Origin: Sciurus carolinensis
Taxonomy: Eukaryota; Chordata; Mammalia; Rodentia; Sciuridae
Length of the DNA stretch: 64,000 nucleotides
Direction: 5' to 3'
Assembly (NCBI RefSeq): GCF_902686445.1
Contig: NW_025920106.1
Location: forward strand, 868,001 to 932,000
The translations under genes were made by a program, and so were the position numbers. The notes under the pieces were generated by a model. That model saw only the letters and a list, made by a program, of their open reading frames with translations. It had not been told where the DNA came from and searched no databases. This document shows positions 1 to 64,000 of the stretch, one piece after another; the stretch's first letter is position 1; every line of letters begins with the position of its first letter.

Positions 1-202
1 TCTGTGCTATTTTAGATTCTGGGATGAAAATTTATGTTCTGTTCTATCTTGTCATGTCTGGGGTTAGGCTGTTATAATAAACTTATAAAACTCTGTGATT
101 GTCAAACTAAGCTAATCATGATCACAATGACCTGGGAAATGTTTTGAGCATACAGATTTAGTGGCTCCATCTCCAAAGATTTCAAATAAGAACATCGAGA
201 TC

Positions 203-347
203 CAGGCACATCCCAACCCTTTTGTGTTATTTTCATTTTGAAATGGGGTCTCACTAAGTTTCTAAGGCTGTCTTTGAACTTCCGATCCTCCTTCCTCAGC
301 CTCCCAAGTCACTGAGATTATCACCATGCACCACCATGCATGGCACA
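203..347 (-). repeat. B1-ID dimeric SINE (squirrel B1-dID/MEN type), partial
   Basis: Read on the minus strand this shows a B1 half with the typical polymerase III box region and 'ggaggctgag' core, followed by the A-rich linker and only a stub of the ID half ('cacatcccaaccc' on the plus strand). The rest of the ID half and the tail are missing, so the copy is 3'-truncated or decayed. The family assignment follows from its match to better-preserved dimers at about 21.9 and 32.0 kb. Confidence 0.75.
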
Positions 348-474
348 CTGCTTTTATTTCTTAGATGTGTGTAGTTATCTTAGGGATATCATTGGTAGAG
401 TGACCGTAATAGATTATATGGTTATATTAGAAAATTTAGAAATATATTTTTGAATTTAACTTTTATAATTACCT

Positions 475-575
475 TGTGAGCTATTTTTTTTTACCCCAGT
501 TTAATAGATAAACTAAGGCTCAGAGAAGGTCAAATTTCTAGCAATTAACAGAAAGGGCTGAGGTTCAGTCTCCTT
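475..575 (-). repeat. MIR SINE remnant
   Basis: The plus strand carries a decayed form of the MIR core and 3' part seen in reverse: a 'cccagttta..gataaact.aggctcagagaaggt' pattern followed by a 'gggctgaggttcag' segment. MIR is an ancient mammalian tRNA-derived SINE. The match is weak but ordered. Confidence 0.5.
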
Positions 576-674
576 ATCCTAATTCCATATTATATTCTTT
601 GTGTCATCATGCCAGGTATACCAAATAGGTCCTTCTTTGACCTGCTTCTCATTTCTACAAAATTTTTGCTGGGA

Positions 675-845
675 TTGTTTGTGCTGGTGTGTTTTACTAG
701 GGCATGTAAATGCTAGGCATGTGCTGAGCTCCACCTCAGCATTTTTATTTAATTTGAGACAGGATCTTGCTAAGTTGTCCAGGCTGAGCTTGAACTTGCC
801 TTAGCCTCCTGAGGAACTAGTATTATAGGCATACACCACCATGCC
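675..845 (-). repeat. B1-ID dimeric SINE
   Basis: Both halves are visible in reverse orientation. The ID half comes first (complement of the 'gctcagtggtagagc..tgcctagcatg' box), then the linker, then the B1 half ending in 'aggcatacaccaccatgccca'. It is diverged from the copies near 22 and 32 kb, so it is an older insertion. Confidence 0.75.
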
Positions 846-847
846 CA

Positions 848-2775
848 ATCTTAATTTGAATTTTTACCCACCTTCTATCATATTTAGGCTATGTGTCAGC
901 ATACTCTGGTGAAAGTGTTAACCTGAGATGCATTTATTATGGATAATATACAGTATGGGGGGAAGGTAGGAAAATATATTGGTTTCTAAATTAGATTGAC
1001 TTGGGTTCTTTGGCTACTGAAATAAATGATACCATGATTCCATTTAGGCCAAACTTGAATTGGCTTGTGCTTTCTAAAGCATCTTTTTCTAGTCTACTTG
1101 ACTTGTGTCCTTTTGCTTTATCACTTCTACACCCACCCCACTCTCCTGCAGTGACAAGGACCAATGACAGAGGTGGTTCAGGGACATCCTGAATCTCTCT
1201 TCCCCTTTCCCTCTGGCCTCTCTGGTAACCATCCAAGCAGCACATATGCAGTTCTGAAGTGCCACGTGCCTTTGCTTAACATCCCCTGGCTCCAGGGCAC
1301 TTAAATTGACTGAAGATGAAGTGCATTATGTTTCTGTCAAGTTAGCACTTTTCACACACTCATTCATAATCTGAAAGAAGCTCCTGTCTTGAGTTTTTCT
1401 TTTGTCAGAAATCAGAAGGCCTAAGGTAATATGCTATGCACTTTAAGACCCCAGTAGTTTTTCACATACTTCTCTACTACTTGGGATCTAATTTCCCTTC
1501 ACTACTGCTTCCAAAGTCCTTAATAGTGACAGTTTTTGAGAAGATGAAGTAAAGATATTGGGTATCTGAATAAATCAAGATTAGTGCAGGCCTGTGTACC
1601 TAGATCTTAAGGGGGGCAATTCTGACTTCCATTCCCATTGGTAACTCAGAACTGTGACCCTACAACTCTTCTTACTTCAAGGGATTTCTGTTATCAATTA
1701 TAAAATTGAAGTTTTGGGTCCTAACCACAAGTTGTGGGTTAGAACTGAATAATGGCATGGGTTTTGTCTTAACAGGGCCTTATAAAATAAGAGAAAGGGA
1801 GTTTGGACAGGCTAAGGACATTTTAAATACACAAATGTTTGGAAATATTTGTGATAACCTGAAGGTGGTGTTTCTCTTTCCCAGTTAGTAGGGTGGCATT
1901 CTATAGATTGTCTGGGAGAGTGATTTACAGTTATAATATCTATAGATGAAATAAAAGGAATTGACAATCCAGAGATCCACCAGATCAAGAGCTAGTCTGA
2001 GCTCAGAAGATTCTGAAGGTAGCATCTTGTTTTCTGATACAGCAGAGAACTCTGGTAGCAACTACAACTAGATGAACTAAAAGTTCAGGAGAAAAGGTTG
2101 AACTGTCCATGGTGAACTGAGATCAATAGTCATTTTATCCTCTGGGACCATTTGCTGATTATGGGTCTGGACTGTGTATGTCCTTTGACTAGTCAGAGGA
2201 TATCTGTTAAGGTAATAAAGCTCCTAGCAGTATGAGCTAATAGAGGGTGAGTTGGAAACATGAGGGACTTCAGACATGCAGCCAGTTTTCCCCCAAAGGA
2301 CTCTTACTATATGTGAAGTGTAGAGAGACACCACAAAATCTTATAAGAAGCAGAGTAAAATCTCATAAAGATGTATGATACTAAGGTCATAAAGACTAAC
2401 TAAAGCAAGGAGACTCAACTGAAGCACATGGTTCCAAATCATTTTCCAAGTATTAATGTAAGGTAGAGTATTATAATAAAGAGCTTCCCAAAAAGTTTTT
2501 GAAGAAGCAAACTGAATACCAGAACAAAACTCAAGAATACCTGTCAGAATCAAAAATATCCACCTCTCAACTTGATAAACAGTTACCATGATTGACAACC
2601 AATCAAAAATTACTAGGAAGACTTCTAGGCAAGATGGAATAACATGAACTAGATTTACCCTGCCACCAAAAACAACATTCTGCACACATTATAAGAACAA
2701 ATAGTTTTCAGGCATTGTCTTAGACTATTTGTATAGCAGTAACAGAATACTGAAGATTCAGAAATTTGCCAAGAA
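848..2775. other. Unassigned intergenic DNA
   Basis: I see no gene, RNA or clear young repeat here. A piece around 1690-1800 ('ttgaagttttgggtcctaacc' and 'gggccttataaaataag') resembles the 5' part of a MaLR/MLT1 LTR. A piece around 2620-2690 resembles the start of an old L1 5'UTR. Both are too decayed to assign. The short ORFs read as chance. Confidence 0.5.
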
Positions 2776-2777
2776 GT

Positions 2778-2959
2778 CAAGCATGGTGATACATACCTGC
2801 AATTCCAGAAACCCTTGAGGCTGAGGAAGGAAGAACACAAGTTCAAGGCCAGTTGTCTCTAACTTAGTGAGGTCCTGAACAGCTTAGTGAGAACTGTTTC
2901 AAAAATTTTAAAAATGGTGGTAAATGGCTCTGGTTAAGTACCTCTAGATTCAATCCCAG

Positions 2960-2961
<2 letters not shown>
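2778..2961 (+). repeat. B1-ID dimeric SINE
   Basis: The B1 half starts with 'gcatggtgatacatacctg' and continues through 'gaggctgagg'. The ID half ends in 'ttcaatcccaggta'. The usual A-rich tail is replaced directly by a (CA)n tract, a common way for a SINE tail to become a microsatellite. Confidence 0.75.

Positions 2962-2998
<37 letters not shown>
2962..2998. repeat. (CA)n microsatellite
   Basis: About 18 consecutive CA units sit immediately 3' of the SINE at 2778-2961 and appear to have grown from its tail. Confidence 0.95.
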
Positions 2999-3002
<4 letters not shown>

Positions 3003-3036
3003 TGCACTATATATGTATAAGTACACATACACATAT

Positions 3037-3315
3037 AAAACATTTATTGATTACAGTTCTGGAGACTGGGAAGTCAAGAATAAGGGGCTAGTATCTGACT
3101 AGGGCCTTTGTGCTATGTCATCCCATGTGGAGGATGGAACTCAATCTTTTATAAGGAATTCACTCCTATGATAATAAACCCACTCTCACAGTAACAGCAT
3201 TAGTCCACTATGATGCAGAATCTTCATGACCTATTCACCTCTTAATTTTACTATAATGGAATTTAATTTTGTAACATACTTTTTGGGAGATACCTTCAAA
3301 TTACCATAGATATTA
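3037..3315 (-). repeat. MaLR-type LTR remnant (MST/MLT-like)
   Basis: In reverse orientation the piece has the ordered landmarks of the family: the 'tttattgattacagttctggagactgggaagt' block, the 'catcccatgtgg' block, 'ttttataaggaattcactcc', 'ccactctcacagtaacagcattagtcc' and the terminal 'ttttgggagataccttcaaattaccata'. A minus-strand relative lies at 27035-27443 and plus-strand relatives at about 14.5 and 27.8 kb. Confidence 0.6.
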
Positions 3316-3544
3316 AATACCAAGCAATGAAGAATGATGATCTCTGAAATATGGTACACAAATGAGGTGGACCCTTTAATTGATTGCCTCAGCTTACTAC
3401 TCTGAGACTATTTCTGAGTTATGACTGGAAATTTCTAAGTTTTGATTTTCCAGCCTACTGAACTTCCTAAGTTGAGAACATGGAATACAGATCAGAAGGG
3501 TTTTTCATTAGTAGTAGAGAACATTTCTCTCAAGACTGAATGCT

Positions 3545-3985
3545 GATAGTAGGCATAAAAATGACCCTCCAAAGATATCTTTGTGTTCATTCCCAGAATC
3601 TATGATTAGGTTAACTTATATGTCAAAGTGTAACTAAGATTATGGATGGAATTAAGGTTAGCTTGAAATGGGGAGTTTGCCATGGATTATTCAGTTGGAC
3701 CCAATTATAAATTGAAGAAGCTCTCAGAAAATATCATGACCTATTTGCTGACTTTGAAGTTTGAGAAAGAGAATAATGAACCAAGTCATGTAGGTACCCC
3801 TTGGGAGCTAGAAATTAAGGAAATGGATTCTCTCCTAGAGCCTCCAGGAAAGAGAGGGTTTAATTTTTACTCAGAGAGACTCATTTTGGAGTTAGGAACC
3901 AAAGAAGTGTAAGATAATTTGTATTATTTTAAGTCACTGAATTTGCTGTAATTTGTCACAGTGGGCATAGAAAAACTAAAGCAAA
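3545..3985 (+). repeat. MaLR-type LTR remnant (MLT1-like)
   Basis: The landmarks run in order: 'aatgaccctccaaagatatc', a 'gaatctatgattaggttaac' block, 'gattctctcctagagcctccagga', then 'gtgtaagataatttgtattattttaagtcactgaatttg' and 'gtaatttgtcacagtgggcatag'. This is the 5'-to-3' order of MLT1/MST LTRs. The 76-codon ORF at 3682-3912 lies wholly inside and has no independent support. Confidence 0.65.
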
Positions 3986-3989
3986 ATCT

Positions 3990-5004
3990 AAATCTTAAAA
4001 TGCCAAGTCAAGGGGATCAAGTTACTTCAACATATCTGCATCAAAGAACAAAGTTCAAACATATTTATAGAAAACAAAAATACCTATCACTGAGCAATAT
4101 AAAATTTACCATATCTGATATCCAATAGAAAATTATGAAGCATTCAAAAAGTAGGAAAATTAAACCATAATGAGAAAAAAATAATTGAATTTGACTCAAA
4201 ACTTAGAGTGTAGACACAGTCAACAATAGATATTGAATGACATATTTTTTTCTACATATTTGAAAAGATTAACTGTATGTCCACACATGTACATATTTAT
4301 ATCACTTGAGCTTCAAGAGATTAGAACTAAAAATCATGAGAGGAAAAATACTTAGATAAACATTAGACATTGCTGTTGGATATGGAAAATGACAAGCCCT
4401 AAAATTGCAAGACCTGAGAAAAGGTAGTGAAAAAGAAAGCCATACATTAATAGCATTGATGAATTCCCAGTGCAGTCCTGCCTAATGAAAGAACAATCCC
4501 ATAGAAAGAAATCAAAGCAGTGATCCTTCCCCAGATAAATCCTTTCTCAGTGGCAGTGCAATGGGACCCTGAAGGGAAAGAGAAAATTACTGAATACCAA
4601 CCCCAGACCTTCCATTCTTCTTCAAGTAAAAATACTGCCCAGTAAAAATAAATTTTCAAATTTTCACAAAGTTGTTTCCTGAGTGCTCAAACTGCTGACT
4701 CCAGACCTCCTCCCATTTCACCCCAGTAAGACAGACCCCAAATTTCTGAGTGCCTGAGCAGACATGCTTATTACTTAAGTCACCTTTCAGCATAACCTTT
4801 ATAAACCCAGTCTTCTCCTTTATTCAGTGGCCCCTTTTCCACAAGGAGAGTGAGTCCAATGGTGTCACCCCATTCCCACCCCTCATCCAGTCCTGCATAA
4901 GACTTTATTCCTGAATAAAGAGCTGATCTGTGAAGTCTGTGTTCACACCAGTCTTTTTGTGCTAACAATTGCAAAACAGTACAAACCACTCAAAATGAAA
5001 CAAA
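3990..5004. other. Intergenic DNA with possible old L1/HAL1-like piece
   Basis: The section around 4090-4420 has the A-rich, 'gatatccaatagaaaattatgaagcattcaaaaagtaggaaaat' texture of an old L1M or HAL1 internal region. I could not place it firmly. The remainder to 5004 shows nothing I can name. Confidence 0.35.
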
Positions 5005-5014
5005 TGAAAAAGTC

Positions 5015-6331
5015 TTTTTTAAATTTTTTTTTGTAAACAAATGGGATACATGTTGGTTCTCTGTACATGGAGTAAAGGCATACCATTTGTGTAATCATAA
5101 ATTTACGTAGGGTAATGTTGTTTGATTCATTCTGTCATTTTTCCCTCCCCCCACCCCTCCCACCCCTCTTTTCCCTCTATACAGTCATTCCTTTGTCCAT
5201 TCTTGTCCCCTCCCTAACCCTAACCCTAACACTAACACTAACCCCTCCCACCCCCCATTATGTGTCATCATCCGCTTATCAGTGAGATCATTCATCCTTT
5301 GGTTTTTTGAGATTGGCTTATCTCACTTAGCATGATATTCTCCAATTTCATCCATTTGCCTGCAAATGCCATAATTTTATCATTCTTTATGGCTGAGTAA
5401 TATGCCATTGTATATATATATGCCACAGTTTTTTATCCATTCATCAATTGAAGGAAATCTAGGTTGGTTCCACAATCTGGCTATTATGAATTGAGCAGCT
5501 ATGAACATTGATGTGACTATATCTCTGTAGTATGCTGATTTTAAGTCCTTTGGGTATAGGCCAAGGAGTGGGATAGCTGGGTCAAATGGTGGTTCCATTC
5601 CAAACTTTCTGAGGAATCTCCATACTGCTTTCCAGAGTGGCTGCACTAATTTGCAACCCCACCAGCAATGTATGAGTGTACCTTTTTCCCCTCATCCTTG
5701 CCAACTCCTATTGTTGCTTTTGTTCTTGATAATCACCATTCTAATTGGGGTGATATGGAATCTTAGGGTGGTTTTGATTTACATTTCTCTTATTACTAGA
5801 GATGTTGAACATTTTTTCATATATCTGTTGATTGCTTGTAGATCTTCTTCTGTGAAGTGTCTGCTCATTTCCTTAGCCCATTTGCTGATTGGATTATTTG
5901 TATTCTTGGTGTAGAGTTTTTTGTGTTCTTTATATATTCTGGAAATTAGTGCTCTGTCTGAAGTATGAGTGGCAAAGATTTTCTTCCACTCTGCAGGCTC
6001 TCTCTTCACATTACTGATAGTTTCCTTTGCTGAGAGAAAGCTTTTTAGTTTGAATCTATCCCAGTTGTTGATTCTTGCTTTTTTTCTTTTTCTTGTGCTA
6101 TGGGAGTCCTGTTAAGGAAGTCTAATCCTAAGCCAAGAAATTGAAGATTTGGACCTACTTTTTCTTCTATAAGATACAGGGCCTCGGGTCTGATTTCAAG
6201 GTCCTTGATCCATATTGAGTTGAGTTTTTTGCAGGGTGAGAGATAGGGGTTTAATTTCATTCTGTTGCATATGGATTTCCAGTTTTCCCAGTACCATTTG
6301 TTGAAGAGGCTATCTTTTCTCCATTGCATAT
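5015..6331 (-). mobile_element. 5'-truncated L1, minus strand, with target-site duplication
   Basis: The left edge is an oligo-T run (the L1 tail reversed), followed by the 3'UTR and then by the 3' part of ORF2 in reverse. The reverse-strand pieces at 5380-5646, 5779-6009 and 6045-6371 match the C-terminal ORF2 segments also found at 61.0-61.5 and 62.7-63.1 kb. The copy is cut off at the 'caatatgcaatggagaaaag' region of ORF2. A 10-bp target duplication flanks it: 'tgaaaaagtc' at 5005-5014 and 'tgaaaaaggc' at 6332-6341, one mismatch. The 3'UTR includes CCCTAA-like repeats at about 5211-5243. No functional ORF remains. Confidence 0.9.
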
Positions 6332-6361
6332 TGAAAAAGGCTTTTAAAAATGAAAAATGCA

Positions 6362-6733
6362 GGGAATTCAAGATGGTGGTTTAGGGGAATGCTGTATTTC
6401 TTGTTGTTCCATGAACTGGGATTTGAGCAGCAGGAATACTGCTTTGAGAGGTTGGTGAAAGAGGGATTTCACTAAAACAGTATTGGGCCATCAAAGTATC
6501 TTAGAGACTCATAAATTTGGATACAAGATTATGTAGAGGGAAATGAGAGGGAGGATGTGTATGAAAATGGTGGAATGGGATAGACATCATTACTCTATGT
6601 ACATGTATGATTACATGAATGGTATGAATCTACATTGTGCACAACCACAGAAACAAAATGATGTACCCCATTTGTGTACAATGAATCAAAATGCAGTCTG
6701 TTAAAAAATAAATAAGTAGTTTAAAAAAAAAAA
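6362..6733 (+). mobile_element. Internally deleted mini-L1 (5' end joined to 3' end)
   Basis: It starts with 'ttcaagatggtggtttagggg', which aligns to the first bases of the L1 5'UTRs at 50.2 and 56.7 kb ('caagatggcagactagaggg'). By about 6480-6540 it has passed into the L1 3'UTR, ending 'tgtacaatgaatcaaaatgc' plus an A-rich tail as in the copy ending at 43.4 kb. Both ORFs are absent. I could not find convincing target duplications. Confidence 0.65.
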
Positions 6734-7307
6734 CTACATTAGAGCCAATCACTTTGCAGAGCTGGTTCAACAGAGGGAGGGAGAATGCAGAGAAACTCAA
6801 TAGATTTTGTAAGAAAAATTCTGAGTTTAGAAAAGCAGCCTGCCCGCAGATGATCCAGAGACTGCACTGTACATGATGTTTACCAGCTAGTGCCAAAGAG
6901 CTGAGGTGAGAGGCATCTTGAGGTGGCTATGGAGCATCACCTGCTGCAGGAGCTGGGAGATTGGAGCAAACACAGCTATGTTACTATCTGGGGTGCTGGA
7001 TTTGTTGTCTATGTTCAACACAGAATTGAAGAATAGGACATAGAGATAGCAAGCAAGAAGCAGGTTTATTGCCAAAGGTAAGAGAGATATATTTTTCTGT
7101 AGAGAAGGGGCCCCAGAACTGGGAATCCATTGGGTGGGTTTTGGACTGTTCTTTTTAATGGTCTCTGGAATTTTCTCCTTTCCTTATCTCTTCCCCTGTC
7201 TACACACTCCTCACTGTTATCAGTTGGTTTCCTCTCTGTCCGTGTGTCTGTTTTAGCTTTCCTATTAGACAACTGCACCCTGCCCTTTGATTTGGGGCCC
7301 AGAGCAT
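6734..7307 (-). other. LTR-like sequence, minus strand, unassigned family
   Basis: On the minus strand there is a polyadenylation-type motif 'ggcaataaacctgcttcttgc' (AATAAA at 7065-7070, reversed) of the kind found in ERV LTR R/U5 regions. No inverted TG/CA ends, primer-binding site or target duplication could be fixed. Small ORFs on both strands (for example 7130-7510 +) have no recognisable protein. Confidence 0.3.
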
Positions 7308-7919
7308 ATTTTACCCAGGGGAATTCATACTGGAAAGGTGAAGGGGAGCCTGACTCACTTTTCCCTTTGAGTCTGGTGGCTTGCAGAACAGGTCAGGAAT
7401 TTGAACAGATAGGTGATAAACTCAAGGACCAAACCCAAGAAGCCTGGAAAGGCTGTGTCCATGGGCAGCAGAGGGGTGAAGGATTGGTTACCCTGTCCCA
7501 CAATTGGTGACTCCTGGAATCCAGTCTCCCAGCAGAGATAGGGTAAGTGCTGGGCCCTACGTGTTGATCCAGTTTCTCCAGAGCAGTCACCACCCCTGAG
7601 ACCTGATTAGACCTAAGTCCCAGCTGCAGAAACTCCACTCTTACAACTCTGTAGCAGCCATGCCTCAGAGTGCAGTAATCTGGTCTGTGCTGACAGAACT
7701 ACAGCTGACAGGATTTCCCATCCCATCATACCTTTTACTGGTGAGAAGGGAAGCAGAGAATTTTTGAACTCCAACTGGTAACTTGGTGAGCAACACAAAA
7801 AGAGGAAGGTTTAAACAATACTTTACCCTTATGCTCATGCTCAGTACATCATTCAAGAACAAATGGAAAGAAAGACAGTTGGACATAGACACTGAATGAA
7901 AAATGAAAAGGCATGCAGA

Positions 7920-8412
7920 CAAACCACTCCAGACATGGGAACTCACACAAGAGATTTTATTAGGCAGACTAACAGTGCCTGCCCTGAAGAGAGAGAGAGA
8001 GCCTGCAAGAGATAGCATGGTGATGGAGCTTCGCTTAAGTACTTGAATTGCCTGGGCTAAGGATGATCGGGGCAATTGCTGAGCAGTTAAAATTTGCAGT
8101 CTACAGATTAAGCCAATGGGTGCCAAACAAGCTGACAAGTGGACCAATGACTGGCTAGGATAGTAGCTAGGGATGCTGTCATTCCTCCTTGCCTTCCCCC
8201 GCAGGCGTGTTTTGTGTCCAACCACTCAGGAAGGAGCCCCGTGAGGTCCTAGGGTGTGCTGGTTGTAGGCAGCCCAAGGCCCAAGGTTAGAGCCAGACAT
8301 CAAGGCAAACCCAGTGCCTTCCTCCTGCCTGCCACAGCCAGGTGACACCTGGGAGTTTCACGCAGGCCTGCCTTGCTGCATCTGCTTGCCAGGCAGACCA
8401 CTGAGCACTACA
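7920..8412 (-). mobile_element. Candidate solo LTR, minus strand
   Basis: Reversed, the segment reads from 'tgtagtgctcagtggtctgcc' through a GC-richer U3-like body to 'taataaaatctcttgtgtgag' and ends near 'ggtttgtctgca'. This gives TG...CA ends and a polyadenylation signal close to the 3' end. No matching flanking duplication was found, so the boundaries are tentative. The 186-codon minus-strand ORF at 7665-8225 overlaps it and crosses the poly-A signal, so I treat that ORF as chance. A second copy lies at about 9371-9863. Confidence 0.4.
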
Positions 8413-8482
8413 GTGAATATATATTCTGACAATTTTGACCAACTCAGTGGAAACGATGCCTTAATCATTCATTAAGAATTTC

Positions 8483-8484
<2 letters not shown>

Positions 8485-8519
<35 letters not shown>
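8485..8519. repeat. (TG)n microsatellite, first copy
   Basis: A run of TG units inside the duplicated block. The equivalent tract at about 9938-9970 is a few bases shorter, as expected for two alleles. Confidence 0.95.
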
Positions 8520-8520
<1 letters not shown>

Positions 8521-8661
8521 GTGTCAATTGGTTCATGGACATATGTATGTACACATAATTGTTTCTTTTATTCTTTTTTTCTGATGTCCTTTTTTATTGT
8601 TTTATTTCAAGGATGAGTTTTATGAAGTAGAATTACAAGTAGTAAAATTTATTTTTTCTTG

Positions 8662-8761
8662 NNNNNNNNNNNNNNNNNNNNNNNNNNNNNNNNNNNNNNN
8701 NNNNNNNNNNNNNNNNNNNNNNNNNNNNNNNNNNNNNNNNNNNNNNNNNNNNNNNNNNNNN
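8662..8761. other. Assembly gap of 100 N
   Basis: Exactly 100 unresolved bases, the usual placeholder for a gap of unknown size. Any ORF reading through it (8597-8794) is an artefact. Confidence 1.
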
Positions 8762-8762
8762 G

Positions 8763-9935
8763 TTTACCCAGGGGAATTCATACTGGAAAGGTGAAGGGGA
8801 GCCTGACTCACTTTTCCCTTTGAGTCTGGTGGCTTGCAGAACAGGTCAGGAATTTGAACAGATAGGTGATAAACTCAAGGACCAAACCCAAGAAGCCTGG
8901 AAAGGCTGTGTCCATGGGCAGCAGAGGGGTGAAGGATTGGTTACCCTGTCCCACAATTGGTGACTCCTGGAATCCAGTCTCCCAGCAGAGATAGGGTAAG
9001 TGCTGGGCCCTACGTGTTGATCCAGTTTCTCCAGAGCAGTCACCACCCCTGAGACCTGATTAGACCTAAGTCCCAGCTGCAGAAACTCCACTCTTACAAC
9101 TCTGTAGCAGCCATGCCTCAGAGTGCAGTAATCTGGTCTGTGCTGACAGAACTACAGCTGACAGGATTTCCCATCCCATCATACCTTTTACTGGTGAGAA
9201 GGGAAGCAGAGAATTTTTGAACTCCAACTGGTAACTTGGTGAGCAACACAAAAAGAGGAAGGTTTAAACAATACTTTACCCTTATGCTCATGCTCAGTAC
9301 ATCATTCAAGAACAAATGGAAAGAAAGACAGTTGGACATAGACACTGAATGAAAAATGAAAAGGCATGCAGACAAACCACTCCAGACATGGGAACTCACA
9401 CAAGAGATTTTATTAGGCAGACTAACAGTGCCTGCCCTGAAGAGAGAGAGAGAGCCTGCAAGAGATAGCATGGTGATGGAGCTTCGCTTAAGTACTTGAA
9501 TTGCCTGGGCTAAGGATGATCGGGGCAATTGCTGAGCAGTTAAAATTTGCAGTCTACAGATTAAGCCAATGGGTGCCAAACAAGCTGACAAGTGGACCAA
9601 TGACTGGCTAGGATAGTAGCTAGGGATGCTGTCATTCCTCCTTGCCTTCCCCCGCAGGCGTGTTTTGTGTCCAACCGCTCAGGAAGGAGCCCCGTGAGGT
9701 CCTAGGGTGTGCTGGTTGTAGGCAGCCCAAGGCCCAAGGTTAGAGCCAGACATCAAGGCAAACCCAGTGCCTTCCTCCTGCCTGCCACAGCCAGGTGACA
9801 CCTGGGAGTTTCATGCAGGCCTGCCTTGCTGCATCTGCTTGCCAGGCAGACCACTGAGCACTACAGTGAATATATATTCTGACAATTTTGACCAACTCAG
9901 TGGAAACGATGCCTTAATCATTCATTAAGAATTTC

Positions 9936-9971
<36 letters not shown>

Positions 9972-10112
9972 GTGTCAATTGGTTCATGGACATATGTATG
10001 TACACATAATTGTTTCTTTTATTCTTTTTTTCTGATGTCCTTTTTTATTGTTTTATTTCAAGGATGAGTTTTATGAAGTAGAATTACAAGTAGTAAAATT
10101 TATTTTTTCTTG
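8763..10112. repeat. Second copy of the ~1.35-kb duplication
   Basis: Matches 7308-8661 nearly base for base, including the LTR-like segment and the small minus-strand ORFs, which therefore appear twice with identical or almost identical translations. Sequence continues past 10112 ('gggcacaaaggcatc') where the first copy runs into the N gap. Confidence 0.95.
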
Positions 10113-10540
10113 GGCACAAAGGCATCAGTTGTGTAGCCACCACCACAGACAAGAGATAAGACAGTTTTATCACCCAAACAGACCCTGGGTGCTGCCTCTT
10201 TGTGACCAACCCCTCCTACATCCTGGCAACCACCCATTTGTTTGTTTTATTGCTATAGTTTTGCTTTCTTTGGGCATCATATGAATGGAGTTGTCAGTAG
10301 CATTTTTTTTAAATATACTGGGGATTGAACCCAGGGTCTTGCCCATGTGCACCACACTAAGCTACATCCCTTTTTAATATTTTTGTGCTCAAAATAATAG
10401 TATATTTGAAACAAAAAGTTTCTATTGTGTGTACCAGTAGTTGGTTATTTTTTATTGCAGAATAGAATTGCATAGTATAGATGCAACAGTTTGTTTATCT
10501 GATACTTACCAGTTGAAGGATTCAAATTTGTTTAAATTAA
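10050..10540 (-). repeat. Ancient L1M 3' region, minus strand, split by an ID SINE
   Basis: The blocks 'catcctggcaaccacccatttg', 'tttgggcatcatatgaatggag' and, after the SINE, 'tattgcagaatagaattgcatagtatagatgcaacagtttg' are the reversed ORF2/3'UTR landmarks of mammalian L1M elements, in the expected order. Confidence 0.7.
10304..10373 (-). repeat. ID SINE
   Basis: Reversed ID element: a short T-run, then 'actggggattgaacccagggtcttgcc', the complement of the ID box B region, to 'agctacatccc'. It is inserted in the old L1M. Confidence 0.8.
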
Positions 10541-10860
10541 AAAGTAATCAATGCACCTCGTGTAGCTGCCAGAATTACTGTCTGTCCCATAATTCACCAA
10601 TTAAATTAAGAGGCAAGGTGTTGACTCAAGGAAGGTGATTTTATTTGGAAAGCCATCTCAACAAGATAAAAGGGAAACTCTTGTCACAAAGCCCTTCTTG
10701 CAAGAAAGCTGATTCAAGATGACTTATAAAGGTGGCCTTTGGTTGTTCCCCAGACTGGTGGTCATCTTCCTGCAGCAGGAGGCCTGGATGATGCACATCC
10801 TACCAAATTACTTAGTTATGAGGTGTTTTTCACTTTCAGAAAGTCTCAAAATCCATGATC
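10541..10860. other. Unassigned, possibly LTR-derived
   Basis: A reversed 'ATAAAAT' (gtgattttatttgg at about 10636-10650) is the only regulatory-looking feature. No repeat family or gene could be named. Confidence 0.3.
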
Positions 10861-10975
10861 AGGGCTGGAGTTGTAGCACAGTGAAGCTCATGCCTAGCAT
10901 GTGTGGGGTACTGGGTTCAAATCTCCACACCACATAAAAGTAAACAAATAAAGGTACTTTGACAACTAAAAAAAC
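10861..10975 (+). repeat. ID SINE (long-tail squirrel variant)
   Basis: Begins 'gggctggagttgtagcacagtg', passes through the box B-like 'gggttcaaatctcc' and ends with 'caccacataaaagtaaacaaataaaggtactttgacaactaaaa'. This longer tail also occurs, reversed, in the copies at 15.4, 16.8 and 26.5 kb, and marks an ID variant distinct from the short poly-A copies at 21.6 and 29.9 kb. Confidence 0.85.
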
Positions 10976-10980
10976 TTTAG

Positions 10981-12150
10981 GAAAAAAAGAATATCATTTC
11001 TTTATTGTTACATACTACAAACTCCCGCACAATGAATGTACATCATCCTTCCTCGGTTAGTTTCAAATCCATCTAAACTCCAAAACATCCTCATGCATGG
11101 TTTCACTAGTTTGAATGAAGTCATGTGAGTGGGGCTCTGCATGGCTGCCATTTGCTACAAGGCCTTCTCCTTGAGGAATGGTGAAGGGTGTAGGTGGCAT
11201 CAAGGTCTTTGCTCTCAGTACCCAGCCTAGACACAGCCATCTCATGTGGGGGAGAGTGTGTGTGAAGGAAGGTGGGGTGCAGCCACTGAGGGAAGGTACA
11301 ATATGTGGGTGAAGATTGAGTGTTTGGCTTTAGGAAAGGACTGAACAAGAGAGCACTTGCTTCTGAGAGTAGAGCAAGCCAGAGTGCATGAGTGTGTAAA
11401 AGCAAACACCCTCTCAAGCTAATCCTTTTCTGGACCTGGGGAAGCCAATGGATGTCGGGCACCCAGGAGGCTGCAGCTTTTTGGCCAATAGATGGAGGTG
11501 TTGTACCCCATGCCTGTGTTCTGCTTATGCAATCACCCCATTCAACATCCCTGAAAGACCCATTAGCCTCTGTGTTCTGGCAGAGAGGGACAATAGAGAC
11601 CACCATCTATGTCCCTGAACCAATATCTCACAGAACAGGGGGTTGGAATCAGTTTTCCTGAGTTCTCTCCTTGGAAAGCCTCCATCTCTAGAGAAATAGG
11701 AGTTTCATGAAGCTTGAGCCTTAACAGAGAGGTCGGAATGCGAAGGAACAGTCAACCATGATCACCAGGGGGCTGGTTCTGATCCTGCGATCAATTTACT
11801 GATGATCTCAGTCCATTTGCCTTTTCCTGTGGTCCTTTGCATAATAAATTCTGAATTCTAGCTTTAAAATACTTGCTACTAGAGGTACTAAGATGAAAGA
11901 GGCACACAAGGTCCCATTCTGCTGGAGGGCTTCAAATTATAAATAACTAATCCTTCTAGACAAAGTAGACCAGAATGGAGACAGATGACCCAGAAGATGG
12001 TTGTATGTGCTGCTAAAATATTGAAATGCTTCTCTTCTAGTTGGTAAATAGCTATTGACCCAGCACTAGGTTTGCCAAATCAAATACAGAGAGCACCCCA
12101 TTAAATTTGAATTTCAGATAAACCACAGGTAATGTTTAAGTATGTTCTTT
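10981..12150. other. Unassigned intergenic DNA
   Basis: Moderate-GC DNA with several short ORFs on both strands (for example 11121-11606 minus, 161 codons) that do not resemble known proteins. Around 12070-12140 the 'aatttgaatttcagataaaccacaggtaatgttt' motif resembles an old mammalian interspersed repeat, but I could not name the family. Confidence 0.4.
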
Positions 12151-12156
12151 TTTTAA

Positions 12157-13921
12157 TTAATTTTTTTTATTTTTACAAACTGCATTTTGATTCATTGTAC
12201 ACAAATGGGATACAACTTTTTATTTCTAGGGTTGTACACAACATACATTCACACCATTTATGTAATCATAAATATGCATAGGGTGATACTGCTTCATTCT
12301 ACTATCTTTCGGTCTCCCATACCCTCCCACCCCATTTTTCTCTACACCATCCAAAGTTCCTTCATTCTTCTCTTTGTCCCATCAACACCCCCCTTGTTAT
12401 ATATAATCATCAACTTATCAGAGAAAATATTTGACCTTTGGTTTTTTTGGGATTGACCTATTTTACTTAGCATGATCTTTTCCAACTTCATCCATTTACC
12501 AACAAATGTTATAATTGTATAATTTTCTATGGCTGAGTAATATTCCATTGTGTATATATACTACAATTTCTTTATCCATTGAACAATTGAAGGGCATCTT
12601 GGTTGGTTCCACAATGCAGCTATTGTGAATTGAGCTGCTATGAACATTGATGAGGCTGCATCACTGTAGTATGCTGATTTTAAGTCCTTTGGGTATACAC
12701 TAAGAAGTGGGATAGCTGGGTCAAATGGTGGGTCCATTCCAAGTTTTCTGAGGAATCTCCATACTGCTTTCCAGAGTGACTGCACCAATTTGCAACTCCA
12801 GCAATGTTTGAATGTGCCTTTTACCCCACATCCATGCCAACATTTATTATTGTTTGTGTTCTTGAAATTAGCAATTCTAATTGGAGTTAGATAAAATCTT
12901 AGGGGGTTTATTTACATTTCTCTAGATGATGAGCACATTTTCATATGTTTGTTGATCATCTGTATATCTTCTTCTGTGAAATGTCTGCCCAGTTCCTTAG
13001 CTCATTTATTGATTGGTTCTTTGTATTTTGGGTGTAAGGTTTTTTAAGTTCTTTATAATCTTTGGAGATTAGTGCTGTGTCTGAAGTATGTGTGGAAAAT
13101 ATTTTTGCCCACTCTGTAGTCTCTTTTATCACATTATTGATTGTTTACTTTGCTGAGAAAAAGTTTTTTTAGTTTGAGTCTATTCTATTAATTGATTCTT
13201 TCATTTATTTCTTGTGCTATGGGGGCATGTTAAGGAAGTCTGGTCTTAAGCCAATGTGATGGAGATTTGGGCCTACTTGTCTATTTGGTGAAGGTTCTTA
13301 AGCCTAATTCCTAGATCCTTGATCCATTTTTATTTGAGTTTTGCACAGGGTGAGAGATAGGGGTTTAATTTCATTTTGCTGCATATGAATTTCCAGTTTT
13401 TCCAGCACAATTTGTTGAAGAGGCTATCTTTTCTTCACTGTTTGTTTTTGGTACCTTTGTCTAGTATGAGATAACTGTACTTATGTGGGTATGTCTCCAT
13501 GTATTCTATCCTGTATCATTGTTCTACCTGTTTGTTTTAGTCCCAATACAACACTGTTTTTGTTACTATTGCTTTACAGTAGAGTTTAAGGTCTGGTATT
13601 GTGATACCACCTGCATCAATCTTCCTGCCCATGATTGCTTTGGCTATTCTGGGTCTTTTGTTCTTCCAGATGAATTTTATGATTGCTTTTTCTGTTTCTA
13701 TGAGAAATGAAATTGGTGTTTTCATTGGAATTGCATTAAATCTGTATAGCACCTTTGAAAGTATGGCCATTTTGATAATATTAATTCTGCCTATCCAAGA
13801 ACATGGAATATCTTCCCATCTTATAAGGTCTTCTTCAATTTCTTTCTTTAATGTTCTGTAGTTTTCATTGTAGAGATATTTCACCTCTTTGGTTAGATTG
13901 ATTCCCAAGTATTTTATTTTA
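12157..13921 (-). mobile_element. 5'-truncated L1, minus strand (3' portion)
   Basis: The reversed tail (T-rich, 12157-12175) is followed by a 3'UTR like that of the L1 ending at 43.4 kb, then ORF2 in reverse through the 3' RT flank (13537-13980 minus matches 41.7-41.97 kb). The reading frame is broken several times. At 13921 the orientation flips: see the next entry. Confidence 0.9.
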
Positions 13922-13985
13922 GACTGATATCTCAGATGAATATAGACACAAAAATCCTTAATGAAATCCTGGCAAAACAAACAAC
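13922..13985 (+). mobile_element. Inverted 5' segment of the same L1
   Basis: On the plus strand this reads like L1 ORF2 around 'tagatgcaaagatccttaacaaaatactggcaaacc', as at 63.81-63.85 kb, which lies upstream in the element of the part preserved at 12157-13921. A short 5' piece inverted relative to the 3' piece is the signature of twin priming during L1 insertion. Confidence 0.75.
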
Positions 13986-13989
13986 TTCT

Positions 13990-14524
13990 TAGTACAGTAG
14001 GGAATCATTGTTTCAGGTACTTGTTAGACTATATATAACTGATGGTTTCAGAATTTCTCCCAATTTTTTAAATTCAAAACCTGAAGACTGTATAAAGTGG
14101 ATTACTTACACCAAGATTCACAAAATATGAATTAATTACTAAGCTAAATGGATCAAAATAACTAATAAAACTGTGACTAATGTTTTTTAATTGTATATGA
14201 GAACCTCCCTTTTAAAAATATATTCCAAATGTTTAAATTAGAAGAATTTGTACAAATTAGAAAGAAACACTGCTTAATGGCATCTGTGTCACTGATCCTT
14301 TTAGTTTGTGAAAAAACCAAAGATGTTAATATAGGTATAAATTAATTAATCACAAAGAATTATTTTTAAATAGTTGATTGGCCTAAAAATTTGCTCAGAA
14401 CAATTTAACAATGGTTAAACATAATGCAATGTGCATTTACTAATATTTTTTACTTTTCATGATCCTATCATTACTTACAAATACACAGTAAGAATCCTTT
14501 GTCTTCCTGTCATAATTCTTACCG
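13990..14524. other. AT-rich intergenic DNA
   Basis: AT-rich with no supported gene, RNA or repeat. Confidence 0.6.
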
Positions 14525-14972
14525 TTTGAATCTAGAATGTCCCTCAAATTCTCATATGTTAATGGCTGGGTTCCTGATACAGCAGTATTCAGAGATGGAC
14601 CTTCTGTGAAGTGGTTGGATCATGAGGTTCTAACTTCATCAGTGAATTAATCCATTGATGGATTGAGAAGTGGCAGAAACTGTAGGAGGTCTAGTAGGAG
14701 GAAGTAGGTGACTGGGTGTATGCCATGGAAGGGTATATCTTGTCCTAGACCCTTTCCTCACTCTCTCACTCTGCTTCCCAGCCACCATGAGGTGAGCTGC
14801 CTTCTTTGTTATACACTTTTGCCACCGTATTTTTCCTTGCCTCAAGCCCAGAAACAATGGAGCCAGCAGGCCATTGATTGAAACCTTTGAAGCAAAGAAC
14901 TAAAACAAGTCTTTTCTCTTCTAATTGATTTTCTCAGGTATTTAGTCACAGCAACAGAAAACTAAAACAATA
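14525..14972 (+). repeat. MaLR-type LTR (MST-like)
   Basis: In order: 'tttgaatctagaatgtccctcaaattctcatatg', 'gtggttggatcatgaggttctaac', 'agtgaattaatccattgatgg', a 'ccagccaccatgag' block and the terminal 'ttctcaggtatttagtcacagcaacagaaaactaaaac'. This is the MST/THE1-like arrangement. The copy at 27798-28256 shares the same block order. Confidence 0.65.
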
Positions 14973-14975
14973 GCA

Positions 14976-15428
14976 TAATTAAATATATTATATCCATGAC
15001 CAAGGCACAAGTCTTATTTAATTTGGCATAAAAGCTTACTATGAAGGAAAAAGAGCTATTCTTCATCTATAAAAATGATGCCTGCCAGGTCCTATAACAG
15101 AAATGGTCTCTTACCTGGTGTATTCCTTACAGAACTCAGACTCTATTATAGGTAGTAAAAGATGTTTCTTCCTATTGGCTTGCAACATTGAAGATTGTGA
15201 ATGGGGAGGGAGGAAGGAGCCTTATGGTTTTAGATGAAACAGATAAATCCTGTTAAATACTGATTCTGAATCCTTAATCTTAGTAAAACTGAAAAGAAAA
15301 TACTGCTTGCACACAAAACAGTAAATTACAACCTATAGACTTTATGAAGTTTCCAAAAAGAAGTTAATTCTCAGTCTTTAGAATCTAGTTATATTGCCTA
15401 TATATTAACAAGGATTTTTACGTACATA
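14976..15428. other. AT-rich intergenic DNA
   Basis: Nothing recognisable. Confidence 0.6.
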
Positions 15429-15438
15429 TTTAGCACTT

Positions 15439-15571
15439 CTGTTTTAAAATTTCTTTTTAATTGTAGATGGAAACAATACCTTTATTTTATTTTTATGTGG
15501 TGCTGAGGATTGAACCCAGTGCCTCACACCTAGAAGACACTCTACCACTGGTCTGCAACCCAGCCCCATAA
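15439..15571 (-). repeat. ID SINE with target-site duplication
   Basis: Reversed long-tail ID variant ('ttttaattgtagatggaaacaatacctttattttatttttatgtgg' then 'tgctgaggattgaaccc'). It is flanked by 'ttagcactt' at 15430-15438 and 15572-15580. Confidence 0.85.
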
Positions 15572-15580
15572 TTAGCACTT

Positions 15581-16763
15581 GTATAAATCTATATAAATGA
15601 AATTTGCCAAATAAAAATTCAGAGTAATTATGTTGAACCAGAAAATTTCTAGGAACTTAGGTAAATAAAACTATGCCTCAGAAGTAAAATTTTGGCTACA
15701 GAGAGGGACTAGGGCAGCAAAAATAACCCATTGGACTACCATTACTACAAATGATCATGTAAACCATGCTCTACAGAAAAAAAATAATAAACATAGTTAA
15801 TAAAAAAGATCAGGTGCATCCTGTTTATCACTGGCCTTCTAAATAAATTAAAACTTGAACTTTACTTATAAGCTTAGATTCTTGAACAAAGACAGTCTTA
15901 TTTCCTTCATGATCTAAATGATATTCTTCTATTTAGTGTAGTTTTCCCTCTTTTCTGTAAGGATGCTACATGAATTCCACTATTTGTATATAGCATGAAT
16001 ATTATATGGAATAATTTTTTATTCAACATGTTGCAACACCTTATAGTTATTATATTTTTGATGTTCCAGTGATCTTTGATTTGACTAGAGGAACTTCTAG
16101 TTGTCATCTATGACATTAGGAAATGTCCCTATTAATCTTTGGGCACAAGAAGGTGTTCCAAGTTGATCTTGTAATTTTATTTCCACAACCCCAAAGCACA
16201 GATTTTTTTTTAGAGAAGGAATTTGACTTTCCTTTAGTAGGAAATGGTATTCAGAAACCAAGCCATGGACAATATATATGCTCACTGCTGCTTGGATACC
16301 ATTGCTTTAAGGCTGTACTAGTGGGTATCATGAATTGATATAGCTATCTACAACTCCAACCCAATACCATAGGGTTCTTATCTAACTTTTCCCATTTAAT
16401 AGTTTCATCCTCCTCTGCCAAACTTGATAACCTTGTTCCAGAGAAAATTCAAAGCATTTACTGATTTGTTGTATCCTGTATGACTTACAAAACAGATCCA
16501 GAATTATTATACCAATTCCTCTGCCATCGGTAAATCTACTAAATACAGTTCAAGATGTCCTCAGGATATACTCAACTATATAAAGACAACCACTGCCTTC
16601 TAAATTTACTTGAACTAAATTTTATGTGGTTATATTATTATTTGATATATTGTTCATTTGTTCTGCTTTTGTTTTTAAGGTTAGCATTTCACTCTTTTTG
16701 GATACATAAAATATTGATGTGGTTTTAAAAATAACTAGACTAAGATATACCTATAAAAGTCAT
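15581..16763. other. AT-rich intergenic DNA
   Basis: No supported gene or repeat. Short ORFs here lack recognisable domains. Confidence 0.6.
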
Positions 16764-16902
16764 TTTTTAAAAATACTCTTAGCCATAGTTTAACACAATA
16801 TCTTCATTTTGCATATTTTTCATGTGGTGCTGAAAACAGAATGCATTCACTGCCTTGCACCTGCTAGGTGAGTGCTCTACCACTGAGCCACAACTCTAGC
16901 CC
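16764..16902 (-). repeat. ID SINE, diverged
   Basis: Reversed long-tail ID copy: 'tttcatgtggtgctgaaaacagaatgcattcactgcc' through 'gctctaccactgagccacaactctagccc'. It is more mutated than the other ID copies. Confidence 0.75.
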
Positions 16903-19074
16903 TGAAAGTTCTTGTTACTTGTATGCCTTAGATCTGTTCCCATGTACCCTTAGATTAAAAAAAAAAAAAAAACACTCCATTTTCTGCAAAATATCACTCC
17001 TGAAGAAACAATATATCTAAATAATAATACATAACCCCCTTTTACCTTAACACACTCCTTTGTACCTTGCTTTTTTCCCCTCTCACATAAAATACTATAA
17101 CCATGACAGTTCCAAGAGAAGTTCCTCACATATAAGGCTTCAAAGTACTCCCTTGTGTCTATATGTGACTGGATCATTCTTAATGTGGGAAATAGGGTCA
17201 AGTTATTATGAAATCATTAACCCATGTGGTCAAATTTTATTTCCACAAGTACAGACCAGCCTTAGGAAAGGGAAGGTGTTTTTGAGAGTCACTTAGAGAA
17301 GAAGAGGGTGAGGCTGGATTCCATAAAAATACACTTGCAGGAGAAGGTTACTTAGTCCAAGGCCCAAAACACCTTCCTCTGCCCCAGATGTCTGCGTAGA
17401 GCTCCAGGTTTATTACCTGGGATCTTATCGGGACTTGGTTGTCTCTCAGTATTGTCTCTCTAAATAAATTTCTCACCCTCCTCAATTAAATTACCTTTAA
17501 TAGGCATCTGAATCATCTTTCTTTTTTCTCATTTTCTTCCTTTATCTTTTTAAACACAAGGAACATGTGGAAGTGTACTTTTTGTAAGTTACTCACATGA
17601 TACAAGAAAATACATAGAAAAAAATTAAATTCTGCTCCTTCATACTCATTTCTTCTAGAACAACCACTGCTAATAATATATAAACTACCACTCTTGGATC
17701 ACTAATTCCCCACTGAACAGACTAGGGGACCTTTCCAAGATCTCAGTCTCCACTCAAGAGTTAGGGATATCCAAATGCTCTGATGTTGGGTTTGTGCACA
17801 GGTACTGGCCATACAATTGAAAGTTTAAAGGTAGAAGGGCTAGCAGCAGGATAGAGATCCTTGTAAATCAGTTTTTCTTCTGCCTGCTAATGACTACAGA
17901 GACTCATATTCTGAATCCTAAAATGCCAGATTGTTGCTTTTTCAACACTTCTTGTACCCAGGAGAGAGGAGCATACCTATTTCTTTCTGTGTTTCCTCAG
18001 TCTTTGTTGGACTTTCCACTTCTCTATCAGGCATCTGGCAGCTGCTCTAGCAGCTCTGGTCATTGTACTTCATGCCCAATGTAGCCACAAGGGAGTGATG
18101 AGGGGAACTATTGCCATTTCTCAGTTGGGGTAATAAAGGAGCATTATGAAAGGTGGATTGGTTTTGATGGACTTGGTGAGTCAGCCTTAAGCTGTGTGGA
18201 GCAGAATTTAATTTTTTTCTATGTATTTTCTTGTATCATATAAGTAACTTACAAAAAGTTCACATCCATGTGTTCCGAGGTTCTTCACTTTTGAATTGTC
18301 TTAACTCTGGGTTGGTTCTGTGCCAGCCTAAGGCCCACATTGACCAGGGGAGGACTGCCTGGGGACACTCAGTCACTCATCTGGGACTGCCTCATTCTAT
18401 CTTCCCAGCAAAGACCTGCACAGTCTTCTGACTTTAGAAGCAGTAGGGCCATTGTGTTGTTGAACAGCAATTCCTCACCTTCCTTTCAGACCGTGGCACC
18501 CTTCCCAGTGTTCTGATAATCTGTGCTGAATAGAGATCAAGGCACAAGTAAAAGTGAGTAGTAATAGCGAGGGAGGTGGAGGAAGAGAAAAATGGGGAAT
18601 AAGACAAAAAGTGAAAAAGGGACTTAGGGATAAAGGAGAGGAAAAGGAGATATCACAGTGAATCCCAAATCCACTTCTAAGGTCATCAGTACTCTCTGAA
18701 AAATTAATAGGAAGAGGAAAATTCCAAAGAAGAGTAAAGAAAAACTTTTAAGGGGATGGGGTAGAAATTTTATGTCGTGGTAGGAAATTCTAGCAACCTA
18801 GGGGGAACGGGTGGGTCTGCCTGAGGCCTAAAACACTCTTGCATGTCTTTAATCTCAAAGTGGATTTAATTTCATTCTCTGAAGTACAATCCTAAAGGAA
18901 TGAGCAGAGAGGAGTGGAGAAGTGGGGGACGCGACTCCTCCTCCTGTTGTAGAGTAAAGGTACCTGGATCCTGTCTGACAAGGAAAAGCACCAGGAGAAG
19001 GAATTCTAGAGTACAATGGAAGCTGAAGAAAGGATTTGCAAACCAATAGTGAGGCAAGCAGGTGAAGTTGTTGT
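16903..19074. other. Intergenic DNA
   Basis: I see no gene. The section contains an A-run at about 16956-16972. Several ORFs of 60-85 codons (for example 16950-17201 minus) are unsupported. Confidence 0.55.
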
Positions 19075-19146
19075 GATTCTGTGGTGTAATGGTGAGTACT
19101 CTGGACTCTGAATCCAGTGATCTGAGGTCAAGTCTCCAGGGGACTT
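19075..19146 (+). pseudogene. tRNA-Gln (anticodon CTG) pseudogene
   Basis: The D-arm region 'tggtgtaatggt' and the anticodon arm 'ctggactctgaatccag' (5-bp stem CTGGA/TCCAG, loop CTCTGAA, anticodon CTG) are intact and match tRNA-Gln. The acceptor stem ('gattctg' against 'ggggact') does not pair properly. The T arm is damaged ('ctgaggtcaagtctcca': loop begins GTC instead of TTC and the stem is mismatched), so the B box is weakened. There is no CCA or A-tail, so this looks like a decayed gene copy rather than a tRNA retrocopy. Confidence 0.75.
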
Positions 19147-21289
19147 TTCCGGTTAGTTGGGATAAAAGCCATTCTTTTTATTCTGTAAGCGAGACAAAAT
19201 CTCTACTTCCACATTCTGCTTTACTGAACACGGGGATTTCTGTCTAGGGAAGGAAGTAGCTGACGGTAGCAGATATTTCAGTTTCACATGTCCTTTGCAC
19301 CACACAGCCTTTGTCCCCTGCTCTGTTCCTTAGCTCATTAATTCGGATACATGAGGACCATCCTTAGGCAGCAACCACTGTGAAATTAGGACACATTGAT
19401 TCTGGGTGTCCAAACTTGGGATGTCCTGTTTTCAGCAATTCTGCTGGCTCCATGCTCACTGACTTTGGAAGTCCCCAAACCTCGGCCAAGGGGTTGAGCA
19501 ACCTGGCAACCCCCCTCCGGGTCCTCAGGTGACCTTCAGCCTCTGACCACCAAATCCTTCACCCCGGGTTTTCTCCTACCCCAACTCCTTCTTATATTTG
19601 GACCTGTTTTTCTGTTTCTGTACAAGTAGAAATTACTTGAAATATGAAATAACATTTCTTCCTTAGCTTAGTGGCGGGTTGATGAGACTCGATTTTCTGT
19701 CCTGGGTTCAATCAAGTTGGGTGCATTTCAGTTGGTTTCATTGGATTCTTACCTGTCACCATTTTGTCTGTATAATCCCAAGCTTTCTAGTCTCTATTGA
19801 GGCCAGTAGGGGCTGCAGTTGCCCAGAATTTTGCACCCAAATGTAGAGAATCCACTGAAGCCTTGAATTCTGCCAAGTAGAGACCTGAGCCTGGATTTGT
19901 GTGTCCCAGGTGTTGAGTCCCAGGGGATTTCATCTCAGGTGGAGGTAAAGGAGCCTGAGCAGCTCCAGTGGCATGGCTCAGAATCACAGGACTCCCCTTG
20001 CTTTTGCCAGGCCCTGCACCCAAGACAACACTGGAGAAGATCATGAAAAGTCCTTTGTGATTCCTTCCTCTTTACAGAGAAAGTTGGATGATTTTAAATA
20101 TCTTCCTACCTAGTTAAGAAGTTCTTCAGCACATGCTTCAGAGAAGTTTTGATTTTTTTCTTCCATTTTTAAAACTTTCCATGGTTACAAAAGACTGTAA
20201 AATATAAAACTCTCAAAATAGGGTTTGAGGAGGAGCTCATTTTGGAGTGTTTGAAAAGAAAGTCAGAGGCCAAAGAAGGTCACGAAAGGAGAAAGGAGCA
20301 AGGGAAAGAGAAAAAGAAAGAAGGGGACCAGCAATGAGCCAAGAGGGTAGTTTTCAGTTGCTGGGTTGGAGACACCACATTTGCCCACTGTGGAACCTCT
20401 CTCTTGCATGTCATTTGAACCCTGACAGATCCGCCCAAGAACGCTGTCCACCCTGAAAGTCTGAAGCTGTTTGCATTTTTTCTTTTTGCTAATTTGCTTT
20501 TCAGTCTTCTTAGTGGCATGGGGGAAATTCCTAATAATATGTGTAGTCACTAAATCAGAGACCTGCTTTTCTTTACCCATTATGGCTTGTCATCTCATTT
20601 ATGAAACACCAAAAATTTTACATTGAACCATGTATATAGAACTTATGTAATTTTGAAACAAATATTTGTGTTTTTAGAGTTCTAATATTCTGAGAAATGT
20701 AATAGGCAAATGATCATTGATGATATTTAAAAATATTAATGATATTATTAATGATAATAGATTATATAATTTCTAGAATAAACTTTCCAAACTATATTAA
20801 CACACGTGTGTCAATTTCATTAAAATATTGGCAGAATTGAAAACTTGGAATTTAATGACTTAAAGTTGACTAGCAGGAACATGTTTTACTCCACCCCTCA
20901 TCATCTTCCCTTTCAGACAGGCTGCCTGCTGGGCTTGGAGAGGTTAGATTGAGGGAAGAGGTTCAGGACTTGAGGCCATCAAATCAAGGACTAGTGGTGC
21001 CTGGAGATTCAAGGACTAGAGTCCTTTCAGTAGACAGTACACCATGTAAAGAAATGTTTCTTTTCTTTAGTTTTCTCTTAAGAGTAGACATTCCTACTCT
21101 TAAACCTTCACCACAGGTCCTCCTCTTACACTCCTTGAGGTTTTCTAGTCCTTATTTAATTTTTTAATGCAATTGGAAGTTTGTAGTCATGAAAAGAAAT
21201 TATTACAATTTTTGAGACTCGTTTTAAAATTGTTTTAGTCAAAAACTAGTTAAGAAAAAAAATCTATGAACTTAGAGAAAAATACATAA
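19147..21289. other. Intergenic DNA
   Basis: Apart from the faint tRNA-like piece at 19657-19730 there is nothing I can name. Purine-rich DNA at 20230-20330 is low-complexity. Confidence 0.55.
19657..19730 (+). other. Weak tRNA-like sequence (A- and B-box-like)
   Basis: 'ttagcttagtggcggg' is A-box-like and 'tgggttcaatc' fits the B-box consensus, with 'gatgagactcgattttc' between them. No acceptor stem could be drawn. It might be a very old tRNA (Lys-like) remnant or coincidence. Its only added support is the tRNA-Gln pseudogene 510 bp upstream. Confidence 0.25.
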
Positions 21290-21617
21290 AGCACAAATAC
21301 AACAAAGGACTTTTGACTAGAATATGTAAAGAACTATAAAAATTAAATGGAAACACACAGCAACAACAACAACAAAAAGGCAAAAGACATGAGCAGACAT
21401 TTCAGCAGATGAGCACATGTTAAGAAGTTCCACATCATCATACAGAAGGAAAATGCAAATTAAAATCCCAGTGAAACACCTCTGCACTTCCATTAGAAAT
21501 ATCAAAAGATGAGCTGTTCAGAGTAGCAAGCAACTTTCACACATTTGTGGTATGAGTACAAAATGGTAATTCACTCTCAAAAAGATTTAGAAGTTTCTTA
21601 TCAAGTTAAGAATACTT

Positions 21618-21720
21618 GGGCTGGGGATGTAGCTCAGTTGGTAAAGTGCTTGCCTCACAAGCACAAGGCCCTGGGTTCAGTCCCCAGCACCGCAAAAAAA
21701 AAAAAAAAAAAAAAAAAAAA
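21618..21720 (+). repeat. ID SINE, young, with target-site duplication
   Basis: Begins 'ggctggggatgtagctcagttgg', carries box B 'gggttcagtcc', ends 'cagcaccg' and has a 27-base poly-A (21694-21720). It is flanked by 'gttaagaatacttg' and 'gttaaggacacttg'. The body is close to the active rodent ID/BC1 type. Confidence 0.95.
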
Positions 21721-21935
21721 GTTAAGGACACTTGTATGATCCAGAAGGTCCACTCCTAGACATCTGTACCTTAGCAAAATAAAGACTTAAGTCCACACAA
21801 AATCCTTTACAGGGATGTTCATAGCAGTTCTAATAGTAGTAGCCTCAAACTAAAATGAACACAAAAGTCTTTAAACTGATTAATAGAAAAACATTGAATT
21901 TCCACTGAATAGAACCCTCAGCAAAAAATAAAGAA

Positions 21936-22140
21936 ATGAACCAGGCATGGTGACCCACACCTGTAATCCCAGTGTCTCTGGAGGCTGACACAGGAGGTTC
22001 AAAGCCTCAGCAACAGTGAGGCACTGAGCAAGTAAGTGAGACCCTGTCTCTAAATAAAATACAAAATAAGACTGGGGATGTGGCTCAATGATTGAGTGCC
22101 CCTGAGTTCAATCCCCAGTACCCAAAAATATAAAGAAAAA
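21936..22140 (+). repeat. B1-ID dimeric SINE
   Basis: B1 half 'caggcatggtgacccacacctgtaatccc', an internal loss in the 'caggagg..ttcaaagcc' region, linker 'ctctaaataaaatacaaaat', ID half 'actggggatgtggctcaatgattgag' and terminal 'ccccagtaccc'. The flanks carry an imperfect 'ataaagaa..gtgaac' duplication. Confidence 0.9.
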
Positions 22141-22475
22141 AGTGAACTATTGATATGTGAAACAATTTGGAAGAATCTCAAAGTCATGTACTGAGTGAAA
22201 GATGCCAGTCCTTAACAGTTAGGTATTATAAGATTCTGTTCCTATGACATTGTCAATAAGACAAAACTATGGAGATGAATAGATTTGCAGGTGCTGGGCT
22301 TGTTTTAGGGAAAGATGTGATGGTAAAGAGACAGCATGAGGAAGGTTTTGGAAGAGCAAAACTTGTGTTCTGATTATGGTGATGACTACACAACCTTAAC
22401 TTGTTATTAGTAACAGAGAGATTTTACCAGAAGAATGCAGCAGTTTCACTTTACAAAATTAAACAAATTGTAATG

Positions 22476-22725
22476 TAATGTATAAAGCTGCTCTCCCACC
22501 CTTTCCATTGCAGCCATTTTCCCACCTCCCAACTACTTGTCAGTCTTTGCACATCCTAGCTAGCTATTGATTCATCAGTCAGCTTGCAATTATCCTCTGT
22601 TATTGGTCCCATGTTAGCCTGGTGGAATTCAACTGCTTTTCCCTGCAGGGAGACACTCTGTTTGCTTAATAAACCCTCTTATGCAATTTCCCATGTGTGG
22701 TGTGGTGTTCATGGGATTTCTTACA
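22476..22725 (+). mobile_element. Candidate ERV LTR fragment
   Basis: A TATA-like 'gtataaag' near 22480 precedes a C-rich segment. AATAAA at 22669-22674 sits in 'gcttaataaaccctcttatg', followed by a GT-rich U5-like stretch ending 'gggatttcttaca'. This order (TATA, AATAAA, GT-rich, CA end) is LTR-like. No partner LTR, primer site or duplication was found. Confidence 0.45.
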
Positions 22726-24470
22726 CAAACAACAAAAGTCCAAGAACTGAGCAAACTGGATGATGAAAAACAGGGGTTCTGGTGTTTCCCAGTAGAAGGA
22801 AGTCAGTTGCTCAAACTTTTAGCAACAATCTGCTTTCCATGGAAATCCAGGATTCTTTTCTTGAGTCTTATACATACATTGCAGTTAGAAGTCCCAGGTA
22901 CATGGTCTCTCTGGTCGCCTTTCCTTGCTCACAGTCTATCCCTGGTGCTTTCGTCCTCAGTACTGGAAAAAGCAAGACTTCTCTGCAGACCTGTCAACTG
23001 AGTGACTTACAGAGTTTTCCCCACATTAATGGAGAAAAAAAAACTGGAATTCCCCTACAATACCACCATGAAAAGCTTCGGGATGCTTACCCTCCTGTTC
23101 AGTGTCTACATATCAAAAGGGAAAAATTTTATGATATTGTTGGCTTAATTGAAGACTTTTAAGAAAACCAGGAGCGAGTTTGTTAATTCAGTTGATCTGG
23201 ATTCAACTCAAGGCTACTATGGCCACTAACCATTCATAACATGATCACAGAGCAAGGTAGTTCATCTTCTGTGTTTGGAGGTTGAGAACTGAGGAATATT
23301 TGCCTTTCCCAGTCTGGAGAGACTGGTGAAGGGACTGTCCTAATCATCAGACAGATATTTTAAGCTAGGGTAGTGCTGGTGGGAAAAGAGAGGAAGGGGC
23401 ATCTTTTAGAGAAAAAGTTCTGAATTTCAGTCTTCAAAAGGATTGAAACATGGCCATTGGCAACTGAGGATGTTTGGCCTCACAAAGGGACCCAAATTAT
23501 AAGAAAAAACTTGCAAATTCATTAAAAGAATAGCTTTATGTTAAGGCCAATTTATGCAGAGGAGGTGGAAAACCTGATCTGGGGCCTTCAAAGAGGAAAG
23601 TCTTCATGATAATACAGAAGCCCACTGGTTAACCTGACTACCACTACCCCCATTTCAACTGTCCTGCAAGCCCACAGTGGGATCCACTCTGGAATCTCCA
23701 TCTGGATTAGTCCCTGAGGATCTTCAGGAGCTTGGTGTCCATGTCCTCTGAAGCTCTGCCCTGCAAGCAGTTACCCTGCAAGGGGGAGAGAAGTGGGAAG
23801 GAGGCTTCTTGCTAGGAAACTCCAAGAAATCCAGCAACACCCTGACTTGACTCTCAGTAACTAACAATCCTATCCCATTCTCCCAATAATGACAAGAAAG
23901 CTCACAAGAACAAATGCCTAAAAATTAGGTAGTCTGGTTACCTTGCATGTTCAAGACTCTGTGTTTTCTCTCCACACAACAAAGAAGGGAGAGAGCGAGA
24001 CAGGATTTGGGGGCATTAAAATCAAACACACAAATGCTGCAAAATTAGGACCATAGGTGACAGCAAAATGTAGTCAAATTATCTTGTGAATGCCTGGTTT
24101 CTCCATATTTTATCTCTCCCACTCTCCCCTTTGCTTTGTGGTGCATGTTTTCTTTCTCCCTAAGCTGCCTTCCTTCCATCTTCACCACCATTTCAGACTT
24201 TCCAAAGAAAGTTGTGATAGTCATTTGTATTTTATAGTCTTGTAGGTGCTCAAAATTTCAAAATGAGAAAGATTTGGTGGTGATCATTTTAGCTATATGT
24301 AAAGGATAAAAGTATTTATATCTGGTCATATACTAAAGCTTCTTCCACAATCAGAAGATAAAAAGTTCACCAATGGATGAAGGGATTAAGGAGCCTGAGA
24401 AACAGCATTGCTTACATGGTTTATTTTCTGTCCAGAGAAGCATAGGAAAATGACTATATTACAAGAATTG
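22726..24470. other. Intergenic DNA
   Basis: Two overlapping ORFs at 22681-23001 and 22782-23162 (106 and 126 codons) have no recognisable motif. They might be decayed ERV interior downstream of the LTR-like piece, but I cannot show it. The rest is unassigned. Confidence 0.4.
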
Positions 24471-24471
24471 T

Positions 24472-24528
<57 letters not shown>

Positions 24529-24550
24529 AGAGAGAGTGACAGAGAGAGAT
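24472..24550. repeat. Compound (TG)n-(AG)n microsatellite
   Basis: TG repeats to about 24513 pass into AG repeats to about 24550. The minus-strand ORF at 24459-24746 is largely a translation of this tract. Confidence 0.95.
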
Positions 24551-24639
24551 AAATCTGAGTATAGCATTTAATAGCCACAGCTATTTTCAGTACTGCAGAC
24601 ATTTCATGTTCAATGTGTAAATTCTTGGTCCATTCCCCA

Positions 24640-24900
24640 CCAGGACATTGTGGCAGCATTGTCACATAGCATGCTTTTTTCACATAGCATTTACTGGGTG
24701 CTCTTAGGTGCCAGGTCCTGCAGGTGAGGGGTAGCATATGGAACAAAGTCCAGTTGCCTGACTCATGGACTCCACCTCTTCAGGCATAGAGGCAGCACAT
24801 AGATGTACAACCATGTACCTCCTACATGCTAGACTATTGGGTCCTGGGAGACCAACAGTGAATTTGAAAAGTGAAGTGTACTGAAGAATGGCAGATAGTT
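24640..24900 (+). repeat. L2-like remnant
   Basis: 'catttactgggtgctcttaggtgccaggtcctg' and 'catgtacctcctacatgctagac' resemble the 3' end of the ancient L2 LINE ('tactgagtgcctactgtgtgccaggcac'). Weak. Confidence 0.35.
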
Positions 24901-25640
24901 TATATCAGACCAAGGGGCTATGGCTACCACCTGCAGTGAGGCAGTTTCTGAAGGAAGAAGAAGAGGTGGAGAAGGCCATGGATTAGCATTTGGGTGTCAA
25001 GTGACTCAATCAATCATGTCCAAAACTAAATTTGACCAAAGACAGGTCTGCAGTACCAGTGGGTTTTGAATGTGTTTTTAGACTTGAATAAGGAGCTGTG
25101 GAACATCTTCTCCCCCAGTGGTAACAGCCTATGACTACACAGTGTTTTTTCTCTGTGCCACAATCAGCACATGGCTGCTAATGAAAAAGGTAGGTGGTTC
25201 AAGGCCACACCAGGATTCTTTAGTCTTCTTCTAGATTCTCATTCAACTTCTGATTCTCTCTCAAAATTTGCCATTCTCTGAAGATTCTTTTATCTTTCAT
25301 CCTGTAACCCTCCATTCCTCCTGGTCTCCTTCTCCTTTGACTGCAGTTGCTGTTGGGATGTTGTGAGGACTTAATGGTCATATTCACTGAGTTATGCCTT
25401 GAGAAAGTGGTTTCTTCCTGTCCTACCAGATGCCACTGGTCTCTCTGCACGGTTCAGAGCACAGAGGCTACCTCAACCTATCTGGATTCCAGGGTACACT
25501 CAGTTCTCAAGCATGGAAAAAAAAATGACTCTGAATCCATGTTGGTGCACCCTTAAAAGGAGTATTAAATTTGCCATCACAGGATGCCACCAGCACTTTG
25601 ATTTGGGGCTGTCCAATCCTGACATTTGTTTAAGAATACC
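24901..25640. other. Intergenic DNA
   Basis: No gene or repeat recognised. ORFs on both strands at 25220-25662 overlap one another and lack motifs. Confidence 0.5.
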
Positions 25641-26525
25641 TATAGGTTTATATACAAATTGAGCAGAAAGTACAGAGTTTCCACATACTCCTCTCCATGC
25701 ACATATCTCCCTGTTATTATGGTCTTGTTGTAAAGTGTAGACTTGTTACAATTGATAAAAAAATGATATATCTTTTTAAATTAAAGGGCATGGTTTAAAT
25801 TAGATTTTAATTTTTGTGCTGAATTGTTCTGTGGGTTATGACAAATGTGGATTGCCTTTAACCGCATTACAGTTTTACACAGGATATTTTTACTACTGAA
25901 AACTTCACTGGGCTTCACCAGTTGATCCTCCCTTCTCTCTCACTTTTGTCAACTGCTGATCACTTTACTATCTCTATGGTTTTGACTTTTCCAGAATGTT
26001 CTAGAGTTGGAATGGTATGTCAGATAGTATATAAATTTTCACACTGACTTCTTTCTCACATTAGATGCAGTTCCTCCATGTTCTTTCATGGCTCCAAAAC
26101 TCACTTCATTCTGTTAATTAATATTCTTCATTGTAGGAATGCACCACAGTTTGTTCATTCATTACTTAGTAGAGGACATCTTGGTTACTTCTAGTGTTTT
26201 GAAAGTTATAAATAAAATTGCTGTAAGCACTCGTGTCAAGTTTTCTTGTGAATATATGTTTTCATCACATTTTTGTTCATGCCTCAGTCTGTAATCACAT
26301 TACTATATGGTAAGATTACATTTAATGTTGTAATAAACTGATGAACTGTTTTCCAAAGTGACTTTATTATTTTACATTTTTACCAGCAATGACTGAAAGT
26401 TTCTATGTTCCACATCTTTGGCAGCATTTGGTACTGTTAATTTTCTAAATTTTATCTATTATGGTAGGTAAACAGAAGTTATCTCATTTTTATTTAATTT
26501 TCCATGTCATAATAAAAAATGATTT

Positions 26526-26652
26526 TTTTAAAAAAATTTGAGTTGTTGATGGACCTTTATTTTATTTATTTATGTATGGTGCTGAGAATCAAACCCAGTG
26601 ACTCACACATGCCAGGCAAGCACTCTTATCACTGCACTACAACCCTAGTCCA
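26526..26652 (-). repeat. ID SINE with target-site duplication
   Basis: Reversed long-tail ID ('gagttgttgatggacctttattttatttatttatg' then 'gtgctgagaatcaaaccc'). It is flanked by 'aaaaatgattt' (26515-26525) and 'aaaaatgactt' (26655-26665), and lies in the L1M. Confidence 0.85.
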
Positions 26653-27034
26653 TGAAAAATGACTTTGGACATCCTTTTATATGTTTATTTGAAATCATCT
26701 GTATACCTTTTTTGGTGAGTTGTCAGCTCATTTACCCATTTTTAATTGGATTGCTTATTTTAGTATCATTGAGTTCAAAGAGGTTTTTATATATTTTGTA
26801 TACCAGTACTTCATAAAATTTGTATTTTACAAATATTTTCTTCAAGTCTGTGTACTGTTTGTTCAGTTTATTGACAGCACCTTTCATGGAGCTTAAGTTT
26901 TTTTTTTTTTTTTTTGTCAGTGAACTTCAACTTGTCAATATTTTTCCTTCTGGATTGTGTTTTTGGTATTGTATCTAAGAGAAATCACCCAACCAAAATT
27001 CACTAAGATTTTCTCATTATATCTTTAGTTGTAT

Positions 27035-27443
27035 CTTAGTCCATTTTGTGCTCATTTAACAAAATATTTGAGTCTGGGTAGCTTATAAAGGAAAGAGTTT
27101 ATTTTGACTCACTGTTTTAGAGGCTAGCTGGGCACCTGGCTGAGGCTGTGGTTTGTCACAACATGGGAGATGACAGCACACAGTGGAAGTGTGTGCTAGA
27201 TATGGCTTAAGGTGAGAGAAGAAGCAGGAGACAGAGGAGGCTCTTCTTTTACAACAACCTAATCTCACAGAAACAGATCCAGTTCTGTCATCCTTGGAGA
27301 ACTACATTAATCCTCATTGAAGGTGGTGCCCCCTGATCTAACCATGAATTTAAAACCCCATCACCTCCATATTGGTACAATGGGGAGCAAGATTTCATCT
27401 CATGAATTTTGGGGGAAATATTCAAAATACATCCACACTACAA
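27035..27443 (-). repeat. MaLR-type LTR, minus strand
   Basis: Starts 'cttagtccattttgtgctc', passes 'gagtctgggtagcttataaaggaaagagtttatttt' and ends 'tgaattttgggggaaatattcaaaatac'. It interrupts the L1M fragment at 25641-27792, so it inserted later. Confidence 0.65.
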
Positions 27444-27797
27444 CAAGGAGTCTAATAGTTTAACACCTCAAACTTTTATCTGTGATCCATTTTATAAAAG
27501 GTTTAAAAATCTCAGTATAGATTTTTTAAGTGTGGATGTCTAGTTGTTCTAGCACCATTTATTATAGTGAATATTCTCTTTTCATTAAATTAACTTTTTA
27601 CCTTTATTAAAATTTTTGACTTATTTCTATAGAATTGTTTCTTGTCTTTGTATTCTTTTCCATTGATGTTTCTGTTGATGTTTTCCAAATATTACATACT
27701 GTTTTGCTTCCTGTAGCTTTATAACAAATACTTTAATATTAGATTATAAAACCTCTGGGGATTTTTCTGATCTTTGTCATGAGAACATGATTTGATT

Positions 27798-28256
27798 CTC
27801 ATAGATTGTATTTGAAATGTCCTCCAAAGACTGGTTTCATAAAGGCTGGTCGCAGGGCAGCAATGTCAGAAGTAGACTTTTAGAAAGTGGTTGGACCATG
27901 AGGGTTCTAATTTCAATAGTGGATTAATCTGTTGGTAGCTGAATAGACTATGGGGAATTAAGTAAACTGTAAAGAGTGGGGCAGCATTGGAGGAAGGAGG
28001 TCATGGGAAGCAGACCCTGTAATAGTATTTCTGGTCCCCGCCCTCTGTGTCTTTCTCCTTCTCTCTTCCTGACTGCTATGAACTGAATAGCTTTACTCCA
28101 CCACACCTTTCCACCATGATGTTCTGACTTGCCACAAGCCCAAACCAGTGGTGTCAGAGAATCATTGAATGAAACTTCTTAAACCATAATCCAAAATAAA
28201 TCTTAACTCCTTTGAGTTGTTTTTCTTAGGTATTTGTTACAAAAAGGTGAATAAAG
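27798..28256 (+). repeat. MaLR-type LTR, plus strand
   Basis: Same block order as 14525-14972: 'gtatttgaaatgtcctccaaagac', 'gtggttggaccatgagggttc', 'agtggattaatctgttgg', 'ccaccatgatgttc', 'ccataatccaaaataaatcttaac' (AATAAA) and 'ttcttaggtatttgttac'. Confidence 0.65.
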
Positions 28257-28764
28257 TTCCCAGAGGTAAAAGTTAGAAAAGTGTGGGGATTCTCCCCAAT
28301 CTCAGAGCAATCCACAATGTCAAGTTCTGAAGATAAGACTGATGACATCAGTAGCTACCTATGTTCTGACCAACTGGAGAAAGAGGCAAATTAAGATGTA
28401 TGAGTTCATCTTTGTGAAAATTAACACAATTTTCCCTGTAGACCTCACTATCCTATCCTCTCTGCACATCAATGCAAACTAATGTTGACCATATTCCTAG
28501 ATGTGTAACACGTTACTCTTTTCTCAACCTTCTATTCAAATGGGGAGAAGGGATTGAAGTACTCTTTAGGTTTGTAGCAAAAAGGGATGGAGAAATGGGC
28601 TAAAATCCTGGCTTTCTGATATTCAAGTGCATAATAATTGATGACTCTTTTGTTCTAGGTAAAGAATAAACATCACTGCTTTACTCCTTTATTTACCCTA
28701 TCCATGTGTATAAAATGTAAAACCATTACTTATAGAGAAATTGCATTCTAAGTTAAACTAAATG
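28257..28764. other. Intergenic DNA
   Basis: Nothing recognisable. Confidence 0.6.
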
Positions 28765-28900
28765 AATGCATTTGATGAGCCCCTGTGGAGAAAGCACTGT
28801 GCTAGTTACCCTGGAGGATGCAGAGGAAGGGTATACCAGTCCTTCCTCAAGGGAGCTTAAAATGTAGCCAACATTCTCAGTAAGTGAGAACATCAATTTT
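28765..28900 (+). repeat. L2 LINE remnant
   Basis: 'atgagcccctgtggagaaagcactgtgctagttaccctggaggatgc' and 'ccttcctcaagggagcttaaaatgtag' are the L2 3' landmarks (cactgtgctagg..ctgggga; ccctcaaggagcttacag) in order. Confidence 0.55.
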
Positions 28901-29838
28901 AGACACCAATAGGCCCTACCTGGTGAAGGGAGATGGCAATGTAGGGCAGAGTCAGCACTGGCCTCTATCTCCAAAGGATTTAGAACAAAAGGAATCTGGA
29001 AAATCTCTTCCAATGAGAGTCCCACAGATGAGGGTTTACATATACTTATCATAAATTTTCTCCACATTTTCCATTCATAAATCATATTTAATTAGTATCA
29101 AAATCAAAAGAAGATGCATAGTGATGGACTGGAAAATCCAATAACATGTGGTTGGGCAAAGTCAAGATCCTGCTCAAAAAATAAATTCAGGGAAATTCAA
29201 TGCATGAGTGTGATTAATTGTTTTATAGCAAGAGAACATTTACTGCACTTAGCAGTACCTAGAGATTTCTGGAGAAAATATATTACTCAAGTGACCCAAT
29301 TGATGTCCCTATACTAAATAGCAAAACTTCCACTGTCCTTATGATTACCTGAGGTCCCTCATGCACATAAAAAAAGCTAGAAGAATGGCTGTGATTCTAT
29401 GGCCAAGAAAGGAAAGGGATCTCAAGTTAGGAGAAATAGGAAGAGGGAAGATTTGTACAATGACCAGATGGTAGTGGAGAAAAGGACTTGAGTGTTCTGA
29501 AACAGCAAGTGAGTTGGCTTAGAGTAACTCTTTTTCTTAGAAATAGGAGTGTAGCAAAACTGGACCTTATGAAAACTAAATGTGTAGTATATGATCTGCA
29601 ACCATTCTCTACCAAATCATCCTGGGCCAATAGTAAATTTTTTAATGGAATCAGGAATTTCATTACAGACAGATAAATCTCAACACCACTATCATTACAG
29701 AGAAATTGGAAGATGATGTGAGGTGAGAAAGGCCACATATCATAATGATTGATGTCCATCTATATTTTGGATGGGGCTTATATTGTTCAATATGTGAGCG
29801 AATGAAAGCAAAACTAGGATCATATTTACAAGTCTCAA
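28901..29838. other. Intergenic DNA
   Basis: Nothing recognisable. ORFs up to 110 codons (29427-29759 minus) have no motif. Confidence 0.55.
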
Positions 29839-29851
29839 AATGGGTGGACTT

Positions 29852-29935
29852 GGGCTGGGGAGATAGCTCATTTGGTAGAGTGCTTGCCTCACAAGCACAA
29901 GGCCCTGGGTTCAATCCCCAGCACCGCAAAAAAAG
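29852..29935 (+). repeat. ID SINE, young, with target-site duplication
   Basis: 'gggctggggagatagctcatttggtagag' to 'tccccagcaccg' plus a short A-tail. Flanked by 'aatgggtggactt' (29839-29851) and 'aatgggttgactt' (29936-29948), one mismatch. The body shares the 'cctcacaagcacaaggccctggg' type with the 21.6-kb copy, so both derive from one recent master form. Confidence 0.95.
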
Positions 29936-29948
29936 AATGGGTTGACTT

Positions 29949-30315
29949 TACATGTACTCAAGGTTATACACAAGAATGTTTTAATCACATTGACCTTAGA
30001 AATGGCTCTTGTGTTATCAGAATAAAATTCATACAAAAAAGATATGAAATATAGTGTTTAGTGACAGTAGAAAACAAAAACAAAGCAAGGAAACATAAAG
30101 GAGGAGGTTAAGAGGCAGTGATCTCAAACTTTATTTAGGTTTAGTGAAACACCAACAAATGCCCAGTAAGAGAGAAGATGTCAATATAAAAATGGAAGAT
30201 AATATTGATAAAAGAAAATTGATATTGATAAATCATTGATAAAATATTGATAAAATAATATTGATAAAAGAAAAAACCCAAAACACTCATAATTACTTTG
30301 AGTTAAATAGCACTC
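29949..30315. other. Intergenic DNA
   Basis: Contains a local tandem 'attgataaaa' run near 30202-30265; otherwise nothing. Confidence 0.55.
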
Positions 30316-30510
30316 TTGTATTTTTTGGCAGGGCATGGGAGGTTTAACCCAGGGGCACATTACCATCCCCAATCCCTTACATTTTTTACTTTGAGACAGG
30401 GTCTCAGGAAGTTGCTGAGGGTCTCACTAAGTTGCTGAGGCTGACCTTGAAATTGTAATCCATTTTTTCAGCTTCCTGAGAAACTGGGTTTCCAGGCATT
30501 TATCATTGAA
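30316..30510 (-). repeat. B1-ID dimeric SINE
   Basis: Reversed dimer with a small internal tandem duplication in the linker/B1 junction: 'gggtctcaggaagttgctgag' followed by 'ggtctcactaagttgctgag'. Ends near 'ggcatttatcattg'. Confidence 0.75.
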
Positions 30511-31240
30511 GCCAACTCTTCTATATATTTTAAGGAACTTAGAAATAATGAGTGGATCAGAGAAGAACATCATGAGAGTTTTACATTGGCAAAATTTACA
30601 TTTTTCACTTGAGGAAAAACCTTAAGATCCATTTTAATGTTAAAGAAATGGTGAGTTGACTTCTGTGTAGTGCTGAGGAAAATTTAACATGTTGGAAAAC
30701 TAATTCTACTCATGCAAAAAGGAGAAATATGAAGTATGCTTAGTTGTTTGGGAAAAGAGAGGTTGGCTGTATTGGTATAAGGCTACATAACTGTTGAGAC
30801 TGGCAGATGAGTTGGGGATCCACATCTGTGATGACATTCTGAAGAGACCAGGTGGCCTGGGGTCAACCTGGATAAGGCAACTGAAAGGCAGAGGTTCCCC
30901 ACATTTCATGACATCTCCAACCATCTGTTAGACTGTTACTTGGTGTACTGGCCCTACCTCCTCACTCCTGAGTCTGAGTCTGATCTATAGGCAAAGACTT
31001 CAGCTCTGAGCTTTGGCATCTGGAGCCTTGTTTTGTGTATTAAGGACTCCTCAAATTTACAGTGTATTGATCAAACTTTTCTCAAAAATAACTTAATGAT
31101 TAGGCTATTGTCATCACTTAGGCCTCATGAAACTTATTTGATTTCATTTGTCTTTAACCCATGACACGTTTGGGTTTCTTCACTGTAGTCCCAGACTGTT
31201 CCATCTTGGCAGTATTTGTCAGTCCTTCACATGATCTATA
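30511..31240. other. Intergenic DNA
   Basis: Nothing recognisable before the pseudo-exon at 31241. Confidence 0.5.
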
Positions 31241-31390
31241 GAGAGAAATGAATCTCCTAGAAATCAACAGGAATTGTAGTTTCAACTGAAAGAGAACAAA
31301 CAGCAGTTTTGAGACCTCAAAGAAAAAATTCTTATATCTAAATCTACAACCTACTGTCTGGTCAACTGGCTGAAATACTGCAAATTGTAG
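31241..31390 (+). pseudogene. NBPF/PDE4DIP (myomegalin)-like pseudo-exon
   Basis: Plus-strand translation with one frame change and in-frame stops gives EMNLLEIN, then 'LKENKQQF*DLKEKILISK' and a 'YCLVNWLKYCKL' end. This follows the coiled-coil exon shared by the NBPF family and its relative myomegalin (EINEKL..QLAENKQQFRNLKEK pattern). The first part (MNLLEIN) is in a different frame from the rest, and two stops interrupt it. No flanking exon is visible and the match ends abruptly at about 31390, so this is either an isolated exon of a decayed genomic copy or a fragment. The minus-strand ORF covering 31154-31534 is its shadow. Confidence 0.5.
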
Positions 31391-32021
31391 ATGGAGGTCA
31401 CAGTCAGCAAGTGATGAATGATCAGCTGTTTCCTCTGAGAAACAATATGTTCTCCAACTTGATTTTCCTGTTCTTTCATGTAATTCCAACCTTAACATAT
31501 TTGTAGAAATTTGGGATTGGTATTTTACCTTCAATTTACTGACAATGGAAAAATGAGGAGCAAATACTATAGTTTCGTATAGTTTACTAGTAGGTGTAGA
31601 GTGGGAATATGATTAATGTCCCAGCTACTGACTGCTATTGGAGGCATAAATTGCCTGTTCTTATCAAGAATAGCTCATATATTTTTTACTAGGATCCTCT
31701 GTATCATATCAATTTCTACAGGCATATAACAAGTTTGTTGCTCTAAGAGTCTGGGACTAATGATTTTCCACTTAGTTCAAGCTTCTGTTGAGTACTAAGA
31801 GGACAGCACTTTCTGGTTATGCTGGGAACAGTTTGACAGTGCACAGTACCTTCTTTAAGGGAGCTCAAGTACAGCCTTGCATTAAATGAAAGAGTGGTAT
31901 CCAGAAGTGATAAATTCAGGACTAGGTACACTGCTGGTGAGAAATCGCCATTTCCAGGGGCACAGCCTCTTCTTAAAAATGCAAGAGAGTCTTCTCCCTG
32001 CAGTGCATTATAAGGTTCCTT
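31391..32021. other. Intergenic DNA
   Basis: Nothing recognisable. Confidence 0.5.
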
Positions 32022-32222
32022 CAGGTGTGATGGTTCACACCTGTAGTCCCAGCACTCAGGAGGCTGAGGCAGGAGGATAGCAAGTTCAAAACCAGCCTCA
32101 GAATAGCAAAAAACTAAGCAATTCAGTGAGGCTCTGTCTCAAAATAAAATACAAAATAGAGTTAGGGATGTGGCTCAGTGGTTGAGTGACCCTGAGTTCA
32201 ATCCCTGGTACCAAAAAAAAAA
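32022..32222 (+). repeat. B1-ID dimeric SINE, well preserved
   Basis: Full B1 half ('ggtgtgatggttcacacctgtagtcccagc'), linker 'ctcaaaataaaatacaaaat', ID half ('ttagggatgtggctcagtggttgag') and 'ggtacc' plus an A-tail. It is the clearest example of the dimer in the window and the reference for the other calls. Confidence 0.95.
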
Positions 32223-32824
32223 ATGTTTCTGGGACATCAGATTCTTTAGCACCCTATAGGTCTGTCCAAGCTGTTGAACTTTCAGTTTTGCTAGATAGCC
32301 AGCCATTCTAGAAGCCGTTGTGTGGTCTGAAATATGTGCTATGAGGTCAAGGCAAGAATGAATCTAGGTGGAGAAGACCATCAGCCCCAGTAAAGCCCAA
32401 GCTGCTCAGAAGGTTGGAGGCCCTTCCCTCCAACCATTAGCTTGGTAATGGGAGCCCAGTGGCTTTTCAGTAAGGTGGGCTTTTGGGACTAAAGGAATCA
32501 TGGTAAAAGGACTTGTGTTAGTCACTATGGTAAGAAATAACCTGGCTTGAATTTGCCACATTTACCTACATTTTTTCCCCAAAATTTATTGACTTTTTTT
32601 CATATAGAAAGAATTAAAAAATTTGTACAGAAAGTTGTTAAGGAATTCAAGAAATCAGTTTTGGGAAAAGGCAGACTATATTTTAGTAATTTTTTTCTTA
32701 GAATCATAGCATAATTGTAGGAAAAATATAAAAAAAACATATCCCTCAAGACCCTATTAACTGTGTATAGAGTATGGCACCAGCCAGTCTCCTGGGCTCT
32801 AATCCAGGTTTCTTGTCCTTTCAT
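32223..32824. other. Intergenic DNA
   Basis: Nothing recognisable. Confidence 0.55.
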
Positions 32825-32960
32825 CAGTTTCCTACTCTGTTTATGTAGTATATCCTAGTACCTACATTTATGAGTTGTCATGTAGGTATTAATTCTCTTA
32901 TTGTTCTTACATCAGTGCCTGGCATAGAGTAAACACTGATAGTTTACTCTTCTATTACTT
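32825..32960 (+). repeat. MIR SINE, 3' part
   Basis: 'agtacctacatttatgagttgtcatgtaggtatta' and 'cagtgcctggcatagagtaaacactgatag' are the typical MIR 3' blocks in order. Confidence 0.65.
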
Positions 32961-33209
32961 CCCATTTAATACAAACTTTATTAGCATTAGGCATATTTCT
33001 TTCAGACATTTACAGTCTTAAGCCTTATGCTTTACACAAGTGTAATAAGATAAAATTTTTTATGTTGGAAGTGCTTGTTTTTTTAAAGTTGTGAGCACAA
33101 TTGCAACTTCAGCCCTATAGTGCTAGTGACCTTCCTGAGTGTACACAGAACCTGTGCTTCATGCCCAGCTTAATGTTTGATTCAAGGGGCTTTAGGTAAT
33201 TACAGTAGT

Positions 33210-33350
33210 TGAGGATTCAGAGTCAGATGTGAATCTGATTGCCAAATACATTGAATTACCCTACTATAGTACTTTCTGTGTCTTCAAACTTCTCTTTCCT
33301 AATCTATAAATTGAGGATAATCAAATATCATGTATTTGGGGAGATTTCAA
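33210..33350 (+). repeat. MIR SINE
   Basis: 'gaggattcagagtcagatgtgaatctga' matches the MIR 5' core and 'cttctctttcctaatctataaattgaggataa' its 'cctcatctgtaaaatgggga' block. Confidence 0.55.
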
Positions 33351-34217
33351 AAGGTGTAGGTCCCTGCATATAGCCTGGGACTTGAAGTTCCTGTTGTCAC
33401 TGGGGTGGGCCTGCCTCCTCTTCTGAAGGTGGTGCCTACAGCAGTATGTCCAGCTGTCCACCTGAGGAAGGCACATTTGTCTCTTCTCAGAGTGTGAAAA
33501 GGACAAAGACATCAATAATCATGTGCTGGAGGAGAAGTTTCAGTGCAAGGATGGGAAGCTAGCAGAAAGGCTGACACTAGTCAAGAAGCTCAGGAAAGGG
33601 GGCTCTGTGCATTTCAGGCAGGCAGGAAGGTTTGTGAATCAACTCTGGCAGTTCAGGTGGGGGAACTAACAGCTCATTTGAGCAAGAAAGGGCATGAAGT
33701 CCCATGACAGGCACATGCCTCCCAAATAATTATAAAACTACAAACCAACAAATCATGTTGTGCATGCTGGTCTAAAATTGTTATGGAAAGCTTCATTTTC
33801 ACTTTTCCAAAATGTACTGAGCTAAAATAATTACCAAATATAAAATTAACCAAGTTCTTAGATGAGCAACCTAGTTGTGTGACCTTTTGTGTAGTCATAA
33901 TGTTGTGTAAGTTCTGCCTCATTTACTCTTAGTCCCAATCACCTCCTGAGTGCTGCTGACTTCTTGAGTCTGTCAATCTCCTTTTGTTTCATTGCTCCCA
34001 TTAATCCCAGCTGTGTGAATCAGGACACATTTTGTGTATGGTTTACATTCCATGCTGGAACAATGCACTATGTTTTACCACATGGAAATGACCAAATGAG
34101 AAAGTGAAGGGACATCTTTATGTAGAAGATTAAGGAAGATACCTAACTTTAGAGAATGCCTAGGGATCTTACAGAGCATTTTCTTATACAGGGGAGGGCT
34201 TTGGTTGGTTGCCCACA

Positions 34218-34254
<37 letters not shown>

Positions 34255-35533
34255 TTTATCATAGGATAAGAGAATTCTGCTTTGAGAGTTCCTTGGGTAT
34301 GTTCTCACCAAAATCTCTGTCAAACTTCAGATGATGTATTGTAAAACTCTGTAGACTTAAATTTATCTGTATTCTGCTTCAGAAAATTTCAATATCATAT
34401 TCAAGATCAGACCCCAAAGCTGTCCCAGTTAAGGAAGAAATTACAACAGTGGAGAGATTTGTCATTTCTACTCAACTAATATCTGAAGCACCTTCTCACT
34501 CAGAAACATGCTGACACCCACCAGGGGTCAGACCTCCATGAGCTCCTGGTTGAAGGGCACAGGTTGACAAAGTGGCATGTCCTCAAACAGTCCATGTAAA
34601 GTGGTCAGAGGTCCTGATTACACTGAACAGCTCCCAGGTTCCAGGTTCCTGAATCTCATGATGCTCCATTCACCAAGTGATCTTTTGACCAGCTCTTCTG
34701 TTTTCCATGTCAAATGTAGAGTATGACAAGATCAGGATGCCTGAGTGAGAACACAGAAGAAAACTACACAGCATGAAAATGAAAGCAGTCCAACAATGTC
34801 ATTTCTCCCTGGTTAAGAATAGATTCAGGATGAAAAGGCAGCATCTCCCTAATGTTTAAGAAGAGAAAGGGAATGTGAAAAAAGGCCACATGTTAAACTG
34901 ACATCACTCTGGATTAGGAGTGTCCCAGCCTCCAGCCTGACTGCTTTGCTTACTACTGTGTGCCAGGGATCATTTTATCTCTACTGAATCTCTGTGTCCT
35001 GATCTATAGAAATAGCTGCAGAGTATATATAACCAAAATGTGTGGAATAAATATTCATGAGTGCTTTGGAAATTATATAGACTCTCAGTCTTTGGACTTT
35101 GTTTTGGGCCTTGATTCAGTAGCATCTAATGATGGGAATGTTGCATTTGATTATTAATATTACTATGAATATGAATTCAGTTTTGTTGGTCAATGTATAA
35201 ATAGAAGAGTTGAAAGTTCTTTCTAGGCTACATAGGTTAGATCACACCAAGAGTTTTATAAATTGTCCCAAGTCATATGTGAAAAGTAACATTAATAAAC
35301 TGAAGCACAGAGTATTAGAAACAAACTTTTGAAACCATTTTACATTAAAAAATAGTTGATAGTTTGAACTAGAAAAAGAAACTTGGGACATCAAAGATTC
35401 TATTTAATTAAGTCATTTTTCCACTTGTGCCAGATTTTACCTGAAGGCATATGAAGGACCCTTTATCACACAGGATAAATTATAAAGTGAACTCAGTAGT
35501 AAACCAATTATAATCTAATGGCATATTTTTCTT
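33351..35533. other. Intergenic DNA with a 31-base T-run
   Basis: A pure T tract at 34221-34251 sits without a recognisable SINE beside it. Nothing else could be named. Confidence 0.55.
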
Positions 35534-35539
35534 CTAGGT

Positions 35540-35862
35540 TGTTGGGAGAAATCCTAGTTCTTGGATGGCAGCAGTGAATGTCTCAAGTGTGTAAGGAAAA
35601 CTTGCAGGGAGGAGCACTACACTTCTCCTACCTAGGAAAGTAAACAATTGCCCTGAGATGACTCAACGTTACCAAGGGAACCCATATAGGAACCTGGTTG
35701 TCTGATCCCCTGTGGCACATTGTGATTGGACTACAAGCCTATAAAATGTATGGCTGCTCCCCAAATAAATGAGTTTGCAGACAGCTTCCACCCATTTCCC
35801 AGAGTCTGTGGGTCTTGCCCCCACGTCCTTACCAGCATCTGAGCTAGCATGGCACAACTATA
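35540..35862 (+). repeat. 5' LTR of the ERV
   Basis: Begins TGTTGGGAG. It contains an inverted CCAAT (gattgg), TATAAA at 35740-35745 and AATAAA at 35764-35769, followed by a pyrimidine-rich U5 to about 'acaactata'. The terminal CA has decayed to TA. TATA and poly-A signals are only about 24 bp apart, implying a very short R or a signal lying at the start of R. The 3' LTR has an extra stretch ('ggctgctcaccgcagacc') relative to this copy. Confidence 0.9.
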
Positions 35863-35865
35863 TTT

Positions 35866-35883
35866 TGGATCCCAATGTGCTTT
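35866..35883 (+). other. Primer-binding site, tRNA-Lys type, CpG-decayed
   Basis: 'tggatcccaatgtg', three bases after the LTR, fits the Lys(1,2)-type site pattern TGGCGCCCAACGTG once two CpG-rich positions have mutated (GGCGCC to GGATCC, ACGTG to ATGTG). Established knowledge: betaretroviruses and ERV-K groups use tRNA-Lys. Confidence 0.65.
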
Positions 35884-36388
35884 GTCTACTCATGCACCTT
35901 GGGATTGGTGAGCCCCCCCCTGATTTAATAAGGGTCCTTTGTGTTTGGTGTGCTGATGGTCCTGTGAGGGTGAGCACAGGACAACTTTGACCCTTTTCTT
36001 TCCTGTTCATCCAGTTTGTCCTAATCACTGCTGGCTCGTGTTATATGTCCCCCTTCCAGTGGCTCTACTTTCACTTTGTGTTCTCCTGGAATTCACATAA
36101 GGATTTGAACCCCCCAAATTTGGAAACACATCTCCCTCTGTGGAGATTTTTTACTGGAGACACCATGTGGACATACAGCCATAACATAAGGACTCTTGGA
36201 AGTTCCCTGCTAAACAGGAGACATATTGGATCCTAAACACTTCTCTGTATGTCAGAAAGTAGGCTCCCTTAGTCCTCCCATGGGTCCCCTATCTTAGGCT
36301 TAGGGATACTCATTGAAGTTTACTTTATAGTTCTTCTTTTAGTTTTGAGAGATTTGTTTACTCCAATCTTCCCCCTAAGCAGAGAGCT

Positions 36389-36685
36389 TTGCAGCTAGCT
36401 GCTTTAAAGTCACTTCTCTGGCAGTGCGAACTTAAAGTGAAACCAAGAGATGAGAAAATAATCCTTCAGGCCTCTGCTTCAAGCATTGTAACTTCTAAAG
36501 AGGAGGAAACCAATGCCAATAATAACAGAGGGCTCCCACTGAGTAACAAAGGCCTCCCGCCATCTGCTCCTCCCCTCTATACCCTTGGAATGAATTGTCC
36601 TTTCTTCTCCCTCTGGAGTTCCCTCTGTGAAGCACAAAGTTTTAAAAGGGTCTTATTTTCTCCCAATAATCCATTTGCAGTATAA
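36389..36685 (+). pseudogene. Possible gag remnant
   Basis: A 98-codon open frame about 500 bp after the primer site, where gag should start. It holds a 'PSAPPLYT' stretch (residues about 57-64), which resembles the PSAP/PPxY late-domain motifs of betaretroviral Gag. No major homology region or zinc knuckle follows, and the frame closes quickly. It is only suggestive. Confidence 0.35.
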
Positions 36686-37209
36686 AATGTAGACCCCAAA
36701 GTTTTACACTCTCAGACTATAGAAAAAAGTGAAACAAAACCTGTAGTTTCCCCACCCCTGGGAAAAATGGTGAAGAAAAGGCAGCACAGATAGCAAAAGA
36801 GATGCCTCTCCAGCTACTCCTCTTTGTTCTCTTCCAGTAACAGGAGTACAGGACATTCCTAAGCAATCAATTTTGAGAGAATATCCTGTCTGGTCCCATT
36901 CCTCAGGCCCGCCCCCCCACCCTATCCCAAACAAAAGAGTCAACCAACAGCTCCACCTATTGAAAAAAAAATCCCCATGGGAGGTGGCTGGTGTGGAGAA
37001 AATAACCCTACATTTGGCATGTCGCAGTAAGGAGTATGATATAGCAACCCCATTTCTCAAGAATAGTGGGAGATAATATTTCACAGTTTTCTGCATCAAA
37101 ACCTGAACTGATTCCCAACCAGGAAAAAGGGATAAAAAGCACTAGGCAATTTCCCCCACCTGACCTTGCTGAAGCCTGCAGCAGGCTCAGTGGTGGACCA
37201 ACCAAAGAA

Positions 37210-39302
37210 TGAAGAAAAAAATGTCAATTTTAAACTTCTGGGTTGCTACAAAAACTCGCTGTCTCCCTCCCTCTCACCCCTTCTCTCTGCCTTCCTCTCT
37301 CTCACTCTCTCATGCTATAATTAATGATCATTATCATTTTTCTTCTAGGATTCTTGCTTTGTTTTCCTTAAATGCACAATTTTGATCCTACATATGTAGT
37401 TTAATGATTTGTTGATCAGTTCTATTTTTATCCAAATCTAGAGTTATTTTTGAACATCTTTTACATTTCAATGGAGATAAATGTTACAAGGCCTTTGCTT
37501 TTGTGTTATATGTATATCATGTTTTCTAATGTCATATTGTCTATTTGCATGTATATATCATGTACATGACATTTAAATTAAACATGCATAAAATTAAAAT
37601 TTAAAACATGGATCCAAATAGTTTTAATTCACATGATTTATAAAGGTTCAATTTAAATTGGATAAACTATTAAAAGTAAAAGTTCTTTGAAAATAACTTG
37701 CAAGTCTCTCTAGGTGGTCAAACTAATAAAATGTTGACATTTATAACTGTCTAATATCAATTGTTTCTAAGACTTTTCAACAGGAATGAGTCAGCACATA
37801 CTGTTTAATACACTGGTCTGATATCTTGGCTTTACAGTAAAATAAATAAATTAGACTTAACATATACAAGATTTCTCAAATGTGTTTGTTACAGACATCT
37901 GATTAATTTGCAAAGTTAAAATGCTAATTATTAAATAATATTGAGTACTCTTAACTCCTTAAATTCCAGGGGGTAACATACTTAAATGTTATTGATGTTT
38001 TCATAGATTTGGGAATAAAAATGGTTTAAAATTGCTTTGTGTCATCACTAATAACAAGGTAACTAAGAGTTAAGTCCTAACAGGTACAATTCTATATACA
38101 AAGGGCTCCAAAAGTTTCAACTGTGTTTCAATTAGAGAACTATAAACCACAAAGTGTTTAATAATTTTAAAATGGAGTGATTTAACTAAATTCAGAAATT
38201 GCATAAGAATTGTTTCAGGATGCGAACAACAAAGGGTCAACAGATAGGAAAGAAAAAATAAAAGGTTCTACATATGGAAATATATTTAGTGAAAAAAAAT
38301 GTTTCTGGGTAAGAAAATGCTTATGTAGTAAATGTGAGGGTCTAAGTAAGTGCTAAGACAGTCTGTGTGTAAGTAAAGGGCAAATTTCAACAAGTTTGCA
38401 TGTAGGAAAGTTGGTTATATACATGTGAGATTATCAGTTAAATCTACTTAAGATTTTTCCTAAGGTCAAATACTAACATACTGATATAAACCAAAAGTTT
38501 AATCTATATGTTAAAATGATAAGTATTTCTTAGAAACACTAATTTACTCTTAACATCATGTCTGTTTTCTTTTTCAGAAAAATTACTCTTGAAAATTGGG
38601 GTTATACAGTTTGGTTAAGCAACAATTGTTAGAATATTATACTACATTCCAGAGTCTAAAGTTTTCTTTAAAAAACTAAATTTGGTCAATATAAAGGTAT
38701 TACAGTAATTGAAATGGTCATTATTTGTATATTAAATGTGTTCATTTCTTTCAGGTATACAAGTCTTTAAAGCAGAAATTTATCAAGCTGCTCCTCTCCA
38801 AATTAAACTTGCCTGTAATGGTAATTTTATAACTTATAAAGAGCAAATTTTATTGAGGATTTGTTTCTATCATTTAATGCTCTATTATAGGACTTATTAT
38901 TAGTAGACTATATGTACAATTTATTACTTTTTCCACTGAGATAAAAAATTTCAAATGAAATGTATTTCTTAAAACTAGTGAGAGTTTGATTTCTTTAAAG
39001 GTTAATATCATGAAACATAAAAAACATTTTGTCACTCTTCCACACAAAAGGAAATTTAAGAGCTCTCTCAGCCTTTCTTTGATTTGTGTTTTGGTTATAA
39101 TGTTAAATTGTGTTGACTAATGCTCATATAGACTCAGGAAACAATATATGTAAACTTAAAATAATATTTAAGGAAGTCAACTCACCATCAGAATTAGAAC
39201 ACTTAAGATTGTGAGGGACCATGCCTTACCTCAGATAAGGCTCTGACTCCCAGCTAAATGCAAGTTAGATTGACTCAAAAATAAGCCAGACTTCAGTTTA
39301 TT
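37210..39302. other. AT-rich ERV interior without retroviral hallmarks
   Basis: About 2.1 kb of AT-rich DNA after a CT-rich stretch (37257-37312). I see no protease, RT (YxDD) or integrase motif on either strand. It lies inside the provirus boundaries, so it is either very decayed or of non-retroviral origin. Confidence 0.5.
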
Positions 39303-39317
39303 TAAAGTTATAGTCAG

Positions 39318-42300
39318 GTCCACAAATGGAGGAACTACCATAAAGAAAAATCCACTCAAAGGAGAAACCAAGCAAAGTTAAAAACCAAAAATAAGCCCAA
39401 ATGACTGGGAATACAAATTACATCTCAATAATAACCCTGAACATTGATGGCCTAAACTCATAAATCAAAAGACATAGAATGGCAGAATGGATTAAAAAGA
39501 AAGACCCAACAATATGCTGTCTTCAAGAGACTCATGTCATAGAAAAAGGCATGCACAGACTAAAGGTGAAAGTATGGGAAAAAACCTACTATGCAGATGG
39601 ACTCAGTAAAAAGTGGGGGTTTCCATCCTTATTATAGATAAAGTGGACTTCAAGCCAAAGTTAGTCATAAGGGATAAAGAAGGACATTTCATACTGCTTA
39701 AGGGAACCATAAATCAGGAAGACATAATGATGGTAAATAATTATGCCCCAAGCAGTGGTGCATCCATGTACCTCAAAAATATCCTTCTCAATTCCAGGAA
39801 TCATATACACCACAACACAATAATTTTGGGTGACTTTAACATACCTCTGTCACCACTGGATAGATCTTCCAAACAAAAACCAAAGAAAAAATAGAACTCA
39901 ATAACACAATCAATAACTTAATAGACATACACAGTATATTCCATCCATCAATGAGTGAATTCACTTTTTTCACAGCATCTTCTCTAAAATAGACCATATG
40001 CTATGCCACAAAGCAGCCCTTACTAAATGCAAAAAAAAAAAAAAAAAAAAAACAGAATTACTGCCTTGTGTTCTATCAGATCATAATGGAATGAATTTAG
40101 AAATCAATGACAAAATAGAAAACAGAAATTACTCCAATACGTGGAGAGTAAATAATATGCTATTGAATGAAACATGAATAGCAGAAAATATCAGGGAGGA
40201 GATAAAAAAATTCTTAAAGGTAAATAAGTTTGATGATACAACATATCAAAATCTCTGGGACACTATAAAAGTAGTACTAAGAGGAAAATTTATTGCATGG
40301 AGCACATTCAAGAAAAGAATAAAAAGTCAACAACTTAATGACCTAACATTACAGCTCAAAGCGCTAGAAAGAGAAGAACAGAATAACAGCAAAAGTAGTA
40401 GAAGACTGGAAATAATTAAAATCAGAGCTGAAATCACTAAAATTAAAACAAAAAAATCCAAGAAATTGACAAAACAAAAAGTTGGTTCTTTGAAAAAGTA
40501 AGCAAAATAGACAAAATCTTAGTCACACTAACAAATAGAAGGAGAGAGAAAACTCAAATTACTAAAATTTATGAAGAAAAAGAAAATATCATGACAGACA
40601 CCACTGAGATACATAACATAATGAGAAGCTACTTTGAAAATCTGTATTCCAACAAAATAGAAACTACCAAAGATATTGACAAATTTCTAGAGACATATGC
40701 TCCTCCCAAACTGAACCAGGAGGACATACACAATGTAAACAGATCAATATCAAACAATGAAATAGAAGTCATCAAAAGCCTACCATCCAAGAAAAGCCCA
40801 GGACCAGATGTATTCTCAGCCAAGTTCTACAAGATCTTCAAAGAAGAACCCATTCTAATACTTCTCAAAGTATTGCAGAAAATAGAAAAGGAGGAAACCC
40901 TACCAAACTCATTCTATGAAGCTAGTATCAACCTCATAACCAAACCAGGAAAAGACAGATCAAGGAAAGAAAATTTTAGACAAATATCCTTGATGTGTAT
41001 AGATGCAAAGACCTTTAACAAAATACTGACAAACTGTATCCAAAACCATATTAAGAAAATTGTGCATGACGATCAAGTGGGATTCATCCCTGGAATGCAA
41101 GGATGGTTTCACATCTGTAAATCGATAAAGGTAATCCATTATGTCAATAGACTTAAGGATAAGAATCATAAGGTTATATCAATTGACACAGAAAAAGCAT
41201 TTGACAAAATACAACACTCCTTTATGCTCAAAACACTAGAAAAAATAGGGATAGTAGGAACATACCTGAACATTGTAAAGGCTATTTATGCTAAGCCCAT
41301 GGGCAACATCATTCTTAATGGAGAAAAACTGAAACCATTCCCTTTAAAAATGGGCAAAAGACAGGGATGTCCTCTTTCACCACTTCTATTCAACATTGTC
41401 CTTCAAACTCTAGCCAGAGCAATTAGGCACACTAAAGAAATTAAAGGGATATGAATAGGAAAAGAGGAACTTAAGCTGTCACTATTTGCTGATGACATGA
41501 TTCTATATTTAGAGGATCCAAAAATGTCCTCCAGAAAACTTCTAGACCTCATCAATGAATTCAGCAAAATAGTCAGCTATAAAATCAACACACATAAATC
41601 TAAAGCATTTTTATACACAAGCAATGAAACATCTAAAAGGGAAATGAGGAAAGCAACTCCATTTGCAATAGCCTCAAAAAAAATAAAATAAAATACTTGG
41701 GAGTCAATCTAACCAAAGAGGTAAAAGATCTCTACAATGAAAACTACAAAACATTGCAGAAAGAAATGGAGAAAGATCTTAGAAGATGGAAAGATCACCC
41801 ATGTTCTTGGATAGGCAGAATTAATATTGTCAAAATGGCCAAAATTCCAAAGGCACTAAACAGATTTAATGCAATTCCAATTAAAATTCCTATGACATTT
41901 CTCATGGAAACAGAAAAAGCAATCATGAAATTCATCTTGAAGAACGAAAGACCCAGAATAGCAAAGTAATCCTGGGCAGGAAGAGTGATGCTTGAGGTTT
42001 CACTATACAAGATCTTAATATCTACTATAGGGCAATAGTAACAAAAATGGCATGGTATTGGTACCAAAATAGACAGGTAGACCAATGGTACAGTTTAGAA
42101 GACACAGAGACATACCCACATAAGTACAGTAACCTCATACTAGACAAGGGTGCCAAAAACTTACAATGGAGAAAAGATAGCCTCTTCAACAAATGGTGCT
42201 ATGAAACTGGAAATCCATATGCAATAAAATGAAACTAAACCCCTATCTCTCACACTGTACAAAACTCAATTCAAAATGGATCAAGAATCTTGGAATTAGA

Positions 42301-43412
42301 ACTGAGACCCTTCACCAAGTAGAAGGAAAAGTAGGCTCGAATCTCCATCATGTTGGCTTAAGACCAGACTTCCTTACAAGAACCCATAGTGGGGGTCAAT
42401 AAAGAATAAATAAATGGAATAGATTCAAACTAAAGTGTTTTTTCTCAACACAGAAAACAATTAACAATGTGAAAAAAGAGCCTTCAGAGTGGGAGAAAAT
42501 CTTTTCCACACATACTTCAGACAGAGCATTGATCTCCAAAGTTTATAAAAAACTTAAAAAACTTTACACCAAAAATACAAAGAACCCAATCAATAAATGG
42601 GCTAAGGAAATGGGCATAGACTTCACAGAAGAAGATATACAGGTAATCAACAAATATATGAAAAAAATGCTCAGCATCCCTGGTAATTAGAGAAATGCAA
42701 ATTAAACCCCCCCTAAGATTTCATCTAACTCCAATTAGTGTTGGCATGAATGTGGGGGAAAAGGCACATTCATACAGTTTTGGTGGAGCTGAAAATTGGT
42801 ACAGCCACTCTGGAAAGCAGTATGGAGACTCCTCAGAAAGCTTGGAATGGACCCACCATTTGACCCAGCTATTTGGTTTATACCCAAAGGATTTAAAATC
42901 AGCAGACTACGGTGATGCAGTCACATCAATGTTCATAGCTGCTCAATTCACAATATCTAGATTGTGGAACCAACCTAGATGCCCTTCAATTGATGAACGG
43001 ATAAAGAAACTGTATATATACACTATGGAGTATTAGTCATAAAGAACAATAAAATTATGGCATTTGCTGGTAAATGAATGAAGTTGGAAAATGTAATGCT
43101 AAGTAAAATAAACCAAGCCCAAAAAACCAAAGGCTGAATATTTTCTCTGATAATTGTATGACTATATATAATAATGGGGGTAACAGGAGGAAGAGAAGAA
43201 TAAAGAAGCTTTGGAGGGTGTAGAGGAAAAGGGGGTGGGAGGGGGTGGGGATCAAAAAACAGTAGATTAAAACAGTATTACCCTATATATATGTATGATT
43301 ACATGAATGGTGTGAATATACATTGTGAACAACCATAGAAATGAAAAGTTGTACCCCATTTGTGTACAATGAATCAAAGTGTCTCTGTAAAAATTTAAAA
43401 AAATAAAAAAAA
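39318..43412 (+). mobile_element. 5'-truncated L1 nested in the ERV, with target-site duplication
   Basis: Starts in the ORF1-ORF2 spacer ('acaaatggaggaactacc') and runs to the 3'UTR and A-rich tail. A 15-bp perfect duplication 'taaagttatagtcag' flanks it at 39303-39317 and 43413-43427. It is younger than the ERV that hosts it. Its 3'UTR (43140-43390) is of the type also seen at 12.2 kb, without the TTAGGG-like tract of the 61.7- and 63.3-kb copies. Confidence 0.95.
39401..42690 (+). pseudogene. L1 ORF2 (endonuclease/reverse transcriptase), broken
   Basis: The segments follow ORF2 order. Endonuclease pieces at 39401-39894 include 'CLQETH' and 'LGDFN'. An RT region lies at 40591-41454, then the catalytic FADD motif at 41485-41496, then C-terminal pieces at 41697-41969 and 42469-42690. 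Breaks include a stop after the first endonuclease block, a 22-base A-run (40031-40052) causing a shift, a TGA at 41452-41454 just before FADD, and later shifts. The FADD motif itself is still intact. Not functional. Confidence 0.9.
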
Positions 43413-43427
43413 TAAAGTTATAGTCAG

Positions 43428-45417
43428 AGGATTGGTTCTTGTTGTGGAATGACTGTGATCTCAAAAGGGGATATATGGTAGAGCCAAAATGCTCAGCCAA
43501 AATTCAAGATAGCTATTATACAATCTGAATGTATTTTAACTCTTTCTAATTTTATTTTGTAAAACTGTTACCAGTTAATGTTTGCAGAGGTACTGCTTCA
43601 ACAACCTAGGTAACTTGTGATAATAAGCCATCACCTACAGAAGAGATAGTATGTAATGGTAAATTCCAGTACTGATACAGACTCCAGTTAATAAAAAGGG
43701 TAAATAACTAAAATTATAGACACTGATATTAAAGCCCACTACTCTTACATTATGAGTGGTGAGACTGGCTTCCTCGATATTTAAGATCAAACTTAGAGAA
43801 TGACATTAAATACAGAGGCCAAGAAAAACCAGTATTTGTCTCTTGCCCTCTAAGTCAGCCTGAATCCAGGGAACAAGAGGACTTCTCTGTGGGGCTTTAC
43901 AACTCTGGGTCACACGATCTCCCAATCAAGGAAACTGATGAGACCACTGGAGGATGGAAAGCCAATCAGTGCACTTGCTGCAGAGGAGGGTCATTGGAAA
44001 AGGGAGACATCCCTGATGCTTCCAAGGAAAGCCATCTCAACAAGGAGACCCTATCTAGCAAATGACACTAATGGACCTACAAAACTGCTCTCAAGTTCCC
44101 CACAAGTGACCCCTGTGGGAGTTCAGCTGACTCTTAACAATAAAGAAACAAGTCAATTTGATCAGCTTTATCATAAACATCTAGAAAAAGAGTTGAAACA
44201 AAGCATTCTTGAGCATTTAAATGAAACAATAGTTAAATGTAACTTATAAAATACACTTGTGTTAGACCACTAGAATAAGTAAAGTTTGGAAGTTACAAAA
44301 AAGATATTCTTAGGCAATGAGCCTGATAACTATCAAGAGAAAGTGCTAGAGTCAGAAATTCTTCACCGGTTTAAGGCCTACAGAACTTCCTAAGCTATAC
44401 AGGTTGGCTTAATTTATATTTGCTAGTATGATTATCTAGCCATAAGTAACTGAAATATAGAGATCTCTACTAAACACAAGTTATACCAATAAAAGGATAT
44501 TTTACAAAATCAGATGACACAAAGTCATTTAGTTATATTTTCTGGGAACATCAATGACATTAAGAATTAAATGTGGTGTTCTCATTCCTGATAACTTGGA
44601 GAATGTTAACAATGATAAGAAGACCACATAAAGACCTTGTTCTCTCCAGTCTTTGTTAGGCCTTGTTATGGGAACAATTTCTCAGTTCTTCCACCTCCTT
44701 GTGAGGGATTGTTGACTTCTGTCATCTTCATGACATGTTCCAGATGTTGCAACATTTATTTTGAATTAATCTCATTTCAATGCTCATGTCTTTTGTTTCT
44801 CTTTCTTAGAAGCACCCACGGCCAAATGACATTGCAACTTGCTCTTCCCCAAACAGACTTGTACCATGGACCCCTCCATTGACCCAGTTTCTAAAAGGGA
44901 ACTCCAAACTGCTTGCCACATGTTGCCTCCTTACAGCTCAAAGAAGCCAGAGCAATCATCAATCCCTTTCCTTATAGCAGTAAAGAGTTTCTAAAGCAAA
45001 AGTGAGAAATAAAGCCAGAATTGTGGGCAGGCAGCTACTGTAGAAATAGGGGATCAAGTCAAATGGAGGAAATGGAAGCCAAGAAACCATCTGCCTCTGG
45101 AAACTGGAGACTGCCCCTGGGAGAATGGAATGTCAAGGATCTGCAGAGCCCATTGATTACCAGACTTACCTGACTGAATAACTTTTTTCTTCCCTTGCCC
45201 ATTCACTTCTCACTTTGTGAATCTTCCTGTACAACCATGCTTAGTAACATAGACAGGAAGGGGAGAAAAGGGGGAAAGAACTGGAGAACAAAAGAAACCT
45301 TAACATAAAGGATGTAGGGTGTGCTCGCTTCTTGGGACTTTAGAACATCAGCGATGGTCCCCTTCTCCCTCCCAGGAGAAGTCTTATGTTATTACCTTTA
45401 AATAGAACCTGCTTAAT
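43428..45417. other. 3' interior of the ERV, no clear gene
   Basis: A 103-codon frame (43938-44249) and an 81-codon frame (44637-44882) have no firm match. A short stretch near 45040-45080 encodes 'GDQVKWRKWKPRNH' in one frame, which recalls the integrase C-terminal region but is too short to claim. Confidence 0.35.
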
Positions 45418-45584
45418 ATGCTAAATCCTACTATAATGTTAGGATTATCCTGCATACTCTTTCTTCTAATACTTGCAGTTATAAAATGTTTGTGGTTCAC
45501 TTTCAACAAAAGAATCACAAGGGTTCAGGTTAATCAAGTCCTCCTGAAGAAATCCCTTGTCCAAATTAATAAAAATGGGGGAAA
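45418..45584 (+). pseudogene. Possible env transmembrane tail
   Basis: An open frame ending into the LTR encodes a hydrophobic segment (residues about 5-28) followed by a basic, hydrophilic tail, directly before the purine tract. This is where the Env membrane anchor and cytoplasmic tail would lie in a provirus. No upstream env frame is intact. Confidence 0.4.
45571..45584 (+). other. Polypurine tract
   Basis: 'aaaaatgggggaaa' abuts the TG of the 3' LTR, the position of the plus-strand primer in retroviruses. One T interrupts it. Confidence 0.8.
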
Positions 45585-45922
45585 TGTTGGGAGAAATCTT
45601 AGTTCTTGGCTGGCAGAAGTGAATGTCCCAAGTGTGTATGAAAATATTGCAGGGAGGAGCATTCTGCTTTTCCTACCTAGGATAGTATAAAACTGACCCA
45701 AGTTGACTCAGTGTTACCAAGGAAACTCGTATAGCAACCTGGTGGTCTGATTCCCTGTTGCACATTGTGATTGGGCTGAAAGCCTACAAAATGTATGGCT
45801 GTTCCCACAATTATTGAGTTTGCAGGCTGCTCACCGCAGACCTGCTTCCACCCAACTCCCTGAGTCTGGGAGTCTTGACTCCACATCCTTACCAACTTCA
45901 GAGCTAGCCTGGCACAACCACA
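45585..45922 (+). repeat. 3' LTR of the ERV
   Basis: Starts TGTTGGGAG and ends ACCACA. The TATA equivalent is now 'tacaaaa' and the AATAAA equivalent 'acaattatt', so both core signals are lost here, although they survive in the 5' LTR. Confidence 0.9.
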
Positions 45923-45928
45923 CTTGGT

Positions 45929-48249
45929 GTCTATGGAGGGAGTACTTTATACCAATAAAATTTGCCTATAAACTTAAAAAATAAAGAAAAAAGGGTATTT
46001 GCTTTTGTTAAAGGGCAAGTTGAAGAAACTGCTCAACTCAGTCAATTCTATAGAGAACTGTACAAAAGCAACTATTAAAAGCAATTTTTACTAGTGCTTT
46101 CTTTCTTCCATTTAGTATTTACCTAAAAGTTTAAAAAGCATTCATTAAACAGATAAACATAAAAATATGTACACATACATATTTTCATGAATTTTATATA
46201 CAGTTATATATACTGCATAAATAATATGAAATACCAGTGTATGTCTGTACGGACATAACATATATTGTGTAATAAAACATAAGTTTTTTTTTTTTTTTTT
46301 TTTTTTACATTTGTTTGTATGGTTATCATCCAATTGTGGTATCCTGGTTTATAGCAGACAGTATCAGTGTATTTTTGTAAACCTGGTATAATTAAACATC
46401 TACACTCTAATCTACTTGGTATGGATGATAAATTGCATGGTTTCCTAATTTTGGGGAACTAATAACCTCATACTAGATTTTGCTTAGTTTCACGTTGGTA
46501 CATTTGAGGGTGTTATGTCATAATTATATTAAACTTTGTTATCTGGTTGACATAAATGTTCTAAAAGATAATTTTAAGGAATCATCAGGAAAATCAGTTA
46601 TATACATTTATATATAGTAATTATCTTACTTTATTTCTCATGAAAAAATATTTAATAAATAACAAAAACAATAAAAAAATAAGAATCTTATTCACAAAAG
46701 TATGGAAATAAAAGTGGCAAGATTTTATATATTACTGATAACATAAACTATAACTATGATTCAATGAAATCTTATTATATTTCAGCCAAATGAATTTTTA
46801 CATGTTAACAAACATTTGTGCTTATCAGATTGACCAAATTTCAAGGACTTCCTGTGCATAATTAAGGGCTGATTTTATTAGTCCAGTAAATCACTCATTT
46901 TAAAATATATGTGTTGATTCACATTTTTAGACTACAATTTATCAAGCAACTTCATTAATTCAAACTATATGCAATTATATGAAATTATTCTGTGTTTTGT
47001 TTTGTTTTTCTCTATGATAAAACCATTGAAGCCTTCCATTTACCTTCGATTTCTTTAATCACAACAAAGCTTTTAATACTAAATTAAGTCAAATTGTGCA
47101 GATTATTGTTTAAATCACACTTGCCAAGTTATCATACACAGTACAAAATAAAGTTTTTATGTTTATAATTAAAGAACTATTCTTTTATATTTAAAATCTA
47201 CTATAGTTTTCTACTTTCCCTATCATTAACACTATCTACCTAATATGTAAATTTTTCCAATGTAAAATTAATTTTAAAAATTCACAAGCAACAGAAATCC
47301 TAGTAGAAATAATGTGGATGCACCGGTGGTCCTCCTCTAGATTGGCTTTCCCACACCTTTCCAGTTCTGGGTTCCCGACCTCTTTCCCAAATATTGGGGC
47401 CTCTTGCTGTTCCCTGAATATGTACTGCTCATGTGTAGGCTTGGGCCTACCCCATGACTCTCTTAAACATACCCTCCACTTGAAGGAACGAAGTCCCCCC
47501 CATGCTGAAGGCCCACCCAAAGCACAGGCTCTTCCCCAAAGGCTTCCCTTTGACTTCTCATATTAGGTCTACATTTCTGCATTTTAGTAGTGATTTATTA
47601 TGTTTTAAATTCTGATGATGAGGGAACTATTTACTTTGAGAGTGGTCACTCAGAGCTGGCTTTCCAATTCTACCCTTGTGTAAATTGTGGTGCTTTGGTG
47701 CTGCTGGTATGGTGAAAGACAATTCTTTCCTCATCCTGATGTCCTACATGTGTAGGACAAGCAAAATCAGCATACTTGTAATCTGCTGTCCATTGCAAAC
47801 AACAGGAGAGAACCACGAATTTGCAAAGGCATTTATGTCCTTTGCAAATTGAGTTACTGTCAGTGATTATCTTTGCTTAACAAATAATCTCTCAATTTCT
47901 TCTTGCTGTTTTGTCATATTACTTTGAAGCTCAGCAGTCAATAGGTTTATTTTTGCAGACCATTAGCAATGAAAATTTTTTTAGTATGTGTTCACTGAAT
48001 TTATCTTTTTTTTTCCAACAACTTTCTGCAGTTTGTGCCCTAAAGAAAAGTCCACAGTGCTTCCATTTTTCCAATACGAAGATTTGAAATGTTGTACAAT
48101 TCTGATCTTGCAGCATGAGGCATGGGTCAAGATGATAGTATGCACTGGAAATATGTTCTCCTCACATCACTAGCAGGTGCTTGTTTCATCCATCATGAGC
48201 ACTTTTGCACAAGGACATTACACTAACCTGTAGTCTGCATCCTCCAGGA
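45929..48249. other. AT-rich intergenic DNA
   Basis: Contains a 23-base T-run (46284-46306). 47290-47560 is less AT-rich but has no gene I recognise. Otherwise nothing. Confidence 0.55.
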
Positions 48250-48366
48250 CCTGCTATAAAGATCCTGGGCATCATCACAGAGGGTCTGTGTCTGAGAGGC
48301 AGAAGTCATTTCAAGAGTATGAACCCTTATGCCAAGGCAGATTTTCCAGATACATGTGCACTTAAA
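48250..48366 (+). other. Candidate exon-like segment (unrecognised)
   Basis: A pyrimidine-rich 'tctgcatcctccag' precedes 117 bases open in one frame, then 'aaag/gtaagt', a strong donor. The encoded peptide (including 'SMNPYAKADFPDTC') matches nothing I know. Flanking DNA shows no partner exon I can prove. It could be a lone exon, a pseudo-exon or chance. Confidence 0.25.
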
Positions 48367-48799
48367 GGTAAGTTGAAGGGCTCCTTGGAAATTTGGGCCA
48401 AGAAACTTTCTGGGGGCAAACTAATTGCAGGGCAGTAGCAAATGTAGTGGGACTTGGCAGGTGGTGTGTGCACAGAACAGGTGTACTTTTTGGCTAACTT
48501 CCTCCTGGCCTCCATCACACATGCTAAATGACTTAATCCCTTCTCTCCTTTATAGGGAGCATAGGAGGCACCCACTTTCAACTAGAATAGAAGTTCACCA
48601 TCACAGGTTTGAGCTGTCACTTGTTTGAGCATTGCAGAACAGGAGGAGAACCCTGCAAGAGTTTGGTTATGCTTTTTCAACTCAATCATCACCTAACTCA
48701 CTGAGCCACAGGGGAGTCACCACAGCCTGAAACTCTCACCATCCATCACTCCATGTGTCTGTGAGGGTCCTAGGTCATTTCTCTGACTGAGCAATATAG

Positions 48800-48910
48800 T
48801 GGGTGAGCGCAGGCTTGGAGGAGATGTGTGCAAGGTCAGTACCACTGGGTCCAGTGCCTTGCTGGGTGATCCTCGATCAAGTGATTGAACATGCTTCCAT
48901 GACTTCCCTG
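48800..48910 (+). repeat. MIR SINE remnant
   Basis: 'gtgggtgagcgcaggcttggag', 'actgggtccagtgcc' and 'ctgggtgatcctcgatcaagtgattgaac' follow the MIR core order (gagcacaggctttggag; ctgggttcaaatcc; gtgaccttgggcaagtta). Confidence 0.5.
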
Positions 48911-49119
48911 GCCACTGGACCTGGTGGGAACCAACAGACTATAGCAGAATAGGTGTCACCAAATGGCCAGCATGACTCATGCAGGCTGAACAAGGATGAC
49001 ATCACCTAGCAGGCCTGGAGGGTAATGTGGGCTGTCGGTTTTCAGCAGGGGTACTTACCCAGGAAGGAGCTGGAACACTCAGGTCAGATATGCCGTGCCC
49101 CAAACACACTCTCTCCCCT

Positions 49120-49408
49120 TCCAGTGGGTGAACAAGTTGGCATTGTTTTCCTTGCAAATAACAGGCCCCTGGGGCTGCCTACCTCGGTCTTCCCTCCTAA
49201 TATCACAGCTGAGTCCAGGCTTGTCTTTAGTCTAAGTCAGGAAGGACCAGGACCAAAATTTCACTGGTTGCCATGGGCACCAAGATGCCATGCTGCTGTC
49301 ATTCTGTCTTTCTGCAACATCACCAGGGATCTGCACAGTGGCCAGGATGTCACAGCATACACTCATTGGGACCCAAGACTCCTCAGGCCTAGAAGCAACC
49401 CCTGGTGA
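49120..49408 (+). other. Exon-like open segment of unknown origin
   Basis: After 'tctctccccttccag' a GC-richer frame of about 96 codons stays open to 49408. It includes 'FPPNITAESRLVFSLSQEG', which loosely recalls the GAIN-domain region of adhesion GPCRs, but I cannot confirm homology. Base composition is clearly richer than the AT-rich DNA to its left. No other exon is visible. Confidence 0.25.
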
Positions 49409-49588
49409 GAAAAACCAAGTGCCATCTCCTGAAGGAGCCTGGAGTCTCCATGTCCTTCAATCTCAACTGGCTAGATGCCAACCTGTTCCACTTGGAAAAT
49501 GTAGTTGTCTCGTGACTTGCCATCATTTCACAGGAGCATTGTTACAAACTTAGGCATTTCTTTGAGAAGCAGCTAAAACAGTGTAGCA

Positions 49589-50204
49589 AGATTTTGGATG
49601 GAAGTGAATGACAGCATGGCAGTAGATATCACAGAAAATGGGTTTAGAATCCACATAATTAAAATGATCCATGAAAAAAAGATAAGAGAGCAATTTCAGG
49701 TAATGTATGATCACTCCAATAAAGAGTTAAAAGAGAAAATAAAGGATGGAAAGAGCACTTCAATAAAGAGACTGAATTTCTGGAAAAAAATACTTAAATG
49801 AAAGAAATAATAAACCAAATTAAAAACTCAATACATAGCATCACCAATAGACTAAATCTTGTGGAAGACAGAATCTCAGACAATGAAGACACAATGTTTA
49901 ATCTTGAAAAAAAAGTAGAGCAAACTGGAAAGATGGTAAAAGATCATGAATGGAACCTCCAAGAAACATGGGACATCATGAAAAGACCATTTAAGGATTG
50001 TTGGAATTGAGGAAGGTGCAAAGATACAAACCAAAGAAATGAATGTCTTCAATGAACTAATATTTGAAAATTTTCCAAACCTGAAGAATAAAATGGAAAA
50101 TCAAATACAAGAAGCTTACAGAACACCAGGTGCAGAAAATTACAACAGATCCACACCAAGGCACATTATAATAAAAATACTTCACATACAAAATAAAGTT
50201 AGGT
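49589..50204 (+). mobile_element. L1-0: ORF1 fragment, host of the nested stack
   Basis: Starts within L1 ORF1 ('aatgacagcatggcag' as in 58.15 kb), continues through its coiled-coil and RNA-binding parts in two frames (49598-49801; 49798-50010 and onward), and stops abruptly at 'cacatacaaaataaag', where in an intact L1 'acagaattttt' follows. At that exact point a new L1 5' end begins (50205). The expected remainder would lie beyond the right edge of the window. Confidence 0.85.
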
Positions 50205-50654
50205 GATCCAAGATGGCAGACTAGAGGGAGGCTGCATTCCTTGTTGCTCCATAACTCTGGTTTCAAGCAGAAGATATCTATTTCTTGCTAAGGCAGTTTT
50301 TGCTGCTTATCGATCCCCTGCTGTTTACCCCATTTGTCTGCTGTGATCACCTGCAGTCTGCCAGCATATCGACACCTTTTTTGAGTATAGATTGCTCACT
50401 GTCAGGCACCTATCATCCACCATTTGCCTGCCTCTCACCTGTCTATCGCCTGCCTTACACCTATCCATCACCCAACTCATGAGGTTCACCTCCCACTTGT
50501 CCAACAACAGTCAGCAAACTGATCACCGACTGCTAGTGGAGCACCAGCTGCCTGCTGTTGCCTGGAAGTTCACTGTTACAGTACCTGCAGGTTTGATTAC
50601 ACGTGGCTGCCGTCATTTTGAGACAACAGCCAGGCCCTGTAGGAACACTGGCCA

Positions 50655-50900
50655 GACTGACTGAGCCCCATCTCCAGGACACCTCAGCCTGACCGATCAC
50701 TCCCTGCCTCTGGAGCCCTCACATCAAGTGACTGCTCCCTGCCACCAGGACTCTCAGACAAACGGACTGTGCCCTATCACCAGTACCCCAGACCAACTGA
50801 TTGCAACCAGGCTCCAGGATCCCACAACCACATAAAGCACACCCGACCTCCAGGAGCCCTACCTGACCAACTGCATCCCGCCTCAAGGATCTCATGTTGA
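50655..50900 (+). repeat. ~35-bp degenerate tandem repeats in L1-A 5'UTR
   Basis: Units beginning 'gactgactgagcccc' (50655), 'gaccgatcactccc' (50691), 'gtgactgctccc' (50728), 'acggactgtgccc' (50762), 'ccaactgattgcaacc' (50793) and 'gaccaactgcatccc' (50865, after one unreadable unit) recur at 31-37-bp spacing. Each is followed by 'ccaggan'-like text. Confidence 0.7.
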
Positions 50901-51643
50901 CCACGGTCACACCATGAGCTGCAGTTCCCCATTTGCCAACACATTTGGAAGCCAAAGTGGCCATCTTTGATAATCCTGATAGCCATAGCTCCAATCTTTA
51001 GGTGGGGTAAAACCAATCATGAGACATCTGCTGGAGGCTTGAAGCTCATTGTCAGGTACCTCTCATGCATCAGGCTACTGAACACTGGGAGTTTTCCTTA
51101 CTATATGACAGTTATACTGTAGATTTTCTTCTTTCTCCTTATTGAAAAAATTTAAGATTTTATTTCTTTACTTTTCTTGCTGTCTTTTCCTTCTATTTAC
51201 CTGTTCCCTCAGAGTTTCTTTCTCCCTTTTTTGCATGCTAACATCCAATTTCTTTTGATTACACTCTCACCATTTCTCTAATCTTGAACTTCTATATATT
51301 CTTTTCTTCTCACATTAACAGCCACATTATACATCCCTCTGCATCCTCTTTGTCCTCCATTTGAAACAGCAGACCTTATTGCAAATCTCTTTGTTTTACT
51401 GAAGATAATATTTGAACTCATTCTGTTTATTATGACAATTTTGTTATTGTCCTCATAGGGGCTATTTGGTCTAGGATTGCATAGTGTCTGAATTGGGGAC
51501 TACTACTATTGATCTCTCCTTAAAGAATGGGTTTTGGAAACCTATAGGGCCACTACAAACCTATAGGGGAAAATCTGCAATACCTCAGATCTGCACTGCT
51601 AGAGGGGAAGGTATATGAACAACATGAAAAAGCAAGGAAGAAA

Positions 51644-52438
51644 ATGATCCAAACAAATATAGATTCAATATTAATAGAATCCAATGAAAGTATGGTAGAA
51701 GAAATGTCAGAAAAGGACTTCAGATTATACATGATTCAGGTGATTTGTAAAGTAAAGGATGAGATAAGAGGGCAAATGCAGGCAATGAATGATAATACCA
51801 ATAAGTTGAAAGAGCACCTGCAGGAAGCAAAAGATCATTTCAACAAAGAGATAGAGATTCCCCCCCCAAAAATAAAAAAAAACCAAATGGAAATTCTTGA
51901 AATGAAGGAAACAATAAACCAAATAAAAAAACTCAATGGAAAGCATCACCAAAAGATTAGTCCACTTGGAAGACAGAACCTCTCACAATGAAGACAAAAT
52001 ATTTAATCTTGAAAATAAAGTTGCCCAAACAGAGAAGATGGTAAGAAATCATGAACAGAATCTCCAAGAACTATGGGACATCATGAAAAGACCAAATTTA
52101 ATAATTACTGGGATTGAGGAAGGCACAGAGATACAAATGAAAGGAATGAACAGCCTATTCAATGAAGTAATATTAGAAAATTTTCCAAACCTGAAGAATG
52201 AAATGGAAAATCAAATACAATAGGCTTAAAGAACACCAAATGCACAAAATCACAACAGATCCACACCAAGGCACAGTTTAATGAAAATGCCTAACATCCA
52301 AATAAAGATAGGATTGTGAAGGCCGTGAGAAAAAAACATTATTTTATATATAGGGGGAGACCAATACGGATAGCAGTTGACTTCTCAGTCCAGACTCTAA
52401 AAGCTAGAAGGGCCTGGAACACGTATTTCAAGCTCTGA
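51644..52438 (+). pseudogene. L1-A ORF1 (RNA-binding protein), broken
   Basis: The N-terminal part (51644-51991) covers the coiled coil. A frame change near 51936-51991 leads to the central RNA-recognition part ('IMKRPNLIITGI'). A TAG at 52221-52223 replaces the codon that reads GAG in the related copy at 58.7 kb. The C-terminal end 'ARRAWN..FQAL' is recognisable at about 52405-52438. ORF1p normally forms trimers that coat L1 RNA; this copy cannot. Confidence 0.85.
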
Positions 52439-52878
52439 AAGAACATGGTTGCCAATCAAGAATCCTATACCCAGCAAAACTAACCTTCAGATTTGAAGAT
52501 GAAATAAAATCCTTCCATGATAAACAAAAGTTAAAAGAATTTACCAATAGAAAGCCTGCACTACACAATGTTCTCAACAAAATATTCCATGAGGAGGAAA
52601 TGAAAAACAACAATGTAGATCAGCAAAGGGAGGAACTATCTTAGAAAAAACCACTCAAAGGAGAAACCAAGCCAACTTAAAAACCAAAAATAAGTCAAAT
52701 GACTGGGAATAAAAATTATATCTCAATAATAACTCTGAATGCTAATTGCCTAAACTCATCAATCAAAACACATAGACTGGCAGAATGGATTAAAAAGGAA
52801 GACTCAACAATATGCTGCCTTCAAGAGATTCATCTCATAGTAAAAGACATCCACAGACTAAAGGTGAAAGAATTGGAA

Positions 52879-52891
52879 AAAACCTACCATG
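52879..52891 (+). repeat. Target-site duplication, left copy
   Basis: 'aaaacctaccatg'. The right copy 'aaaatctaccatg' is at 54630-54642. The uninterrupted L1 sequence in the other copies reads 'acctaccatgcacatgg', confirming the insertion point. Confidence 0.9.
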
Positions 52892-53261
52892 TGATTCAGC
52901 ACTAGGATTCACTCTCATTTTCTGTAGTCCTCGGTTGCTCTGCTGTGGGGGTGCTGAAGATCCCCAGGGAGCAGACCTGGTTTTTGAGCACCAGGAAATG
53001 GTCCAAAAAATAGGAAAGATGCTGCCCTGAATGACAGCAAGCAGCTTTAACCAAAAAGTTTCCAGAAGTAGACTTTATCCTATCAAATCCTGGCCATCTG
53101 GTTTATTTTAACAGATAGCAGATGGGGACCTGGTTTGCTCTGCTGTTCAGGTGCAGGAAGATCTATGGGGAGAAAACTGAGACCTGCAAAAAGCCAATAA
53201 ATGTGTCTGTGAAGACATTTTGGTCTTTGGCCTGTGCCACTCACCCATTTCTTAGAATGAT

Positions 53262-53750
53262 TGACCTAGAGTTATGAGGGTTGAAATGTGGCAGACATGT
53301 GGAAATGCAGAAAATAGTATGCATGATATCTTGTATGCAGCTCATAAATGCCTTTGTTAAATCTCCTGATGATTCAGACATCAGGCTTTGAATCAGAAAT
53401 AAATTTATGCATTGTGGATTGAAAGAAATATTGCCAAATTTAAAGCATATTAAGAATGATGGCCTGGATATCCAACTTAAAGCATTTGATAACCATAAGG
53501 AAGATGATTTTGTTTGAGTTCTTTCATCACCTTGAAGATATAAGAGTTGAGCTTGATGAAGCATCTGATGTTTACAACATGGTGTGGAACACAGTTAAGG
53601 AAACAAGAGCATAGACAACAGTACTTCAAATTAATTGATGAGTGTGTATCACAGACTGTGTTGCATAAAGATGGAATGAATCCAGATTTTACATATAAAA
53701 ATGATTAGATTTAGATTTAAGTCAAATTGTAGGATGCACAATTGCCAATT
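53262..53750 (+). pseudogene. DIAPH3: DIAPH3-like formin segment (diaphanous inhibitory/dimerisation region)
   Basis: Translation over three frames gives 'CMQLINAFVKSPDDSD', 'EILPNLKHIKNDGLDIQLK', 'ELDEASDVYNMVWNTVK', 'QQYFKLIDECVSQTVLHKDG' and 'LDLDLSQIV', the ordered sequence of the N-terminal regulatory region of diaphanous formins. It is closest to DIAPH3 as I know it. Between 'KETRA' and 'QQYFKLIDEC' about 21 residues expected in DIAPH3 are absent at a clean point, which looks like a skipped exon and supports a spliced RNA origin. Several stops and single-base shifts make it non-coding. DIAPH2 is the main alternative. Confidence 0.7.
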
Positions 53751-54311
53751 TGGGTGCTGGAGAGATTGGTCAAGGCTTCAACAGAGACACCAAAACAGGA
53801 AGAAGATGAGGAGGCTTCTCCCGCTGATGGTGCTGGCAATATCTCACCAAGTTAATGGAGGAGACTCACGTGAACTATGGGGGATAGTAAATACGTGGTC
53901 CTATCCTATACCACTTACCAACTCCTCTATTCTATATCCTCCTATTTTTACAATTGGCCACATTTCTTTAGTCTGCTGTTCAATGGGGAAAAGAATGTTT
54001 TGGGTATTTGTCCGTGGAAGGTTTATTGTGTGTTGTATCTGTTCTGTGCATATAGTGTTTATACAAAATGCATATACATCGGCACAGAGAAACAGCCATT
54101 ATTTGCCAAGCTCTTGTTGCAATTGATGCTGGCTCATTCCCCCAAGTCCGGTTAAATATTCTGGACCGGTAGTCAAAGATGGGTAAGATTGATGGGGAGC
54201 ACATACCAACCTAAGGAAGGAAATGAGGGCTAGAGCCTCATTGTCCAATGATGGGTAAGGATGTTGTTCTGCCGTGGACAACCTGAGACAGGCACATTCT
54301 CTTTTATAAAC

Positions 54312-54623
54312 AGAAAGGGGGAAATGTGGCGGGCAAGACCCGGGGCCCAAGGTTACGCCAAATGCATCCAAAATGGTGACTGGCAGAGAGCCAAAGGGTG
54401 TGCTGAATGCACCTTGAGAAAAACAGGAAACGTTTACCATTGGCTGTATGATAATTAGTTCAGCCGCCTAGCATGTGGACAGATATATCTTACATGTATG
54501 CTTGAGCTTGTGATCACTTGACTTTTAATAGGACTGGATGGACATATCTGATTATAATTGCATATGCATGAGACTGCTTATATATTGAGGGTGTTATCAG
54601 AATAAAGTGGAAGCTGCTTCATG
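54312..54623 (+). repeat. ERV polypurine tract and partial LTR (U3-R) within the retrocopy
   Basis: The purine tract is followed by 'tgtggcgggcaagacccgg', a new LTR start, a CpG-containing U3 and AATAAA at 54601-54606. It ends about 17 bases later at a poly-A tract and not in a U5, so it derives from a polyadenylated RNA. It is unrelated to the LTRs at 35.5 and 45.6 kb. Confidence 0.7.
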
Positions 54624-54629
54624 AAAAAA

Positions 54630-55836
54630 AAAATCTACCATGCACATGGACTCAGTAATAAAGTGAGGGTTTCCATCCTTAGACAAAGTGGACTTCAAGC
54701 TAAAGATAATCAGAAGGGAAAAAGAAGGACATTTCATACTGCTTAAGGGAACCATAAATCAGGAAGACATAATGAAAGTAATTATTTATGCCTCAAACAA
54801 TGGTACATCCCTGTACATCAAAAAATTCCTTCTCAATTTCAGAAATCACATAGACCACAACACAATAATTCTGGTTGACTTTAATGCTCCGCTGTCACCA
54901 CTAGATACGTCTTCCAAACAAAAACCAACCAAAGAAACCATAGAACTCAATAACACAATCAATAGCCTAGACTTAATAGACATATAAAGAATATTCCATC
55001 CATCAATGAGCAGATTCACTTTCTTCTCAGCAGCACATGGAATCTTCTCGAAAATAGACCATATGTTATGCCACAAAGCAGCCCTTAGGGAATGCGAAAA
55101 TACAGAGATACTGCCTTGTGTTCTATCAGATCATAATGGACTGACAATAGAAATCAATGACAAAATAAAAAACAGAAATTACTTCAACACCTGAAGACTA
55201 AATAATATGCTATTGAATAAAACATGGATAGCAAAATCATCAGGGAGGAGATACAAAAAATTCTTAGAGGTCAATGAGAATGATGACACAACATATCAAA
55301 ATCTCTGGGACACTATGAAAGTGGTACTAAGAGGAAAATTCTTTGCATGGAGCACATTCCAGAAAAGAATGAAAAGTCAACAATTAAATAACCTAACATT
55401 ACAGCTCAAAGCCCTAGAAAAACAAGAACAGAAAAACAGAAAAAGTAGTAGAAGACAGGAAATAATTAAAATCAGAGCTGAAATCAATTAAATTGAAACA
55501 AAAAAAAAACAATTCAAAAAATTGACAACAAAAAAGTTGGTTCTTTGAAAAAGTAAACAAAATAGACAAACCCTTACCATACTAACAAACAGGAGACAGA
55601 AAACTCAAATTAATAAAAAATTTATGAGAAAGGAAATATCACAACAGACACCGCTGAGATACAGAACATAATGGGAAGCTATTTTGAAAATCTGTATTCC
55701 AACAAAATAGAAATGACCGAATATATTGACAAATTTCTACAAACATATGCTCCTCCCAAACTGAACCAGGAGGATAATACACAATTTAAACAGATTAATA
55801 TCAAGCAATGAAATAGAAGAAGCCATTAAAAATCTA
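54630..55836 (+). mobile_element. L1-A, part 2: ORF2 endonuclease to RT N-terminal region
   Basis: Resumes exactly where part 1 stopped ('accatgcacatggactcag') and continues through endonuclease blocks (54688-54987 with 'LVDFNAPLSP'; 55006-55194 with 'FFSAAHG' and 'LSDHNG') to 'gaagccattaaaaatcta' (to 55836). Several stops and shifts are present. The catalytic DFN and SDH triplets survive. Confidence 0.9.
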
Positions 55837-55942
55837 AACATCTTCTGCAGCACATATACTAAAATTGGAATGATACAGAGAAGGTTAGCATGGCCCCTGC
55901 GCAAGGATGACATGCAAATTCCTGAAGCGTTCCATATTTTTT
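55837..55942 (+). pseudogene. U6 snRNA retro-pseudogene fused to L1
   Basis: From 'cttctgcagcacatatact' to 'gcgttccatatttttt' the sequence follows U6 snRNA nearly base for base (including the segments 'cagcacatatactaaaattg' and 'atggcccctgcgcaaggatg'). The first six or seven nucleotides are diverged or lost. It ends in the U6 oligo-T and passes at once into L1 ORF2. No U6 promoter (PSE/TATA) precedes it, since the flank is L1-A. Confidence 0.95.
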
Positions 55943-56664
55943 GGTTCAACATCTGGAAATTAATAGAAGTTATTCACCATATCAACAGACTTAAAGTTAA
56001 GAATCACATGATTATTTCAATAGGTTTAGAAAAAGCATTCAATAAAATACAGCATTCCTTCATACTCAAAACACTAGAAAAATCTGGGGTTGTGGGAACA
56101 TTCCTTAACATTGTAAAGGCCATCTATGCTAAGCCCATAGCCAATAACATTCTAAATGGTGAAAAACTGAAAGCATTACACCTAAAAACTGGAACAAGGC
56201 AGGGATGCCCTCTTTCATCACTTCTATTCAACATTGTCCTTGAAACTCTAGCCAAAGCAATTAAAGTGATAAGAATTGGAAAAGAAGAACTCAAACTATC
56301 CCTGCTCACTGAAGACATGTTTATATATTTGTAGGAACCTAGAAATTCCACCAGAAAACTTTTAGAACTCATAAGTGAATTCAGTAAAGTAGCAGGTTGC
56401 AAGATCAATGCTCATAAATCCAATGCATTTTTATACATAAATGATGAATCTTCATAAAGAGAAGTTAGGAAAACTACCCCATTCACAATAGCCTCAAAAA
56501 AAATAAAATACTTGGGAATCAATCTCACAAAAGAGGTGAAAGATCTCTACAATGAGAACTACAGAAAGCTAAAGAAAGAAATTTAAAAAAAAAAACTTAG
56601 ACGATGGAAAGATCTCCCATGTTCTTGGATAGGCAGAATTAATATTGTCAAAATGGCCATACTA
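55943..56664 (+). mobile_element. L1-B, part 1: ORF2 RT region joined to U6
   Basis: Begins inside ORF2 at 'ggttcaacatctggaaat' (equivalent to 41.1 kb) and runs through the RT palm. The catalytic motif corresponding to FADD at 41485 is degenerate here (TEDM context, about 56307), and stops follow. The last 15 bases, 'aaaatggccatacta', are the left target duplication of L1-C. It resumes at 61925. Confidence 0.9.
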
Positions 56665-56909
56665 AGTTTCAAGATGGCAGCCTAGAGGGTGGCTGCATTT
56701 CACGTTGCTCCAGGATGCAAGATTTTAAAGAGGAGATAGTGAGAGACTTGGGACCAACTCAAAGCCGCCAGGTGAGTCTCTCCCATTGGGGAGGTGTCCC
56801 GGATGGGGCAGTAGCCCCGGAACGCAGGGAATTTGTGAAGTGGAGCTGCCCGGCGAGACGCCCCTCCCCCTGCTGGAAGGGTAAACACGGACAACTGGGA
56901 TCATTGTAG

Positions 56910-57515
56910 AGGAGGCGGCTCAGCACAGCGCTTGGACTCGGAGCAACCACTGGGGCTCCGGGCGGCTGCCTGAGGAGGAGCTGCGTGGTGAGCTGTTTAG
57001 ACTCAGAGTAATTGCTTCTGAACACTGGGGGGTTGCACAGAGGAAGAGGAGGAGCATGGCGGGTCGCTTGGTCTAGGAGTGACTTCATCAGAGCCACAGG
57101 CGGTTGCCAGAGGAGGAGGCAAGTGGTGAGTTGATTGGACTAAAAGTGACTGCTCCTCAACACCGGTGGTCTGCCTGGAGGAGGAGCACGGTGGGTCACT
57201 TGGTCTCGGAGCCACCACCCCTGAACACACGGGGGGCAACCACGAGGGGGAGGAGGAGGAACATGGCAGGTCACTTGGGCTTGGAGTGACTGCCTAGGGT
57301 TACGGGAGGTTGGCAGGAGGAGGAGACTCGAAGTGAGTTGCTTGGACTCCTAGTGGCTGCGTCAGAAACCGGGTTGCTGTCCAGTGGAGGAGGTGTGTGG
57401 CGGGTCTCTGGGTATTGAAGCTATTGTACGGGGCTCCAGGTGGTGGTTCAGAGGAGGGGCCACATAGCCAGGTGATTAGGTGCAGAGTAGGGTCCCAGGA
57501 GCTAGGTGGCTTCTT
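56910..57515 (+). repeat. ~68-bp degenerate tandem array in the L1-C 5'UTR
   Basis: Units led by 'gaggaggag..' recur at 56910, 56971, 57040, 57110, 57178, 57244, 57316, 57386 and 57450, spacings 61-72 bp. A typical unit reads 'gaggaggagcatggcgggtc', then 'cttggtctnggagtgactgc', then 'tgaacac.gggggtt'. The array is GC-rich and holds CpGs. By analogy with rodent L1 monomers it may be promoter sequence, though here it lies about 245 bp inside the element. Confidence 0.8.
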
Positions 57516-58159
57516 GCTGGAAGAGCCACACTAGAGACACGCCTAGGGGTGGAGTGAAGTTTCCAGGACTGTGGGCAGATTATCTGGGAGAGGCAGCCTA
57601 AGGAGACTCATCTGTGGAGGGTGAGGCTCCAAGACCCAGGAGGTAGGTCCGGGCCCCTGGGAACATTGCAGAGGAAGACAGCCCAGCCCAGGCGGTAGTT
57701 GTAGATTGAGGGGAACCTCTAGGAGGGGAACTGACCAGCAAGACATTCCCACCGAGTGAGTCTTCCTACCGGGAGAGGTTCTCCCACAGGGGCGGTAAAA
57801 CCAGAGACACAGGCACAAACAGGACTTGCCTCAGCGCACAGCCTAGTTCCCCGTTGGATGATCATTGGTCAACAAGTGGAGACAACACTGACCACTAGCA
57901 GGGAATATACATGACCTGAGGGTCACCACCCTAGAGAGGCAGCTTCTTCATGGAGCTCCGCATTATCAACTTCCTCCAAGACTTCAGGCTACTGAAGGAT
58001 AAGAGGGGATATACTAGCAATCTTCAGGGACATTATAAGTCGATAGAGGAAATATGCAATATCTTAATGACCCACTGATTCCTGAACAATATGAGAAAAC
58101 AAGGGAAGAAAATGCCCTAAACAAATCTAGATGTTACATCAATAGAATCCAATGACAGC

Positions 58160-58933
58160 ATGGCAGAAGAAATGCCAAAAAGGGAGTTCAGAATGTACAT
58201 AATTAAAATGATTAGGGAAGCAAATGATGAGATGAAAGAGCAAAAGCAGGCATTGAATGATGAGATGAAAGAGCAAATGCAGGCATTGAATGATCGCACC
58301 AATCGACAGTTAACAGAGCAAATTCAGGAAGCAAAAGATCATTTCAATAAAGAGTTAGAGATATTGAAAAAAAACAAACAGAAATCCTTGAAATGAAGGA
58401 AACAATAAACCAAATTAAGAACTTATAGAAAGCATAACCAATAGGATAGAACACCTGGAAGACAGAACTTCAATATTGAAAACAAAATATTTAACCTCGA
58501 AAACAAAGTTGAACAAACAGAGAAGATGGTAAGAAATCATGAACAGAATCTGCAAGAACTATGGGATATCATGAAAAGGCCAAATTTGAGAATTATTGGG
58601 ATTAAGGAAGGCTTAGAGAAACAAACCAAAGGAATGAACAATATATTCAATGAAATAATATCAGAAAAATTCCCAAATCTGAAGAATGAAATGGAAAATC
58701 AAGTTCAAGAGGCTTATAGGACTCCAAATACACAAAATTACAACAGACCCACACCAAGGCACATTATAATGAAAATACTTAACATACAAAATAAAGACAG
58801 AATTTTTAAGGCTGTGAGAGAAAAGAACCAAATTATATTCAGGGGGAAACCAATATGGATATCAGCAGATTTTTCAATCCAGACCCTAAAAGCTAGAAGG
58901 GCCTGGAAAAACATTTTTCAAGCTCTGAAATAA
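58160..58933 (+). pseudogene. L1-C ORF1, one frame break
   Basis: The N-terminal frame (58160-58396) covers the coiled coil, including an 11-residue direct duplication, and closes near an A-run ('ttgaaaaaaaacaaac', 58363-58380). The frame reopens as 58526-58933 with the RRM ('IMKRPNLRIIGI'), 'TPRHIIMKI' and the conserved C-terminus 'ARRAWKNIFQALK'. The C-terminal half is fully open and looks normal in length. The product would be the trimeric RNA-binding L1 ORF1p if the frame were intact. Confidence 0.9.
58226..58291 (+). repeat. Tandem 33-bp duplication in ORF1 coiled coil
   Basis: 'gatgagatgaaagagcaaa' heads both 58226-58258 and 58259-58291, giving DEMKEQKQALN followed by DEMKEQMQALN in frame. 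L1-A has a single equivalent (DEIRGQMQAMN). One base differs between the two units (aAg/aTg). Confidence 0.9.
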
Positions 58934-59205
58934 AATGAATGCCAACCAAGAATCTTATACCCAGCAAAGCTTACCTTCAAATTTGACGATGAAATAAAAT
59001 CTTTCCATGATAAACAAAAGCTAAAAGAATTTACAAAAAGAAAGCCAGCATTACAGAACATTCTTGGCAAAATATTCCATGAGGAAGAAATAAAAAACAA
59101 AGAAGCAAATCACCAAAAGGAGGAATTATCCTAAAGGAACTGTCAAATAAAGGAGGAACCAAGATGTGTCAAAAAATAAATAAATAATTAAATAATATTT
59201 AAAAT

Positions 59206-60102
59206 ATGAACCAAATGACTGGGAATACAAATCATATCTCAATAATAACCCTGAATGTTAATGGCCTGAATTCATCAATCAAAAGACATAGACTGGTGGA
59301 TTGGATTAAAAAGAAAGATCCAACAATATGTTGCCTGCAAGAGACTCACCTCATAGAAAGAGATACCCATAGACTAAATGTGAAAGGATGGGGAAAAACA
59401 TACCATGCACATGGACTCAGCAAAAAAGCTGGTATATCCATCCTCATTTCAGATAATGTGGACTTCAAGCCAATGTCAGTCAGAAGGGATAAGGAAGGAC
59501 ATTTCATACTGCTTAAAGGAAGCATAAATCAGGAAGATATAACAATCATAAACATCTATGCCCCAAACAGTGGCTCATCCATGTATGTTAAACAAATCCT
59601 TCTCAATTTTAGAAACCAAAGAGACCATAACACAATAATACTAGGTGATTTTAACATGCCTCTCTCACCACTGGACAGATCTTCCAAACAAAAATTGAAC
59701 AAAGAAACCATAGATCTCAATAACACAACCAATAATTTCGACCTATCAAACATTTATAGAATATACCATCCAACCAAGAGTGAATACACTTTCTTCTCAG
59801 CAGCACATGGATCCTTCTCTAAAATAGACCATATATTATGCCACAAAGCTAATGTCAGCAAATACAAGAAGATAGAGACACTACCTTGTATTCTATCAGA
59901 TCATAATGGATTGAAGTTAGAAATAAATGAAAGAGTAAAAAACAGAAACCAATCCAACACCTGCAGATTAAACAATATGCTATTATATGTTGAATGGATA
60001 ACAGAAGATATTAGGAAGAAAATTAAAAAATTCTTAGAGGTAAACGAGAACAAAGAAACATCATATCAAAATCTCTGGGACACTATGAAAGCAGTACTTT
60101 GA
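59206..60102 (+). pseudogene. L1-C ORF2 N-terminal part with complete endonuclease domain
   Basis: 298 open codons containing every motif of the APE-type endonuclease in order: 'TLNVNGLN', 'CLQETHL', 'NIYAPN', 'LGDFNMP', 'FFSAAHGSFSKIDHIL' and 'ILSDHNGL'. These supply the Asn, Glu, Asp-Asn and Ser-Asp-His residues that nick target DNA at TT/AAAA-type sites. A TGA at 60100-60102, where related copies read AGA, ends the frame before the RT. Confidence 0.9.
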
Positions 60103-61544
60103 GGAAGATTTATTTCATGGAATGCATTTAATAAAAGAAGTAAAACTCAAAAAATGAACGACCTAACACTACAGCTAAAGCCCTAGAAAAAGAAGAGCAG
60201 ACCAACACCAAAAGTAGTAGAAGACAGGAAATAGTCAAACTGAGAGCTGAATTAACGAAATTGAAACAAAAGAAACAATACAAAAAAATGACAAAATAAA
60301 TAGTTGGTTCTTCGAAAAAATAAACAAAATTGATAAACCTTTAGCCACACTAAAAAAGAGAAGAGAAGAGAAAACCCAAATCACTAAAATTCGGAATGAA
60401 CAAGGAAATATCACAACAGACAAGACTGAAATACAAAACATAATTAGAAGCTATTTTGAAAATCTATACTCCAACAAAATAGAAAATTTCAAAGACATCA
60501 ACAGGTTTCTAGAGACATATGAATTGCCTAAACTAAACGAGGAGGACATACACAATTTAAACGCAAATAAATATAATTTTCTCATACTAGACAAAGGGGC
60601 CAAAAATATGCAATGGAGAAAAGATAGCCTCTTCAACAAATGGTGCTGGGAGAATTGGAAATCCATAAGCAACAGAATGAAACTAAACCCATATCTCTCA
60701 CCATGCACGAAACTAAACTCAAAATGGATTAAGGATCTCGGAATCAGACCAGAGACCTTGCATCTTATAGAAGAAAAAGTAGGTCCAGATCTTCAACATG
60801 TCGGCTTAGGACCAGACTTCCTCAAGAGGACTCCAATAGCACAAGAAATAAAAGCAAGAATTAATAACTGGGATAGATTCAAACCAAAATCTTTCTCTCA
60901 GCAAAGGAAACTATCAGCAATGCGAAGTAAGAGCCTACAGAGTGGGAGAAAATCTTTGCCAATGATACTTCAGATAGAGCACTAATCTCCAGAATCTATA
61001 AAGAACTCAAAAAACTCTACACCAAGAATGCAAGTAATCCAATCAACAAATGGGCTAAGGAAATGAATAGACACTTCACAGAAGAAGATGTACAAGCAAT
61101 CAACAAACATATGGAAAAATGTTCAACATCTCCAGTAATAAGAGAAATGCAAATCAAAACCACCCTAAGATTCATCTCACCCCAATTAGAATGGTGATTA
61201 TCAAGAACAAAAGCAACAACAGGTGTTGGCGATGATGTGGGGAGAACGGTACACTCATACATTGCTGGTGGGGCTGCAAATTAGTGCAGCCACTCTGGAA
61301 AGCAGTATGGAGACTCCTTAGAAAACTTGGAATGGAACCACCATTTGACCCAGCTATCCCACTCCTTGGCCTATACCCAAAGATTTTAAAATCAGCATAT
61401 TACAGAGATACAGCCACATCAATGTTCTTAGCTGCTCAGTTCATAATAGCCAGATTGTGGAACCAACCTAGATGTCCTTCAATTGATGAATGGATAAAGA
61501 AACTGTGCTATATATATATACAATGGAATATTACTCTGTCATAA
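60103..61544 (+). pseudogene. L1-C ORF2 remainder, RT core deleted
   Basis: After broken pieces of the pre-RT region, an open frame 60524-60985 runs from 'EEDIHNLN' straight into '[14 protein letters not shown]'. In the L1 at 39.3-43.4 kb these two points are about 1.4 kb apart (near 40741 and near 42118) and enclose the FADD catalytic motif. The join keeps the ORF2 frame. The C-terminal end continues at 61017-61544 ('[15 protein letters not shown]'). Confidence 0.9.
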
Positions 61545-61924
61545 AGAATGATAAAATTATGGCACTTGCAGGCAAATGGATGAAACTGGAGAATATCATG
61601 CTAAGTGAGATAAGCCAATCTCAAAAAACCAAAGAAGAATGATATCACTAATAAGTGGATGAGGACACATAATGTGGGGTGGGAAGAGTTAGTATTATGT
61701 TTAGAGTTAGGTTTAGGGAGGGGGGCAAGAATGGAGGAAGGAAGGACTGTAAAGAGGGAAAAGAGGGGTGGGAGGGTGGGGGTAAGGGAAAAAATAACAG
61801 AATGAATCAAACATTACCCTATGAAAATTTATGATTACACAAATGGTATGCCTTTATGTCATGTACAAATAGAGAAACAACATGTATCCCATTTGTGTAC
61901 AATAATAAAAATAAATAAATAAAT
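61545..61924 (+). other. L1-C 3'UTR and tail
   Basis: Contains a G-rich tract with TTAGG-like units (about 61686-61722) and runs such as 'gaggggtgggagggtggggg' (61764 region). It ends in 'aataaaaataaataaataaat'. G-rich 3'UTR tracts are a known L1 feature. Confidence 0.85.
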
Positions 61925-63588
61925 AAAATGGCCATACTACCTAAAGTGCTATACAGATTCAATGGAATTCCAATTAAAATCTCAATGATGTACCTTACAG
62001 AAATAGAGAAAGCAATTATGAAATTCATCTGGAAGAATAAAAAACCCAGAATAGCTAATGTAATCATCAGTAGAAAGAGCAAAGCAGGGGGTATCACAAT
62101 AACAGATTTTCAACTCTACTACAAAGCAATAGTAACAAAAATGGCATGGTATTGGAACCAAAATAGACAGGTAGATCAATAGTACAGAATAGAGGACAAG
62201 GACACAAACCCAAATAAATACAATTTTCTCATACTAGACAAAGGACCAAAAATAGATAATGGAGAAAAGAGAGCCTCTTCAACAAATGGTGCTGGGAAAA
62301 CTTGAAACCCATATGCAGCAGAATGAAATTAAACTCCTATCTCTCACCCTGAACAAAACTCAACTCAATATGGATCAAGGACCTCAGAATCAGACCAGAG
62401 ACCCTGCATCTTATAGAAGAAAAAGTGGGTCCAAATCTTCAACTGTTGGCTTAGCATCAGACTTCATTAACAGGACTCTTATAGTACAAGAAATAAAAGC
62501 AAGAATCAACAACTGGAATAGATTCAAACTAAAAAGCTTTCTCTCAGCAAAGGAAACTATCAGTAATGTGAAGAGAGAGCCTACAGAGTGGAAGAATATC
62601 TTTTCCACTCATACTTCAGACAGAGCCTGAAATTCCAGAATATATAAAGAACTCAAAACACTCTACACCAAGAATACAAATAACCCAATCAACAAATGGA
62701 CTAAGGAAATGAACAGATACTTCACAGAAGAAGTTGTACAAGCAATCAACAAATATATTAAAAAATGTTCAACATCTGTAGTCATAAGAGAAATGCAAAT
62801 CAAAACTACCCTAAGATTCCATCTCACCCCAATTAGAATGGCAATTATCAAGAACACAAGCAACAATAGGTGTTGGCAAGAATGTTGGGAAAAAGTACAC
62901 TCATACATTGCTGGTGGGGTTGCAAATTGGTGCAGCCACTCTGAAAAGCACTATGGAGATTCCTCAGAAAGCTTGGAATGGAAACACCATTTGACCCAGC
63001 TATCCCACTCCTTGTCCTATACCCAAAGTACTTAAAATCAGCATACTACAGAGATACAGCCACATCAATGTTCGTAGCTGCTCAATTCACCATAACCAGA
63101 GTGTGCAACCTACCTAGATGTCCTTCATTGATTAATGGATAAAGAAACTGTGGCATATATATGCAATGGAATATTACTCTGCCATAAAGAATGATAAAAT
63201 TATGGCATTTGCAGGCAAATGGATGAAATTGGAGAATATCATGCTAAGTGAGATAAGCCATTCTCAAAAAACTAAAGGTCAAATGATCTTGCTGATAAGT
63301 GGATGAGGACATATAATGGGTGGTAGGATGGGTTAGTGGTACGGTTAGGTTTAGGTTTAGGGTTAGGGATAAGGAGGGTGGTAAGAATGGAGGAAGGAAG
63401 GACTGTATAGAGGGAAAAGAGGGGAGGGAGGGTGGTGGGAAGTGAAATAATAACAGAATGATTCAAACAACATTACCTTATGTAAATTTATGATTACACT
63501 AATGGTATGCCTTGACTCCATGTACAATAGAGAAACAACATGTATCCCATTTGTTTACAATTAAAAAATAAATAAAATAAAAAAAATT
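61925..63588 (+). mobile_element. L1-B, part 2: ORF2 C-terminus, 3'UTR and tail
   Basis: Resumes after the right target duplication and continues exactly from part 1 ('ctacctaaagtgctatacag'). ORF2 fragments (61928-62182, 62259-62630, 62709-63035) are in broken frames. The 3'UTR has TTAGGG-like repeats at about 63342-63370. The A-rich tail (about 63564-63585) abuts 'ttta', a diverged form of the 'tcta' of the L1-A target site. Confidence 0.9.
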
Positions 63589-64000
63589 TACCATCCAAGA
63601 AAAGCCCAGGACAAGATGGATTCTCAGCTGAGTTCTACAAGACCTTTAAAGAAGAACTCATTCTAATACTTCTCAAAGTATTCCAGGATATAGAAAAGGA
63701 GGGTACCCTACCAAACTCATTCTATGAAGCTAATAACACACTCATACCCAAACTAGGAAAAGACACATCAAGGAAAGAAAATTTTAGACCAATATCCTTG
63801 ATGACTATAGGTGCAAAGATCCTTAACAAAATACTGGCAAACCGTATCAAAAACATTAAGAAAATTGTGCACTATGATCAAGTGGGGTTCATCCCTGGAA
63901 TTCAAGGATGGGTTAACACCTGTAAATCAATAAACATAATCCATCATGTCAATAGACTTAAGGATAAGAATCATATGGTTATTTCAATTGATGCAGAAAA
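63589..64000 (+). mobile_element. L1-A, part 3: RT region, runs off the window
   Basis: Continues L1-A from 'aaaaatcta' (55836) with 'ccatccaagaaaagcccagg', the same junctionless sequence seen at 40785-40802 in the other L1. It encodes the fingers/palm start of RT and leaves the window still inside ORF2, so the 3' end and target duplication of L1-A cannot be seen. Confidence 0.9.

Follow-up and report, generated by a model that had tools for sequence, protein, structure and literature searches.

A short target duplication, an AATAAA signal and a poly-A tract together form the signature of L1 target-primed reverse transcription. The processed pseudogenes of HERV-W carry such features, being described as L1-mobilised transcripts of an endogenous retrovirus (ERV) that end in a partial LTR at the poly-A site, followed by poly-A, with a duplication of 5-15 bp (PMC5537654). 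ERVs lying in introns in sense orientation are documented to disrupt genes through splicing and LTR polyadenylation (PMC1794541), and L1 chimeras are reported to arise by splicing, ligation or template switching (PMC13174262).

Here we describe an insert at positions 52892-54629 of a 64-kb stretch of DNA, referred to below as the window, whose numbering is used throughout; the parts of the insert are given on the plus strand. The best reading of this insert, to which we give a probability of about 0.6, is that of an L1-retroposed copy of a spliced fusion RNA joining the formin gene DIAPH3 to an ERV.

The outer borders are sharply defined by the surrounding L1. When the 200 bases on each side of the insert are joined, they align in one piece to 39398-39797 of the window (87.8%), and the joined flanks also align unbroken to a second L1 copy at 59212-59612 (81.8%). 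Because the joined flanks are unbroken in two other L1 copies of the window, both of which represent the empty site without the insert, 52892-54629 is a single insert; the same alignments therefore place the break between 52891 and 54643, with one copy of the duplication removed. The frame of the 5' flank gives a weak Pfam match to PF03372 (E 2e-4, 21.7 bits vs a cut-off of 24.5), which places the insert in the endonuclease-coding part of an L1. The target duplication measures 13 bp with one mismatch, its 5' copy, AAAACCTACCATG (52879-52891), being the meeting point of the joined flanks and its 3' copy being AAAATCTACCATG (54630-54642). An AATAAA at 54601-54606 stands 17 bases 5' of a run of ten A (54624-54633), which is partly common to the 3' duplication copy, the poly-A run and that copy merging within 54624-54642. 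A short target duplication and a poly-A tail after a poly-A signal, by which L1-mediated processed pseudogenes are recognised, are both found. In these respects the preliminary description, which had reported an insert inside an L1, a 13-bp duplication, an AATAAA and a poly-A tract, is confirmed. Further copies of the insert were searched for within the 64-kb window and none was seen, the only two matches being of chance size (16 and 20 bases). Elsewhere in the window, two stretches of about 1.35 kb that are 99.7% identical flank roughly 100 N at 7310-10112; rather than a biological duplication, this is most likely one sequence that the assembly placed on either side of a gap.

The central part of the insert, at 53327-53732, carries stops and frameshifts and, judged from its sequence likeness, is a broken coding sequence for the FH3 domain of a diaphanous formin, devoid of introns; its 5' edge is uncertain by a few bases. 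The open pieces that gave matches lie between 53278 and 53705. Three of the five pieces that touch the formin stretch are matched by Pfam Drf_FH3 (PF06367), with E-values of 1e-4, 2.7e-11 and 4e-8, two of the scores (44.1 and 33.7 bits) lying above the curated cut-off of 27 and one (22.6) below it. DIAPH1 chains match formin pieces in the PDB search. Of the two pieces that Pfam left unmatched, that at 53444-53611 is half in another frame and is matched by DIAPH1 chains through its second half alone (E 0.006), and that straddling the downstream junction (53705-53806) gave no match. Joined across one stop and one frameshift, the formin pieces are 76-79% identical to four proteins translated from short public contigs (four of four candidates). 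A frameshift-aware alignment to P0001 reaches a score of 382, is strong from about 53330 to 53611, where it ends, and runs through the formin codons of the window uninterrupted by introns; a search for relatives of P0001 in public genome contigs matched 28 stretches, none of which was confirmed. The regulatory-domain codons without introns that had been noted at the outset are thus upheld, as codons of a formin FH3 domain, by PF06367 and the DIAPH1 chains. The name DIAPH3, as against DIAPH1 or DIAPH2, is our assumption and that of the preliminary description, the search results not separating DIAPH3 from DIAPH2; the last codons, up to ...GTAG at 53732, are likewise presumed to be those of DIAPH3.

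By hand count, 20 codons of P0001 lack a counterpart in the window after 53611; the two sequences meet again at T-V-L-Q-I-N, and the reading resumes in another frame with RQQYFKLIDECVSQ, which is matched by DIAPH1 chains. A loss of about 21 residues had been attributed to a skipped exon. The gap is real, at 20 codons, but the bases left at 53611 give no clean consensus exon join, an exon ending in AG needing two extra bases, and the loss may represent either a skipped exon or a simple deletion.

Upstream of the formin stretch lie 435 bp (52892-53326) that had been described as an unexplained first part of 370 bp; still without a match, this part is longer than first stated, since the formin likeness starts at about 53327. 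Formin likeness 5' of that position was rejected: when the first 27 residues of P0001 were aligned, with frameshifts allowed, to the 150 bases before it, the score was 21, and 100 single-base shuffles gave 18.5 on average and 31 at most; the weak Pfam match (22.6 bits) and the full P0001 alignment extend upstream to about 53295-53302, with poor agreement. The 435 bp contain two degenerate copies of a unit of about 80 bp (52929-53011 and 53129-53202, spacing 200); this internal duplication scores 51, and 300 single-base shuffles reach 30 at most. As for an origin of this part as an LTR or ERV copy, its likeness to the ERV/LTR part is no higher than chance: the score is 34, and of 300 single-base shuffles (mean 26.9, maximum 45) 15 reach that value. 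No match was returned by Rfam over 52000-55500, no tRNA was found in the 64-kb window, and the sole candidate (n=1) for coding potential or a known RNA in the 5' part did not score. The part also contains one AATAAA, at 53196, evidently not used as a poly-A signal.

Downstream, the segment at 53733-54324 is of retroviral character and lies 3' of a putative splice acceptor. An open frame runs from the ATG at 53806 to 54126, and the open frame 53680-54126 leads to two proteins of short public contigs, P0005 (80% identical) and P0006 (78%; alignment A2), both of which end where the window frame ends. A purine tract at 54312-54324 is directly followed by an LTR that begins with TG at 54325 and is partial, running from its 5' border as far as the poly-A site that it carries (54325-54623). 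This succession, already part of the preliminary description, is directly visible, but the env-like identity given there to the open frame is without backing from any profile: Pfam returned nothing for the frame, neither of its two PDB matches (E 1.1 and 1.5) has E<1, and the label is weakly suggested by the position before the purine tract and by a signal-peptide-like start. In viral contigs, the 21-base pattern of purine tract and LTR found no relatives, the env-like frame gave two stretches that matched a pattern, and alignment A2 gave 100 stretches, none of the latter two sets being confirmed. Two GATGGGTAAG stretches, splice-donor-like and 72 bp apart, were also observed before the purine tract, at 54182 and 54254.

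The formin stretch runs directly into the retroviral segment at 53732/53733, and the likeness of P0005 and P0006 to the window begins at the codon 53731-53733. Before the junction both proteins, the starts of which were chosen by a gene caller, hold just four residues, M-F-S-H, all different from those of the window; their back-translation (TTY-TCN/AGY-CAY-AGR) would allow a 3' splice site here, with its AG ending at the junction. On the formin side, the unlabelled translated contig P0003 has F-V-T-L-I-L directly before D-V-C-I-D-Q-A-K, the former being compatible with an intron-like, pyrimidine-rich tract ending in AG and the latter presumably continuing the DIAPH3 sequence beyond the residues at the window junction; the formin reading of the window would stop one base into the same D codon, and P0003 would have the start of an exon at that base. 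The first 34 residues of P0003 have no PDB match up to E 10. That the formin part ends at an exon end can be proposed less firmly, from this one contig and a partly presumed assignment; should the assignment be right, the junction would coincide precisely with an exon end on the formin side and with an acceptor on the ERV side. Furthermore, the FH3 match of P0003 starts next to V-A-C-M-Q, where the formin likeness of the window begins. As an observation on P0003 itself, its D-V-C-I-D-Q-A-K ... K-K stretch is joined directly to the V-A-C-M-Q ... stretch, an order that we take to be downstream formin before upstream formin; back-splicing into a circular RNA, or rearrangement of a pseudogene, gives such an order.

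If the insert is a copy of a spliced fusion RNA, an ERV would have been located in sense orientation within an intron of the host DIAPH3 gene, and the primary transcript of the gene would have been spliced from a DIAPH3 exon to an ERV splice acceptor upstream of the env-like frame. The fusion RNA, of which the first 435 bp would represent an upstream exon, would then have received its 3' end by cleavage and polyadenylation in the 3' LTR of the retrovirus, and L1 proteins would have used target-primed reverse transcription to place a copy of it in the ORF2 region of an older L1, where the inserted copy would have decayed.

The same join could also be produced without splicing. In fact, three bases, TAG, are common to the formin end and to the presumed ERV acceptor if the codon there is CAT, and since TAG is possibly common to both sides, a template switch at this microhomology gives the same result. 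Such a switch, possible at this join, is part of the LTR-mediated retroposition described by Tan et al. (2016, as told in PMC5408686), which would have packaged formin mRNA with retroviral RNA and joined the two in retroviral reverse transcription, L1 having later mobilised a transcript of the chimeric provirus. This origin, under which the first 435 bp would be the leader of a retrovirus, appears unlikely: the edges of the formin part coincide with possible exon borders, a coincidence not needed for template switching, and the first part resembles the ERV/LTR sequence no more than shuffled bases do.

A jump of the L1 reverse transcriptase from the retroviral RNA to formin RNA, and perhaps on to a third RNA, within one insertion is likewise improbable. 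Template switching and RNA ligation are both documented as sources of L1 chimeras with other RNAs (PMC13174262), and the three-part structure fits serial jumps, but the enzyme would have had to hit both a possible splice acceptor and a possible exon end by chance.

Very unlikely, in turn, is a capture of formin exons inside the retroviral transcription unit, with the first 435 bp as the leader of that same retrovirus. Acutely transforming retroviruses transduce oncogenes, which offers a parallel for a formin capture, and if this were true the insert would be the L1 copy of a transcript from an ERV carrying a transduced fragment of a gene for a cytoskeletal regulator.

Finally, two or three independent insertions side by side by chance, as might be imagined in a repeat-rich window with several L1 copies, are highly improbable and largely rejected: one outer duplication encloses all the parts, and neither an internal poly-A tract nor exact inner target duplications, which the preliminary description had named as the marks of two insertions, were found. 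Within the insert, A-runs of at least 6 are limited to a single run of 6, at 53005 in the first part, and exact repeats of at least 8 bp that would pair the inner junctions with other part edges are absent.

Taken as a copy of a spliced DIAPH3-ERV fusion RNA, the insert suggests that an ERV once diverted the transcript of a host gene in the germ line. A fusion RNA is short-lived, but a retrocopy of this kind preserves it and marks the acceptor and the poly-A site that were used; it points to a further route by which host exons can be combined with retroviral pieces, each step of which is already documented. The insert itself is a dead copy, with stops and frameshifts in its formin part and no sign of function.

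With processed pseudogenes made by L1 the insert shares a coding stretch uninterrupted by introns, poly-A, a 13-bp duplication and an A-rich target; it differs from them in using the poly-A site of a retroviral LTR and in being retroviral over about half of its length. The likeness to the HERV-W processed pseudogenes, as these are described in PMC5537654, lies in the partial 3' LTR cut at the poly-A site and followed by poly-A and a duplication. In contrast to those copies, the insert has no recognisable R-U5 of the same LTR at its 5' end and has a host-gene stretch upstream of the env-like part; its 3' side fits U3-R, its 5' part has no ERV/LTR likeness above chance, and a 5' truncation is possible. 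LTR-mediated chimeric retrocopies, in the account of Tan et al. (2016) given in PMC5408686, also fuse a piece of host mRNA to LTR-element sequence, whereas the insert has outer borders of L1 type and joins at possible exon borders. Gene-ERV fusion transcripts, in the form described in PMC1794541, link a host exon to an ERV acceptor and terminate in an LTR, an arrangement that the insert probably shares; the insert, unlike them, is known as a fossil retrocopy alone and not as RNA. On the favoured reading the insert combines steps that have each been documented, namely the diversion of a transcript by an intronic ERV, the L1 copying of RNAs that end at an LTR poly-A site, and the formation of L1 chimeras.
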